Below are positions 1-54,453 of a stretch of 54,453 nucleotides of DNA, in pieces (the first letter of the stretch is position 1; every line of letters starts with the position of its first letter). This DNA is from Anabaena sp. UHCC 0204 (GTDB lineage: Bacteria > Cyanobacteriota > Cyanobacteriia > Cyanobacteriales > Nostocaceae): NCBI RefSeq assembly GCF_009711975.1, contig NZ_VIKW01000010.1, positions 109,095-163,547 of the forward strand, written 5' to 3'. The position numbers and the translations under genes were made by a program. Below the pieces are notes generated by a model that saw nothing but the letters and a program-made list of their open reading frames with translations, was not told the DNA's origin and did not search any database.

Positions 1-183
1 GGTGCAATTGATGATTTTACTCAAGCTATCACAATTAATCCTCAATATGCCAAAGCCTATAACAACCGGGGACTTGCTAAATCTGATTTAGGAGATAAAA
101 TAGGTGCAATTAAAGATTTAGAAACTGCAAAACAACTCTATCAACAACAAGGTAATACACAAAATGCTCAAAAATCACAATAA
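1..183 (+). CDS. TPR-repeat protein, C-terminal end (partial)
   Basis: The frame is open from the window edge to a TAA at 181-183, giving about 60 residues. They contain a typical tetratricopeptide helix pair (AYNNRGLAKSDLGD) followed by a basic, Gln-rich tail. TPRs of the consensus A-Y-x-N-R-G are protein-interaction repeats and are very common in filamentous cyanobacteria. The N-terminal part lies outside the window, so neither the full domain set nor the partner can be judged. Confidence 0.75.
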   Translation, partial: GAIDDFTQAITINPQYAKAYNNRGLAKSDLGDKIGAIKDLETAKQLYQQQGNTQNAQKSQ

Positions 184-440
184 TTATTGAAAAAAATTAC
201 AGGAATTACTGAATAAATTGTAACTTAATATTCTCATCCCTGAATTTACCTTCTATTCTCTACCAATGCGTTAAACTAATCAAAAACAACCAAACTAACA
301 CCACAACGACTAGCTGCTGCTGCTAACCGAGAATCAAGAATTGCTAATGATGTATAAATCTCTATAGCAGTTAACAAATAACACTTCAACATCAAGTATA
401 ATTTTAATGATAAAAACTTGAATGATAGGTTTATATAAGG

Positions 441-722
441 GTAAAATTTGAATGGGATGAAAATAAAGCGCAAATCAACATCAACAAACATGGAGTGAGT
501 TTTGAGGAAGCAAAAACAGTATTTGATGATCCATTTGCCTTGATATTTGATGACTTAGCTCATTCTTTCGGAGAAAAAAGAGAGATTATTATTGGTTATT
601 CAAATCAAAATCACTTACTTTTAGTTTGTTTTACCGAAAGAGAAAGTAATTTAATCCGTATTTTTAGCTGTCGTTTAGCCACTAAAAAAGAGAGACAAGA
701 CTATGAACAAAACACCAATTAA
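441..722 (+). pseudogene. BrnT-family toxin with a lost start codon
   Basis: In-frame translation from 441 gives KFEWDENKAQINI and NKHGVSF, the canonical BrnT N-terminus, and ends in the usual RLATKKERQDYE motif. BrnT is a RelE-fold ribonuclease toxin. Compared with the intact copy at 1194-1475, the codon where ATG is expected is GTA (441-443). The next upstream in-frame codons are AGG and ATA, and a stop (TAG) sits at 426-428. The first conventional start inside is GTG at 495, which would delete the first beta strand. Either a non-standard start is used or the toxin is inactivated. The downstream gene overlaps its end by 20 bp. Confidence 0.7.
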
Positions 723-924
723 TCAGCAAGATGATTTTGATGCTGATGATTTATTACCAGAGTACAATTTTGATTATACTAAAGCTCGTCCTAATCGTTT
801 TGCTACTACCTCAGAAAAGAGAATTACAGTAATTCTTGATCCCGATGTCGCTAAAGTTTTTCAAACATCAGAAGCAGTAAATCGTGCTTTACGTTGTTTA
901 TTATCTGCTATCCCTGAAAAATAA
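703..924 (+). CDS. putative antitoxin paired with the BrnT-like gene (copy 1)
   Basis: A 73-residue protein beginning MNKTPINQQDD, acidic at the N-terminus, ending in a short DNA-binding-like C-terminus (ITVILDPDVAKVF, then EAVNRALRCLL). The end resembles the ribbon-helix-helix of BrnA-like or CopG-like antitoxins. It overlaps the end of the BrnT-like toxin by 20 bp, as toxin-antitoxin pairs often do. A second copy lies at 2047-2268 and matches at 68 of 73 residues. The antitoxin role is inferred from context and fold pattern. Confidence 0.65.
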   Translation: MNKTPINQQDDFDADDLLPEYNFDYTKARPNRFATTSEKRITVILDPDVAKVFQTSEAVNRALRCLLSAIPEK

Positions 925-952
925 AGCGATTAATTAATTGATTGAACATAGA

Positions 953-1231
953 TTAGGATTGGTGTGTTTGCATATAATCTCTCAATAAAGCATTAATTTG
1001 ATTTTGATAAGATTCTCCCTGAGATTTAAACCACTCAATCACGTCTTTATCAATATTTAACATTACTGGTTCTTTTTTTGGTATAGATTTTGTCCGACGA
1101 TGGACTGTTGCTTTGGCAAATTGAGAGGGGGTAATCTCTGGACAATCAGAAAAATCAATATCTTCATCTTCCATTGTCTCTAATCTTTGCCAATCAGTTA
1201 GCGATTTGTTCAAAATAGGTTCGTTGTTCAT
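953..1231 (-). CDS. brnA: BrnA-family antitoxin
   Basis: A 92-residue protein starting MNNEPILNKS; an upstream in-frame ATG at 1291 lies deep in the toxin gene and is unlikely. The C-terminal half reads NIDKDVIEWFKSQGESYQ then INALLRDYM, the ribbon-helix-helix signature of BrnA antitoxins. BrnA neutralises BrnT and represses the operon. It overlaps the BrnT gene (1194-1475) by 38 bp in the same direction, the standard brnT-brnA order. Confidence 0.88.
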   Translation of the reverse strand: MNNEPILNKSLTDWQRLETMEDEDIDFSDCPEITPSQFAKATVHRRTKSIPKKEPVMLNIDKDVIEWFKSQGESYQNQINALLRDYMQTHQS

Positions 1232-1475
1232 ATTTGGTGGCTTTCCTAGCTGATATAATTCTGATGATATCCTCACGTTCAGTATAAACAATAACTATCA
1301 CCCATCCCTGAAGAAGTCCTAAAGCAATAAATCTTTGTTCATTATAGTTAAAACGATCATCTTCTATAATAACATTGTCATTTTCAAAAATGATCACGGC
1401 ATCTACAAAATCAATGCCATGTTTACGAATATTATTTAAACGTTTGTTTTCATCCCATTCAAATTGTAACGCCAT
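1194..1475 (-). CDS. brnT: BrnT-family toxin
   Basis: A 93-residue protein with the BrnT pattern: FEWDENKRLNNIRKHGIDF at the N-terminus, a central beta sheet and IRIISARKATKYEQRTYFE at the C-terminus. BrnT is a small ribonuclease that blocks translation until bound by BrnA, encoded directly downstream. Unlike the related gene at 441-722 it has a normal ATG, so this pair looks intact. Confidence 0.9.
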   Translation of the reverse strand: MALQFEWDENKRLNNIRKHGIDFVDAVIIFENDNVIIEDDRFNYNEQRFIALGLLQGWVIVIVYTEREDIIRIISARKATKYEQRTYFEQIAN

Positions 1476-1550
1476 AATTTATTGATTAATGCCATTATAA
1501 ATTAGAGTTATAAATAGCCATCATAAACCCAATTGATTATATTAGGAATA

Positions 1551-1769
1551 ATGAAAACTATGGAAATCAATAATATCATGGATGATACAGAAATTAAAAT
1601 CAAAGGCATCAAAGCACTATATGAATCTCTTGGTTCAGCAGCAGCTATGCGTTTTTTAACGTTGCTACACAAAACCCCTACTGATTATGTAGAAATCTCA
1701 AAAACGATATATCAAGATCAAAGTATTGAGGAAATTTTTGCTAGAGCAAAACAAAATTGGCAAGATTAA
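1551..1769 (+). CDS. small conserved hypothetical protein
   Basis: About 72 residues from ATG 1551 (ATG 1560 is an alternative). The core runs KIKGIKALYESLGSAAAMRF, then LLHKTPTDYVEISKTIY, and ends SIEEIFARAKQNW. It looks helical and soluble, with no membrane segment. I do not recognise a named family. The spacing (genes separated by repeat hairpins) and size fit an antitoxin-like gene, but no toxin partner overlaps it. Confidence 0.5.
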   Translation: MKTMEINNIMDDTEIKIKGIKALYESLGSAAAMRFLTLLHKTPTDYVEISKTIYQDQSIEEIFARAKQNWQD

Positions 1770-1785
1770 TTATATCAATAGTTTA

Positions 1786-1812
1786 TAGGGGTTTAGCAAT
1801 CCTAAATCCCTA
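1786..1812. repeat. inverted-repeat hairpin, TTTAGCAATCCTAAA family
   Basis: TAGGGGTTTAG, loop CAATC, then CTAAATCCCTA form a hairpin between two TA-type genes. A close copy with the same loop lies at 2308-2324, and a related sequence with shared words is at 5034-5049. It is probably a small dispersed palindromic element; a terminator role is possible but there is no T-run. Confidence 0.6.
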
Positions 1813-1869
1813 CCTTTTATGTTATAATAGAGTACAAAAAAAGAGTCCTTTATCAGATTATTCAAAAAT

Positions 1870-1974
1870 ATGAAAGGATATATCCAAAATCAAACAATTA
1901 TTCTCCAAGACAGTTTACCCGATACCTTACACAATGGTGATGAAGTGGAAATTGTCATCATTCCCCACATATAA
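1870..1974 (+). pseudogene. truncated copy of the VapB/AbrB-like antitoxin
   Basis: ATG 1870 opens a 34-residue frame (MKGYIQNQTIILQDSLPDTL to EVEIVIIPHI, stop). It is nearly identical, in DNA and protein, to the first 31 residues of the full gene at 4164-4364. Homology stops abruptly after ATCATTCCC, so the C-terminal part is lost. It is a partial duplication within the TA island. Confidence 0.75.
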
Positions 1975-2046
1975 TATTAAACATTTTCTGAATATTGAAG
2001 GTTTAAACCCTATGATACCAGATAATATTTTATCAAAAATAAGACT

Positions 2047-2268
2047 ATGAACAAAACACCAATTAATCAGCAAGATGATTTTGAATCAGATGATTTATTA
2101 CCAGAGTATAATTTTGATTATACTAAAGCTCGTCCTAATCGTTTTGCTACCACCTCAGAAAATAAAATTACTGTAATTCTTGATCCTGATGTTGCTCAAG
2201 TTTTTCAAACTTCAGAAGCAGTGAATCGTGCTTTACGTTGTTTGTTATCTGCTATTCCTGAAAAATAA
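2047..2268 (+). CDS. orphan antitoxin-like protein (copy 2)
   Basis: A 73-residue paralogue of the protein at 703-924, differing at only five positions (for example FESD for FDAD and SENK for SEKR). The DNA match begins only a few bases before its ATG (AGACTATGAAC), so the duplication carried the antitoxin without the upstream BrnT-like toxin. Upstream lies the truncated VapB-like copy instead. As an orphan it may still act as an antitoxin in trans or as a decoy regulator; this is inferred. Confidence 0.65.
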   Translation: MNKTPINQQDDFESDDLLPEYNFDYTKARPNRFATTSENKITVILDPDVAQVFQTSEAVNRALRCLLSAIPEK

Positions 2269-2307
2269 AGCCATTACAGCATTGAATATGATTGATATTC
2301 TGTAAGA

Positions 2308-2324
2308 GTTTAGCAATCCTAAAC
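2308..2324. repeat. inverted-repeat hairpin, TTTAGCAATCCTAAA family
   Basis: GTTTAG, loop CAATC, CTAAAC form a perfect small hairpin between the orphan antitoxin and hicB. It shares its stem and loop words with the element at 1786-1812. Confidence 0.6.
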
Positions 2325-2377
2325 CCCTATTATTAATGTTAAAATAAACCTAGATGTAAACCTCAATAACAAGACCT

Positions 2378-2587
2378 ATGAAAACTCACAGTTTTACAGT
2401 GATTGTTTACAAAGAAGATGATATGTATATCGCTGAATGTCCAGAAGTTGGTACAGTAGATCAAGGAGAAACAATAGAACAAGCAATAATAGGTTTAAAA
2501 GAAGCAACACGACTTTATTTAGAAGAATTTCCTTTACCAGAAACCTCTCCTAGATATGTGACTAGCATAGAGGTTACTTGTGCCTAA
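2378..2587 (+). CDS. hicB: HicB-family antitoxin
   Basis: A 69-residue protein with the HicB fold: FTVIVYKEDDMYIAECPEVG, then DQGETIEQAIIGLKEATRLYLEE. HicB has a degenerate RNase-H-like fold and binds the HicA ribonuclease. It ends 8 bp inside the start of hicA, so the pair is translationally coupled. No C-terminal DNA-binding domain is visible, so it is the short HicB form. Confidence 0.88.
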   Translation: MKTHSFTVIVYKEDDMYIAECPEVGTVDQGETIEQAIIGLKEATRLYLEEFPLPETSPRYVTSIEVTCA

Positions 2588-2807
2588 ATTACCACGAATT
2601 TCTAGTAAAGAAGCAATTCGGACTTTAGAACGTCTGGGATTTTATCAAATTAGACAAACAGGTAGTCATGTAATCATGAAAAAACAAACAATTAATGGTG
2701 AAGTTGGTTGTGTTGTTCCACTACATCCAGAATTAAAAGTAGGTACATTAAGCGGTATTCTTAAACAAGCACAAGTCACACCTGAAGAATTTATAGAAAA
2801 TCTCTAA
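2580..2807 (+). CDS. hicA: HicA-family mRNA interferase toxin
   Basis: A 75-residue protein from a GTG start that overlaps hicB. It has the double-stranded-RNA-binding-like HicA fold: RISSKEAIRTLERLGF, RQTGSHVIM with the catalytic His at residue 30, and a C-terminal LKVGTLSGILKQA. HicA cleaves mRNA. The order antitoxin then toxin is the reverse of the pair at 2887-3335. Confidence 0.9.
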   Translation: MPKLPRISSKEAIRTLERLGFYQIRQTGSHVIMKKQTINGEVGCVVPLHPELKVGTLSGILKQAQVTPEEFIENL

Positions 2808-2811
2808 AAAG

Positions 2812-2871
2812 TATATCTCTAATTTAGACAAAGAAAAGATTGATGAACTATTAGCACCTACAAAAATATAA
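2812..2871 (+). pseudogene. 3' remnant of a VapB/AbrB-like antitoxin gene
   Basis: Directly after hicA, an open stretch reads YISNLDKEKIDELLAPTKI and stop. This matches the end of the gene at 4164-4364 (YLDREKIYGLRTPSKI and stop), and the match runs on past the stop codon (ATATAAGATT). It is a severed C-terminus, complementary to the severed N-terminus at 1870-1974, although the two may come from different copies. Confidence 0.6.
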
Positions 2872-2886
2872 GATTTCTGTTGAAAA

Positions 2887-3111
2887 ATGCCTAAAAAAAT
2901 TAGAGAATTAAAAAGTTTACTCAAAAAAGCTGGGTTTATTAATCGTTCAGCAAAAGGAAGTCATACCCGGTGGTATCATCCTTTATTACCTAGTGATCCG
3001 ATTACCATATCTGGTAAAGATGGAGATGATGCTAAACTATATATAGAAAAAGAAGTTACCGAAAAATTAGCTAAATTAAAATCAATTCAAGAAGAGGATT
3101 CAGCAGAATGA
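2887..3111 (+). CDS. hicA: HicA-family toxin (second pair)
   Basis: A 74-residue HicA: KIRELKSLLKKAGFINRSAK then GSHTRWYHP with catalytic His 26, and a C-terminal helix typical of cyanobacterial HicA. The stop overlaps the start of the next gene by 4 bp (ATGA). This gene order, toxin first, is the classic hicAB arrangement. Confidence 0.88.
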   Translation: MPKKIRELKSLLKKAGFINRSAKGSHTRWYHPLLPSDPITISGKDGDDAKLYIEKEVTEKLAKLKSIQEEDSAE

Positions 3112-3335
3112 ATTTACCTTACACCATAATTATTCAATGGAGTAGTGAAGATAAATGTTATTTAGTTCATTTACCAGAATTTCCTACTCAAAAATATCAT
3201 ACTCATGGTGATACTTATGAGGAAGCTGTTAAAAATGCTCAGGAAGTTATAGAAATGCTAATTGCCGAATATCAAGAAGATGGTAAAACTTTACCTCTAG
3301 TTAAATCTTTAGAACAATTAACCAATGTGGCTTGA
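3108..3335 (+). CDS. hicB: HicB-family antitoxin (second pair)
   Basis: A 75-residue protein with YTIIIQWSSEDKCYLVHLPE, the THGDTYEEAVKNAQEVIE helix, and a Pro-rich end, as in type-II HicB. It is coupled by ATGA to hicA at 2887-3111. It differs from the HicB at 2378, so the two pairs are independent modules and not a tandem copy. Confidence 0.88.
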   Translation: MNLPYTIIIQWSSEDKCYLVHLPEFPTQKYHTHGDTYEEAVKNAQEVIEMLIAEYQEDGKTLPLVKSLEQLTNVA

Positions 3336-3357
3336 TTAATTTATCATCAAAAAAACC

Positions 3358-3486
3358 ATGCGTAAACAAACTATTCAATATACATCACCATTAGATGCTT
3401 TATTTGCCGTTACTAAACGACTAAGTATATATGAAAATCAACAAAACATGGATTCTGAAGAATTTTTCCATCAATATGTTCAATAA
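3358..3486 (+). pseudogene. truncated antitoxin-like gene
   Basis: ATG 3358 begins MRKQTIQYTSPLDALFAVTK then RLSIYENQQNMDSEEFF, the N-terminus of a small cyanobacterial antitoxin-like family that precedes RelE/ParE or related toxins. The frame ends after 42 residues, where the sequence turns into the 3' end of the oppositely oriented hepT. Family members, as I recall them, continue for about 25-30 more residues. It looks cut by the same event that altered HepT. Confidence 0.55.
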
Positions 3487-3757
3487 TTTGCCAAACTAAA
3501 TTAAGATTCACCTTTAAATAATCATGAATTAAAACATCTCGTAAACCCGCCATTTGTTGCCAAGGAACATCAGAATATTTACTTCTCAACTCAGGTGATA
3601 ATCTTTTTGTTGCTTCCCCAATGATTTCAAAATTGCGAATTACAGCATCTTGAATCATTTTGGTTTGCATAAATTCCTCTTTACCCGCTTTCGTATATTC
3701 TTCTATTCGTTCAATACATTCTTGAATATTACTTAAATATAAACGCTCATCTTTCAT
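3413..3757 (-). CDS. hepT: HepT-like HEPN ribonuclease toxin with a replaced C-terminus
   Basis: A 114-residue HEPN protein. The RNase motif R-x4-H-x-Y is visible as R73, H78 and Y80 in GLRDVLIHDY. HepT is an RNase silenced by AMPylation of its Tyr by MntA, its neighbour. Residues 1 to about 94 (ending LVWQIIEH) are normal. The last 20 residues are translated antisense through the truncated antitoxin at 3358-3486 and do not look like HepT. The genuine last helix is therefore missing. The start overlaps mntA by 4 bp. Confidence 0.85.
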   Translation of the reverse strand: MKDERLYLSNIQECIERIEEYTKAGKEEFMQTKMIQDAVIRNFEIIGEATKRLSPELRSKYSDVPWQQMAGLRDVLIHDYLKVNLNLVWQIIEHIDGKILQNPCFVDFHIYLVV

Positions 3758-4044
3758 AACGGTACAGCCTCACTTAATACTTTATCTCTAATTAATTCAT
3801 GTAAATTGCCAGGTTCAGCAATATCTACTTTTCGTCCTAGCAATGCTGCTAAATCCTGCATTAAGGCAATATAATCAAATAAACTACTTTGCGGTTTTAA
3901 TTCTACTAAAAAATCTACATCACTATCTGGTGTTGCTTCACCTCTAGCAACTGAACCAAAAACCCTCATATTATAAGCACCATATTTAGTGGCAATTTTT
4001 AATATTTCTTCTCGAAATGGTAGTAATAATTCTTCAATTCCCAT
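3754..4044 (-). CDS. mntA: MntA-like nucleotidyltransferase antitoxin
   Basis: A 96-residue minimal nucleotidyltransferase with the GSX10DXD active site: G30-S31 in VFGSVARGEAT, and D42-V-D44 in PDSDVDFLVEL. In the MNT/HEPN system it AMPylates HepT, which blocks the RNase. It overlaps hepT by 4 bp (ATGA) in the usual mntA-hepT order. Confidence 0.9.
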   Translation of the reverse strand: MGIEELLLPFREEILKIATKYGAYNMRVFGSVARGEATPDSDVDFLVELKPQSSLFDYIALMQDLAALLGRKVDIAEPGNLHELIRDKVLSEAVPL

Positions 4045-4163
4045 AAACCATAAGTTATTTTAAAAACATTAACCGTCTCTATTTTATTAGATTGGACAGT
4101 ATTTTGTCAATTTCAGACAACAATAAATTATACTAACAATATTACCTCAACTCCTTGAAAAAT

Positions 4164-4364
4164 ATGAAAAGATACATCCAAAATCAAACTATTATTCTCC
4201 AAGACAGTTTACCCGACACTTTAAAAAATGGTGATGAAGTGGAAATTGTCATCATTCCCATCAAAAAACGTAAGTATCATTTTCCTACATTTAAACTGGA
4301 TATCAAAGAAGAATATTTAGACAGAGAAAAGATTTATGGACTACGAACACCCAGTAAAATATAA
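4164..4364 (+). CDS. VapB/AbrB-like antitoxin, full-length
   Basis: 66 residues from ATG 4164 (a TTG at 4155 is possible). It starts MKRYIQNQTIILQDSLPDTL and continues NGDEVEIVIIP, a small swapped-hairpin-like beta segment, followed by a basic stretch and an acidic tail that should wrap a toxin. No toxin gene follows; the next genes are a separate DUF433/DUF5615 module. Partial copies at 1870-1974 and 2812-2871 show it is a multiplying element. Assignment to the AbrB/VapB group is by pattern only. Confidence 0.6.
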   Translation: MKRYIQNQTIILQDSLPDTLKNGDEVEIVIIPIKKRKYHFPTFKLDIKEEYLDREKIYGLRTPSKI

Positions 4365-4430
4365 GATTGCTGTATCGCTATACCTAAAATATGCTAAAAT
4401 ATCTTTTAGTATGACCTTTAATTAATTATT

Positions 4431-4655
4431 ATGAATGAACTATTAACTCGTATTACACAAATACCTGGTCAATGTGGAGGTCGTCCTTGCATTCGGGGAA
4501 TGAGAATTAGAGTTAGCGACATTTTAGAAATGTTAGCAGAAAATGTCAGTGTAAATGAAATTTTAGAAGACTTTCCCGATTTAGAACTAGAAGATATTCA
4601 AGCTTGTCTGATATTTGCTGCAAGACGTACTGATTTTGTTAGATTAACAGCATGA
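4431..4655 (+). CDS. DUF433-family antitoxin
   Basis: A 74-residue protein with the DUF433 pattern: ITQIPGQCGGRPCIRGMRIR then VSDILEMLAENVS and ILEDFPDLELEDIQACLIFA. This is a winged-helix-like protein found as the antitoxin for PIN-like toxins (VapB45 type). Its stop overlaps the start of the following toxin gene by 4 bp. Confidence 0.88.
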   Translation: MNELLTRITQIPGQCGGRPCIRGMRIRVSDILEMLAENVSVNEILEDFPDLELEDIQACLIFAARRTDFVRLTA

Positions 4656-4990
4656 AAATTTGGATTGATGCACAGTTACCTCCAACATTAGCAGATTGGA
4701 TTATAAATACTTTTACTATCGAAGCATTTTCATTAAAAGAAATTGGTTTACGTGATGCTAAAGATATTGATATTTTTGAAGCTGCAAAAATAGCTAATGT
4801 GATAATTATGACAAAAGACAGTGATTTTGTTGACCTGGTTTGTCGGTTGGGTACACCTCCGCAAATTATTTGGTTAACTTGTGGAAATGTGACTAATCGT
4901 AATTTGCGTCAACTTCTGAATTTCACTTTAGATGATGCGTTGGAAAAATTACGCCAAGGAGAAATGATTGTAGAAATCAATAAATCTTGA
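4652..4990 (+). CDS. DUF5615 PIN-like toxin
   Basis: A 112-residue PIN-like protein: KIWIDAQLPPTLADWI with the first acidic residue, ALKEIG-like GLRDAKDIDIFEAA, and MTKDSDFVDLV near the second acidic cluster. DUF5615 proteins are predicted Mg2+-dependent ribonucleases and pair with DUF433. It is coupled by ATGA to the antitoxin and closes the TA island; the next gene is convergent. Confidence 0.87.
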   Translation: MKIWIDAQLPPTLADWIINTFTIEAFSLKEIGLRDAKDIDIFEAAKIANVIIMTKDSDFVDLVCRLGTPPQIIWLTCGNVTNRNLRQLLNFTLDDALEKLRQGEMIVEINKS

Positions 4991-5011
4991 TCCTGATGAA
5001 GAATAAAGTGA

Positions 5012-5032
5012 GCTTTACTGTAAGGGTAAAGC
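5012..5032. terminator. hairpin between convergent genes
   Basis: GCTTTAC, loop TGTAAGG, GTAAAGC form a 7-bp perfect stem in the 69-bp gap between the DUF5615 toxin (+) and ilvB (-). There is no T-run on either side, so a bidirectional terminator role is only possible. Confidence 0.4.
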
Positions 5033-5059
5033 ATAACGCTAAACCCCTACAAAATCTAA

Positions 5060-6964
5060 CTACAACTTTGTCCCACACTCACCACAAAAATTATGACTGG
5101 GGAGGTTTTGTGTCCCACAATTGCTGCAAGAAATTGATTCAACAGCGGTTCTGGGTATAGGCTTAGGCAAACCAACCATTTGCGAATTATTCTTACCCGG
5201 AGCTACCATGGGATAGCAGTTTTCATCTCTGGTAACGTGGACATTCACAATCACTGGTCCATTGTGCGCGAGCATTTCGGCAATTTTATCTGCCAATTCT
5301 TCCCGCTTGGTAATTACCATCCCCTTGATGCCATAAGCCTGTGCTAGAAGCTCAATATCAGGCATTCCGACTTCCATGTTAGAAGATGAATAACGCTGTC
5401 CGTAGAAGGCTTCTTGCCACTGTCGCACCATGCCTTGCCAACCGTTATTTAAGATTAAAGTCTTGACATTAATGCCATATTGTGCTAATGTTCCCAACTC
5501 CTGCAAGCACATTTGGAAACTGGCATCACCACTGATACAGATCACCTCATCATCAGGGAATGCTACCTTTACACCCATAGCCGCAGGGACACCAAAACCC
5601 ATTGTTCCTAAACCGGCACTAGAAATCCAGCGTCTTGGTCCATTTTTGAGGAATTGGGCTGCCCACATTTGATGTTGACCCACATCTGTGGTGTAAAATG
5701 CTTGGGGGGCTTGAGTACCGACTTCCACAATTACCTCTTGGGGGGAAATGCTGTCGGCATGATGGGGGACAATTAAAGGATAATCTTGCCGCCAACTGTT
5801 AATTAAGTTTAACCATTCTTGGTTTTGGTTAGGTGTGGCTTTGGTATTTGCGTCTTTACATCGCCGTAATAGGTCTTTTAAGACGTTTTTAACATCACCA
5901 ACAATGGGAACTTCGGGAACACGGTTTTTACCGACTTCTGCGGGGTCAATATCAATATGAATGACTTTAGCTAAAGAGGCAAATTCATCTAATTTACCTG
6001 TAACTCGGTCATCGAATCTAGCACCAACGCAAATTAATAAATCGCAATCTGTAACGGCAAAGTTGGCATAAGCTGTACCGTGCATTCCCAACATTCCCAA
6101 GGAAAGGGGATGATGTTCGTCAAATGCACCGATACCCATTAAGGTAGTGGTGACAGGGAGATTAAATAATTCTGCTAGTTGTTTAATTTCTTCGTGGGCA
6201 TTAGCAGCGATCGCTCCTCCCCCAACATACAACAATGGGCGGCGACTTTCCTGAATTAATTGAATGGCTGCATTAATTTGGCGGGGATTTCCCTTCACAG
6301 TAGGACGATATCCCGGTAATTTAATTGAACCTGGTTCTACAGGGACATAATCAAATTCTTCCAAAGCCACATCTTTGGGAACATCAATCAAAACGGGTCC
6401 GGGTCTACCAGTGCTGGCAATATGAAAAGCTTCAGCAACAATCCGCGCCATATCTTTGGCATCACGGACTACATAAGAATGCTTAACAATGGGTAAGGTA
6501 ATCCCGTAAATATCTGTTTCTTGGAAAGCATCTGTCCCAATAGAAGCCCTGGGGACTTGTCCCGTGACTACAATCATGGGAATAGAATCCATATAGGCTG
6601 TAGCAATACCTGTAACTAAGTTAGTTGCCCCAGGTCCAGAAGTACCAAAGCATACTCCCACTTTACCAGTAGCACGGGCGTAGCCATCAGCGGCGTGAGA
6701 TGCACCTTGCTCATGTCTAACTAAGATATGCTGAACCGTACCCGTTGCTTCTATTTTATAGAGGTCATCATAAATCGGGAGAATTGCGCCACCGGGATAA
6801 CCAAAAATATGCTCAACACCATGACGGAGGAGACTATCTATCAAAGCAAAACCGCCAGATGCCCGTTGGGGTGCGGTAACTGACGATTTAGAAACAGGAG
6901 ACTGCTGATTATTTTCAGATTTTGGGAGACTGATTTGAGAAGAAGATCGCACGGTTAACCTCAA
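5060..6964 (-). CDS. ilvB: acetolactate synthase large subunit with C-terminal zinc ribbon
   Basis: 634 residues. It makes acetolactate or acetohydroxybutyrate from pyruvate with thiamine diphosphate, the first common step of Val/Leu/Ile synthesis. Visible are the catalytic Glu (E85 in [15 protein letters not shown]), the FAD-linked central domain, and the ThDP motif [13 protein letters not shown] ending in LILNN. Residues 1-35 are a Ser/Gln-rich extension. The last 22 residues carry C-x2-C at 613/616 and C-x2-C at 627/630 (CSNCG, CGECG), a rubredoxin-like zinc ribbon not part of the classical enzyme. The regulatory small subunit is not in the window. Confidence 0.95.
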
Positions 6965-7087
6965 AATATAGCTAAAATTAACGCTTAAATTCTGTCTTTA
7001 AGACTTCATTTTAATTTAAAAATTCTCACAATTGTAGAGAAAACTGCATTGATCAGCATTGAGAATAGACTATAGATTGTACAGTTT

Positions 7088-8344
7088 TTAGATTACATCT
7101 TGCAATACTCTGCGAGTATTTTGCCAAGACCAAACACCGACAACCCCAACTACTATACACATTCCCAATAACACTGCCGATAAACCAAAGCCATTAACTA
7201 GCTTTGTTGTAATTAATAAAGGTGCAGTGAGAGCGATATTAATAGCATGATTTTGAAAGCCAAAAACCTTACCGTGCATTTCTGGTGGTGTTTGTTGTTG
7301 AATTAAAGTTTGCATTGGCACGTTAACAAAAGCTGCACCCACACCTAAAAAGATACAAAGTCCTAATGCTACGGGTTGATTATTCACAAAAATGAACAAA
7401 CCCAAGGAAAATGCCATCATCAAAAACCCAATTAAAGGTAAGGGTTTGTGATGGAATCTATGGCCAGAATGTCCCAAAATAGCCGCACCTATCACCATAC
7501 CGACTCCAGCCGCAGCCACGAAAGAGCTAAATTCTTCTGGTGCTAAGTTTAATCTTGCGGCCATACCAATTGCTAATTCTATCAATGCGGCAAACACGCA
7601 ATATAAAGTCACAATTTGCAACATGGCATTCCACACTAGCCGATTTCTTTTGAGGTAGCGCAGTCCTTGTAAAAATTCAGCCCAGGGATTAATTGCCGGT
7701 GTAGTTTTATCAGTATCTCTGTGTTCTTGAAAATGAATCGGCATCATAATCAAGGCGGAAAGTATGTATAAACAGCCAACTACCAATTCTTTACCAAAGC
7801 CTTTGTTGAAGCTTTCCACCCAATTTAACATGGGATTAGCCACGGCATTACCGATAATTAATGCTGCCATCATTGTGCTGCTAAATAAGGCATTGGCAGC
7901 CATTAAACTCTCTCTTTTTACCAACAGTGGAATTGAAGCTTGTTCTGCTGGGGCAAAAAACTGGGTGATGGTGGATATGCTAAAGGTGAAGAGTAACAGA
8001 ATGGCAAATTCTCGTGGTAAGAAGGGAATTAACAGCATTAATACCCCACGCACTGCGTCTGAACCTACCATAACCAGTTTTTTTGGTACACGGTCAACGA
8101 TAACACCACCAGCCGAGCCAAACAACATGGCTGGAACGGTAAATGCCATATACAAATAAAAGCGTCCGTCTCCTGCTACATTATCAGTAGGTAAGTAGAG
8201 TTGGAGTAAGGCAATCATTAAGACAAAGAATACCTTATCTGCCAGTTGAGAAATAAGTTGACCAATCCATAGGAGCATAAAACCCCGGTTTTTGAGCAGT
8301 GCTGTAAAACCGTTATTAACAGTGGTAGGTTCAGTGGGAAACAT
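7088..8344 (-). CDS. MFS transporter (MFS_3-type exporter)
   Basis: A 418-residue, very hydrophobic protein with about 12 predicted membrane helices. It begins GFTALLKNRGFMLLWIGQL, the typical start of MFS_3 (EntS-like) exporters, with an inter-helix VDRVPKK segment matching the MFS loop 2-3 motif and TPPEMHGKVFGFQ in the second half. The substrate is unknown. It is followed 31 bp downstream by the hydrolase-like gene, so the two may share a transcript. Confidence 0.82.
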   Translation of the reverse strand: MFPTEPTTVNNGFTALLKNRGFMLLWIGQLISQLADKVFFVLMIALLQLYLPTDNVAGDGRFYLYMAFTVPAMLFGSAGGVIVDRVPKKLVMVGSDAVRGVLMLLIPFLPREFAILLLFTFSISTITQFFAPAEQASIPLLVKRESLMAANALFSSTMMAALIIGNAVANPMLNWVESFNKGFGKELVVGCLYILSALIMMPIHFQEHRDTDKTTPAINPWAEFLQGLRYLKRNRLVWNAMLQIVTLYCVFAALIELAIGMAARLNLAPEEFSSFVAAAGVGMVIGAAILGHSGHRFHHKPLPLIGFLMMAFSLGLFIFVNNQPVALGLCIFLGVGAAFVNVPMQTLIQQQTPPEMHGKVFGFQNHAINIALTAPLLITTKLVNGFGLSAVLLGMCIVVGVVGVWSWQNTRRVLQDVI

Positions 8345-8375
8345 CAGATACTTGGGAATGGGGAATAAATAATCA

Positions 8376-8954
8376 CTATTTCTCTTTATAACGTTCTAAT
8401 AGACGATTGAGAAATTCAGATGCACTCAGGTAGTTTTTGGGTGGAGAGAAGCCAACAGAAGGGTTTACCCATTGGCCTTGGACAGATTGGGGGGAGTGCC
8501 ACATTGATAAATGGTCAACTGCTGGCTCGGCGTAAAAGTTATTTTCTCCTAAACCAAGATAAGCTGAAGTCCAGTGAGTAAAATAATCATGACTTAAACG
8601 ATGAATAGGGAAGTTACCCGCAAGAGGGACTCCCCAACCATCAATAGCAATAAAGGCTTGAACATGACCTCCCAAAAGTTGCCACCCTGTAGCCGCACCT
8701 ATACCTCCAACTACACCAGCACTAAAGCAAATGAATATAACAGGCGATTCTAACTTATTACCGAGGCGATAGCTAGGCGCTCCGAAGGAATCGCACAAAA
8801 AATGTAAAATATGAAATGTTGATAAAGTTAAATAACCTTGTCCTGGATAAATCAGTATATCTACTGCCTTTGTATGGTCTTTATTTAAGCATCTTTGAAT
8901 AAAGCTGACCGTTAATTCTGGTTCATGAATTCCCGGACAAATAATTATGGGCAT
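8376..8954 (-). CDS. alpha/beta-hydrolase-like conserved protein
   Basis: 192 residues. It starts MPIIICPGIHEPELT, has a possible nucleophile elbow in ICFSAGVVGG (Ser flanked by small residues, as G-x-S-x-G variants) and a His near VDHLSMWHSP. This suggests an alpha/beta-hydrolase fold, but the catalytic triad is not certain. I know similar proteins only as cyanobacterial hypotheticals. Residues around CDSFGAPSYRLG are encoded by DNA resembling a dispersed cyanobacterial repeat (about 8771-8796) and may be an in-frame insertion. Confidence 0.65.
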   Translation of the reverse strand: MPIIICPGIHEPELTVSFIQRCLNKDHTKAVDILIYPGQGYLTLSTFHILHFLCDSFGAPSYRLGNKLESPVIFICFSAGVVGGIGAATGWQLLGGHVQAFIAIDGWGVPLAGNFPIHRLSHDYFTHWTSAYLGLGENNFYAEPAVDHLSMWHSPQSVQGQWVNPSVGFSPPKNYLSASEFLNRLLERYKEK

Positions 8955-8980
8955 TTACTTTTGACGAAGTTATGATCTTT

Positions 8981-9020
8981 TGTCAGTTGTCAGTTGTCAG
9001 TTGTCAGTTGTCAGTTGTTA
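8981..9020. repeat. short tandem heptamer repeat (GTCAGTT)n
   Basis: About five copies of GTCAGTT in tandem, directly upstream of the hydrolase-like gene. Such STRR heptamers are characteristic of heterocystous cyanobacterial intergenic regions. Related arrays occur at 45893-45976 and 42400-42448. Confidence 0.9.
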
Positions 9021-9033
9021 AGAAGTTTTTCCT

Positions 9034-9121
9034 GCTCCCCCGCTCCCCTACTCCCCTGCTCCCTTGCTCCCTTGCTCCCCTGCTCCCCTGCTCCCCTGCT
9101 CCCCCGCTCCCCTGCTCCCTA
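9034..9121. repeat. tandem octamer repeat (GCTCCCCT)n
   Basis: Eleven consecutive 8-bp units of the form GCTCCC followed by CT, CC, TT or TA (one begins ACT). This strand-biased C-rich tract differs sharply in composition from the AT-rich surroundings. An 8-bp period is a multiple of neither 3 nor 7, so the array is distinct from the heptamer array just before it. Confidence 0.9.
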
Positions 9122-9148
9122 CGTTGCTTCAACGACTATTTTAAACAC

Positions 9149-9436
9149 CTACTTACCACCGTAGAAGAAGGCAATTTCTTTTTCTTTCAAAGGGGCAAAA
9201 CCAGCATCAACCAGTTTTTGATCAAGTTCAGTTTGGGGAATATGTTTAGCACCAATGCGGACAATACGAGAACGCATAGTATTAGATACACCGCTACGTT
9301 GTCTATTGCCTTCTAATCCCATAACTTCTTCATACAAGTCTAACTTAGCTATGGGAATAGGAGAACCATCAAAATCAATACCGCGATCAATTGCTCTATC
9401 GATCGCACCAGCACCTGTGGTAGTTTCAGTAGTCAT
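9149..9436 (-). CDS. conserved cyanobacterial small protein
   Basis: 95 residues, soluble, with no signal or membrane segment. It has a Thr/Ala-rich start (MTTETTTGAGAIDRAIDRG), then DGSPIPIAKLDLYEEVMGLE, a basic centre with SRIVRIGAKHIP, and ends AFFYGGK. The even spacing of conserved-looking blocks and normal codon use indicate a real gene. I do not recognise the family. The segment RIVRIGAKHIPQTELDQKL loosely recalls CpcD-like linker domains, which is too weak to name it. Confidence 0.65.
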   Translation of the reverse strand: MTTETTTGAGAIDRAIDRGIDFDGSPIPIAKLDLYEEVMGLEGNRQRSGVSNTMRSRIVRIGAKHIPQTELDQKLVDAGFAPLKEKEIAFFYGGK

Positions 9437-9496
9437 GGCAACTTATTTTCAAAGATATGGAAATATTTTACCAGGGAAGAGGCAGGGAGAGGAATT

Positions 9497-9754
9497 TTAC
9501 CAATGGCTAGATTTACGAGTGATTAACCCACCGACAAATGCCCCTAAAATTGTCCCTGTCCATAGTCCCGTTGTGCTACCTTGCCAACTTGCTCCCGGAG
9601 TTACTAAAAAACTGCACATTTCTTTTAATCCCCAAGCCTGGTTTTGACATTTTTGGCTATGGAGAATAACGGTAATTTGTCCAGCTATTAAACTACCAAA
9701 AAAACCGGAAGAAAGTGCTAAAAAGGTACAAATAAGAATGCGTTTTTTGATCAT
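9497..9754 (-). CDS. small two-helix membrane protein
   Basis: 85 residues from ATG 9754 (MIKKRILICTFLALS). There are two hydrophobic segments, residues about 5-29 and 58-78, the second Gly-rich (GTILGAFVGGLI), joined by a loop containing two Cys and HSQKCQNQAW. Upstream in-frame ATGs exist, but that stretch is the repeat DNA at 9762-9873 and would add a nonsense N-terminus, so the shorter start is chosen. Its function is not recognised. It lies just downstream of ppc on the same strand. Confidence 0.6.
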   Translation of the reverse strand: MIKKRILICTFLALSSGFFGSLIAGQITVILHSQKCQNQAWGLKEMCSFLVTPGASWQGSTTGLWTGTILGAFVGGLITRKSSHW

Positions 9755-9761
9755 ATTAATT

Positions 9762-9873
9762 AGGAAACAGGGAACAGGAGGAAACAGGGAACAGGGATCA
9801 GGAAACAGAGAGATATTTATTAAACTTCTTGTCTTCTTTTTACTGTCACCTGTCACCTGTAACCTGTCACCTT
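9762..9873. repeat. degenerate tandem repeats downstream of ppc
   Basis: Two arrays occur. GGAAACAGGGAACAG-type units repeat at about 9762-9811, and TGTCACC/TGTAACC heptamers repeat at about 9844-9872. Both are typical of short repeated sequences in Nostocales spacers. Confidence 0.75.
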
Positions 9874-9876
9874 CCA

Positions 9877-12800
9877 TCAACCTGTATTTCTCATGCCGGC
9901 GGCAATTCCGTTAATGGTTAATAATGCTCCTCTGAGTAATTCTCCTTTGCTGTAACGAGAGTGAATTACGCCTGTTGTGGGGGCATTTTTGGATTGACGT
10001 AGACGTTTGAGCAGGGAAACTTGGATAAATCCTAAAGGCACAATTGTTCCGTTTCGTAGTTGTACAGAACGCTGTAATACTGGATCACCATCTAAGAGTT
10101 TTTCATGTCCAGTAATTTTTAGAACTAAATCTCTAGTTAGAAAGAATTCGCTGGAAATTTGTCCAAACACATTCTCAAATCGAGGTTTGTCTTCTGGGTT
10201 AGACAATTCATCAACATAATGACGTGCCATTTCCATGTCTACTTTTGCTAAAGTCATTTCGGCTTTAGAAATTACCATTTTGAAGAATGGCCATTTGAGG
10301 TAGAAATAGCGGAGTAATTTCAAATGTTGTTCTGGTTCTTCATCCAGAAATTTTTGTAAAGCTGTACCAATTCCATACCAAGAAGGTAGTAAAAAGCGGG
10401 TTTGTGTCCAACTAAATACCCAAGGAATTGCTCGCAGACCACTTAAATCTTTTTTACCAGATGGACGACGGGCTGGACGTGAACTAATTTGCAATTGGCT
10501 GATTTCTTCTATGGGGGTGACTTGATGAAAGAAGTCAATAAAATCAGGTTGCTCGTAGATGAGATTACGATAGTGCTGACGCGACGCATGAGCTAACTCT
10601 TCCATAATCTCGTTCCAAGGTTCAATATCATCAAACCCTGTTCCTAGTAAACTGGCTTGAATTACTGCTGTAGTGATGGTTTCCAGGTGATACAAAGCCA
10701 AGTCTAACAAGGAATATTTAGAAGCTAAGACTTCCCCTTGTTCAGTAATTTTAATCCGGCCACTAATACTGTGACCTGGTTGCGCTAAAATCGCTTCATA
10801 AGCAGGACCGCCACCACGTCCGACAGAACCGCCTCGTCCGTGGAAAATCCGCAGATTTACACCGTAACCTTCGGCAATTTTTTGGAGTGATTTTTGGGCT
10901 TTATGAATTTCCCAGTTACTACTTAAAAAACCAGAGTCTTTATTACTATCAGAATATCCCAGCATGACTTCTTGTAAGTTGGGATTGAGGATAGAAATGG
11001 ATGGTGGTGCTTGTTCATTACTGTCCATGGCTGCATAACCACCTGCTAACATTGCCCGATATAAAGGCAGTTCAAACAGTTGGCGCATCACGCCTCTAGA
11101 GCGTTGCAAATCTTCTACTGTTTCAAACAAAGGAACGACGCGAATTGTTCCTACTGCAATCACAGGATCAAATAAACTCGATTCTTTGGCTAATAGTAAA
11201 ACTTCTAGTACGTCGCTGACTTCGCGGCACATACTAATAATGTAAGTTTGACAGATGTTGATGCCAAATTCTTGTTGGAGCGATCGCAAAATTCGGAAAG
11301 TTTCAATTACATCATTGGTTTTTTCCGAAAATGGTAATTCAGCGGGAATCAATGGCCTGCGAGTTTGCAATTCTCCTGTTAACCAAGCTATTCTTTGTTC
11401 TTCTGATAGTTCGTTGTAGGGTTGGGGTAAAATCTGCAAATATTCGAGAATTTCATTCAACGCATCAGCATGACGGGATGATTCTTGACGAATATCTAAT
11501 TGGGTAAGATTAAAGTCAAATATTTCGACTTGACAAATCAGATTTTCCAATTCTCGACAACTTAAACCTGTTTCTGTTAAGTTGCGTTGAATTAACAATA
11601 ATTCTGTTAAGAATTCCGAACCCGAACGGTACATGGGTGCATCTTCATTCTGTGGCGTTTCCCGATTATACAAAGATAAATTGCGATCGCGGGTATTTTC
11701 TAGCCGTCTGAGAATATAAGATAACTTGAGACGATAGGGTTCTTGGCGAAAACGCAACGCCAAAGCATCATAAACATCACTTAATTGAGATTGATCTAAC
11801 TCTAAAGATTCTAGTAAATCTGGGAGAACATCACTCCAGTGCATAGATACACTCAATAATGTCACTAGCTCTTTGATTGACTTAATATACCGCTCTAACA
11901 CCATTTTCCGCTGATAACAAGCGGTTTTCCAAGTTACTTCCGGTGTCACTGATGGATTACCATCTCGATCTGAACCTACCCAAGAACCAAAGGAGCAAAA
12001 ATTTGTACTTGGTGGTTGTAACCAGGGAAAGGTTTCCCCCAGAGAATATTTGAAGCGTTTATATAGTTGCGTAATTCCATCAAATAATACTTCTTGGAAG
12101 TAGTGAAGAGCATAATCTACTTCATCTAAAACTGTCGGTTTAAATTGATGAAGTTCATCAGTGCGCCACCAGAGGCGAATTTCTTCCAGTAATCTTTCCT
12201 TGATTTCTAATGTTTCCCAAGGATAGCTACCAGCGCGGGTTTGTGCTTCATCCATTTTTTGTAAAAGATGTACCACCTGACGCTGTTTATCTCGGATAGT
12301 ATGACGGACAATTTCTGTAGGGTGAGCCGTGAAAACTAACCGGATATCTAGTTGAGAAATGAGGCGTTGAATTTGTTGAGGCGGAACATTCAACTGAAAT
12401 AATAGGGGAAATAAAGCTGCAAAAGTCCCTTTCTGTGCAGTTTCTGCTGTCAGTAAGTCGCTACCTATTTCTTTCGTAATCGGTAGATCTTCTTCTCGTT
12501 GGTTAGTGGCATAAATGATACTAGGGAAAACCCCCTGATCAGGTTGATCAGCGTAGCGGTTTAATTGCTGCTTTTGTTCATATTCCTGCTCAACAATGTT
12601 AATCAACTGAAAATATAGAGCAAAAGCACGTGCAGCGCGAATTGCTTCATTGATATTCAATTGTTCGATTAGTTCAACTGCTGATGCGGCCTGGTCATTT
12701 GTAGCTTGTCCTTCTGGCGAACATAGATCCCTAAGTTGGCGTAAAAGCTCCACCATGTTTTGCCCGCATTCTTGCCGGAGGACGGTTTCCCACAAATCTT

Positions 12801-12891
12801 CTACTACCTGTAGACGATGACGTAAGAATAATTCCGAGTGCAGCACCGGAAAATCAATATTTTCAGCTTTCATACTTTTCATAATACTCAT
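9877..12891 (-). CDS. ppc: phosphoenolpyruvate carboxylase
   Basis: About 1004 residues. It adds bicarbonate to PEP to give oxaloacetate, the anaplerotic carbon-fixation step. Visible motifs are [15 protein letters not shown] with the catalytic His, [15 protein letters not shown], the [14 protein letters not shown] glycine loop, and the C-terminal RNTG that completes the active site. Full length for the cyanobacterial enzyme. In-frame ATGs at 12891, 12882 and 12873 compete for the start; a TTG at 12903 is less likely. It is divergent from alr with about 640 bp between. Confidence 0.97.
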
Positions 12892-13196
12892 AAAGATACT
12901 CAAAACGCCTCATTCACTTTATTTGAGCATCTAATATCAAGCTGTTAGCTTTTTTAGACGATACTCACAAGTTACTCATTTTAACTTTTAACTGCTTTTG
13001 ATTCATTTTGAGTAGGAAGACCCTATTAAATACAAGATACGAAATAAATTAAAAAATCTTTTTCGTTCTTGCGTTCTACCTGAATCATCATGAATTATTT
13101 TGATGCACTTAGGTATTCTTTCCAATAGTATTACTATTTCCGAAATGCCTACTAGCTATTTTAGAATAAAGCTCACCTATTCCCGCAAGGAGGCTC

Positions 13197-13221
13197 ACAC
13201 TGTATGCGAAGCATACAGTGT
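13197..13221. repeat. perfect inverted repeat, 11-bp arms
   Basis: ACACTGTATGC, loop GAA, GCATACAGTGT form a very stable hairpin in the ppc-alr spacer. The arm-GCGAAGC-arm layout is typical of small palindromic elements of filamentous cyanobacteria. The spacer from 12904 to 13528 otherwise shows no convincing gene; a 61-residue frame at 13100-13285 has no coding character. Confidence 0.8.
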
Positions 13222-13475
13222 AGGTAGTTTACTCAATGCTAGACCGGAGAAAACACAAAAGAAGACAATGTTAATTGTTATGTAGGAGTATGGCTGATAC
13301 TACACTGCGCGATTAGAAGTTAAGTATGGATGCAGGAATTGTGGAGTAGAGCTTGTGTCACCTAGCACCAATGTAATTAGTAATTACTCCCGATTACCTA
13401 TTTCCTCATCTAGTGGGACGACTATCTTGTTCCCCGTCCCGGATCAGAGTTAAACTTCCTGATTAGAGTGATATA

Positions 13476-13499
13476 AGCTTCTAGGGGATCTGAGAAGCT
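13476..13499 (+). promoter_or_regulatory. hairpin in the alr leader
   Basis: AGCTTCT, a 10-base loop, then AGAAGCT, ending 29 bp before the alr ATG. It could be a leader hairpin or operator; there is no T-run. The alr ribosome-binding site is AGGAG about 8 bp before the ATG. Confidence 0.35.
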
Positions 13500-13528
13500 A
13501 GATATTGGTGTGATAGGAGTGAAAAGCA

Positions 13529-14716
13529 ATGTTAAGTGGTAAGCAAACCCCCATTTTTGCTGATTCTCAGGAGAGTGATACTTATGCCTGGTTTTCTCAG
13601 CGGGCTTGGGTAGAAATTGATTTAGGGGCGTTGTCTAATAATGTCAGGCAGTTGGTAAAATTTTTATCACCAAGTACCGAATTAATGGCTGTTGTCAAAG
13701 CAGATGCCTATGGACATGGGGCGCTAACAGTTGCAAAAACTGTTTTAGCAGCGGGTGCTACTTGGTTGGGTGTAGCGACAGTTCCTGAAGGTATACAGTT
13801 AAGAGAAGGTGGCATTAAATCCCCGATTTTAATTTTAGGGGCAACTCATACAATAGAACAAATTCAGGCGATCGCCCATTGGCAACTTCAGCCTACATTA
13901 TGTAGTCCTAAGCAAGCTTTAGAATTTTCTAATACATTAGAAACTATTAACTATAATTCTCCCCTACCTGTACACATTAAATTAGATACAGGAATGTCTA
14001 GATTGGGTACAAATTGGCAACAAGCAGCAGAGTTTGTCCAGTTGATACAAGGATTACCCCATTTGGATATTGCTAGTATTTATTCCCACTTTGCCACCGC
14101 AGATAGTCCAGATCCAACAATCATGCAAGAACAGCATAGACGATTTGAGGAAGCGATCGCTCAAATCAAAGCTAGAGGCATCAAAATTCCCAGTTTACAT
14201 TTAGCTAACTCAGCCGCTACCCTCGCAAATCCAAAATTACACTATGACATGGTACGAGCAGGTTTAGCTATTTACGGACTCTATCCTGCACCCCATTTAA
14301 AAAATAAAATTCAACTGCAACCTGTTTTACAACTCAAAGCGCGAGTTACCCAAGTTAAAACAGTGGAAGCAGGAACTGGAATTAGCTACGGACATCATTT
14401 TATAACTTCTCAAGAAATGCGTGTTGCTGTCGTAGGTATTGGTTATGCAGACGGAGTTCCCCGGAATCTTTCTGACAAAATGCAAGTATTAATCCGTGGT
14501 AAGCGTGTTCCACAAATTGGCGCAATTACCATGGATCAAATCATGTTAGATGTCAGTTCTATCCCCGATTTGCAAGAAGGAGAAATAGTCACCTTACTGG
14601 GAGAACAAGGAAAAGAACACATATCCGCAGATGATTGGGCAAAGCAGTTAAACACCATTTCTTGGGAAATTCTCTGCGGCTTCAAGCACCGTCTACCGCG
14701 TGTAGCTATCATGTAG
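13529..14716 (+). CDS. alr: alanine racemase
   Basis: 395 residues. A PLP enzyme that interconverts L- and D-Ala for peptidoglycan. The PLP lysine is K57 in MAVVKADAYGHGA. Also visible are the barrel segment HIKLDTGMSRLG, the second-subunit region RAGLAIYGLYP, and the C-terminal MDQIMLDVS and WEILCGFKHRLPRV. The start is supported by AGGAG at 13515-13520. Normal length with slight N-terminal extension. Confidence 0.97.
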   Translation: MLSGKQTPIFADSQESDTYAWFSQRAWVEIDLGALSNNVRQLVKFLSPSTELMAVVKADAYGHGALTVAKTVLAAGATWLGVATVPEGIQLREGGIKSPILILGATHTIEQIQAIAHWQLQPTLCSPKQALEFSNTLETINYNSPLPVHIKLDTGMSRLGTNWQQAAEFVQLIQGLPHLDIASIYSHFATADSPDPTIMQEQHRRFEEAIAQIKARGIKIPSLHLANSAATLANPKLHYDMVRAGLAIYGLYPAPHLKNKIQLQPVLQLKARVTQVKTVEAGTGISYGHHFITSQEMRVAVVGIGYADGVPRNLSDKMQVLIRGKRVPQIGAITMDQIMLDVSSIPDLQEGEIVTLLGEQGKEHISADDWAKQLNTISWEILCGFKHRLPRVAIM

Positions 14717-14718
14717 AA

Positions 14719-14755
14719 GATGGGGAATATGGGGAAAAATCAACAATACCCCATC
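14719..14755 (+). terminator. possible alr terminator
   Basis: GATGGGG and CCCCATC pair across about 23 bases just after the alr stop. The stem is GC-rich but the loop is long and no clear T-run follows directly. Confidence 0.4.
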
Positions 14756-14827
14756 CCTATAATTTGAAAATTTGACTTTTTTACCTATTGCCATAACTAA
14801 TTTATTATGCTAACATAAGTAATTAAT

Positions 14828-14909
14828 GCGGATATGGCGAAATTGGCAGACGCGCTAGATTTAGGTTCTAGTTCCGAAAGGAGTGAAGGTTCAAGTCCTT
14901 TTATCCGCA
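14828..14909 (+). tRNA. tRNA-Leu (anticodon UAG)
   Basis: The acceptor GCGGATA pairs with TATCCGC. There is a D-arm with AAATTGGCAGA, an anticodon stem CTAGA/TCTAG with loop TTTAGGT (anticodon TAG), a long variable arm typical of Leu (TTCCGAAAGGA) and a T-arm with GGTTCAAGTCC. The discriminator is A. CCA is not encoded. The accessory cassette that follows makes this a plausible integration neighbourhood. Confidence 0.95.
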
Positions 14910-14970
14910 CTTTTAATGAATAGTTTAGCTGAAAAAGCACTGAGCAAGATATGTACAGTGACTAATTAGT

Positions 14971-15097
14971 GTCGTTGTTATTTATCTACAACATGAATTG
15001 CGGACAAATAACAACGGCTTGGCTGTCCTGCAAAACGAGGATCAGTTATTAGAGGTTGGCAAAGTTGACTAACAACGGTAGATGGAAATTTGCCAAC
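14971..15097 (+). other. region with two strong consecutive hairpins
   Basis: Hairpin 1: GTCGTTGTTATTT (14971-14983) pairs with AAATAACAACGGC (15006-15018), 13 pairs with one G-U. Hairpin 2: GTTGGCAAA (15055-15063) pairs perfectly with TTTGCCAAC (15089-15097). Between them GGACA (15002-15006) could instead pair with TGTCC (15024-15028), which is incompatible with hairpin 1. The word AACAACGG recurs at 15071. This could be a structured RNA, a leader for the small gene at 15082, or the end of a decayed mobile element. Confidence 0.5.
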
Positions 15098-15258
15098 TGG
15101 CGGAATTTGACCAGCAAGCAGCATTAGAGGCACTTAGTCAGGGACAAAGTGTGATTCCTTTTTGGGGCGATCGCGAAGCGATGCTGCAAGCAGTTCGCGT
15201 GCATCAACAATTGGGAGATAATCTCAAAAGCTTTAGCAATGTTGTAGAAAATTATTAA
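15082..15258 (+). CDS. small hypothetical protein or gene remnant
   Basis: 58 residues, MEICQLAEFDQQAALEALSQ, then GQSVIPFWGDREAMLQAV and a helical end. Its ATG sits in the loop of hairpin 2 at 15055-15097. The composition looks coding, and it contains a HIP1 site (15167-15174) as core genes do. It may be the surviving C-terminus of a longer protein, since upstream in-frame stops occur at once. I do not recognise it. Confidence 0.4.
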   Translation: MEICQLAEFDQQAALEALSQGQSVIPFWGDREAMLQAVRVHQQLGDNLKSFSNVVENY

Positions 15259-15480
15259 TTCATATTTTCCTAACTACATAGTATTCAATACTTAATTTTA
15301 AGAAATAATTGTTACTTAAAATGAGTTGCTTAACCGCTGAAAATTCTCTAATTTGCATACCATAATTTTACGTAACTCTTGTGGGGTAGTCGTCCTGTCC
15401 TTCCTGGATGTGCAAATCAGAAGCGCGACAGCTTGAACCGGCATTAAAGTTAACATTTTTAAACAACTAGTTAAAAAAAT

Positions 15481-15507
15481 CTTGTTTTAGGGTATGTTAA
15501 AAACAAG
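15481..15507. promoter_or_regulatory. inverted repeat upstream of the MerR-like gene
   Basis: CTTGTTTT (15481-15488) and AAAACAAG (15500-15507) form an interrupted palindrome 67 bp before the chosen start. Related AAACAA words flank it on both sides (15461-15466 and 15532-15537). MerR-type regulators bind palindromes with a spacer near 19 bp in their own promoters, so this is a candidate autoregulatory site; the spacing here is 11 bp between arms. Confidence 0.4.
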
Positions 15508-15573
15508 TGTTTAAAATCTAACCTAAAATTTAAACAAAATAGTTCTGTATGTTATATGGAGTACAAGTTTTTT

Positions 15574-16047
15574 ATGGCTAGTGGATTTACTAGACAAGAA
15601 ACCATCGCTTTGACTAGCATAAACTCTGGCAGACTAAGTTACTTAGACCGCACTGGGTTAGTAGTACCAGAGAAGTTTGGTAATCCTCAGCACCCTAAAG
15701 TCGTTTATAAGTGGCAGCAAATTCTAGAAATTAAAACTATTGAAAGATTGAGAGAGAAACTTTCATTACAGGAAATTAGAAAAGTTTTAGATTTTTTAAA
15801 GTCAAGAAATTATGAATACTCATTTTTTCAGCATCGGCTAGTTTTTGTTAATTCCCAACTTTATCTAATTGAAAATATGCAAGATTTCGGGTTGATGATT
15901 TTAGAAACATCTGGAAAAAATCAGGGACAAGTCGTAATTAACGAAATTGGAGAAATTGGAGATGTAATGACAGAATTAGCAATAGAAGCTGAAAAACATC
16001 ATGTTTTAGATTTTGACAAACGCACAGGAATAGTTTTAAAGAGGTAA
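15574..16047 (+). CDS. MerR-like transcriptional regulator of the R-M cassette
   Basis: About 157 residues from ATG 15574 (MASGFTRQETIALT), preceded by GGAG at 15559-15562; ATG 15556 is an alternative. Residues about 4-70 form a winged helix of the MerR type: SGRLSYLDRTGLVVPEKFGN, then VYKWQQILEIKTIERLREKL and SLQEIRKVLDFLKS. The C-terminal part has no metal-binding Cys pattern. It lies 37 bp upstream of the methyltransferase on the same strand and probably controls the cassette, the role C-proteins play in other R-M systems (inferred). Confidence 0.7.
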   Translation: MASGFTRQETIALTSINSGRLSYLDRTGLVVPEKFGNPQHPKVVYKWQQILEIKTIERLREKLSLQEIRKVLDFLKSRNYEYSFFQHRLVFVNSQLYLIENMQDFGLMILETSGKNQGQVVINEIGEIGDVMTELAIEAEKHHVLDFDKRTGIVLKR

Positions 16048-16084
16048 GAGAAACACATACAAGAAGGGTAAGGAGAAACCAGTA

Positions 16085-19000
16085 ATGAATTCTAACATAG
16101 CTGCAAATGAAATATATCAGCGAGTAATGGAGCATACTGGCTTCTATCGTCATGGTTTACCAACTACAGGAGTTATAGAAGCGGAAGATATTCGCAAGAA
16201 TTTAGAAAAACGTATTAAATACAGTGCAGTAATTAATCCTGAGCAAATTAACGCTACAGCAATATATGAATTATCTGGTTCACCTTGTATTTATTTTACT
16301 CAATTAAATGAAGCTAACCCTATAGAGTTAGCTAGATTACATAAACTTTGTTGGAATCATGGTTTAGCCCCAATGTTGTGGGTAATTACTCCTGATGAAG
16401 TTTTACTTTATAACTCTTATTCTCAACCTAAACAACAAGATAAAATTAATCTAAATCGGAATTTAATTGAGAGATTTGCAACAACAGAAAGCGACTTAAA
16501 ACGTATGAATAAATACGCTAGTCGTTTGCAAATTGAATCTGGTGAATTTTGGCAGTGGGAAAAAGCCAAGCAAATTGATCGTCAACAAAGAGTAGATTCA
16601 GTTCTTGTCAAAGATTTAAATGTCGCTGAGAAAGAATTGACCGAAAATCAAAAATTAGATCGTCAATTTGCTCACGCGCTTTTAATACGTTCTGTTTTTG
16701 TTGCTTATTTGCAAGATAGAGGTATTTTAAATCAAGACTTTTTTAGCAATCGCTTTGGAGTAGAATCGTTTAACACATTACTAAATAATAAAATAGCAAC
16801 TTATAATTTGTTTGAGTGGTTGCAAACAATTTTCAATGGAGATTTATTTCCTGTTTCTCCAGAAGAAAAAAATGCTGTAGACAAAAAACATCTTGAAGTT
16901 GCACAAAGTTTAATAGGTGGTGTAGAAGAAATAGCAACAGGACAACAACGTTTATGGCAATTTTATGATTTTAAAGTCATTCCCATAGAGTTGATTAGTT
17001 CAATTTATGAAAGTTTTATTTATGCTACAGATGCTAAATCAGCAAAAGCAAATAGTACCCATTATACACCTCTTAATTTAGTTGATTTGGTGCTGTCTGA
17101 AGTATTTAGAGAACTAGATGGTAATGCTAAAGTTCTAGACTTGTCCTGTGGTTCAGGTGTATTTTTAGTTGAATCTTTGCGGAGATTAGTTGTTAAGCGT
17201 TGCGGTAATGGAGAAATACCGACTCGTCAGCTAATTCGGGAAACTCTCTATAATCAAATTTTTGGTGTAGATATTGAACAAAAAGCGGTTCAAATTGCTG
17301 CTTTTAGTCTATACCTCACTGCTTTAGAATTAGATTATGAATTAGAACAAAATCGTCAATTAACACATGATTTGAAATTTGAAAAGCTGATTGGTAAAAA
17401 TTTATTTACTAGTGACGTATTTAATGAAGAAGCAGAATTTAATAAAGTAGAAGTATTTGCACAAAAACAATTTCATGCAATTGTTGGAAATCCACCTTGG
17501 ACAAAATCAACATTAAACAAATTAGCAGAAAAATATTGTAAGCGTAAACGTCCTGATTCTGGTTATCCAAATGGCTATCCTACGGCTCAACGTACACCTC
17601 CAGATCAAGCATTTTTTTGGCGTATTGGCGACTTTACCAACGATAAAACTTGCATTGGTTTAATTTTGCATGGTAAACCATTTTTTAGTAATGATGAAGC
17701 AGCTAAAAAAGCAAAAGAATCCTTGTTAATGAGGTTTAAGCCAAAAGTGATTGTTAATTTATCTAAGTTGCGTTTAGATAAATTATTTCCAAAATCTAAA
17801 GCTCCAGCAATGATTTTCATAGCAGAAGGGAAGCGTTCAGAACAGAGAGATTATTTTTATTTTGTCTGTCCAGAACGTTCGATAGATTTCCGCCGACATG
17901 GGATTGTAGAAATTGGTGCAGAACATATTAAAAAGCTGCCAGTTTTTAGCACAGCATTGGACTCAGATATGCTGAAACTTGCTACTTGGGGTAATGCTAG
18001 AGATATGTACTTAATTCAAAAATTAAGCTCACTTTCCAAAATTGAAGAAATAGCAGAAAATTATCCTAAGAGTGGATTTTTCCCAGGTAATGAAGAAAGT
18101 GAAACTCCAAAGGAATTACTTGGTAAAAAATGGCTACCTTCTGGTAATATGCCTAGATACGAAATTGATGCGACAGAATTGGATATCTTACCATATAAAA
18201 AAATAGATGCTCCACGTGATCCTAAAATTTACAAAGCACCCTTAATTATTATTTCTGAGAAAGTAAAGTATAATAGTATTTGTGCTGCCTTTAGTGAAGA
18301 AGATATTGTTTATACAAAAAGTTATTCAGGAATACCATTTTCCAAAAATTTAGTACATTTAGCTCATTATTTGAATGGAGTGATTAATTCATCAATTGCC
18401 AGTTACTTTATCTTCATGACTTCTTCATCATGGGGTATAGAACGTGAAACAATTATGACACAGGATTTAGTACAACTTCTTGTTCCTAAACCTAATGAAG
18501 ATAATGAAGGATTGATTACTCAAATTATTAAGATAGAAGGTAGATTGCGCGAATCTCCCAGTAAATCTGTTGAAAAAGATTTTAAAAAACAACTTGATAA
18601 AGCTGTATTTGATCTCTATGATTTAAATGATGATGAACGTATTTTAGTTGAAGATACAACGCAAATCACGATTGATTTATATATGAATCGTGAAAAATCA
18701 GCAGCATTAAAAAAACCTAAAGCTAGTGATTTAGAAGCATACACTTTGAGTTTTATGAGTGTGATTGAACCATTTTTTGACACGCTCAAAGAAAGAAGTA
18801 TAGCTGCGGATATATTTGATATTGCTAATACACCATTACAGGTGGTTAAATTTAGTATAGTACCATATCCAGGTCGTGAACAAATTGTACAAACTATTCA
18901 GGCTGAGGATTTGATAACTGTGCTGCAAAGTATTGCGAAACAACTACCACCAAAATTTGGTGATCGTGTTTTTACACGACGCAATTTAAAAGTTTATGTA

Positions 19001-19108
19001 GGTGAAAATATATATATCATTAAACCTTGTCAACTTCGTTACTGGAGTCGTTCTGCTGGGTTGAATGATGCTGATTCTGTTTTACTTGAAAATTTAAGGA
19101 TGAAATAA
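16085..19108 (+). CDS. large N6-adenine DNA methyltransferase (type IIG/Eco57I-like)
   Basis: 1007 residues. The AdoMet-binding motif I is D352-L-S-C-G-S-G-V-F-L, and catalytic motif IV is N469-P-P-W (VGNPPWTKS), the adenine-N6 class. The first 130 residues resemble the N-domain of Eco57I-like enzymes (ARLHKLCWNHGLAPMLWVIT). I see no convincing PD-(D/E)XK nuclease inside it, and the C-terminal third should recognise the target. The next gene supplies a nuclease candidate 3 bp downstream. GGAG at 16071-16074 supports the start. Base composition is AT-rich, with almost no HIP1 sites. Confidence 0.85.
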   Translation: MNSNIAANEIYQRVMEHTGFYRHGLPTTGVIEAEDIRKNLEKRIKYSAVINPEQINATAIYELSGSPCIYFTQLNEANPIELARLHKLCWNHGLAPMLWVITPDEVLLYNSYSQPKQQDKINLNRNLIERFATTESDLKRMNKYASRLQIESGEFWQWEKAKQIDRQQRVDSVLVKDLNVAEKELTENQKLDRQFAHALLIRSVFVAYLQDRGILNQDFFSNRFGVESFNTLLNNKIATYNLFEWLQTIFNGDLFPVSPEEKNAVDKKHLEVAQSLIGGVEEIATGQQRLWQFYDFKVIPIELISSIYESFIYATDAKSAKANSTHYTPLNLVDLVLSEVFRELDGNAKVLDLSCGSGVFLVESLRRLVVKRCGNGEIPTRQLIRETLYNQIFGVDIEQKAVQIAAFSLYLTALELDYELEQNRQLTHDLKFEKLIGKNLFTSDVFNEEAEFNKVEVFAQKQFHAIVGNPPWTKSTLNKLAEKYCKRKRPDSGYPNGYPTAQRTPPDQAFFWRIGDFTNDKTCIGLILHGKPFFSNDEAAKKAKESLLMRFKPKVIVNLSKLRLDKLFPKSKAPAMIFIAEGKRSEQRDYFYFVCPERSIDFRRHGIVEIGAEHIKKLPVFSTALDSDMLKLATWGNARDMYLIQKLSSLSKIEEIAENYPKSGFFPGNEESETPKELLGKKWLPSGNMPRYEIDATELDILPYKKIDAPRDPKIYKAPLIIISEKVKYNSICAAFSEEDIVYTKSYSGIPFSKNLVHLAHYLNGVINSSIASYFIFMTSSSWGIERETIMTQDLVQLLVPKPNEDNEGLITQIIKIEGRLRESPSKSVEKDFKKQLDKAVFDLYDLNDDERILVEDTTQITIDLYMNREKSAALKKPKASDLEAYTLSFMSVIEPFFDTLKERSIAADIFDIANTPLQVVKFSIVPYPGREQIVQTIQAEDLITVLQSIAKQLPPKFGDRVFTRRNLKVYVGENIYIIKPCQLRYWSRSAGLNDADSVLLENLRMK

Positions 19109-19111
19109 GTT

Positions 19112-19765
19112 ATGTTCCCATTGGATGATTCAGGTACTGTTGGACAACCATCATTTATTAACCGAAGAGACATTATTGCAACAGTATTTGATATTATCCA
19201 AGCAGCTTGGATTCAAGTATGTCAAAAACCAGAGATTAATATTAAAAGTGATGAACCAATCATAGCGGGAGCTTTACATAATCAAATGTGGATAGAAAAG
19301 GAAAATCGTGAGATAAAAGGACCCCCAATAATTGTAAATGAAGCTGCAACAAGACGTTCTCAACGCAGTCTTAAACCTGATGGTTTTATTGATTTTAAAA
19401 TGGTTTATTCCTGGGATATGGAAGATTATTTTGGTATAGAGTGTAAGCGAGTTAGCAGTACAAAACCAAATAGACATTTAGCAAAAGATTATGTTATAGA
19501 AGGTGTAAAAAGATTTGTTGAAGGAACATATAGCATAGGTCATGACTATGCAGCAATGTTAGGTTTTGTGATTGACGGGAAAGTTAATGACTGTATTGAT
19601 TTAATTTGCGATCGCCTGAATAAATATAAAAATGATATATGCTTAAAAGAAGATTGGGTTGATGAGCAAAGTTTTGGAACAACACAAAATATATATCGTA
19701 CTCGTCACCTGCAAAATGGACAAGATATAATGTCTATCCTCCATTTATTTCTTGTCGTTAGTTAA
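19112..19765 (+). CDS. PD-(D/E)XK-like nuclease of the R-M cassette
   Basis: 217 residues. A plausible nuclease core reads P89-D90 (SLKPDGFIDFKMV), about 20 residues, then E110-C-K112 (YFGIECKRVSS), which matches PD-x(n)-(D/E)xK. It starts 3 bp after the methyltransferase stop, so the two are coupled. Together with the MerR-like gene this gives regulator, modification and cleavage in one operon. No named restriction family was recognised. The nuclease call is by motif and context only. Confidence 0.65.
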   Translation: MFPLDDSGTVGQPSFINRRDIIATVFDIIQAAWIQVCQKPEINIKSDEPIIAGALHNQMWIEKENREIKGPPIIVNEAATRRSQRSLKPDGFIDFKMVYSWDMEDYFGIECKRVSSTKPNRHLAKDYVIEGVKRFVEGTYSIGHDYAAMLGFVIDGKVNDCIDLICDRLNKYKNDICLKEDWVDEQSFGTTQNIYRTRHLQNGQDIMSILHLFLVVS

Positions 19766-20707
19766 TTCTGATACTTCCAGCCTGATAGTCACAGATAGTT
19801 GGTAACATTAGAGTGTTCTGGGGCGATCGTATCCCCCCGTTTCCTTAAACTGCCACTCAATCTGGTGACAAGGCGTTTCCGCATAACAAGCTCCAGGTTC
19901 ATGCTGCATACCTTAATGGGTGGTAACATCTCCGCTAACCTCTGAGCATCTACTTCGGGCTTGCTGACTAGGACGAGGATTAAAATGAAACCTTTCCCAC
20001 CGTGTTACTACAGCAGCAATCCCAGCCAAATTACCCAACCCAGCAGCAGATAAATAATTAGCCCTAAATCAACCTAGAAAATGGCTCAGGCTTTCCCCTG
20101 GATAAGGTTGGACGATAAAAACCCAAGGCTATTGGATAAGTAATTGATAATTTGTGATAGGTGATTGGTGATACAATTCCAGTCTTAATCCTGTACATCC
20201 TTAAATCCAGGATATCCTGATTCTGACAATTTCTCTAACTAGCAACTTACGTTAATAAAATTACATACTATGTATAAATTGAACAGTAAAAATGAGTAAA
20301 TAAAGAATTTGTAGCAAATCAAAACCTATGATTTGATAATCTTGAATTAACCTGTTAATCTTGAGTTTTACCTGAAAATAGAAGACAAGGGTATGACTTA
20401 GATCAGGCTATCAAAATAAATTAGATATGGTTTTATACCATACTGAATGGAAGAACGACTATAGACACAAGAGATTTACCTTGATCAATTGTGACATCTG
20501 ATGAATACATTCAGATTCATCAATCAGAAACTCATCTTTTGTACTAATTGTTATCCGTCAATCTATGCTTTATCCTAAAACTTGAGTAATTTAAAATACA
20601 TAAATAATTACTGAGCAGAGTTGGACTAATCAACAGTTGCAATTGATACTCAAAACAGAAAATAAAACTTAGTGATTAATTTATTTTCATAAAAATAACA
20701 TTTAACC
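19766..20707. other. long spacer with decayed DNA
   Basis: No intact gene is seen. On the minus strand, about 19800-20030 has GC content and codon texture like an old coding region: two short open stretches in one frame are separated by a TAA (WERFHFNPRPSQQ to DVTTH, then MQHEPGACYAETPCH to DRPRTL), and another frame is open over the same part. It may be a dead gene or element end. The rest (20100-20700) is AT-rich and probably holds the promoter of the chemosensory operon. Confidence 0.5.
20197..20231. repeat. dispersed repeat, copy 1
   Basis: A near-identical sequence of about 35 bases, from ATCCTTAAATCC to GATTCTGACAATT, recurs at 44060-44095 in the same orientation with one base difference in its core (CCAGGATATCC versus CCTGGATATCC). 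Both copies are intergenic. Confidence 0.8.
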
Positions 20708-21205
20708 ATGCAAAAACTACAAATTGATTTTAGTCATCAAGCCATATATAACAGTAGAGAAGATAGCTATCTTAAATTTCAACTTAATCAACAAACTGGT
20801 GCAGTTTTATCTATTACACATACCCAAGAAGCAATAGTTGTCCCGGTTACATCAGTTACAGCTATTCCAAATATGCCAGCTTGTATATTAGGATTAATGA
20901 ATTGGCGTAGTCATATAATTTGGGTAGTTGATTTACCCAAAATGTTTAATTTAGAATGTCTTGATCATCGGTTGCGTCAGTATAATATCATTGTTATTCA
21001 AATAAAATCAATGATTTTAGGGTTAGTTGTTCAAGAGATTAAAGGAACGACAAAGTTTAGTTCTGATGATATTGGTTCTCCTATAGGACAAGTAGCATCA
21101 AGTTTAGTACCTTATTTATGTGGATGTGTAGTGCAGCAAGAAGAAATATTATTAGTATTAGATGCAGCGCATATTTTAGAGTCAGGGATTATTCGTATTG
21201 ACTAA
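20708..21205 (+). CDS. CheW-like chemotaxis adaptor
   Basis: 165 residues with a single CheW domain (about 20-155): FQLNQQTGAVLSITHTQEAI, PACILGLMNWRSHIIWVVDL, and a later VQEIKGTTKFSSDDIG. CheW couples chemoreceptors to CheA. It is the first gene of a three-gene operon. The order CheW-MCP-CheA matches the end of Nostoc gene sets such as hmpCDE or ptxCDE that drive hormogonium motility; which set it belongs to cannot be told here. Confidence 0.85.
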   Translation: MQKLQIDFSHQAIYNSREDSYLKFQLNQQTGAVLSITHTQEAIVVPVTSVTAIPNMPACILGLMNWRSHIIWVVDLPKMFNLECLDHRLRQYNIIVIQIKSMILGLVVQEIKGTTKFSSDDIGSPIGQVASSLVPYLCGCVVQQEEILLVLDAAHILESGIIRID

Positions 21206-21268
21206 AATTTAATCCCCAGAGAAATGGGTTTAAATAGTTTAATTTTATAGATGTAGTGTGAGGAATGT

Positions 21269-23884
21269 ATGTTGAATAAAACTGATCTCAAACAAAGTAG
21301 TGATTCTCAAAATAAAGCATCTTTGATTCCTACAGAAAAAGTTATTGATAGTAAAATAAAAAACTCTCGTCATGATCAAGCTTGGGAACATGGAGTGCAA
21401 TATTTACGACAATTCAAATTGACAACAAAAGCCGTAATTTTATCCATAGCCATTGGTACATTACCAGTATTGGGGATTGGAGCGATCGCTTATATTTTTG
21501 GTAGTAGACTAATTACCAAGCAAATTATTACATCTCAAGAAACTACAGCCATTAGCTTCAGTGATAGTATTAATAGTTTAATTGGACAACACTATGGAGA
21601 TATTCAGGTATTGTCTAATTTAGCCTTGTTGAATAAAAATAACCTAGAAAAAAAAGCAGAACTAGGAAAATCTAACAACATTGATATCAGTAAGATTAAT
21701 CTAGGCACACAAGCAGCCTTAAATCGCTTAATGAAAGCTAGTAAATTGTATGATAGTGTGGCTGTTTTTGATCTTCAGGGAGAAGTAATTATTCAATCAG
21801 CCGGAGCATCTTTAAAGCCAGAAAAAAAACGTATCTATTTTCAAGAAGTAATTAAACAAAATAGTCCTATTATTAGTCAGCCAGAAATAGTTAAAAATAT
21901 AGGTGCAGTAATTTATATGGCTGCACCAATCAAGGATACAGTTAACGGTAAAACTATTGGAATAGTCAGAACAAGATTACCTTTGAAAGCTTTAGAAGCA
22001 GTAGTTAGAGATTATATAGAGGATACTTATAAATATTATTTTCTAGATGAAAAAGGAAGAATTATAATAAGTTCCCATGAGGATTTATTCAATCAAGAAG
22101 CAATAGATGTATATCCTCATCTAGTTAATGTTTTGAGTGCTAAAAATATTGATACATTTACCGAAATTGCCAAAGAGACTGAAAAGCAGCAACTAATTAG
22201 TTATATACCATTCCGAACAATATCAGATTTACCAGATATAAATTGGCAGTTAATTTTGGCAAAAGATACGAAAATTGCCTTTAAACCACAAAGAGAATTT
22301 TTGACATTAATTGCTAGTACAACACCACTAATTGCATTATTAATGACATTATTTATAGCTTGGTTAAGCCAACGGGTAAATAGCAAAATTGTTAATAAAA
22401 CCATAGCAGAAAATAATGACAATCAAGAACAACTATATCGGAGTGTAGTCAATAAACAAGAGTATCAACAAAGAGAAATTGAAGGATTACATTTACTGCT
22501 AGATATTACCAAAAAAATTCGGCTAAATCTTCAGCCTGAATATATTTATCAAACAGCAATTGCCGAAGTTAGACAGATTTTACAAGCAGATAGAGTAATA
22601 ATTTATAAACTACATCGTAAAACGCACACTGGAAAAATAATTGCTGAATCAGTAATTGGTGATTGGCAAAAAATGTTGGGAATATATAATAATAATTCCC
22701 ATTGGCGAGAACTTTACGAAAATGGTAAATTAGAAGTAATATCAAATATTGAACAATCACCGACTTTAACTGCTAGTTACATTGAGTGGCTACAGCAATA
22801 TTCTGTGCAAAGTAGTTTAACTATACCGATTTTGATTCATGGAGAAATTCAAAGTTTTCTAATTGCTCATTATTGCCATAGTTCCCATATTTGGCAACCT
22901 CAAGAAATTGATTTATTGACACAAATTGCTGTACAAATTGGCTATGCTATAGAACAATCTCATCTCATGAGAGAGATAAAAAAATTAAAAGCCAATAATA
23001 AACTAAATACTCATCAAGATACTGTAGAAATACAAGAATTCCAAAATATTCTTCAGCAAATTGTCTACCAAATCCAACAAGCTGTGAGTGAAGTAAATTT
23101 ATCTCTTCATAAATTCACAACAGAAGCAATCATAGAACCGGAGGCAATGAACTATAGTTTAGAAACAATTGACAATATGACTACTGCTATTCAATCTATA
23201 GCTGATATAGCACAGCAAGCTGTCACTATTGTTAATAATGCCAATGATACAGCAACTAAAACAGGAGAAGCAATGGATTTAACATTGCAAAATATTTCCT
23301 TTGTGCAAGAAACAGTTGGTGAAATCACTAAAAAAATCAGACGCTTAGGAGAATCTTCTCAACAGATTTCTCGTGTGGTTTCTGTAATTAATCAAATTGC
23401 TATGCAAACAAATTTATTAGCAATTAATGCCGGAATTGAAGCTGCCAGAGCCGGAGAAGAGGGACAAGGTTTTGCAGTAGTAGCTGAAGAAGTAGGAGAA
23501 TTAGCGGCTAGAAGTGCAGCCGCAACTCAAGAAATTGAGGAAATAATTGCCAAAATTCAACGAGAAACAGGGGAAGTATTACAAGCAATGACAATGGGAA
23601 ATAATCAAGTTGTTGCTAGTAGTCATAGTATCGAAAATGCCAAGCTGAGTTTACAGCAAATTGTGGAAATATCACAACAGATGGATCATTTAGTACAGTC
23701 AATTTTTATTGCTACGACATCTCAAGTACAAACTTCACAAACGGTAAGTCAAACTATTAAAGATATTTCCCATATTTCCGCCCGTAGCAGTGATAATTCC
23801 CGCCAAATTTCCCAATCTTTACAAAAAGCAGTAGATATTTCGCAGGAGTTGAAAGAGACTGTAGATACTTTTCCCGCTAATTGA
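21269..23884 (+). CDS. methyl-accepting chemotaxis protein with extracellular sensor and GAF domain
   Basis: 871 residues. TM1 at about 49-73 and TM2 at about 344-367 frame a periplasmic dCache-like sensor. A GAF domain follows at about 410-560 ([20 protein letters not shown] to [13 protein letters not shown]). The signalling hairpin (about 600-850) contains the conserved tip region [20 protein letters not shown] and [20 protein letters not shown]. No HAMP is evident after TM2. The GAF suggests a second, cytoplasmic input, either ligand or bilin; I see no clear chromophore Cys. It lies 28 bp upstream of cheA. Confidence 0.92.
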
Positions 23885-23912
23885 TATTTTAATTTGTAAG
23901 GACTCATAACTA

Positions 23913-26795
23913 ATGACTAAAGATAAAGAATTAGAAATCCAGATGCAATTTCTGGAAGAAGCAACTGATTATTTGAATACATTAGAAGGGATTTTACTAG
24001 AAATTGACACTAGTAAACGGATTGAATTAGAAAATATTAATGCTGCTATGCGAGCCGCCCATTCTATTAAAGGTGGAGCAGCAATGATGGGATTTCGCGT
24101 TTTAAGTGATTTGGCTCATCGTTTGGAAGATGCTTTTAAAGTTCTCAAAACTCAAAAAAATCACGTAGAAATAGATACGCATTTGCAAAGTTTATTGCTA
24201 TCGGGGATTGATTGGCTAAGGCAGATTGTGGAATTACTTGCCAAAGGAAATGATCTGGATCAGAGTTGGTTAAGAACATTGTGCTATCCGATTTTTGATG
24301 AACTTTATGATCGTTTAGGTGAGCCTGCTCCAGAAGATATTACAACATTACTATCGTCAGAAGATGGACAAGAATTTATTCCCTTATTATTTGAAACAGA
24401 AGTTGAAGACTATTTAAAACGTCTGGAATCTCGATTAAAAAATAGTAATAAATCAGGGTTAAGAGCAGAAGTGCTAGTAATGGCAACAGAGTTAGGTGGT
24501 TTAGGAGAAATGCTCAAATTACCAGCATTTACTCAGCTATGTGCATCAATTAGCCATTACTTAGAAACTTGCCCTGAACGTTGTGTAGAAATTTCTAATT
24601 TAGCTTTGCAAGCATGGAGGCGATCGCAAGCTTTAGTATTGAGTAATCAACGGGGGAATTTACCAACAAAAATTGATTTTGCTGAAGATTCTCCTCAACC
24701 CATTATGGGAGAAAATCAAGAAAATAATATATTGAGAAAAACGAATATTCCGGATTTTCAACTTTTAGAAAATGTCGAATTATCTCCTGATGTCAACAAT
24801 ATTGATTCTCTTGATAGAGAGATAATTCTCAATTCGGAAAATTCATCCGTAGATTATAAATATACAGAACATAAAACTGATATTAATTCAGCTATTAAAG
24901 AAAGTCACGAAAATACAGTTAGAGTTCCTAGTAAACATTTAGAAAAAATTGATGATTTATTTGGGGAAGTTATCATTCAAAGAAATGGGCTGAATGTGCA
25001 AATGGAAAGATTACGGAAATTGGTTCGTAGTCTGAGTCAACGAGTCCAAATTCTTGATCAAGAAAACCAAGAACTGCGGACAGCTTATGCAAAAATGATG
25101 ACTTATAATCATCAGCTTGAAGAGTCAGAAATTAATACCTTAGAACAAGATTGCTATCAAAAATTAAATTTGTTATCTCAAGATGTCATGGAAACTATTG
25201 TCCAAGTTGCCGAAGTTACCAGTGATATTCAATTGAGTGTTGATGATACAGATCAAATAGCGCGGAAACTAAATAAAACTTCTAAACAGTTGCAAAGACA
25301 ATTAACTCAGGTGAGGATGCGTCCTTTCTCGGATTTGGTGGAGCGTTTTCCTAGAGCTATTAGAGATTTGAATGTGGAATATGGAAAAAATGTCCAGTTG
25401 AAAATTGAAGGTGGTAATACCTTAATTGAAAGAAGTATTTTGGAAGCTTTAAATGAGCCTCTAATGCACTTATTACGTAATGCTTTTGATCATGGTATTG
25501 AAGATCCTGCTACTCGTCAAGCTCAAGGAAAACCAGAACAAGGGTTGATTGAAATGAAGGCGGCTTATCATAGTAATCGGACGATTATTACTATTCGTGA
25601 TGATGGGAGAGGGATTTCTTTAGAAAAAATTCGTCACCGGGCTTTAACAATGGGTTTGGATGATGCTTTATTAGCAAGTGCTAGTGATGATGAATTACTA
25701 TCATTAATTTTTGAACCAGGGTTTAGTACCTCAGAACAGGTAACAGCTTTATCTGGCCGGGGAGTGGGAATGGATATAGTTCGTAATAACCTCAAACTAG
25801 CGCGAGGTGATGTTAATGTTGATACCCAATCCGGGGTGGGAACAATGGTGACTTTATCAGTACCATTTACATTATCAGTAGCGCGAGTTTTATTAGTAGA
25901 AAGCGATCGCTTACTGTTAGCATTTTCAACAGATGTAGTAGAGGAAATTTTCTTACTAGATCAAGATCATATCTTCTTTCAGGATGGGAAAGAATTTATT
26001 AATTGGCAAGATACTCAATTACCATTACTGCGTCTAAATCGTTATTTTGAGTTTAATTGCTCCCGCTACAATAGCTTGGAATTAGAAACTCTACCCGTAA
26101 TTAATGCGACGAGTGTATTAATAGTTAAACATGATCATCAACAAGTTGCCGTCCAAGTAGAACGCTGTTGGGGTGAACAGGAAGTTGCTATTCGTCAAGT
26201 AGAAGGTAATATTCCTCTACCTAGTGGTTTTAATAATTGTACAATTCTTGGTAATGGCCGGGTAGTTCCCCTCGTTAACACTAACGATTTAGTATCATGG
26301 GTGACAACTGGTGAACGTCCTCAAGTTAGTAATAAGTTACCGACAACGAGATTACAAACTGCTTTCCTAAAACCGCCCAAAGTACCAACTCCTCCCCAAC
26401 CTAGCCGCCAAAAAGGGATGATTTTGATCGTTGATGACTCAATTAATGTGCGGCGTTACTTAGCCCTCACCCTCGAAAAAGGTGGGTATCAAGTAGAACA
26501 AGCGAAAGATGGTCAAGATGCTTTGGAAAAACTGGAAAGTGGTTTACAAGTGCAAGCAGTAATCTGTGATATTGAAATGCCACGTATTGATGGTTATACC
26601 TTCTTGGAGCGCATCAACACTAATGCAGAGTTCAGAAATATTCCTGTAGCGATGTTGACTTCCCGCAGTAGCAGCAAACACCGTGAATTAGCAATGCAAC
26701 TAGGAGCAAAAGCTTATTTTTCTAAGCCGTACAATGAGCAAGAATTATTACGGAAATTAGAGGAGATAATTTTCCAAGTCGCAGAAACAGCATAG
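23913..26795 (+). CDS. cheA: hybrid CheA histidine kinase with C-terminal receiver
   Basis: 960 residues. The Hpt domain has H50 in AMRAAHSIKGGAAMMGF. A helical dimerisation region spans about 345-480, then the HATPase with N box HLLRNAFDHGIEDPATR, G1 DDGRGISLEKI and G2 GRGVGMDIV. A CheW-like domain spans about 665-800, and a receiver about 838-955 has phospho-acceptor D886 in CDIEMPRIDG. The built-in receiver replaces a separate CheY, and none is encoded in the operon. Residues about 250-340 form a low-complexity linker. Confidence 0.95.
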   Translation: MTKDKELEIQMQFLEEATDYLNTLEGILLEIDTSKRIELENINAAMRAAHSIKGGAAMMGFRVLSDLAHRLEDAFKVLKTQKNHVEIDTHLQSLLLSGIDWLRQIVELLAKGNDLDQSWLRTLCYPIFDELYDRLGEPAPEDITTLLSSEDGQEFIPLLFETEVEDYLKRLESRLKNSNKSGLRAEVLVMATELGGLGEMLKLPAFTQLCASISHYLETCPERCVEISNLALQAWRRSQALVLSNQRGNLPTKIDFAEDSPQPIMGENQENNILRKTNIPDFQLLENVELSPDVNNIDSLDREIILNSENSSVDYKYTEHKTDINSAIKESHENTVRVPSKHLEKIDDLFGEVIIQRNGLNVQMERLRKLVRSLSQRVQILDQENQELRTAYAKMMTYNHQLEESEINTLEQDCYQKLNLLSQDVMETIVQVAEVTSDIQLSVDDTDQIARKLNKTSKQLQRQLTQVRMRPFSDLVERFPRAIRDLNVEYGKNVQLKIEGGNTLIERSILEALNEPLMHLLRNAFDHGIEDPATRQAQGKPEQGLIEMKAAYHSNRTIITIRDDGRGISLEKIRHRALTMGLDDALLASASDDELLSLIFEPGFSTSEQVTALSGRGVGMDIVRNNLKLARGDVNVDTQSGVGTMVTLSVPFTLSVARVLLVESDRLLLAFSTDVVEEIFLLDQDHIFFQDGKEFINWQDTQLPLLRLNRYFEFNCSRYNSLELETLPVINATSVLIVKHDHQQVAVQVERCWGEQEVAIRQVEGNIPLPSGFNNCTILGNGRVVPLVNTNDLVSWVTTGERPQVSNKLPTTRLQTAFLKPPKVPTPPQPSRQKGMILIVDDSINVRRYLALTLEKGGYQVEQAKDGQDALEKLESGLQVQAVICDIEMPRIDGYTFLERINTNAEFRNIPVAMLTSRSSSKHRELAMQLGAKAYFSKPYNEQELLRKLEEIIFQVAETA

Positions 26796-26895
26796 ATTTA
26801 GCTCCACCACCGCACCACCTTTGACTGCATTCACCTAACTCCACACTCGATGCTTGCCCAAAAGCTGAGTTACCCAGATTTCTATGCAGATTAAA

Positions 26896-27297
26896 TCAGA
26901 GGGAAATATCAAGATTAGTTTTTACCCAATCTACAAAATCTACAAATGTCATTTCTTCAGTTAAAAATAGCTGATTTTTATCATCTTGATGTAAATGAGG
27001 AATATATTCATTTGCGTATTGTTTACCAATACGACCATATTTCAAACGAATAGCACGAGGATCGGGACTATTATCAAAACCAGCTTCAACCCAATCACCT
27101 CGCAAAACATAGTATCTATATTTTCTTAGTTCATCACTGAATAATTCTGTAATTAAAATCCGATATTCTCCATACTGTCCTTCTAAACGCAGGATGGAAC
27201 GTTTTGGAGTAGTATCTATTGTATAATTAACTTGCTGAAAATTAACTTCAGCGATTTTTACTATGTCAGTAAAATAGTCTGTAATTTTTGTATCCAA
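26896..27297 (-). CDS. TumE-like (DUF6516) toxin candidate
   Basis: 133 residues with the DUF6516-like layout: GEYRILITELFSDELRKYRY, GFDNSPDPRAIRLKYG, IPHLHQDDKN, and an acidic-aromatic end FVDFVDWVKTNL. The conserved-looking DN...P and PHxH elements match TumE-family proteins as I know them. The upstream gene overlaps by 37 bp, as in TA pairs. A toxin role is inferred; the pair lies in the gap between the convergent cheA and the co-directional pnp. Confidence 0.62.
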   Translation of the reverse strand: MDTKITDYFTDIVKIAEVNFQQVNYTIDTTPKRSILRLEGQYGEYRILITELFSDELRKYRYYVLRGDWVEAGFDNSPDPRAIRLKYGRIGKQYANEYIPHLHQDDKNQLFLTEEMTFVDFVDWVKTNLDISL

Positions 27298-27593
27298 TCT
27301 TCAACTCCTTGATGACAGAATTCCCAGTCAGCTAAATCAATCTCCCATGTTTTACTTACTAAATTTTCTACTTGTTTGATAAAGTCTTCATCTTCATATA
27401 TTTGCTGACAAAATGTAGAATAATCTAGCTGATATTTTTCTTGATACTTAATATCTCGTTGACGAAGTTCGGCAATTTTTAAGGCTATCTTATCAAGAGT
27501 ATATTGTTTAAGAGCCAAATCCATTGATTCTTGTAAATCTCCTAGTGCAGATAAAACTTCAATGTATTCATCTTTAATTGATACTGTTACCAT
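27261..27593 (-). CDS. antitoxin partner of the TumE-like protein
   Basis: 110 residues, helical and charged: IALKIAELRQRDIKYQEKY, QIYEDEDFIKQVENLV, TWEIDLADWEFCHQGVED. In cyanobacteria I know this pattern as the first gene of a two-gene TA module. It overlaps the downstream gene by 37 bp. No ribbon-helix-helix or HTH motif is obvious. Confidence 0.6.
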   Translation of the reverse strand: MVTVSIKDEYIEVLSALGDLQESMDLALKQYTLDKIALKIAELRQRDIKYQEKYQLDYSTFCQQIYEDEDFIKQVENLVSKTWEIDLADWEFCHQGVEDWIQKLQTILLT

Positions 27594-27638
27594 AATCTTT
27601 ACCTATTTTGTATATAAAATCCTACTGAAATCACCGTA

Positions 27639-27663
27639 GCGATGCCTACTAGCCAGGCATCGC
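27639..27663. repeat. palindromic element with 9-bp arms
   Basis: GCGATGCCT, loop ACTAGCC, AGGCATCGC form a perfect hairpin just after the pnp terminator region. It is of the GC-rich palindrome class scattered in Nostocales genomes. Confidence 0.75.
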
Positions 27664-27708
27664 GGATTTTAGATTTGTGATTTATCCGTAATCTAAAATC
27701 TAAAATCC
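27664..27708 (-). terminator. likely pnp terminator hairpin
   Basis: GGATTTTAGATT (27664-27675) is complementary to AATCTAAAATC (27690-27700) and again to the following TAAAATCC (27701-27708), so the stem can slide. It begins 11 bp past the pnp stop on the minus strand. The adjacent palindrome at 27639-27663 may add to it. Confidence 0.5.
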
Positions 27709-27718
27709 AGCAAGCGAT

Positions 27719-29875
27719 TTAACGGTTTACTGCTGCTGCTTCCCGTGCTGCTGCCGCTTGATCTGGGTGAATACCTAAGCGTGTTAGGTTAATTCGACCC
27801 TTATTGTCAATTTCTCGCACTTTGACAATCACCTCATCACCAACAGCTACTTCATCTTCAACCTTGCCAACTCTGTAGTCAGCGAGTTGAGAAATGTGAA
27901 TCATCCCTTCTTTACCGGGCAAGAATTCCACAAAAGCACCAATAGGTATAATCCGAGTCACACGACCGATGTAAACATCTCCTTCATGGAGCTTACGAGT
28001 CATGCCCTGAACGATGTTCCGCGCTCTCTTGGCCTTATTTTCATCAACTGCGGAAATGGTAACAGTACCATCGTCTTGGATGTCAATTTTTGCACCAGTC
28101 TCTTCAGTAATACCCTTAATGGTTTTACCACCAGGTCCAATAACCAGACCAATCATGTCAGGATCAATCTTGATCGTTAACAAGCGTGGGGCATAGGGTG
28201 AAGTTTCTTCTCTGGGTGTGTCAATAGTCTGGAGCATTTTTTCCAGAATATGTAACCGCGCAGGTTTGGCTTGGTTGACAGCTTGGGCAATTACTTCTAA
28301 AGGCAAACCAGATATTTTCATATCCATTTGCAAAGCGGTAATTCCAGTATCTGTACCGGCAACTTTGAAATCCATGTCACCTAAGAAGTCTTCAATGCCT
28401 TGAATGTCGGTAAGGATTCGCACTTCGTCCCCTTCCTTAATCAAGCCCATTGCTGCACCACTCACAGGTTTGAGAATGGGGACTCCGGCATCCATCAGGG
28501 ACAGGCTAGAACCACAAACTGAACCCATTGAAGTCGAGCCGTTAGAAGAAAGCACTTCCGAGACTACGCGAATTACGTAGGGGAATTTGTCTTTGGGTGG
28601 TAATACAGGTAACAATGCCCGTTCTGCTAATGCACCATGTCCGATTTCTCGTCTACCAGGGGCGCGTAATGGTTTGGTTTCGCCTACGGAGAAGGGAGGG
28701 AAATTATAGTGATGCAGGTAACGTTTGGTTTGTTCTAGTTGCAAGTCATCGTTGAGGTTTTGGGCATCTCCAGGAGTCCCAAGGGTACAAATTGAAAGTA
28801 CCTGGGTGAGTCCTCGGTTGAATAAGCCGCTTCCATGTACTCGTTTGGGTATAATCCCAACCCGACACGATATAGGACGAACTTCATCAAGTTTACGACC
28901 GTCAACACGCACATCATCTTCAACAATTTGGAGGCGCATGAAGTATTTGGTAATGCTTTTGAAGGTATTACCCAGGGCTTTAGAGTTTGCTGTAGCAGCC
29001 ATGCGAATCGGATCTTCTTCCGATAAAGCAGCGATTTCAGCAGAGATACTATCTTTAACTGCATCTAAAGCAATATCACGATCAGTTTTAGTTAACTCAA
29101 ATTGCGCCAAGATTTTCTTAATCTCATCACTAGCGCGATCGCGGATATAGTTTTCTAAAGTTTGATCTACTGCCGGTGGTGCTTCTTGCACAAGTTTTAG
29201 ACCTAGTTCATCCAGCAAATCTAGCTGGGCTTGAATTAAATCCCGGACTGCTTCATAGCCAAAATCAATCGCCTCGATAATATCTCTTTCTGGCAACTGA
29301 TTTGCACCAGCTTCCACCATGATCACTCCATCTGGTGAACCGGCGACAATTAAATCCAAATCCCCCGCTTCAATTTCTGCGTAGGTAGGATTAATAATAA
29401 AATCATCACCCACTAAACCAACCCGAACTGCGGCCATTGGTCCATTAAAAGGGATTTGGGCAATCAAGGTAGCAATTGAAGCACCCGTTACTGCTAATAC
29501 ATCGGGGGGAACTTGCTCATCCATTGACATAGTTAATGCCACAACTTGCAAATCATCCCGCAACCATGAAGGGAATAAAGGACGGAGTGGACGGTCAATC
29601 AGACGACTGGTAAGAATTGCCTTTTCCGGTGGACGACCTTCCCGGCGCATAATTCCTCCCGGAATTCTTCCCGCTGCATACAATCTTTCTTCGTAATCTA
29701 CGGTCAGTGGCAAAAAATCAATGCCTTCCCGCGCTGCTGACCTGGTAGCTGTCACTAAAACAGTTGTATCGCCTGATTGTATCAAAACCGACCCACCTGC
29801 TTGGGGGGCTAGTAGGCCAACCGTTAGTCGAATATCCCGTCCATCAAAGGATATTGACTTTTCAAATTCTGCCAT
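27719..29875 (-). CDS. pnp: polyribonucleotide nucleotidyltransferase (PNPase)
   Basis: 718 residues, full length. It degrades RNA 3' to 5' with phosphate and adds tails in cyanobacteria. Two RNase PH domains are visible: residues about 1-215 with [19 protein letters not shown], and about 310-540 with [15 protein letters not shown] and [15 protein letters not shown] domain follows at about 555-615 ([19 protein letters not shown]) and S1 at about 620-695 ([20 protein letters not shown]). Motif [19 protein letters not shown] contains the catalytic acids. Confidence 0.97.
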
Positions 29876-30236
29876 TCAGTTTTTTTCCCTTCTCTTACGC
29901 TATTCTCACTCTGTGGCAATCCTAACATTTATGGACTCTAGACGGCTTCTGTAACGAATAAACATAAAACAAAATTCCTGAAGTTACCCTGACAACAGGC
30001 TTCATATCTGGGTTTTTCATCTAAGTTCTATTTTTGCTGAACCATGTTAATAATATTAAATCAATCAATTAAGATGCAATTAACTGTATAATGATTCCCA
30101 AAAATTGTCCGATGCTTTACTCTGTCATTAAAAAGGAATGATAAAAAAACTTATGTCATTTTCTTGACAACTCTTTTCTAAGTCCTGGATCATAAATTCT
30201 TGTTTTGTTGACAAAAAAGAAAAGTATTCATCTGTT
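29876..30236. other. AT-rich spacer, no gene seen
   Basis: Divergent spacer between pnp and the small gene at 30237. It probably contains the pnp promoter. I see no RNA gene or repeat that stands out. Confidence 0.5.
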
Positions 30237-30557
30237 ATATTAAAATATTTCAGAGCAGTATTTCTTCCCTATTGCCTTCAGAAACAACCGGATGGGAGAT
30301 ATGTAGTTCTTAATAGGCGATACAAGCCACTGGGTTTTAATACCAGAGAACATATAGAGTATGAAGACTATCCTATTTGTGTTAAATTGAAAGGTATAGG
30401 TTCAGCAACGGCAGCAAAACTATCTTGGAATTGTGATTCAAATACAGACATAATTTATCTGTACAACGATGATTGTTTTCCAACAAAAAGTTCGGAAGAT
30501 ATGCAAAATTATCTTAAACGCTTAGAGATATTAGCAAAACTTAAAGTTGATTCGTGA
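30237..30557 (+). CDS. small conserved protein without an ATG start
   Basis: From 30237 the frame reads (I)LKYFRAVFLPYCLQKQPDG, RYVVLNRRYKPLGFNTREH, GIGSATAAKLSWNCDS, IIYLYNDDC and ends LEILAKLKVDS: 106 residues. I recognise the block QKQPDGRYVVLNRRYKPLGF as a family of cyanobacterial, plasmid and phage hypotheticals that begin M-x-K-Y-F-R. Here the expected ATG is ATA (30237-30239), and the only in-frame ATG is near the end. Either ATA or an upstream non-AUG codon is used, or the gene is silenced. It lies 14 bp upstream of xisH on the same strand. Confidence 0.7.
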   Translation: MLKYFRAVFLPYCLQKQPDGRYVVLNRRYKPLGFNTREHIEYEDYPICVKLKGIGSATAAKLSWNCDSNTDIIYLYNDDCFPTKSSEDMQNYLKRLEILAKLKVDS

Positions 30558-30571
30558 GGTAATAGTAATTA

Positions 30572-30988
30572 GTGTCTGCAAAAGATATATTTCACGACGC
30601 AGTAAAGAAAGCTTTACAAAAAGAGCAGTGGGTGATTACAGATGATCCACTAAAATTTAAATTTGGCAACGTCAAATTCAATATAGATTTAGGTGCTGAG
30701 AAATTAATTGCGGCTGAAAGAGAAAGTGAGAAAATAGCAGTAGAAATCAAAAGTTTTATTAATCCTTCCGCTATTACAGACTTTTATGCTGCTTTAGGTC
30801 AGTTTCTCAGCTATCGTCTGGCTTTAGAAGCTCTTGAACCAGATCGTATACTATATATGGCAATTCCATTGGAAGTTTATCGAACCTTTTTTCAGCTTGA
30901 GTTTACACAAGTCGCACTAAAAAGATATCAAGTGTTACTAGTAGTATATGAACCAGATAATGAGGTGATTGTAGAATGGATAACATAG
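30572..30988 (+). CDS. xisH: XisH family protein
   Basis: 138 residues from a GTG start. XisH was defined as one of the factors needed with XisF for excision of the fdxN element during heterocyst development in Anabaena; many cyanobacteria have several xisH/xisI pairs unrelated to an element. The sequence shows a nuclease-like core D39 (FNIDLGAEKLI) and E58-x-K60 (AVEIKSF). Typical blocks are MSAKDIFHDAVKKALQKE and FYAALGQFLSYRLALE. It overlaps xisI by 13 bp. Confidence 0.93.
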   Translation: MSAKDIFHDAVKKALQKEQWVITDDPLKFKFGNVKFNIDLGAEKLIAAERESEKIAVEIKSFINPSAITDFYAALGQFLSYRLALEALEPDRILYMAIPLEVYRTFFQLEFTQVALKRYQVLLVVYEPDNEVIVEWIT

Positions 30989-31311
30989 CCAAATATCGAG
31001 AATATATTCAAAGATTACTCACAGATTACGCCAAGGATGATATTTGCACCAACGAAGTAGATGTTGAACTCATCTTTGATACAGAACGCGACCATTACCA
31101 GTGGATGAATGTTGGTTGGGAACATTTAAATCGCGTTTATATGACGGTGATTCACTTCGATATTAAAAACGGCAAAATTTGGTTACAACAGAATTTAACA
31201 GAAGAAAATCCCGCCGAAGATTTAGTAAAAATGGGTGTTCCTAGAGAAGATATCGTGTTGGGTTTACATCCTCCTTATAAACGTCCATATACAGATTATG
31301 GAAGGGCTTAG
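30976..31311 (+). CDS. xisI: XisI family protein
   Basis: 111 residues: KYREYIQRLLTDYAKDDIC, ELIFDTERDHYQWMNVGWE, LEENPA-like TEENPAEDLVKMGVPREDIV and GLHPPYKRPYTDYG, all hallmarks of XisI. It is always coupled to xisH; overlap, size and mobility suggest a TA-like or immunity-type pair, but this is unproven. No fdxN-type element or XisF recombinase is in the window. Its stop abuts a kinase pseudogene on the other strand. Confidence 0.93.
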   Translation: MDNIAKYREYIQRLLTDYAKDDICTNEVDVELIFDTERDHYQWMNVGWEHLNRVYMTVIHFDIKNGKIWLQQNLTEENPAEDLVKMGVPREDIVLGLHPPYKRPYTDYGRA

Positions 31312-31544
31312 AGAATGCGGTTGTACCATCTTTTCCAACCAACCGATAAACCGCAAACTCAACCGGGGTAAAAGATGACGAAAATTAATTAAATAGGGGT
31401 CATCTTCATCTTGTAATTGATCTATTTCTGTTGATTTAATCCCTATAAGTTAATATTTGTTGCTAACCAAGTAATTCTACCACCTTCGCGGTTGCGTCCT
31501 AGTTCTCTAATAAGCTGATAGCCTTGTTCTTGGAAGCTGCTCAT
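31312..31544 (-). pseudogene. Ser/Thr protein kinase remnant with internal deletion
   Basis: On the minus strand, ATG 31544 starts MSSFQEQGYQLIRELGRNRE and GGRITWLATN, the N-lobe glycine loop region of cyanobacterial Ser/Thr kinases. It stops at 31444. From 31443, in another frame, the sequence reads GIKSTEIDQLQDEDDPYLIN then FRHLLPRLSLRFIGWLEKMV, the end of the same kinase type's catalytic domain. About 200 residues between, including the HRD and DFG loops, are deleted. Homology ends beside the xisI stop. Confidence 0.75.
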
Positions 31545-31737
31545 ATTTCTAAGAAAGAATAAGTATAATAGTGTATTTTGATTTTACTATAAGTAGGGGT
31601 AGTTAAAAATCAGGCTGTAAAAGTTTTGGTTCAGGCTAAGGTTTGTTACTATTTAAGTTGGAGGGACAGATTCAGGATCTTCCGCTCTAGTTTAAGATGC
31701 GACATAAGAATCCAAGAAATAATTAGTATATTTAAAC

Positions 31738-34700
31738 ATGGCAACTTTACACGGAACTTGGGTAATAAATCATCAAACTAGCTATTTCTTTATTTGGGGA
31801 GAAACTTGGCGTTCTTCACAGGTACATACTGAAGTGTCTGCTGAGATTCCTTTACATCCATTGGCTATGACATCAGGGGAATTAAATGAATGGTTAGAAG
31901 CATCTAATTTATCAATTGCTAATTTAATTCAGCCTGCTACTAATAGTAAACAAAGAGTTAAAACTAAATCAGCAACCGAAACAAAATTACCTCTTCATTC
32001 ACAAATAGTTTCTTTACCAACTAATTTTTTAGAAAATAATAAATCAAAACAAATAGCTATTTCTCCAGCACATTCTGTCAGCGTTGGTATAGACTCCCCC
32101 TCTTCACAATACTTACATCCTTGGAAAATTAATGGTTTTTGTCTTCCTCCAGCATTAGCAATTAAATTTCTTTCATCTTTACCCCTAAGTGAAACTGATA
32201 GTAAAACAGCTTTATTAGGAGCAGATATTCGTTTTTGGGTACATATCTACCGCTGGCATTTAGATTTAATTTCTCGTTGTAAATTTTTACCAACAATTGA
32301 AAAACAAGATAGTAATTTAATAGCGAAGTGGCAGGTAATTTTAGATAGTGCTGTAGATGTCACCAGGTTAGAAAAATTCGCCTCACAAATACCATTAGCT
32401 TGTCGCACATATCAACAAAATACCGAAAATATAGCAACTGATTTACCATTAGCACCTCAAGAAATAATATTATCATTTCTCAACATAATTACAGATCATC
32501 AATTGCGGTTAATAATTGGTTCTCAATCTCCCCTTGAACCAAGAATGATGATGTCTTTACCAATTGCATTACAGCAATGGTTACAAGGATTAATTAATGC
32601 AAATAATACAATTGATGTAACAGGAGGAGAACGTCTAGAAGCCACATTAAAAGCTTGGACTTTACCACTACAATATCAACTTACAGGCAAAGCATTATTT
32701 AGAACTTGTTTTCAATTACTTCCTCCAGAAAATGAAGAACCAAATTGGATTTTAAAATATTTTCTTCAAGCCGCAGATAATCCAGAATTTTTAATAGACG
32801 CAGCCACAATTTGGCATCAACCTGTAGAAAAATTAGTCTATCAAAATCGTACAATTGAACAACCCCAAGAAACATTTTTGCGAGGTTTGGGTTTAGCTTC
32901 TCGATTGTATCCCATAATTACACCCAGTTTAGAAAGTGAATCTCCCGAATTTTGTCACCTGACACCCATGCAAGCTTATGAATTTATCAAAGCTGTAACT
33001 TGGAGATTTGAAGATAGCGGTTTAGGGGTAATTTTACCTCCTAGTTTAGCTAATAGAGAAGGTTGGGCAAACCGCTTAGGTTTAAAAATTAGTGCCGAAA
33101 CTCCGAAACAAAAATCTGGACGTTTGGGTTTACAAAGTTTATTAAACTTCCAATGGAAATTAGCAATTGGTGGACAAACAATTTCTAAAACTGAATTTGA
33201 TAAACTGGTAAAATTAAATAGTCCTTTGGTAGAAATTAACGGTGAATGGGTAGAATTGCGTCCTCAAGATATTAAAACTGCTCAAACCTTTTTTACTTCC
33301 CGCAAAGAAGAAATGTCACTTTCCTTAGAAGATGCTTTACGCATTAGTAAAGGAGACACCCAAGTAATTGAAAAATTACCTGTTGTCAGTTTTGAAGCTT
33401 CTGGTGCATTAGAAGAATTAATAGGGGCATTAACTAATAATCAAGAAATTCAACCTTTAACTACACCTCAAAGTTTTAGAGGAGAATTACGTCCTTATCA
33501 AGAAAGAGGTGCGGGTTGGTTAGCTTTTCTAGAACGTTGGGGTTTAGGTGCTTGTCTTGCAGACGATATGGGATTAGGTAAAACGATCCAATTCATCGCT
33601 TTTTTGCTTCATCTCAAAGAAGAAAATGTATTAGAAAAACCAACTTTATTAGTTTGTCCAACTTCGGTTATGGGCAATTGGCAAAAAGAAGTAAAGAAAT
33701 TTGCCCCGACGCTCAAAGTTTTAGAATATCACGGTGATAAACGCCCCAAAGGTAAAGCATTTACAGAAGCTGTTAATAAACACGATTTAGTTATTACTAG
33801 CTATTCACTTATTCACCGGGATATTAAATTATTAAAAACAGTTGAATGGCAAATAATTGTTTTAGATGAAGCCCAAAATGTCAAAAATTCAGAAGCGAAA
33901 CAATCACAAGCAGTCAGACAATTAGAAACAACGTTTCGGATTGCTTTAACAGGAACACCTGTAGAAAATAGATTACAAGAATTATGGTCTATTTTAGATT
34001 TCCTCAATCCTGGTTATTTAGGTAATAAACAATTTTTCCAAAGACGGTTTGCCATGCCGATTGAAAAGTATGGTGATGCTGCTTCTTTAAATCAATTACG
34101 TTCTTTAGTTCAACCTTTTATTTTGCGTCGGTTAAAAAGTGATAAAGATATTATTCAAGACTTACCAGATAAGCAAGAAATGACGGTTTTTTGTGGATTA
34201 ACTTCCGAACAAGCTACACTATATCAACAATTAGTAGATGAATCTTTAGTAGAAATTGAATCTGCGGAAGGATTACAACGTCGGGGGATGATTTTAGGAT
34301 TATTAGTGAAGCTAAAACAAATCTGTAATCATCCGTCTCAATATTTGAAATTAGCAACTTTAGAAAAACATAATTCAGCTAAATTACAACGACTAGAGGA
34401 AATGTTAGATGAGGTGATATCAGAAGGCGATCGCGCTTTAATTTTCACACAATTTGCTGAATGGGGTAAGTTACTCAAACCGCATTTAGAAAAACAACTA
34501 GGACGGGAAATATTCTTTTTATATGGAAGTACCACCAAAAAACAAAGAGAAGAAATGATTGATAGATTCCAACATGATCCCCAAGGACCACCAATTATGA
34601 TTTTATCTTTAAAAGCTGGTGGCGTCGGCTTAAATTTAACTAGGGCAAATCATGTTTTTCACTTTGATAGATGGTGGAATCCCGCAGTCGAAAATCAAGC

Positions 34701-34929
34701 TACAGACCGAGTATTTAGAATTGGTCAAACCCGCAATGTTCAAGTTCATAAATTTGTCTGTACTGGAACTTTGGAAGAAAAAATTAATGACATGATTGAA
34801 AGTAAAAAACAACTAGCAGAACAAGTTGTAGGTGCGGGTGAAGATTGGTTGACAGAAATGGATACAGACCAACTTCGTAATTTATTAATATTAGATCGGA
34901 ATGCAGTTATCGAAGAAGATGAAGTTTAA
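31738..34929 (+). CDS. SNF2-family DNA helicase/translocase
   Basis: 1063 residues. The N-terminal 450 or so residues are the bacterial SNF2 accessory region (SNF2_assoc type, with LRGLGLASRLYP-like motifs). The ATPase follows: Walker A LADDMGLGKTIQFIAF (about 607-622), DEAQ box IIVLDEAQNVKNSEAKQ (about 708), GTPVENRLQELWSILDFLNP, and the second RecA lobe ending GGVGLNLTRANHVFHFDRWW and QATDRVFRIGQ. It remodels protein-DNA complexes. The SWIM gene at 35921 is its usual neighbour. Confidence 0.95.
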   Translation: MATLHGTWVINHQTSYFFIWGETWRSSQVHTEVSAEIPLHPLAMTSGELNEWLEASNLSIANLIQPATNSKQRVKTKSATETKLPLHSQIVSLPTNFLENNKSKQIAISPAHSVSVGIDSPSSQYLHPWKINGFCLPPALAIKFLSSLPLSETDSKTALLGADIRFWVHIYRWHLDLISRCKFLPTIEKQDSNLIAKWQVILDSAVDVTRLEKFASQIPLACRTYQQNTENIATDLPLAPQEIILSFLNIITDHQLRLIIGSQSPLEPRMMMSLPIALQQWLQGLINANNTIDVTGGERLEATLKAWTLPLQYQLTGKALFRTCFQLLPPENEEPNWILKYFLQAADNPEFLIDAATIWHQPVEKLVYQNRTIEQPQETFLRGLGLASRLYPIITPSLESESPEFCHLTPMQAYEFIKAVTWRFEDSGLGVILPPSLANREGWANRLGLKISAETPKQKSGRLGLQSLLNFQWKLAIGGQTISKTEFDKLVKLNSPLVEINGEWVELRPQDIKTAQTFFTSRKEEMSLSLEDALRISKGDTQVIEKLPVVSFEASGALEELIGALTNNQEIQPLTTPQSFRGELRPYQERGAGWLAFLERWGLGACLADDMGLGKTIQFIAFLLHLKEENVLEKPTLLVCPTSVMGNWQKEVKKFAPTLKVLEYHGDKRPKGKAFTEAVNKHDLVITSYSLIHRDIKLLKTVEWQIIVLDEAQNVKNSEAKQSQAVRQLETTFRIALTGTPVENRLQELWSILDFLNPGYLGNKQFFQRRFAMPIEKYGDAASLNQLRSLVQPFILRRLKSDKDIIQDLPDKQEMTVFCGLTSEQATLYQQLVDESLVEIESAEGLQRRGMILGLLVKLKQICNHPSQYLKLATLEKHNSAKLQRLEEMLDEVISEGDRALIFTQFAEWGKLLKPHLEKQLGREIFFLYGSTTKKQREEMIDRFQHDPQGPPIMILSLKAGGVGLNLTRANHVFHFDRWWNPAVENQATDRVFRIGQTRNVQVHKFVCTGTLEEKINDMIESKKQLAEQVVGAGEDWLTEMDTDQLRNLLILDRNAVIEEDEV

Positions 34930-35917
34930 AAGATCACAAAGTAGTGACAATTACATTGCTGATGATGTATATTCCCTAGTAAATCCTAACTTAGATAACA
35001 AGATGAGAGAAAATATAGACCATGACCGCTTATTCAAAGAACTAATATCAACCTTTTTTATAGAATTTATAGAATTGTTCTTTCCTCAAGTTTTGGAATA
35101 TATAGACCACGAATCAATTACATTCTTAGACAAAGAAATATTTACTGATGTCACCGTAGGAGACAAATATGAAACCGACTTGATAGCCAAAGTTAAATTT
35201 TTAGGTCAACCTTCTTATTTTGTGATTCATATTGAAGCAGAATCAGGTGCTAGACCAAAATTTAATCAAAGAATGTTTCGTTATTTTGCGAGATTAGATG
35301 AAAAATTGGACTTGCCAATATATCCGATAGTTATATTTTCCTACGACTCACCCAAAACCGTAGCCGTGAATAACTATCAAATCAACTTTCCTGATTTTGA
35401 AGTGCTAAAATTTAATTATCAAGTAGTGCAACTCAATCAACTCAACTGGCGAGACTTTTTAACCCGTCCAAATCCAGTTGCATCGGCTTTGATGTCAAAA
35501 ATGAGCATAGCGCCAGAAGATAGGCCAAAAGTCAAAGCGGAATGTTTAAGGTTATTAGTCACCTTAAAATTAAATCCAGCCAAAATGCAATTAATATCAG
35601 GTTTTATTGACACATATCTGAGATTGAATAAGATAGAAAAAGAGAAATTTCAAACAGAAATAGGCACATTAATCAAAGAAGAAAAGGAGGAAGTTATGCA
35701 AATTGTCACCAGTTGGATGGAAGAAGGAATTGAAAGAGGAATTGAAAGAGAAAAAAATTTAATTCTTCGTCAAATTAATAGAAAATTTGGACAAATTAAT
35801 CTAGAGTTGGAAACCAAAATTAGAAATTTAAATATAGAAATCATTGAAGCTTTAGCAGAGGCAATATTTGATTTAGATACTGTGGAAGATTTGCAAAATT
35901 GGTTAGATAATCTTTGA
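34919..35917 (+). CDS. DUF4351 / PD-(D/E)XK nuclease-family transposase-like protein
   Basis: 332 residues from ATG 34919, which overlaps the SNF2 stop by 11 bp; ATG 35003 (MRENIDHDRLFKELI) is the more usual family start. The N-terminal part resembles Rpn/YhgA-like nucleases: DHDRLFKELISTFFIEFIEL, DVTVGDKYETDLIAKV and a FVIHIEAES strand (a candidate D...ExE-like core). The C-terminal 60 residues form DUF4351 (RQINRKFGQINLELETKIRN to LQNWLDNL). Such proteins are abundant, mobile and cyanobacteria-specific. Confidence 0.82.
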   Translation: MKFKRSQSSDNYIADDVYSLVNPNLDNKMRENIDHDRLFKELISTFFIEFIELFFPQVLEYIDHESITFLDKEIFTDVTVGDKYETDLIAKVKFLGQPSYFVIHIEAESGARPKFNQRMFRYFARLDEKLDLPIYPIVIFSYDSPKTVAVNNYQINFPDFEVLKFNYQVVQLNQLNWRDFLTRPNPVASALMSKMSIAPEDRPKVKAECLRLLVTLKLNPAKMQLISGFIDTYLRLNKIEKEKFQTEIGTLIKEEKEEVMQIVTSWMEEGIERGIEREKNLILRQINRKFGQINLELETKIRNLNIEIIEALAEAIFDLDTVEDLQNWLDNL

Positions 35918-35920
35918 TAT

Positions 35921-36757
35921 ATGAGTAATGAAACCTTACAAGCGAGTCGGGAATGGTGGTCACAAAGGTGGCTAGATTTACTGGATTCTTACCGATTTAA
36001 AAAGCGATTAGAACGGGCAAGAAATTATTCTCGACAGGGAAATGTTCTGAGTATTAAATTTAAAGGTGCAAAGGTATTAGCGAAGGTGCAGGGTAGTGAA
36101 ATAGAACCTTATAAGGTTTCTCTCTCGCTTGATGCTTTTAGTGATGAAGAATGGGGTTATGTTGTGGAAACAATGTCCCAAAAGGCACTTTTTGCTGCTA
36201 AATTACTGGCAGGGGAAATGCCACAAAATATTGAAGACGTTTTTATCAGTAACGGTTTATCATTATTTCCATTTACTCTAGGTGATGTTCACAGTAAATG
36301 TTCTTGTCCTGATAAAGCAGTCCCTTGTAAACATATAGGTGCAGTATATTATCAATTAGGCGATCGCTTTAGTGAAGATCCTTTTGTATTATTTCAATTA
36401 CGTGGACGTACCAAAGAGCAAATTATCAGCGATTTACGCCAATTACGCAGCACTAAAAATGTAGAAAATATCCAGGAAACAGCGGAAATTCAAGCAGAAA
36501 TTTCTGAACATCAATATCCTGTTAAAATAGATGATTTTTGGCAATATAATGAGCCATTAGAATCGTCTTTAGTGGTAATTTCACCTGCTGTAAGTGAAAC
36601 AGTATTAGACACATTAGGAACAATCCCTTTAGCAAAAGATGAGGAAAATACAACTAAATCACCAGCAAGTGAATTAGTGATGAAATATTTGCAAACAGTT
36701 TATCAAGATGTCAGTCAAAAAGCTTTCTTAGCAGCGATGAATGTGGGAGGAAGTTAG
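35921..36757 (+). CDS. SWIM zinc-finger protein
   Basis: 278 residues with a SWIM finger C127-x-C129-x6-C136-x-H138 in KCSCPDKAVPCKHIGAVYYQ. The N-terminus (REWWSQRWLDLLDSYRFKKR) is the normal start of the partner that accompanies bacterial SNF2 helicases. SWIM domains bind DNA or protein; this protein probably works with the SNF2 enzyme. It begins 3 bp after the DUF4351 gene. Confidence 0.9.
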   Translation: MSNETLQASREWWSQRWLDLLDSYRFKKRLERARNYSRQGNVLSIKFKGAKVLAKVQGSEIEPYKVSLSLDAFSDEEWGYVVETMSQKALFAAKLLAGEMPQNIEDVFISNGLSLFPFTLGDVHSKCSCPDKAVPCKHIGAVYYQLGDRFSEDPFVLFQLRGRTKEQIISDLRQLRSTKNVENIQETAEIQAEISEHQYPVKIDDFWQYNEPLESSLVVISPAVSETVLDTLGTIPLAKDEENTTKSPASELVMKYLQTVYQDVSQKAFLAAMNVGGS

Positions 36758-36765
36758 TCAAGTAT

Positions 36766-36794
36766 TTGCTATTTTATTTTCATACAAATAGCAA
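36766..36794 (+). terminator. hairpin after the SWIM gene
   Basis: TTGCTATTT (36766-36774) and AAATAGCAA (36786-36794) form a 9-bp stem starting 9 bp after the stop. No clear T-run follows, but position fits the end of the SNF2-SWIM transcript. Confidence 0.5.
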
Positions 36795-36880
36795 CAATTA
36801 CATTTTAATTTAATACTTACTTATTGGTTCAGGGAGAAAGGCAAAGAAAAAACCTTTAACCTTTATCCAAATCAACTTAA

Positions 36881-37528
36881 CTAATTATCAAATTTCAGGT
36901 CTTGCTCTAATTGCAATGCTTCATTTAATAATGAATTAGTAAAGTTAATACTTTTTAAGTAAGTTTCACAAGCTGCAACTGGTACTGTCAATATATCGCT
37001 CCAGTCTTGTTCTGCTTTGTGAAAACCTTGAATTTTTAAGCTATTTGCAGAAGATAAATCCCCACATATTATCCCTAATTCTTGGATTGGTGATATTATT
37101 AATAATTCATCAACTAACCCATAATAATAATCTCTAACTGTTAGCAAATAGTCATAAATATGACGTGATAATCTGTTACCAACTCGTCGAACTAAATTAC
37201 AAGTTAGTGCGGGAATAATATGCCACGTTTCAGCTAAAAAATCTTGTTTTAATCCAGATATTTGCGAAGGAATTAGCAAATCAACATCACTAAGAAAATC
37301 TATTTCTTCTGATAGCAACATCACAGAAACAATCAGCCATTGATCATTTGTATCCATGAGTAATTCAGGTTCTTTAACAATCATTACATAACGTGGTGGT
37401 GAGTTGCCAGCTAAAAAATTTTGTGCTAAGAACGAGTAAAAAGTCTGTTGTTCTTCATCTGAGAACTTGAGGGGACTTTGTACTAAGCGACTCACTTCCC
37501 AAATTTCTCCGGGTTGTGGGGTTAACAT
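36881..37528 (-). CDS. uncharacterised conserved protein downstream of the sigma factor
   Basis: 215 residues, acidic, no membrane helix. It begins MLTPQPGEIWEVSRLVQSPL, has NSPPRYVMIVKEPELLMD, and a Tyr-rich centre YDYLLTVRDYYYGLVDELLI. The opening GEIWEV echoes MazF/PemK-type SH3 barrels but this is not enough to call a toxin. It lies 167 bp downstream of the sigma-like gene on the same strand. Function is not recognised; co-transcription with the sigma factor is plausible. Confidence 0.6.
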   Translation of the reverse strand: MLTPQPGEIWEVSRLVQSPLKFSDEEQQTFYSFLAQNFLAGNSPPRYVMIVKEPELLMDTNDQWLIVSVMLLSEEIDFLSDVDLLIPSQISGLKQDFLAETWHIIPALTCNLVRRVGNRLSRHIYDYLLTVRDYYYGLVDELLIISPIQELGIICGDLSSANSLKIQGFHKAEQDWSDILTVPVAACETYLKSINFTNSLLNEALQLEQDLKFDN

Positions 37529-37694
37529 ATTACACCATTACCTACTTAAAATTTAGATTCACTCAAGTTTACACCCATATCTTTAGTTTCCCAACAGAAA
37601 TGAGTGATCAACTGGCTTATATTATTTAACGTATGAACGCTTGCAAATATCAGGATTTTCTTTAATTTTGATGAGAAGGTGACATTGTATTAAC

Positions 37695-38342
37695 TTACCA
37701 TTGCTTTTTCGAGCGATCGTATTCTCTCTTTTGCTGACGAGTTTCTGGCAATTGATGCTTGACATCTTCAACTTTAAACAATTCTAATGACTCGGCAATC
37801 CGTGCTAAAAGTTCCTGCCATCGCTTGGATATTTCACTCTGACTAACTCTTAATTCACCAGCTAGTTGAGTCTGTGTTTTTCCATCAATTTTACCTTGCC
37901 ATAATTTGAGATAATTTTGGCGCGGATAGCGTTGTTCTAGTTGATAAATTGCCTCGATCGCTTTAAAAATTAAATCTGCCCGTTCTGCTGCTTCTAAGAT
38001 GTTAAATTCATCAGAAATAGTATCTAAGAGAGTGATATCTGTGCCAGGAATGTTGCAATCTAAACTTTGGCAGTTTCGCAGATTTTCTTGACGAATAAAA
38101 TCAATGATCGCATATCGAGCTACAGTCGCAGCCCAGCGATAAAATTTTTCTAATCCTCCTTCTCTGAACTTTCCAGATTGAAGGCACTGGAAGACTTTTA
38201 AATGGGCAGTTTGAATAGCATCTTCCCAAGAGATACTTGTACCCCTAGTATATTTGCGAGCAATTTTTTCTAATCTCTGAAGATAGTTTGAGTCAAGGAA
38301 AATCTCTGAAGGATAAGACCATGATTTTTGAAATGGTAACAT
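37695..38342 (-). CDS. sigma-70-family (ECF-like) RNA polymerase sigma factor
   Basis: 215 residues from ATG 38342 (MLPFQKSWSYP). Region 2 is seen as ISWEDAIQTAHLKVFQCLQ and KFYRWAATVARYAIIDFIRQ; region 4 as KTQTQLAGELRVSQSEISKR, a helix-turn-helix. The spacing fits an ECF-like factor with no N-terminal region 1. No anti-sigma factor with a membrane helix is adjacent. It is divergent from the double-glycine peptide genes with about 600 bp between. Confidence 0.85.
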   Translation of the reverse strand: MLPFQKSWSYPSEIFLDSNYLQRLEKIARKYTRGTSISWEDAIQTAHLKVFQCLQSGKFREGGLEKFYRWAATVARYAIIDFIRQENLRNCQSLDCNIPGTDITLLDTISDEFNILEAAERADLIFKAIEAIYQLEQRYPRQNYLKLWQGKIDGKTQTQLAGELRVSQSEISKRWQELLARIAESLELFKVEDVKHQLPETRQQKREYDRSKKQW

Positions 38343-38945
38343 ACAATACATCCTGGTTTAATAAGCTAATATTTAAAATTCGCAAATTACTGAATAAAAG
38401 GATTATTTTTGTGACAATTGGAGCGTAAATCAAACTTAATTAAATAACGCCATCACCAACAAATTTGTAAATTCAGTATTTATAGTTTTTTAAACTAAGG
38501 GGATATAAAGACTGTTAATTAACACCATATAAATTTATGGGTTTTAAACCAAATCTTTCTTCCCTAAATTTTTACCCTACACTGCATATCTCACAACAAC
38601 CTCGTAGATGGGTTGCGGTTTCTTTCACGTTAGGGCTTGGTCATCATCAAATATTCAATCATTGCATTTAGCAAGATAATGCTTCACTGAATATTTTTCT
38701 TTCGATTCTTCCTATTTAAGTCCCAAGGCCAAGATAGCTAACATCGTCTAAACAGTAGAGATGATATTTATACTTTTTTTATTACTTCAGATAGAGGAAA
38801 AATATAAATTATATGATTATTCGGAAATGCGCTCCAAGAAATTTTCTAATTTCAGAATATTTTGCGTCGAGTATTCGTTATAGAAAGTAGGAACAGTTGA
38901 TCATCTAGTTCATATTTACTCTTCTGTTAAGTAAGGAAAAACATC
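38343..38945. other. long divergent spacer between the sigma factor and peptide 1
   Basis: No gene is seen. The region is AT-rich with several T/A runs. It must carry the promoters of both flanking genes. The last bases before peptide 1 contain AAGGAA, a fair ribosome-binding site 8 bp from the ATG. Confidence 0.5.
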
Positions 38946-39176
38946 ATGCAAGTTATCAAACACGCTAAATTGTTTAGCACAATCTCTGATGAAGACGCGG
39001 CTGATATTAATGGTGGAAATCTCTCATCTGCTGCGAATTATACTACTGTAGCTAAGGAATTTGGTATTGGAGGTTCTGATCTTCTGAACACTACATTACT
39101 GTTTACAATTGGCGCAATAAAAGTTGAAAAGTCAGGAGGTTCAGGCTCAGGTTCAGGCTCAGGTTCAGGTTCATGA
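38946..39176 (+). CDS. double-glycine leader peptide 1 with Gly-Ser tail
   Basis: 76 residues. The leader MQVIKHAKLFSTISDEDAAD is followed by INGG (Gly-Gly at 23-24), as in peptides matured by C39-peptidase ABC exporters. The core is NLSSAANYTTVAKEFG, then LLNTTLLFTIGAIKVEKSGG and a (GS)n tail made of hexamer repeats. It is paralogous to the peptide at 39747. No transporter or modification enzyme is adjacent. I infer a secreted peptide, possibly bacteriocin or signal; no family name is claimed. Confidence 0.7.
   Translation: MQVIKHAKLFSTISDEDAADINGGNLSSAANYTTVAKEFGIGGSDLLNTTLLFTIGAIKVEKSGGSGSGSGSGSGS
39138..39173 (+). repeat. hexamer repeat encoding the Gly-Ser tail
   Basis: Six units GG(T/C)TCA in tandem: GGTTCA, GGCTCA, GGTTCA, GGCTCA, GGTTCA, GGTTCA, then TGA. 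Length changes by slippage would keep the frame and vary only the tail length. Confidence 0.9.
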
Positions 39177-39197
39177 TCAGGAGAGTCTGGTGAGGAA

Positions 39198-39327
39198 TAA
39201 GTAGGTAGATGCTAATCAACCCAACTATGTAACGAACTGTAAATTACCCAAAACTCTTGGGATTGCTGCGTTCCACTCCGTTCCACTCGCAATGACATAG
39301 TTATAAGTTTTCCCACCTACCTACTTA
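39198..39327. repeat. inverted-repeat-bounded element between the peptide genes
   Basis: TAAGTAGGTAG (39198-39208) and CTACCTACTTA (39317-39327) are perfect 11-bp inverted arms about 108 bp apart. Inside lies a strand-palindromic segment around CTCTTGGGATTGCTGCG and TCGCAATGACATA, which resembles the CATTGCGAG...GCAATCCCAAG type of dispersed palindrome. A small MITE-like insertion is likely. Confidence 0.7.
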
Positions 39328-39617
39328 ATCGTTTCGTTGCCTCTAGTTAGCTTGTTCATGAAATATGGAGAGATATGTGATCAAGTCTCTCCAACTAAGA
39401 ATAAAGCGGATCTATGGTTACGCTAGGCAAGCTATCATCAAGAAACAGTATTAGTTGTTCAGTCCCTCTTTATCTCTAAAATAAATTAAGTTCTGTGGCA
39501 ATATTGTAGAGTGGAGGAGACTGAATAATTACTTACTTTTCTAGCTATAAATTAGCGATCAATACCTATTATTCACTTTTTTTCATATTTTTGTTACTAG
39601 TACCGCAGGACGGAATT

Positions 39618-39654
39618 AACAATTAAAAAAGCTTTGCGTAGATTTTTAATTGTT
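39618..39654. promoter_or_regulatory. perfect 12-bp hairpin upstream of peptide 2
   Basis: AACAATTAAAAA (39618-39629) and TTTTTAATTGTT (39643-39654) pair completely around a 13-base loop, 92 bp before the peptide 2 ATG. It may be a terminator for upstream transcription or a leader structure. Confidence 0.55.
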
Positions 39655-39746
39655 GGGTTATTTATGCCGTTATGTACTAGTTGGAGAATATTGTGTATTG
39701 AGTGTTTTTTCTCCTTCTCAATTCTGTGAATTCAACAGAACATATT

Positions 39747-39965
39747 ATGCAAATCATCACTCCCACAAATAAAGAACTGTTCAGCGACATCTCTAATCAA
39801 GAATCTGCTAACATTAATGGCGGTGGTCTGCTGACTGCGGCTGCATATATTATCGTTTCAGATCTCATTCCTCAATTAGCAGGTAGTCCTGAACAGGCAA
39901 ATACAGCTTTGTTATTCACAATAAATGCCATACCAGGACCAGGAGGCAACTACAATAGTCCATAA
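39747..39965 (+). CDS. double-glycine leader peptide 2
   Basis: 72 residues from ATG 39747; the frame extends upstream but MQIITPTNKELFSDISNQES lines up with the leader of peptide 1. Gly-Gly at 25-26 (ANINGG). The core GLLTAAAYIIVSDLIPQLAG then NTALLFTINAIPGPGG shares LLFTI(N/G)AI with peptide 1 and ends Asn-Ser-Pro. The two genes sit in tandem, separated by an inserted repeat and about 570 bp. Same predicted fate: cleavage after GG and export. Confidence 0.7.
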   Translation: MQIITPTNKELFSDISNQESANINGGGLLTAAAYIIVSDLIPQLAGSPEQANTALLFTINAIPGPGGNYNSP

Positions 39966-40197
39966 TATTGTCTATATAGGAATCTTTAACTCCAGAAAAA
40001 GTAAATATTTTGATTCACTTAAATATTAGCATTCACTTACGTATACTCCCCTGGCTGAACAAATCTTGCTTATTTGTTTCTCAGGGGATTTTTATGACTA
40101 TTTTGATCTCTTTCTAATTCTGTCTCGGTTACTCCTAACCCTAAAGAAAAGACTTTTATGGCTGACGCTACGCTATCAGCAAGCCTTACATATTTGC

Positions 40198-40905
40198 TTA
40201 CTTTAAACTATCAGGATCTATACCAAGCGATCGCAAATGTGCTGCCAAAATTTGTACTTTCTCTCTTTCATCTGCTAACTGCTGTTCCGCTGCAAGAGCT
40301 TGATTTTGGATCTTTGTAGCAGCTTCTTCTGGTGTTGGTACTAACTCACCTTCAGATGTAAAATAGCGGAGCTTACCATTAGCCACGCCTAAATATAAAT
40401 TCAGGACTTTACTCCAAAGCAATCCCTGTTCATTGGCGATAATTTCTTGATATTGATTTCCTACGAGTTTAAACCCCACAAATTCTAAATTTTCGGGACT
40501 AAACCAAAAATATTCTGGGGTATGAAAGCGACTTTCATAGAGAACTTTTTTGAGATTGCGGTCAACTTTTGCTGTACTATCTGACAGTAATTCAATAATC
40601 AAATCGGGATAACGTCCGTCTTCTTCCCACACAACCCAAGAAGTGCGGGGACGTTTTTCTGTATCTTTGACTAAGAAGAAATCTGGACCCCTAAATTCTC
40701 GATTTTTTAACTGTTGACGACTAAAATAAATAGTTAGATTTGCACCAATAAAGAAATCATTTTGATCACGCCATAACCACTCCAAGCTAGTTACTAGCAT
40801 TAGTAACTGCATATAATGTAAAGAACTTTCCATTTCCGGCTCATCACTTAACAACTGAGTCGCGTCGGGCATTTGTTGTTCTAGCTGTTGGGCTGTAACA
40901 AACAT
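40198..40905 (-). CDS. Uma2-family putative endonuclease (DUF820)
   Basis: 235 residues. The Uma2 restriction-endonuclease-like core is visible: REFRGPDFFLVKD, then RYPDLIIELLSDSTAKVDRN with the catalytic D/E pair, and KKVLYESRFHTPEYFWF. A C-terminal coiled coil (about 190-225) follows, a common addition in this family. Uma2 proteins are very numerous in cyanobacteria and their role is unknown. It is monocistronic by context. Confidence 0.9.
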   Translation of the reverse strand: MFVTAQQLEQQMPDATQLLSDEPEMESSLHYMQLLMLVTSLEWLWRDQNDFFIGANLTIYFSRQQLKNREFRGPDFFLVKDTEKRPRTSWVVWEEDGRYPDLIIELLSDSTAKVDRNLKKVLYESRFHTPEYFWFSPENLEFVGFKLVGNQYQEIIANEQGLLWSKVLNLYLGVANGKLRYFTSEGELVPTPEEAATKIQNQALAAEQQLADEREKVQILAAHLRSLGIDPDSLK

Positions 40906-41013
40906 AAGAGTATACCTACTTGCTTACTGATTTAATTTTAAGCGATGAGCAATGAAAACTGAGTACCAGATTCCGCTACACTGAGATTTGGATTATTGCA
41001 TTGTAACTAGATC

Positions 41014-41205
41014 ATGGAAATTGGACAGAAGGTTAAAGTAATTCGTTTGCGCGATCGCGTATCCTCTACTATCGCTCAAAAACTTGGAAAAGTTGGTATT
41101 ATCGAAGGCTACAAAGTCACTGACGGGGCTGGAATCGGTGTGGTGGTCAAGTTTGACGACAAATCCTCCACCTGGTTTTTTGAAGATGAAATCAAACCAG
41201 CTTAG
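41014..41205 (+). CDS. PetP-like cytochrome b6f-associated protein (DUF2862)
   Basis: 63 residues: MEIGQKVKVIRLRDRVSSTI, LGKVGIIEGYKVTDGAGIGV, VVKFDDKSSTWFFEDEIK. This is the SH3-like DUF2862 pattern that I associate with PetP, a cytosolic subunit of the cyanobacterial cytochrome b6f complex. Length and all conserved blocks fit. I did not test it against other small SH3-like cyanobacterial proteins. Confidence 0.75.
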   Translation: MEIGQKVKVIRLRDRVSSTIAQKLGKVGIIEGYKVTDGAGIGVVVKFDDKSSTWFFEDEIKPA

Positions 41206-41291
41206 TCAAAACAACTTATAGCAGAGGCTAAGAAGATTGGTTGAGTGCTAAGTTGTAATTGAAAAGATAGGTGATAATTGGAAATTGAGTA

Positions 41292-42392
41292 ATGGCCTTG
41301 ATACTGACATTTTTGGGCAAAAACGGCATAGCTCGCAGTAAAATAGCGATCGCCGCAGCCATTAGTTTGGCAACACAAGGCAAGCGGGTACTCCTAGCAG
41401 GACTAGCAGATCCAACATTGCCAATTCTACTCAATACTGCTCTGACTCCTGACCCCCAGGAAATCTCTCCCAATCTGCAAGCAGTACAGTTTCAAGCATC
41501 TGTACTGCTCGAACGTAACTGGGACGAAGTGAAAAAATTGGAGGCTCAATACCTCCGTACACCTATTTTTAAAGAGGTTTATGGGCAAGAACTGGTAGTA
41601 TTACCAGGAATGGACAACGCCCTGGCTCTCAATGCTATTCGTGAATATGATGCCAGTGGCAAATATGACGCGATTATCTATGATGGTACAGGTGACGCTT
41701 CTAGCTTGCGAATGTTGGGAATGCCAGAATCTTTAAGTTGGTATGTTCGACGATTCCGGCAATTGTTTGTTAACTCCGATTTAGGGAAAACAATTACAGA
41801 ATCTCCCTTTCTTCAACCTTTAATTGGTAGTCTTTTCAATGTGAATTGGACTGCTGATAATTTTGCCCAACCTACTAACCAAGTTAATAATTTTCTTGAA
41901 GAAGGTAAAGCTGCTTTAGCTAATCCCCAGCGTGTTGCCGCTTTTTTGGTGACAACTTCAGATCCCATTGATGTTGCAAATTCCCGCTATTTGTGGGGAA
42001 GCGCCCAACAAATTGGTTTAACTATTGGTGGAGCAATCTTAGTTGCTGGTGGAGAAAATACCAGTTTATCTGAGGAATTTGCACCTCTACCTGTGAGCAT
42101 AGTTCCTGATGTCTCCAATGGTGAATGGCAACCTCTCATAGATGCTTTACCCAACTTTGTTGAGCAAGCATTACAAGCTAACCAACCAATTGAAATTGAC
42201 GTACATAATCGCCAAGTACGCTTATTTTTACCTGGTTTTGATAAAAAGCAAGTCAAACTCACCCAGTACGGTCCAGAAGTCACAGTAGAAGCCGGAGATC
42301 AAAGACGTAATATCTTCCTCCCCCCGGCTCTCAGTGGTAAACCTGTTACTGGTGCAAAGTTTCAAAATAGTTATTTGATAATTTCGTTTTAG
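41292..42392 (+). CDS. ArsA/Get3-fold protein with degenerate P-loop and C-terminal crystallin-like domain
   Basis: 366 residues. The N-terminus LILTFLGKNGIARSKIAIAA stands where ArsA/Get3 ATPases have GKGGVGKT/S; here residues 9-17 are G-K-N-G-I-A-R-S-K, so the signature lysine of the loop is lost or shifted. The last 75 residues (VHNRQVRLFLPGFDKKQVKL and so on) resemble the small-heat-shock-like domain of cyanobacterial ArsA homologues. Annotated relatives are predicted tail-anchor targeting factors. It precedes chlG by 62 bp on the same strand. Confidence 0.8.
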   Translation: MALILTFLGKNGIARSKIAIAAAISLATQGKRVLLAGLADPTLPILLNTALTPDPQEISPNLQAVQFQASVLLERNWDEVKKLEAQYLRTPIFKEVYGQELVVLPGMDNALALNAIREYDASGKYDAIIYDGTGDASSLRMLGMPESLSWYVRRFRQLFVNSDLGKTITESPFLQPLIGSLFNVNWTADNFAQPTNQVNNFLEEGKAALANPQRVAAFLVTTSDPIDVANSRYLWGSAQQIGLTIGGAILVAGGENTSLSEEFAPLPVSIVPDVSNGEWQPLIDALPNFVEQALQANQPIEIDVHNRQVRLFLPGFDKKQVKLTQYGPEVTVEAGDQRRNIFLPPALSGKPVTGAKFQNSYLIISF

Positions 42393-42399
42393 GTGATTG

Positions 42400-42448
42400 G
42401 TAATTGGCAATTATCAATTGTCAATTATCAATTGTCAATTATCCATTA
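42400..42448. repeat. TCAATTA/TCAATTG heptamer repeats
   Basis: About five to six 7-bp units (ATCAATT, GTCAATT and variants) in the spacer before chlG. An in-frame start at 42404 would translate them, so the chlG start is placed after them. Confidence 0.8.
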
Positions 42449-42454
42449 CACCTT

Positions 42455-43489
42455 ATGCCTGAATCAACTCCCATTAATCCAAATCCGCAGCCTAATGAGG
42501 CTATAGAATCTACAAATCCAGAAGTTACAATCACAGAAGACCGCAATGCGAAAACTCGGCAATTGCTGGGAATGAAAGGTGCAAGTGCGGGAGAAACTTC
42601 TATTTGGAAAATTCGCTTGCAATTGATGAAACCGATTACCTGGATTCCCCTGATTTGGGGTGTAGTCTGCGGTGCGGCTTCTTCTGGAAACTATACCTGG
42701 ACTTTAGAAAATGTTTTGAAGTCTGCTCTTTGTATGTTGCTTTCTGGTCCCTTGTTGACAGGTTATACCCAAACCATCAATGATTATTATGACCGGGAAA
42801 TTGACGCGATTAATGAACCTTATCGTCCCATACCTTCTGGGAGAATTTCGGAAAAGCAAGTAATTAGTCAATTTGTGCTTTTACTATTACTAGGATATGG
42901 TGTAGCTTATACCTTAGATTTATGGGCAGGTCATCCAGTTCCTACTGTTTTGCTGTTGTCTGTTTTTGGTAGTTTCATTGCTTATATCTATTCTGCACCA
43001 CCATTGAAATTAAAACAAAATGGTTGGTTAGGAAACTATGCTTTAGGTGCAAGTTATATTGCTTTACCTTGGTGGGCTGGCCATGCTTTATTTGGAGAAT
43101 TGAATTGGAAAATTGTGATTCTGACACTATTTTACAGTTTAGCAGGTTTAGGGATTGCCATTGTCAATGATTTTAAGAGTGTGGAAGGCGATCGCCAATT
43201 AGGTTTACAATCATTACCAGTTATGTTTGGGATAAAAACTGCGGCTTTGATTTGTGTAGTCATGATTGACTTATTTCAAGGTTTGGTTGCAGGTTATTTG
43301 GTGAGTATTCATGAGAATTTATACGCAGCAATTCTCGTTTTATTAATCATTCCCCAAATCACTTTCCAGGATATGTATTTTCTCCGTGACCCCATAGCGA
43401 ATGATGTCAAATATCAAGCTAGCGCCCAACCTTTTTTGGTATTGGGAATGTTGGTAACAGGTATTGCATTAGGTCATGCTGGGGTTTAA
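42455..43489 (+). CDS. chlG: chlorophyll a synthase
   Basis: 344 residues from ATG 42455. A UbiA-family membrane prenyltransferase that joins chlorophyllide a to phytyl or geranylgeranyl diphosphate. The first Asp-rich motif is NDYYDREIDAINEPYRPIPS, and the second is NDFKSVEGDRQLGLQSLPV. About eight to nine TM helices. The GETSIWKIRLQLMKPITWIP segment is typical. The PucC-like carrier at 45978 serves the same pathway. Confidence 0.96.
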   Translation: MPESTPINPNPQPNEAIESTNPEVTITEDRNAKTRQLLGMKGASAGETSIWKIRLQLMKPITWIPLIWGVVCGAASSGNYTWTLENVLKSALCMLLSGPLLTGYTQTINDYYDREIDAINEPYRPIPSGRISEKQVISQFVLLLLLGYGVAYTLDLWAGHPVPTVLLLSVFGSFIAYIYSAPPLKLKQNGWLGNYALGASYIALPWWAGHALFGELNWKIVILTLFYSLAGLGIAIVNDFKSVEGDRQLGLQSLPVMFGIKTAALICVVMIDLFQGLVAGYLVSIHENLYAAILVLLIIPQITFQDMYFLRDPIANDVKYQASAQPFLVLGMLVTGIALGHAGV

Positions 43490-43576
43490 GTAAGAGGAAG
43501 GTTTCGCGCAAAGGCGCTAAGGAGCAAAGACGCAAAGGAAGAAATTCATTATTTTCTGGTTGTTGTCTAAATAGGT

Positions 43577-43660
43577 TAGGACTTATGCACAAGTCACGGA
43601 ATAATGAACCACGAAGACACGAAGGAAAGAGAGTTTGAGAGATATTTTGCGTAAGTCCTA
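43577..43660. repeat. MITE-like element with TAGGACTTA(C/T)GCA ends
   Basis: TAGGACTTATGCA (43577-43589) and TGCGTAAGTCCTA (43648-43660) are inverted 13-bp ends with one mismatch, enclosing 84 bp in total. The interior holds ACCACGAAGACACGAAGG, a word also found at the start of sufC (about 51303-51320). TAGGACTTACGCA is a terminal repeat I associate with small mobile elements in Nostocales. Confidence 0.7.
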
Positions 43661-43758
43661 TAGGTGAGACTTTTGTAATATATCTTTAGCTAGTGGTAAT
43701 CAATGAGGGGTTAGGATTTATATTAATTTCTAACTCCTCTGTTGTATTAGTAATTGCC

Positions 43759-44028
43759 ATGTTGAATTTTATATCTTTCCTAATTCAGGGAATACAACCA
43801 TTTTTAGTGCCAATTTGCTTTGTTATAGCTTGGACTGTGATTATTCTGGTATTTTTGAATTTATGGGCAGCAACAAAAGCAACTGTGAAGACTGCTCAAA
43901 AAATGCACAAAGTCCCTTGTCATAATTGCCAATTTTTTACTAATAATTACCGTCTTAAATGTACGGTAAATCCTTATGTTGCGAATACAGAAGAAGCAAT
44001 TGGTTGTAAAGATTATCAATCAAATTAA
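43759..44028 (+). CDS. small membrane protein with four-Cys motif
   Basis: 89 residues from ATG 43759; an earlier GTG at 43693 would add 22 residues. One strong membrane helix (about 14-36), then a cytosolic or lumenal tail with C54-x2-C57 (VPCHNCQFFTNN), C68 (LKCTVNP) and C83 (IGCKDY). The Cys layout suggests metal binding. It is conserved-looking, but I do not recognise its function. The neighbouring chlG/PucC genes hint at the photosynthetic membrane. Confidence 0.65.
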   Translation: MLNFISFLIQGIQPFLVPICFVIAWTVIILVFLNLWAATKATVKTAQKMHKVPCHNCQFFTNNYRLKCTVNPYVANTEEAIGCKDYQSN

Positions 44029-44059
44029 TTATTATCTTCCTGTCAAAATCATCCTGAAA

Positions 44060-44095
44060 ATCCTTAAATCCTGGATATCCTGATTCTGACAATTC
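44060..44095. repeat. dispersed repeat, copy 2
   Basis: Matches 20197-20231 nearly base for base, in the same orientation, from TCCTTAAATCC to GATTCTGACAATT. It abuts the 3' end of the alcohol dehydrogenase gene. Confidence 0.8.
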
Positions 44096-45052
44096 TTACA
44101 AATTCATCTCTAACAAAATTTTTAAAACTCCTTTGGTTTTTGCCTTTTCAAAAGCTTCTAACCCTTGAGAAAGGGGATAATGAGCATGAATTAAAGATTG
44201 GATATCTACCTTTTCTGTTGCTAATAACTCCAACGCTGGAAGAAAGGGACCACAACGAGAACCAATTAGGGTAATTTCATCTACCACTAAAGAAGAAGCA
44301 TCTAAACTGAGATTTCCCGCATAAGTGCTTTTTAAGATTAATGTCCCACGAGGACGTAAAGCCCGACGTGCAGTAGAGAATCCTTCGGGATTTCCTGTAC
44401 AATCAACAGAGATATCAAAATATTTATCAATGACGCTATCAGCTAAACCAGTTTTAATTCCTCTGGCTGCTAAATGTTCTAATTTATCTTGATGTCTTCC
44501 TACTACTAATAATTCACAACCAGTTAAAGCTAAAGTTTGAGCTATTAATTGTCCTAATTTACCATCTCCTACTACTAATACTCGATCATTTTTACATATT
44601 TGCATTTGTTCTTGAATTTCTAATGCTGCGGCTATGGGTTCAGTAAAAGTTGCAGCTTCTGTAGAAACATTTTCGGGAACAATATGCAAATTTTCAATAG
44701 GTAAAGATAGATATTCTGCAAAAGCACCATTACGGTTAACAATACCTAAAACTGTGCGATTTTCGCAATGAGTTGGTTGTCCCCGAAGACAAAAGCGACA
44801 ATAACCACAAGCAGCGTTAATTTCACCAACTACTCTTTGATTAATTAACTGTTCTGGACCTTTTTCCACCACACCAACAAACTCATGGCCGATAATGCCA
44901 GTATAGGGATAATAACCTTTAATTAATTCTAAATCAGTATTACAAATCCCCGCAGACAAAACCCGCACTAAAGCCTCTCCCGGTGGTGGTTCAGGAATAG
45001 GAATATCGGTGCGTAGTTGTAATTGATTATTTTCTAACCAAAGTCCTTTCAT
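44096..45052 (-). CDS. zinc-dependent alcohol dehydrogenase (MDR family)
   Basis: 318 residues. Catalytic zinc ligands C37, H56 and E57 (GIIGHEFVG). A structural zinc lobe C82/C85/C88/C96 is in CGYCRFCLRGQPTHC. Rossmann motif VLVVGDGKLGQLIAQTLA. The substrate is unknown; the family includes sorbitol, threonine and benzyl-alcohol-type enzymes. It is followed by, and spaced 18 bp from, the inositol-phosphatase-like gene, so the two are probably co-transcribed. Confidence 0.88.
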   Translation of the reverse strand: MKGLWLENNQLQLRTDIPIPEPPPGEALVRVLSAGICNTDLELIKGYYPYTGIIGHEFVGVVEKGPEQLINQRVVGEINAACGYCRFCLRGQPTHCENRTVLGIVNRNGAFAEYLSLPIENLHIVPENVSTEAATFTEPIAAALEIQEQMQICKNDRVLVVGDGKLGQLIAQTLALTGCELLVVGRHQDKLEHLAARGIKTGLADSVIDKYFDISVDCTGNPEGFSTARRALRPRGTLILKSTYAGNLSLDASSLVVDEITLIGSRCGPFLPALELLATEKVDIQSLIHAHYPLSQGLEAFEKAKTKGVLKILLEMNL

Positions 45053-45070
45053 AATGTTGTCAATTGTTAG

Positions 45071-45880
45071 TTATGAAAATTTCATACTTTCTAGAAACGG
45101 TGTAAATACCGGAATCAAATCTGAATTACTTACAACCATTGTCGGAAAAGAGCGATCGCTGTAATCCATTCCCGGTGATAATGGAAAAGACTCAGAATTC
45201 AGAGATACCCATGTACCTCCAGCAGCTTGAACTATTACCCAAGCACCTGCAATATCCCATACCTTTGGTGTCGCTTCAATTCCTCCCAAAACTGCACCAG
45301 TTGCGACTGTAAGAAAGTTATAACTAGCAACTCCTAACATTCGCAATTTACAGGGAAAACCCGGTTGAATAATGCCGGTACTGCGAGAACAAAGATTAAA
45401 AAAGTGGTTTTTGCTGGGAGCATCACTACTTGTATGAATGGGGTGATGATTTAAAAATGCTCCCGTTGGTGTTGTTAAGCCTGATGAACCCGCCCAAAAT
45501 CCATGAAATGCTTGATTTAATGGTGGCGCGTAAACGTAGCCAAAAATGGGTGTTCCTCGATAAAGTAAACCCAGAGAAATAGACCAAATCGGAATTCCTC
45601 TTGTAAAGTTGGTTGTACCATCTAAAGGATCAATAACCCAACACCATTCTTTATCAGGAAAAGTCTGGTCACTTTCTTCACTCAAAATACCGTAACCTGA
45701 GAAAGTAGAAACAATGGCATCTCGAATTTCTTGATCTGCCCATTTATCTGATTTTGTAACTAAACTACCATCAGCTTTTTGCGAAGCTTGGACTTGTCCA
45801 AAATCCTGCATTAATTGTTTTCCCACTCTGGTAGTGGTAGTTTCAGCAAAGTCTAAAATCGTATCCCAAAAATCGTTCAT
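45071..45880 (-). CDS. inositol monophosphatase family protein
   Basis: 269 residues. The metal site is seen in SEES (about 67-70) and D84-P-L-D87-G-T-T-N-F, with the second part WDIAGAWVIVQAAGGTWV. Such Mg2+-dependent phosphatases act on inositol-phosphate, fructose-1,6-bisphosphate, histidinol-phosphate or PAP; the substrate cannot be chosen from sequence. Upstream lie the heptamer repeats at 45893-45976. Confidence 0.9.
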   Translation of the reverse strand: MNDFWDTILDFAETTTTRVGKQLMQDFGQVQASQKADGSLVTKSDKWADQEIRDAIVSTFSGYGILSEESDQTFPDKEWCWVIDPLDGTTNFTRGIPIWSISLGLLYRGTPIFGYVYAPPLNQAFHGFWAGSSGLTTPTGAFLNHHPIHTSSDAPSKNHFFNLCSRSTGIIQPGFPCKLRMLGVASYNFLTVATGAVLGGIEATPKVWDIAGAWVIVQAAGGTWVSLNSESFPLSPGMDYSDRSFPTMVVSNSDLIPVFTPFLESMKFS

Positions 45881-45892
45881 TTTTATTAGTCA

Positions 45893-45976
45893 GTTGTTAG
45901 TTGTCAGTTGTCAGTTGTCAGTTGTCAGTTGTTAGTTGTCAATTGTCAATTGTCAATTGTCAATTGTCAATTATTA
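45893..45976. repeat. heptamer array GTCAGTT then GTCAATT
   Basis: About twelve tandem 7-bp units: first GTCAGTT or GTTAGTT, then GTCAATT. The change of unit in mid-array suggests two expansions. Lies between two co-directional genes (PucC-like upstream, phosphatase downstream). Confidence 0.92.
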
Positions 45977-45977
45977 A

Positions 45978-47411
45978 TTAATCTAAATCACTTTCTAAAA
46001 CAGAAGCTAAAGCTTGTTTAGTATTAGTTTGAAATTCTGTCACATTGACACGATTTAAAAACCAAATTGATATCAACATTCCTGTAGCTTCTAAAGCAAA
46101 TACTAACCCATAGGCTAATACTAAATTATCTGGTAACAATCTGCGCCCTACATCTAAAAGAGTACCACCAATTACTGTGGCAATTCCTCTAGAAATAGAC
46201 TGAGCAAGTCCCCAAGCACCAATAAATGTACCTGCGGCTTCAGCAATGGTTAAATCTAGCATTAAACTAACTGCTGCGGTGGTAACAAAACCAGTCGCTA
46301 AACCAAATAAAACTAAAGTTGATTTGAGGACAGATGGATTTGCAGAAAATCCTGAAAACCCCAGTAATAAAGCCGCAAATGCCACTAAAATACAACCTAG
46401 CTTGATAGTTCTGCGTTTACCTAACCGGGGAACAATGAAAAAACCTGTAACACCATAGGAAATTAATATACCTGTACCATAAAAAACGTTGAGTTTGGTA
46501 CTTTCCGCTAAAGGCATATTAAAGACTTGTCCCGCATAAGGTTCTAAAATAGGATCTTGCATAAACAAGCTAATAGTCATCACTAATAAAAAAGTGAAAA
46601 ATAAACCTGTTTGCGGACTAGCTGTTAAGATTTTCCAAGCACCTCTTAAAGTAATACTATCTTCTCTATTTCCCACATTGGAACGATTAAAGAACCGAGA
46701 ATATTTTTTTTCAACTCCCACAGTTGCGACAATTGCTAAACAAAAAACTATTCCGGGAACAATTTGAAATAATTTATTAATTGCTGCTTGTAAAGTTTCT
46801 AGGGGTGCGTCTGTGGTTAATTGCTGCAATAAGCTAGAACTAATAATTGCTCCAACTATAATCCCTACCATCAACATTGACCAAACAATACCAACAACTT
46901 GAGAACGGTTGTCTTCTTCGGAGATATCAACTAATAAAGCTGCAAATGTAGTACCACTAGCACAAATTGCTAATCCATAAACTGCGAAAACTAAACCTAA
47001 AACTGCTGTCCAACCAATTGTTTGGGTAGTCCATACCCAAGTATCTCCAATATTAGCGGCATTTAACTGCCACATTACTTGTACCGCTAAAAAGGCAGCG
47101 ATCGCAAATATTCCTGCTCCTACCCATACATAAGCTGTACGATGATAACCTAACAAGGGTTTAGAATCGGACATTTGTCCAAACAAAATCCGCGTTGGGG
47201 CTACAAATGAAGGTAATGCTAACACCAAAGCCACCAATGTCGCGGGAATTGCGATTTCCTGAATCATGACTCGGTTCAGTACCCCCAAAGTCAAGATAGA
47301 CATCATACTCAACCCCATTTGAAACAATCCTAGCCGGAACATGGTGAAAATGTTGACTTTTGGTAGAGTTAGAGATTGATTTGGGGTATCAAATGTATCG
47401 TCAATTGCCAT
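45978..47411 (-). CDS. BCD family MFS transporter (PucC/LhaA-like)
   Basis: 477 residues with about 12 membrane helices. It begins LPKVNIFTMFRLGLFQMGLS and has ALVLALPSFVAPTRILFGQM then SDSKPLLGYHRTAYVWVG, a signature of bacteriochlorophyll delivery (BCD) carriers. In phototrophs these help insert or move chlorophylls or build antennae. Its place near chlG fits chlorophyll trafficking (inferred). Confidence 0.9.
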   Translation of the reverse strand: MAIDDTFDTPNQSLTLPKVNIFTMFRLGLFQMGLSMMSILTLGVLNRVMIQEIAIPATLVALVLALPSFVAPTRILFGQMSDSKPLLGYHRTAYVWVGAGIFAIAAFLAVQVMWQLNAANIGDTWVWTTQTIGWTAVLGLVFAVYGLAICASGTTFAALLVDISEEDNRSQVVGIVWSMLMVGIIVGAIISSSLLQQLTTDAPLETLQAAINKLFQIVPGIVFCLAIVATVGVEKKYSRFFNRSNVGNREDSITLRGAWKILTASPQTGLFFTFLLVMTISLFMQDPILEPYAGQVFNMPLAESTKLNVFYGTGILISYGVTGFFIVPRLGKRRTIKLGCILVAFAALLLGFSGFSANPSVLKSTLVLFGLATGFVTTAAVSLMLDLTIAEAAGTFIGAWGLAQSISRGIATVIGGTLLDVGRRLLPDNLVLAYGLVFALEATGMLISIWFLNRVNVTEFQTNTKQALASVLESDLD

Positions 47412-47750
47412 AGTTACTTGTTCGTATGGGTTACAGAATTCAATTTCTAATTTACTTTAAATTTAATCAACGAAATTGACATTATTGGATTATAATCAAT
47501 ATATTAGATATAATTAGTAAAATATGGAATTATCTCAGATTTGATTATTTTAGAATCGGCTTTGCTAGGTTGAAAGTATGAATTTCTTTCACGCCCAGAC
47601 GCAGAGTCTCAGAGTTTAGAGAATAGAGTTTGTCAGAATATAAATTTTAATTCATATTTTGCATTGATTAAATCAAGTGGAAAAATATATTAATTTAAAA
47701 TATTAATTTTAATTATAAATATTGTATTGCTCTAGAGAAAGCTATAAATC
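47412..47750. other. spacer between the PucC-like gene and suf operon
   Basis: About 340 bp of AT-rich DNA with no gene. It should hold the promoter for the PucC-like gene. A short CGCCCAGACGCAGAGTCTC stretch is of a common repeat type. Confidence 0.5.
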
Positions 47751-47774
47751 AAAAAAGGTGGGAATTACCCACCC
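47751..47774 (-). terminator. rho-independent terminator of sufBCDS
   Basis: Read on the minus strand, GGTGGG-TAATT-CCCACC is followed directly by TTTTTT, 6 bp past the sufS stop. This is a textbook intrinsic terminator and closes the suf transcript. Confidence 0.88.
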
Positions 47775-47779
47775 TGTAT

Positions 47780-49045
47780 TTACTCAGCAAACACACTAGC
47801 AAAAAAGTCCAGCGTTTCCTTTAATGCTTTGATAAAAACATCAATTTCTTCATGGGTATTGTAAAAGGATAAACTTACCCGTGCAGTTCCCGCTAAACTT
47901 AAATAACGGTGTAGTGGTTGTGTACAATGATGTCCAGAACGTATGGCCACACCTTCTTGATCTAACAAAGTTGCTAAATCATTAGCGTGAACATCTTCTG
48001 CTGTAAAAGCTGCTAATGCGGCTCTACCTTCCCCTTCAGCATTAGGTTTTGGTCCGTAGATTCTGATTTGGGGTATTTGCGCTAATTGCTCGAATAAATA
48101 AGCAGTTAATTCAGCTTCATAAGCATGGATTTTATCCATACCAATATTAGTAAGATAATCTATTGCTGTACCAAGTGCGATCGCTTCCCCAATAGCCGGA
48201 GTACCAGCTTCAAATTTATGGGGTAATTCAGCATAGGTAGAATGGTCTAAAAATACCTCTGCAATCATCTCACCACCACCGAAAAATGGCGGCATTGCTT
48301 CTAGTAATTCCAGCTTACCATACAAAAAACCAATACCAGTGGGAGCGCACATTTTATGTCCAGAAGCCACTAACCAATCACAGTCAATTTCTTGGACATC
48401 AATAGGCATATGGGGGACACTTTGGCAAGCATCAAGTAAGAATTTCGCACCGTATCTGTGAGCAATTTCAGCTATTTCTTTGGCTGGATTTATACAACCC
48501 AAAGTATTAGAAACATGAGCCACTGACACCAGTTTTGTTTTTTCAGAAATCAGTTTTTTAAACTGTTCCAAATCAAAAGTTTCTTCGGTCGTCAATTCCA
48601 CAAATTTCAGAACTGCGCCTGTTTTTTGAGCAACAAATTGCCAAGGAACAATATTACTATGGTGTTCCATTACCGAGAGAATAATTTCATCTCCTGGCTG
48701 TAAATTGCCCATTCCCCAACTGTAAGCAACTAAGTTAATTGCTTCACTAGCATTGCGGGTGTAAACAATTTCTTGACGTGATTTTGCATTAATGAATTTA
48801 GCAACTTTATCCCGTGCGGCTTCATAAGCATCTGTCGCTTTTGCACTTAAAGAATGTGCGCCACGGTGAACATTAGAATTATATTGTTCGTAATAATCAC
48901 GCCAAGCATTTAATACAACTAAAGGCTTTTGAGAAGTAGCCGCATTATCGAGATAAACCAGGGGTTTACCGTGAACTTCCTGATGTAAAATTGGGAAGTC
49001 AGCGCGAACTTTATCACCGAGAGATTTGGTAGAAGTGATGACCAT
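47780..49045 (-). CDS. sufS: cysteine desulfurase SufS
   Basis: 421 residues. It removes sulfur from Cys for Fe-S cluster assembly. The PLP lysine is in [14 protein letters not shown], and the persulfide Cys is C374 in [12 protein letters not shown], the type-II (SufS) pattern. Last gene of sufBCDS; 121 bp after sufD. A separate SufE activator is not in the window. Confidence 0.96.
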
Positions 49046-49166
49046 TTTGTAGAAGAAGTTCAGAATAATATCTATAATTTAGAAAGTTCGTAGTTAGGAC
49101 TTTAGTCCTAAAAATTATGCATTTGAGCGATAAATCCCTCACTACGAACTAGCAGAAAAACCACAA

Positions 49167-50483
49167 TTACTTATTCGTGAGACTTGTGACAGTTCTCAAC
49201 AAACTTTCTCGCAAAGAAGCAACAGGGATAAAGTTAATAATTTCCGTTGCGAAAGCATTAACTAATAACTTGCGGGCATCATTTTCATCAATACCGCGAC
49301 TTTGCAGGTAGAATATTTCATTATCCTCCAACTGACTGACAGTAGCACCGTGAGCGCATTTAACATTATCAGCAGTGATTTCTAATTGAGGTTTGGTATC
49401 AATTCTCGACTTAGATGATAACAGCAAATTGCGGTTTAATTGAGATGCGTCAGTTAACTGCGCCAGTTTAGGAACAAAAACCTTACCATTAAATACACCA
49501 TGAGCGCGATCGCCTATAATGCACTTATGTAACTGTTTACTCACACCATGAGGATGATTCAAAGATAAAGCACTGTGAGTATCAGCCAACTGACTATCAG
49601 CAATAACAGTCAAACCATTCAGCGTCGTTTCCGTTTGCTCACCAGTTTGCAAAATCTCCAAATTGTGACGTGATATTTTTCCACCAACCGTCACCGCATT
49701 ACAATGATAACGACTATATCGCGCCTGAGTAACAGCAGTTTTTCCCACATGAAAAGCCGCCGCACCTTCCCGCACAATTCTATTATGACTCACCTGAGCA
49801 TTTTCATTTACCCAGATTTCCGTCACACCATTAGTAAAGTAAACACCCTCATTTTGTGAAGATGAAATATACTCTTCAATTAAAGTTACTTGAGAGTTAC
49901 TTTCAGCTACCACTAAAACGCGAGGTTGGGAAATAGTCGCAGACTCACCAACAACAGAAACAAATAGTAAATGAATGGGATTTTCAACCACCACATTTTT
50001 ACCAACCCATACCACAGCAACATCATTTAAAGCCGCAGTATTCAGAGCAGTAAAAACTTCCTTCTCACCTTCAGCTTGCGCTAAATATTCCCGTATAACC
50101 TCACCGGGTAAAACATCTAAATTACCAACAATTAACCCAGCAGGTAAATTTTCAGTATTAGATAAATGAGGTGCATAAACACCATTTACAAATACTAAAC
50201 GTTGAGAAACTTCAGGTAAAATAAAATCTTCAACAGACGTTTCATTAAACGTCCCTAAATTAAATTCTACCTTTTTTAGTGCTGATAAATCAGTAAAACG
50301 CCATTCTTCCTCGCGGGTATTGGGGATAACAGAATGACGAACCCAATTAACAGCACCGTCGCGCAAATCTTGTAACCAACCATCTGATTTTGTTGTAGTT
50401 ACCCGACTTAACAAATCACTTAAAAAAGCATCTCTATCTAATAGAGACTCAGGAATAGAAGTAAGAGAAACTGGAATAGACAT
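49167..50483 (-). CDS. sufD: Fe-S assembly protein SufD
   Basis: 438 residues from ATG 50483, overlapping the sufC stop by one base (TAATG). Beta-helix scaffold subunit that pairs with SufB in SufBC2D. Visible are NTREEEWRFTDLSALKK, the VRHSVIP start and KCAHGATVSQLEDNEIFYLQ near the end with the conserved Cys/His. A longer start at 50519 would read into sufC. Confidence 0.96.
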   Translation of the reverse strand: MSIPVSLTSIPESLLDRDAFLSDLLSRVTTTKSDGWLQDLRDGAVNWVRHSVIPNTREEEWRFTDLSALKKVEFNLGTFNETSVEDFILPEVSQRLVFVNGVYAPHLSNTENLPAGLIVGNLDVLPGEVIREYLAQAEGEKEVFTALNTAALNDVAVVWVGKNVVVENPIHLLFVSVVGESATISQPRVLVVAESNSQVTLIEEYISSSQNEGVYFTNGVTEIWVNENAQVSHNRIVREGAAAFHVGKTAVTQARYSRYHCNAVTVGGKISRHNLEILQTGEQTETTLNGLTVIADSQLADTHSALSLNHPHGVSKQLHKCIIGDRAHGVFNGKVFVPKLAQLTDASQLNRNLLLSSKSRIDTKPQLEITADNVKCAHGATVSQLEDNEIFYLQSRGIDENDARKLLVNAFATEIINFIPVASLRESLLRTVTSLTNK

Positions 50484-51268
50484 TACACACCCACTCCCAA
50501 AGCTTCCTCTAGAACCCAATCATAACCGCGAGATTCTAACTCCAACGCCAACTCCTTACCACCACTTCTAATAATTTGTCCCTGCGCCATAACGTGAACA
50601 AAATCAGGAACAATATAATCGAGAAGACGCTGATAGTGAGTAATCATAATTGTGGCATTTTCGGGACTTGTTAATTGATTAACCCCATTAGCGACAATTT
50701 TGAGAGCGTCAATATCTAAACCCGAATCAGTTTCATCTAAAATAGCTAACTTTGGTTCTAAAATCGCCATTTGCAGAATTTCATTCCGCTTCTTTTCTCC
50801 ACCAGAAAAACCCTCATTCACACTGCGGTTAAGAAAAGAAGAATTCATCTTCACAATATCCAACTTTTCCTCAACCAAATCATCAAAATCGAAAGCGTCA
50901 ACTTCCTCCAAACCCTGAGCCTTCCGACGAGAATTATAAGCAACTCGTAAAAAATCCAAATTACTCACACCGGGAATTTCCAGAGGATATTGAAAAGCTA
51001 AAAACACACCACCTCTAGCTCTGTCTGCTGCTTCCATTTCCAAAAGATTTTGTCCTTGGAAAATCACTTCCCCTCCAGTAACAGTATAAGCTGGATGTCC
51101 CGCTAACACCTTAGAAAACGTACTCTTACCAGAACCATTTGGTCCCATAATCGCGTGAACTTCCCCAGCCCGAACCTCCAAATTTAACCCCTTCAAAATC
51201 GGAGTTCCATCAACATCAGCCGTCAAACCCTTAACCGACAAAATCAAACCACTATTCTCAATAATCAT
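50483..51268 (-). CDS. sufC: Fe-S assembly ATPase SufC
   Basis: 261 residues from ATG 51268 ([15 protein letters not shown]). ABC ATPase of SufBC2D: Walker [16 protein letters not shown], signature [14 protein letters not shown], Walker [15 protein letters not shown]-loop MITHYQRLL. An upstream ATG at 51322 would add 18 Lys/Glu-rich residues encoded by repeat DNA (ACCACGAAGACACGAAGG), so it is rejected as the start. Confidence 0.97.
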
Positions 51269-51349
51269 CTTCTCTTCCTTCTTATCTTCTTTCTTCGCTT
51301 CCTTCGTGTCTTCGTGGTTCATTAAAAAAAGAACCTCAACGAAAACAGA

Positions 51350-52789
51350 TCAACCCACACTACCTTCCAACTTCAGACTCAACAACTTATCAGCCTCAAC
51401 AGCAAACTCCATAGGAAGCTGATTAAAAACATCCTTACAGAAACCGCTAATCATCATAGAAATAGCATCTTCCGAAGAAATACCGCGTTGAGCAAAAAAG
51501 AACAATTGATCTTCACCAATTTTAGAAGTAGAAGCCTCATGCTCAACCTTACCCGTATTATTCTGAACTTGAATATAGGGAAAAGTATTAGCTTGAGCAT
51601 TATCACCAATTAACATCGAATCACATTGAGAATAATTTCTCGCACCCTTAGCAGTAGGATTAATCTTCACCAAACCCCGGTAACTATTACTAGACTTCCC
51701 AGCAGAAATTCCCTTAGAAATAATAGTGCTGCGGGTATTTTTACCAACATGAATCATCTTACTACCAGTGTCGGCTTGCTGCATATTATTTGTTAATGCA
51801 ACCGAGTAAAATTCACCCACAGAATTATCACCAACCAAAACGCAACTAGGATACTTCCAAGTAATAGCAGAACCCGTTTCTACTTGAGTCCAAGAAATCT
51901 TAGAATTGACACCTTGACACAAACCACGTTTAGTCACAAAGTTGTAAATTCCGCCTTTACCATTGACATCACCAGCGTACCAGTTCTGCACAGTAGAATA
52001 TTTAATTTCCGCATTATCTAAAGCCACCAATTCCACAACCGCAGCGTGTAATTGGTTGCTGTCATACATGGGTGCTGTACAACCTTCTAAATAAGAAACA
52101 TAACTCCCTTCTTCGGCGACAATTAAAGTTCGTTCAAACTGTCCTGTATCACCAGAGTTAATACGGAAATATGTAGACAATTCCATTGGACATTTTAGTC
52201 CTTTAGGAATATAAACGAAAGAACCATCACTGAACACAGCCGCATTTAAAGCTGCAAAATAATTATCAGCAATGGGAACAACGCTACCCAAATATTTTTT
52301 AATTAGTTCTGGGTGTTCTTGTAGAGCTTCCGAAAAAGAACAGAAGATTACGCCTTCTTTAGCCAGTTTTTCTTTATATGTAGTGGCGACAGAAACACTA
52401 TCAAAAATCGCATCAACAGCAACATTAGTTAATCGCTTTTGTTCATTTAAAGGAATACCTAATTTAGCAAAGGTTTCCAATAAAGTGGGATCAACTTCAT
52501 CTAAACTGTTGAGTTTGGCTTTCTTTTGTTTCGGTGCAGAATAATAAATAATATCCTGATAATTAATAGGTGGATAATTTACATGAGACCAAGTTGGCTC
52601 TGTCATTTTCAGCCATTGGTGGTAGGCGCGGAGGCGATATTCCAACATGAATTCCGGTTCATTCTTTTTAGCGGAAATCAGGCGAACAACATCTTCGCTT
52701 AACCCACGAGGGATAGTATCGGCTTCAATATCGGTAACAAAGCCGTACTTGTAAGGTTGGTTGACTAAGGTGGTGACGGATGCGCTCAT
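51350..52789 (-). CDS. sufB: Fe-S assembly scaffold SufB
   Basis: 479 residues. The scaffold on which nascent clusters form. Typical blocks: [73 protein letters not shown]. First gene of sufBCDS, divergent from sufR, whose operators lie in the spacer. Confidence 0.97.
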
Positions 52790-52900
52790 CGTTTCTTTTG
52801 TTTTCTCTTTAAAGGACGGCCGACGGGTTGCATAACGCTGACTCCCGTTTTGTGTTACCGATCGCTAACAGGACTGCTAGAATAGGTTTAACGACTAAAA

Positions 52901-52914
52901 CAACTCGGCTGTTG
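52901..52914. promoter_or_regulatory. SufR operator 1 (CAAC-N6-GTTG)
   Basis: CAACTCGGCTGTTG fits CAAC-N6-GTTG, the site bound by SufR in cyanobacterial sufBCDS promoters. It lies 112 bp upstream of sufB and 106 bp upstream of the sufR start. Confidence 0.88.
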
Positions 52915-52945
52915 TTTAATCTATTTTCATTGTACGATAGATTAA

Positions 52946-52959
52946 CAACAACAATGTTG
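52946..52959. promoter_or_regulatory. SufR operator 2 (CAAC-N6-GTTG)
   Basis: CAACAACAATGTTG is a second exact CAAC-N6-GTTG, 45 bp from operator 1 and 61 bp before the sufR start. Two sites allow autoregulation and repression of sufB from the same spacer. Confidence 0.85.
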
Positions 52960-53019
52960 TTTAAGTCAAATTTTCAGAAAAAATTTTTTGGGACGTTTGC
53001 GAAGCGTCTAATAAAGAAG

Positions 53020-53691
53020 ATGACGACTACACAGCAGACTTCAACAAAGCACGATATTTTAGAGTATTTATTGAAACACTCACAAGCAACGGCTGTTGAG
53101 TTGGCTAACTCTTTTGATGTCAGTCCCCAAGCGATTCGCCGCCATTTAAAGGATTTGGAGACGGATGAATTAGTTATATACTCAGTATCAGAACAGCCGA
53201 GTATGGGTAGACCACAGCACGTTTATCACTTGAGTAGGCGAGGAAGACAACATTTACAAAAAAGCGTTAATTACTTAAATGATAGTTATGGCGATTTTGC
53301 TGTTTCTCTTCTGGACACCTTAGCGGAAACGGTGGGGCGTGATCAAGTAAAATCTATTTTACGGAAACAGTGGGAACGCAAAGCCCAGGAATATCGGGAA
53401 CGGGTGGGTAATGGTTCTTTGCAGGAACGAGTAGCAAATTTGGTAGAATTGCGAAAGGCTGAAGGTTTTATGGCGGAGTTTCACGCTATGGAATCAGATC
53501 CTAATGGTGCGGAGAGATTCATTTTTATGGAACATACCTGCGCTATTTCTAATGTTGCGGAATCTTTTCCTAGTGTCTGTGGTCATGAATTAGAAATGTT
53601 TGCGGCTATTTTACCAGATTGTACTGTAGAAAGAACCCATTCGCTGATTCATGGTGAACATCGTTGTGGTTATTTGGTGGAAAAAAGGTAG
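53020..53691 (+). CDS. sufR: Fe-S sensing repressor SufR
   Basis: 223 residues from ATG 53020 (MTTTQQTSTKHDILEYLLKH); the longer reading frame runs through the operators and is not the start. A DeoR/ArsR-like winged helix sits at about 8-75 (VELANSFDVSPQAIRRHLKD). The C-terminal Cys cluster (EHTCAIS, PSVCGHE, PDCTVE, EHRCGYL) should hold a [4Fe-4S] cluster. When the cluster is present SufR represses sufBCDS and itself. Confidence 0.95.
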   Translation: MTTTQQTSTKHDILEYLLKHSQATAVELANSFDVSPQAIRRHLKDLETDELVIYSVSEQPSMGRPQHVYHLSRRGRQHLQKSVNYLNDSYGDFAVSLLDTLAETVGRDQVKSILRKQWERKAQEYRERVGNGSLQERVANLVELRKAEGFMAEFHAMESDPNGAERFIFMEHTCAISNVAESFPSVCGHELEMFAAILPDCTVERTHSLIHGEHRCGYLVEKR

Positions 53692-53699
53692 AAATAGTT

Positions 53700-53733
53700 G
53701 AACGCAGATGAACGCGGATAGACGCAGATAAGG
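53700..53733. repeat. AACGCAGATGAACGCGGAT-type repeat
   Basis: GAACGCAGATGAACGCGGATAGACGCAGATAAGG has a 12-bp period (GAACGCAGAT, GAACGCGGAT, GACGCAGAT). It is a common spacer repeat in many cyanobacteria, just after sufR. Confidence 0.75.
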
Positions 53734-53894
53734 AAGTCGGTTATTTTTGTTGTGGGTATTGGATGAAAATAGATGATTTGACAATGAATTGATTGGGTTT
53801 TTGCGGTGCTAAACTCCTACAGTTTAAGAATTGAAAGGGTGTGAATTTTTAGATTTTATGGATATTTCAGCGAAAAATTACCAACACAATTTAT

Positions 53895-54170
53895 CTAAAG
53901 TCTAATATTATCCCAATTAATAACTGCAACCCAAATATTCTCTTCTGGAGAATGTTTAACCATTCCCTCTACTTCTAAATCTTCGCTATAAAAGGTCAGT
54001 GTTTGACCATCTTGTAATTCAACTTTTTGACGTGCTAAATCTTCAATTGTGCCAATACAATTTAAACGCAACCAACTTTCTTCATCAGCATTATTAAAGT
54101 CTGCAAAAATTCTCAATTTATTATTCAAATTTCGTTGATTGATCTCATTTTGAGTGTTGAAAAAATTCAT
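53895..54170 (-). CDS. conserved cyanobacterial hypothetical protein
   Basis: 91 residues: KLRIFADFNNADEESWLRLN, CIGTIEDLARQKVELQDGQT, LTFYSEDLEVEGMVKHSPEE, WVAVINWDNIR. Mostly beta strands, acidic, no membrane helix. The block GTIEDLARQKVEL is familiar from small cyanobacterial proteins but I cannot give a function. It has its own upstream region and is followed by the end of the sufR spacer. Confidence 0.7.
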   Translation of the reverse strand: MNFFNTQNEINQRNLNNKLRIFADFNNADEESWLRLNCIGTIEDLARQKVELQDGQTLTFYSEDLEVEGMVKHSPEENIWVAVINWDNIRL

Positions 54171-54209
54171 TGGTGTATTCTATAGATCATCTATATAAAT
54201 ATTATAACT

Positions 54210-54419
54210 TTATAAGTTTGGTTTAGGAATTGTAGGTGTAAGCATATTACTAATTTGTTCTGGATTTAAACCAGTTAATGTTGCATGATAACCCCTCCCA
54301 GAAATTCTGATTACATTAACTACTGTATCTATATCTACGTCTCTAAATACATATTGACACCCTTTGTAGCAGAATTTCTCTTTGCAGATACCCGCTATTA
54401 GTCTGCTTTTATTGCCCAA
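54210..54419 (-). CDS. weak small open frame at the window end
   Basis: A 69-residue frame from a TTG start: CKEKFCYKGCQYVFRD, then DIDTVVNVIRISGRGYHATL. The Cys pair C-x4-C and the second half look somewhat coding, but the start is poor and the frame could be part of a longer gene that leaves the window. Function unknown. Confidence 0.3.
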   Translation of the reverse strand: MGNKSRLIAGICKEKFCYKGCQYVFRDVDIDTVVNVIRISGRGYHATLTGLNPEQISNMLTPTIPKPNL

Positions 54420-54453
54420 GGATTACAATAATATGATTTAATAGTACAATACC

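Follow-up and report, generated by a model that had tools for sequence, protein, structure and literature searches.

Three adjacent genes beside tRNA-Leu in Anabaena sp. UHCC 0204 probably encode a restriction-modification system of IIG-like type that is split into two subunits and has a MerR-like controller, a reading to which we assign a probability of roughly 0.7. The genes lie in a window of 54,453 nucleotides, by which we mean the whole stretch of DNA that was analysed, and they specify a MerR-like protein, a large methyltransferase (MT) and a small putative nuclease (NUC). Sequence comparison establishes the gene order, conservation, the absence of an active site in cis within MT, a set of invariant NUC residues, purifying selection and an empty site in related genomes. 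An earlier note on this DNA had read the genes as a split IIG-like system under a MerR-type controller, gained near tRNA-Leu, and the linkage of MT and NUC, the character of the MT N-terminal domain and the empty site all lend that proposal support.

The list of open reading frames agrees with the layout described in the note, a co-directional trio on the forward strand in the order MerR-like gene, MT and NUC, with gaps of 37 and 3 bp (Table 1). The account it gave of a 1007-residue methyltransferase carrying D352-x-x-C-G-S-G and N469-P-P-W was likewise correct. The Pfam families Eco57I (2.1e-18) and N6_Mtase (6.8e-17) both match MT above gathering, and these matches, together with the invariant residues, identify motifs I and IV of the gamma-class N6-adenine methyltransferases. 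Judged by these features, MT is an Eco57I/IIG-like N6-adenine methyltransferase. The PADLOC models for type IIG enzymes fit it over nearly its full length (PDLC03603, 7.3e-77, residues 56-996; PDLC03623, 5.5e-45, residues 30-999), and both also match every one of the 47 split-clade MTs scanned at 1e-10 or better. In a comparison of 15 triplets the most variable blocks of the protein fall within residues 640-840, and TaqI_C weakly matches residues 688-781 (21.8 bits, under the gathering score of 26.5). Three pairs of MT genes gave dN/dS values of 0.24-0.28.

Table 1. Features of the operon and its surroundings, in coordinates of the window.
Feature	Position	Strand	Remarks
tRNA-Leu	14828..14910	+	insertion site directly 3'; same tRNA at the empty sites L142 and L143
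Variable island holding the operon	14950..20705	.	about 5.7 kb; between tRNA-Leu and cheW/MCP genes
Conserved promoter/operator region upstream of the MerR-like gene	15450..15550	+	boxes TTTTTAAACAA, GTGTTTAAAA, ATTTAAACAAAA
Inverted repeat TGTTTAAA-N13-TTTAAACA	15508..15536	.	candidate operator of the MerR-like protein; dyad in 14/16 upstream regions
MerR-like ORF	opens 15556, ends 16047	+	163 aa
MerR-like winged-helix regulator, likely extent	15574..16047	+	157 aa; MerR_1, 157-aa orthologues, dN/dS
MT, Eco57I/IIG-like N6-adenine DNA methyltransferase	16085..19108	+	1007 aa
MT N-terminal domain, IIG nuclease-domain homologue without D...E-x-K	16085..16474	+	residues ~1-130
MT motif I, D352-L-S-C-G-S-G (SAM binding)	17138..17158	+	D352, G356, S357 and G358 invariant in 50 sequences
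MT motif IV, N469-P-P-W (adenine methylation)	17489..17500	+	N469 and P471 invariant in 50 sequences
MT variable region, probable target-recognition domain	18002..18604	+	residues ~640-840; lowest identity along MT
NUC, separate putative PD-(D/E)XK nuclease	19112..19765	+	217 aa; E48, D94, E110, K112

The N-terminal region of MT and the nuclease domain of single-chain IIG enzymes are homologous (hhalign 95.6%). The three motif columns of this domain carry D, E or D, and K in all 24 single-chain rows but in none of the 50 split rows, the window's MT included, and by these columns MT lacks the active nuclease domain that a type IIG enzyme carries in the same chain. A loose regular expression for the active site finds 7 of the 50 split N-termini, all at other positions and at approximately the rate seen in shuffled sequences (12%). 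The domain is retained in nearly all split MTs, with 48 of the 50 rows giving more than 90 residues there. It descends from the IIG nuclease domain or has common ancestry with it.

In 48 aligned NUC sequences from many phyla, E48, D94, E110, K112 and H211 are invariant, and each sequence thus has the E...D...E-x-K active-site set of the PD-(D/E)XK superfamily. We regard NUC as a putative nuclease of this superfamily. An alignment of 24 cyanobacterial rows has D94, E110 and K112 throughout and E48 in 21, one of the three exceptions being a truncated gene. The motif suggested for NUC in the earlier note was P89-D90...E110-x-K112, of which the second half stands (48/48); P89-D90 is ruled out as catalytic by its conservation, each of the two residues occurring in 6 of the 48 sequences, and the invariant aspartate of motif II is D94. 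PDDEXK_9 matches five of the 48 NUCs, the best at 1.3e-4 and 22.3 bits (under the gathering score of 25.5), with each match spanning D...E-x-K, and gives no match to the NUC of the window itself. For the 48 NUCs no library returned a shared family, the remaining hits being scattered, weak and single. Comparison of the NUC profile with solved structures yielded no significant match, and its alignment to the IIG nuclease domain was weak (hhalign 8.4%). A possible relationship of NUC to the 8-bp cutters SwaI and PmeI gained no support from that structural comparison or from a literature search.

Comparison of loci, of the kind that the earlier note had suggested, ties NUC closely to MT. Of 51 split-type loci from many phyla, 49 have NUC on the 3' side of MT (the other two being L091 and L095). 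None of the 29 IIG-like loci that are more distant has it there, and for 23 of them at least 800 bp of downstream sequence could be inspected. In 48 of these 49 split-type loci the interval from the end of MT to the start of NUC, taken as the candidate start nearest a 4-bp overlap, lies between -20 and +11 bp. Among cyanobacterial MT genes, 23 of 25 have an intact adjacent NUC and two have a broken one. The intact MT beside a decayed NUC in G064 also fits the split reading, but we give such one-sided decay little weight, because G064 is its only clean case and elsewhere frame breaks in MAGs obscure it. Within the host's family 24 of 25 NUC places adjoin an MT, and on each of the five plasmid records where NUC has a match, a match to MT lies 5' of it on the same strand. 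The note had counted against its own reading the possibility that relatives of MT mostly occur without these partners; this does not hold for NUC, and it holds in part for the MerR-like gene, which is confined to one subclade. In a tree of the MTs, the NUC-bearing L080 and L094 fall with the single-chain group on long branches and the remaining 62 split MTs form one group (support 0.88), a departure from strict monophyly of the split type.

MerR_1 matches the MerR-like protein at 24.2 bits (gathering 21.6), as expected for the winged-helix DNA-binding domain previously assigned to it, and matches its Pseudomonadota counterparts at 26.7 bits (L048) and 24.1 bits (L052). Values of dN/dS for the gene are 0.07-0.10 in three pairs. 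Translation probably starts at the ATG at 15574 and not at 15556, because the relatives L023 and L126-L136 have the same length of 157 residues and GGAG stands before this ATG in the upstream alignment. The inverted repeat that the note had seen upstream is present. Taken alone it is weak evidence, because the window contains one copy (0.26 expected) when up to two mismatches are allowed, and 24 of 100 shuffles contain at least one. A TTTAAAC dyad with a spacing of 11-15 is kept upstream of 14 of the 16 orthologues compared (the exceptions being L134 and L135). The surrounding promoter/operator region is conserved in most of the 16 aligned sequences, with L025 diverging in its first part, and the DNA further out differs. 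The dyad is likely to be the operator of the MerR-like protein. The C proteins of type II restriction-modification systems are comparable in being encoded by small upstream DNA-binding genes with a conserved operator and a possible timing role, but they are usually Xre-like rather than MerR-like.

The operon occupies a variable island. Two genomes of the same genus (L142 and L143) lack it and show the empty site flanked by tRNA-Leu and the chemotaxis genes; at L144 the site holds other cargo, and at L145 it carries the same cargo with a decayed NUC. We use this comparison in place of the scarcity of HIP1 sites, which had been offered as a sign of acquisition; one site in 4.3 kb, where about 1.7 would be expected from the flanks (0.39-0.40 per kb), is not distinctive and is too weak for the purpose. 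Outside the window the neighbour scan covered ten hand-picked genes from split-type loci, from which we claim no enrichment. Those at L054, L062, L064, L088 and L037 are restriction-modification or candidate-defence genes, and the one at L073 has weak matches to reverse-transcriptase systems; PADLOC gave no match for neighbours at L080, L084 and L033.

In the mechanism that we propose, MT would recognize an asymmetric DNA site via its C-terminal target-recognition region and would methylate an adenine within that site. Its dead N-terminal domain would probably be a docking or control platform. Cleavage would have passed from this domain in cis to NUC, a subunit acting in trans that would contribute the PD-(D/E)XK active site and that MT would probably direct to unmethylated sites. 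The MerR-like protein would bind the TTTAAAC dyad, probably timing expression of the operon. We infer complex formation, the guidance of NUC by MT, cleavage, regulation and defence. Several observations weigh against the split reading: the weak or insignificant profile matches of NUC, the variation at E48 among cyanobacteria, the two split-type loci without NUC, the place of L080 and L094 in the tree, and the pair L022-L134, in which NUC has diverged far more than MT.

An ordinary type II system would consist of a NUC that cuts its own site independently and an MT that protects the same site, with the N-terminal domain as a relic. The separate, adjacent R and M genes are consistent with this arrangement, as are the size of NUC, which is similar to that of many type II endonucleases, and the greater variability of NUC relative to the MT core in some pairs. 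However, the target region can shift strongly with little change in NUC. Several pairs combine target-region identities of 0.52-0.62 with NUC identities of 0.82-0.90, for example L127-L129 (0.52 and 0.89) and L022-L023 (0.62 and 0.86). The opposite case is found in L022-L134, where the MT core is at 0.91, the target region at 0.79 and NUC only at 0.61. Over 105 pairs from 15 triplets, NUC identity tracks the MT core (r 0.62) and not the target region (r 0.23). Change in the target region without change in NUC argues, if indirectly, against recognition of the site by NUC alone, and the nearly universal retention of the N-terminal domain also speaks against a relic. We consider an ordinary type II system unlikely.

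It is very improbable that the operon works in the manner of BREX, with MT marking self DNA and NUC acting as an infection-triggered effector rather than a site-specific restriction enzyme. MT has weak PglX-like matches, PglX was formerly listed as type IIG (PMC12707154), and inactive REase domains have been proposed as sensors in BREX-related helicases (PMC12839542). However, MT reaches at most 39.6 bits against NCBIfam PglX equivalog cut-offs of at least 400, and neither PglZ nor BrxC was present among the scanned neighbours in the window or the ten hand-picked ones elsewhere; an AAA_14/DUF4143 gene precedes the MT+NUC pair at L054 and a ClpC-like gene does so at L063. Against the MAD2 methyltransferase equivalog of MADS, MT scores 18.3 bits (cut-off 720). 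We also consider it very improbable that MT methylates for regulatory (epigenetic) purposes and that its partner is in decay or does not cut, as was concluded for B. subtilis DnmA-YeeB-YeeC. According to PMC9973331, DnmA is an MmeI-like methyltransferase without an REase motif and deletions in its B. subtilis cluster had no effect on three phages; the Vibrio homologues of the cluster, by contrast, act on some phages. In favour of the regulatory reading, G064, L044 and G087 carry a broken NUC. Purifying selection on NUC (dN/dS 0.22-0.31, three pairs), its invariant active-site residues and its intactness in 23 of 25 cyanobacterial loci speak against it.

A split IIG-like system would have several partial counterparts among known systems. 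Eco57I-like type IIG enzymes share with MT the gamma-class N6-adenine methyltransferase core, a probable C-terminal target region, a length of about 1000 residues and the homologous N-terminal nuclease-domain region, but they are single-chain R-M-S proteins, whereas MT has no N-terminal active site and the cleavage residues are on the adjacent gene. Type I systems (HsdR/M/S) likewise pair a methylating, site-recognizing component with a separate nuclease subunit, but the operon has no HsdS or HsdR gene and NUC is small, with no helicase match. DnmA-YeeB-YeeC of B. subtilis and Vibrio also places an IIG/IIL-like methyltransferase without an REase motif beside nuclease genes (PMC9973331); there the methyltransferase is accompanied by an SF2 helicase and a T5orf172/GIY-YIG protein, whereas the operon here has no helicase gene and a small putative PD-(D/E)XK protein. 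HVO_A0006 of Haloferax volcanii resembles NUC as a free-standing PD-(D/E)XK protein related to restriction-modification, and is described in PMC4389544 as an N-terminal fragment of a single-chain IIG enzyme. NUC, in contrast, is not evidently an IIG fragment and is encoded by a conserved partner gene.

Because MT and NUC occur side by side across many bacterial phyla, the pair appears to be a widespread defence enzyme in two parts that has escaped gene annotation. In the open-access papers searched we found no description of it. We would give even odds to the broader proposal of a widespread, unnamed two-subunit class between type I and IIG, in which a dead-platform MT recruits NUC and to which one branch, common to cyanobacteria and Pseudomonadota, added a MerR-type timing switch. 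If the split reading is right, MTs that PADLOC names as complete type IIG enzymes could not cut alone, and their real nuclease would be an unannotated neighbouring gene. In a survey of cyanobacterial restriction-modification systems (PMC8262939), large methyltransferases that have no endonuclease motifs were assigned to IIG from their alignment with solved IIG structures, and counts and mechanisms of these systems could therefore be affected. In addition, the pair would offer a clear example, testable with two proteins, of an enzyme domain that has lost its catalysis, with the activity residing in the product of another gene. Moreover, a change of target region would alter specificity while the nuclease stays generic, and the evolution of restriction specificity by this route would become directly testable.

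A MerR-like gene, a gene for an Eco57I/IIG-like N6-adenine methyltransferase (MT) and one for a separate putative PD-(D/E)XK nuclease (NUC) lie in the same direction 3′ of tRNA-Leu, with gaps of 37 bp (MerR-like gene to MT) and 3 bp (MT to NUC). The three co-directional genes described beside tRNA-Leu in the earlier note were thus recovered with the same gaps. The MerR-like protein passes Pfam MerR_1, and its gene likely starts at ATG 15574 because the orthologues (L023 and L126 to L136) have 157 residues. MT scores above gathering for both Pfam Eco57I and N6_Mtase, and the PADLOC model REase_MTase_IIG PDLC03603 covers residues 56–996 (7.3e-77). We call split-type those MTs of the window's kind, which usually lie beside NUC. 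PADLOC IIG models PDLC03603 and PDLC03623 match 47 of the 47 split-type MTs scanned (the window and 46 of 51 loci) at 1e-10 or better, and therefore MT alone receives the name of a complete IIG enzyme. NUC is left unnamed by annotation; the window protein has only an insignificant match in Pfam (E 0.1) and none in PADLOC, NCBIfam or PDB sequence searches.

Coordinates of the operon, the further host cassettes and a different cargo at the same site (G, genome; C, contig; L, locus)
Feature	Location	Length or orientation
tRNA-Leu, window	14828-14910	
MT, window	16085-19108	1007 aa
NUC, window	19112-19765	217 aa
Further host cassette L021	G000:C6:48827-51922	
Further host cassette L020	G000:C22:276194-279657	
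Different cargo in L144	~2.2-8.5 kb of L144	reverse orientation

Among 386 cyanobacterial genomes, the NUC query matches 12, at 13 places. An MT homologue lies directly 5′ in 12 of these, one with a broken NUC (G064), and the remaining place holds a C-terminal NUC fragment (L026, in G087). The MT query has matches at 1e-25 or better in at least 20 of the 386 genomes (26 rows representing 25 genes), a lower bound because scoring covered only the top two candidates of each genome. All 25 genes were inspected: 23 are followed directly 3′ by an intact NUC-family gene, including L024, whose MT is cut by a contig end, and the other two by a broken one (L027, in G064, and L044). The earlier note would have counted it against its proposal if MT relatives mostly occurred without their partners; this is not so for NUC and is so in part for the MerR-like gene, which belongs to one branch. 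In the host's family, NUC matches occur in 24 of 217 genomes at 25 places, 24 of them adjoining MT, with G087 as the exception. The host itself has three MT-NUC cassettes, that of the window and those on C22 and C6; the latter two have no match to the MerR gene and fall on different branches of the MT tree.

Beyond cyanobacteria, an MT-alignment scan of genome contigs gave 235 relatives, the best 80 of which were taken as loci. Among the matches listed, a NUC-profile match is present 3′ of MT at 49 of 51 split-type loci (L046 to L096, without one at L091 and L095) and at 0 of 29 loci encoding more distant IIG-like proteins (L097 to L125), 23 of which have at least 800 bp of downstream sequence. 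The 49 include flawed frames, with both genes split in L092, MT split in L096 and NUC interrupted in L072. According to record titles, from which some higher names are our interpretation, the 51 listed loci come from Pseudomonadota, Bacteroidota, Planctomycetota, Chloroflexota, Verrucomicrobiota, Patescibacteria, Spirochaetes and an archaeon. The distance from MT end to NUC start is −20 to +11 bp in 48 of the 49 listed loci (583 bp in L072), where each start codon was chosen for its closeness to a 4-bp overlap, which favours small values. In all five plasmid records where NUC has a match, MT is matched too, 5′ of it on the same strand, and phage records contain no MT match at 1e-10. At L037 (3749-10501) the pair is followed, with a 4-bp overlap, by a second IIG-like protein (1005 residues), which belongs to a different PADLOC class (PDLC03609), an arrangement resembling two systems in a single operon; directly upstream of the pair lie a type III methyltransferase-like gene at L062 (3144-5000) and a candidate-defence AAA_14/DUF4143 gene at L054 (1332-2561).

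The MT N-terminal domain was compared between 50 split-type proteins (the window and 49 of the 51 loci, omitting the split frames of L092 and L096) and 24 of the 29 single-chain relatives (omitting five shorter than 850 residues). D, E or D, and K occupy the three PD-(D/E)XK columns in all 24 single-chain rows, and the full set occurs in 0 of 50 split rows, with two of the three residues in L055, L070 and L094. A loose regular expression for the motif matches 24 of 24 single-chain versus 7 of 50 split N-termini, all seven elsewhere in the sequence; the shuffled rates are 20% and 12%, respectively. Profiles of 48 split and 24 single-chain rows nevertheless align by hhalign at 95.6% (E 1.2e-8), and HSDR_N is found at the N-terminal place in both single-chain proteins checked (L098, 1.3e-9, above gathering; L097, 0.0036, below). 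Judged by these alignments, the two domains are homologous and the cis nuclease of split MTs is one whose active site has probably been lost, in keeping with the split IIG-like system proposed earlier. In a FastTree phylogeny of 88 MTs (840 columns), the 24 single-chain proteins form one clade, to whose base the NUC-bearing L080 and L094 attach by long branches (a group of 26, support 1.0); the other 62 rows form one group (support 0.88). The tree makes it likely, but does not prove, that the change ran from a cis to a trans nuclease.

Across 48 NUCs (the window and 47 of 49 loci, omitting the interrupted L072 and L092), E48, D94, E110, K112 and H211 never vary and Y127 hardly does. A separate 24-row cyanobacterial alignment has D94, E110, K112 and Y127 in all rows and E48 in 21, the exceptions as aligned being L021, L036 and L044, a truncated gene. 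E, D and E-x-K, followed in order by Y127-x-x-x-G and a hydrophobic M149-x-G, are typical of a PD-(D/E)XK nuclease. Pfam PDDEXK_9 matches 5 of the 48, all below gathering (best 1.3e-4) and each spanning D...E-x-K, and hhalign matches NUC weakly to the nuclease domain of IIG enzymes (8.4%) but with both active-site motifs in register. From these observations, NUC is probably a PD-(D/E)XK protein, with no clear sign that it is a copy split off from the IIG domain. The E-x-K assigned in the earlier note (E110, K112) therefore stands, whereas the motif aspartate is D94, not D90.

Across 15 triplets, MT identity is lowest in blocks 641–760 and 801–840, in the probable target-recognition domain (target region). 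Some pairs (among them L126 with L129, L127 with L129, L127 with L131, L022 with L023) have identities of 0.52–0.62 in this region but 0.82–0.90 in NUC, and over all 105 pairs NUC identity correlates at 0.62 with the MT core and at 0.23 with the target region. Divergent target regions beside similar NUCs, with NUC tracking the core, would be expected if site choice lies with MT, NUC being generic. A counter-example is L022 with L134 (core 0.91, target region 0.79, NUC 0.61), where NUC differs and MT hardly does, and some pairs differ in both alike (L023 with L134, 0.59 and 0.56). We infer from sequence both the nuclease fold of NUC and its guidance in trans, in which MT would bring NUC to the target site.

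All 14 family loci that include upstream DNA and a full-length NUC of 55% or higher identity have the MerR-like gene (the window, L022, L023 and L126 to L136; L024, cut by a contig end, is omitted), and so do the more distant L025 and, despite its broken NUC, L027. The gene has no match in the distant pairs L020, L028, L029, L137 to L139 and L141. Pseudomonadota that fall in the same MT subclade (12-row group, support 1.0) carry MerR-like genes that overlap the start of MT: L048 (26.7 bits) and L052 (24.1 bits) pass MerR_1 (gathering 21.6), L046 and L050 match weakly, the upstream gene of L049 is near-identical to that of L048, and that of L053 does not match. No MerR-like gene was seen upstream of MT in L047 and archaeal L051. 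Because the cyanobacterial MerR profile did not convincingly find the Pseudomonadota counterparts (E 0.34 and worse), the suggested common ancestry of these regulators draws on position and fold family, not sequence. Across 16 upstream sequences, the promoter region 15450–15550 is conserved in most, unlike the DNA distal to it, and the dyad at 15508–15536 upstream of the MerR-like gene is found in 14 of the 16. Purifying selection acts on each of the three genes, most strongly on MerR (dN/dS for three pairs each: MerR 0.07–0.10, MT 0.24–0.28, NUC 0.22–0.31).

Acquisition near tRNA-Leu, as the earlier note supposed, is supported by G103 and G048: in both, alr, tRNA-Leu and cheW are neighbours and the island that carries the operon is absent, the tRNA-cheW distance being 179 and 415 bp. 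G072 (L144, G072:C55:14500-24000) has other cargo of ~6 kb between the same tRNA-Leu and cheW, which makes this a recurrent insertion site. That cargo includes a transposase-like ORF, as read from its first residues, and two short stretches of L144 match the window's island. GC content drops after ~15000 but remains low past the island, and thus is by itself no evidence of acquisition. The margins (14950–15300 and 19770–20700) contain no ORF of at least 80 residues; they share stretches with G072 and G064 (15089–15237, 15151–15301, 20258–20363), possibly remnants of earlier insertions. G064 (L145, G064:C1:3250000-3258000) has the operon at the same site, retaining MT and MerR intact with NUC reduced to fragments, by its sequence a natural orphan-methyltransferase state that is useful as a methylome control.

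The MT-NUC pair was not found in a search of open-access literature. Partial parallels, each differing from MT-NUC, are DnmA-YeeB-YeeC (PMC9973331), BREX-related helicases with inactive REase domains (PMC12839542) and HVO_A0006 (PMC4389544). The linkage in cyanobacteria and at the listed split-type loci supports the proposal of a split IIG-like system with a MerR-type gene. MT and NUC are real and conserved, and probably form a functional two-subunit IIG-like restriction-modification module, joined in one branch by a MerR-like gene.
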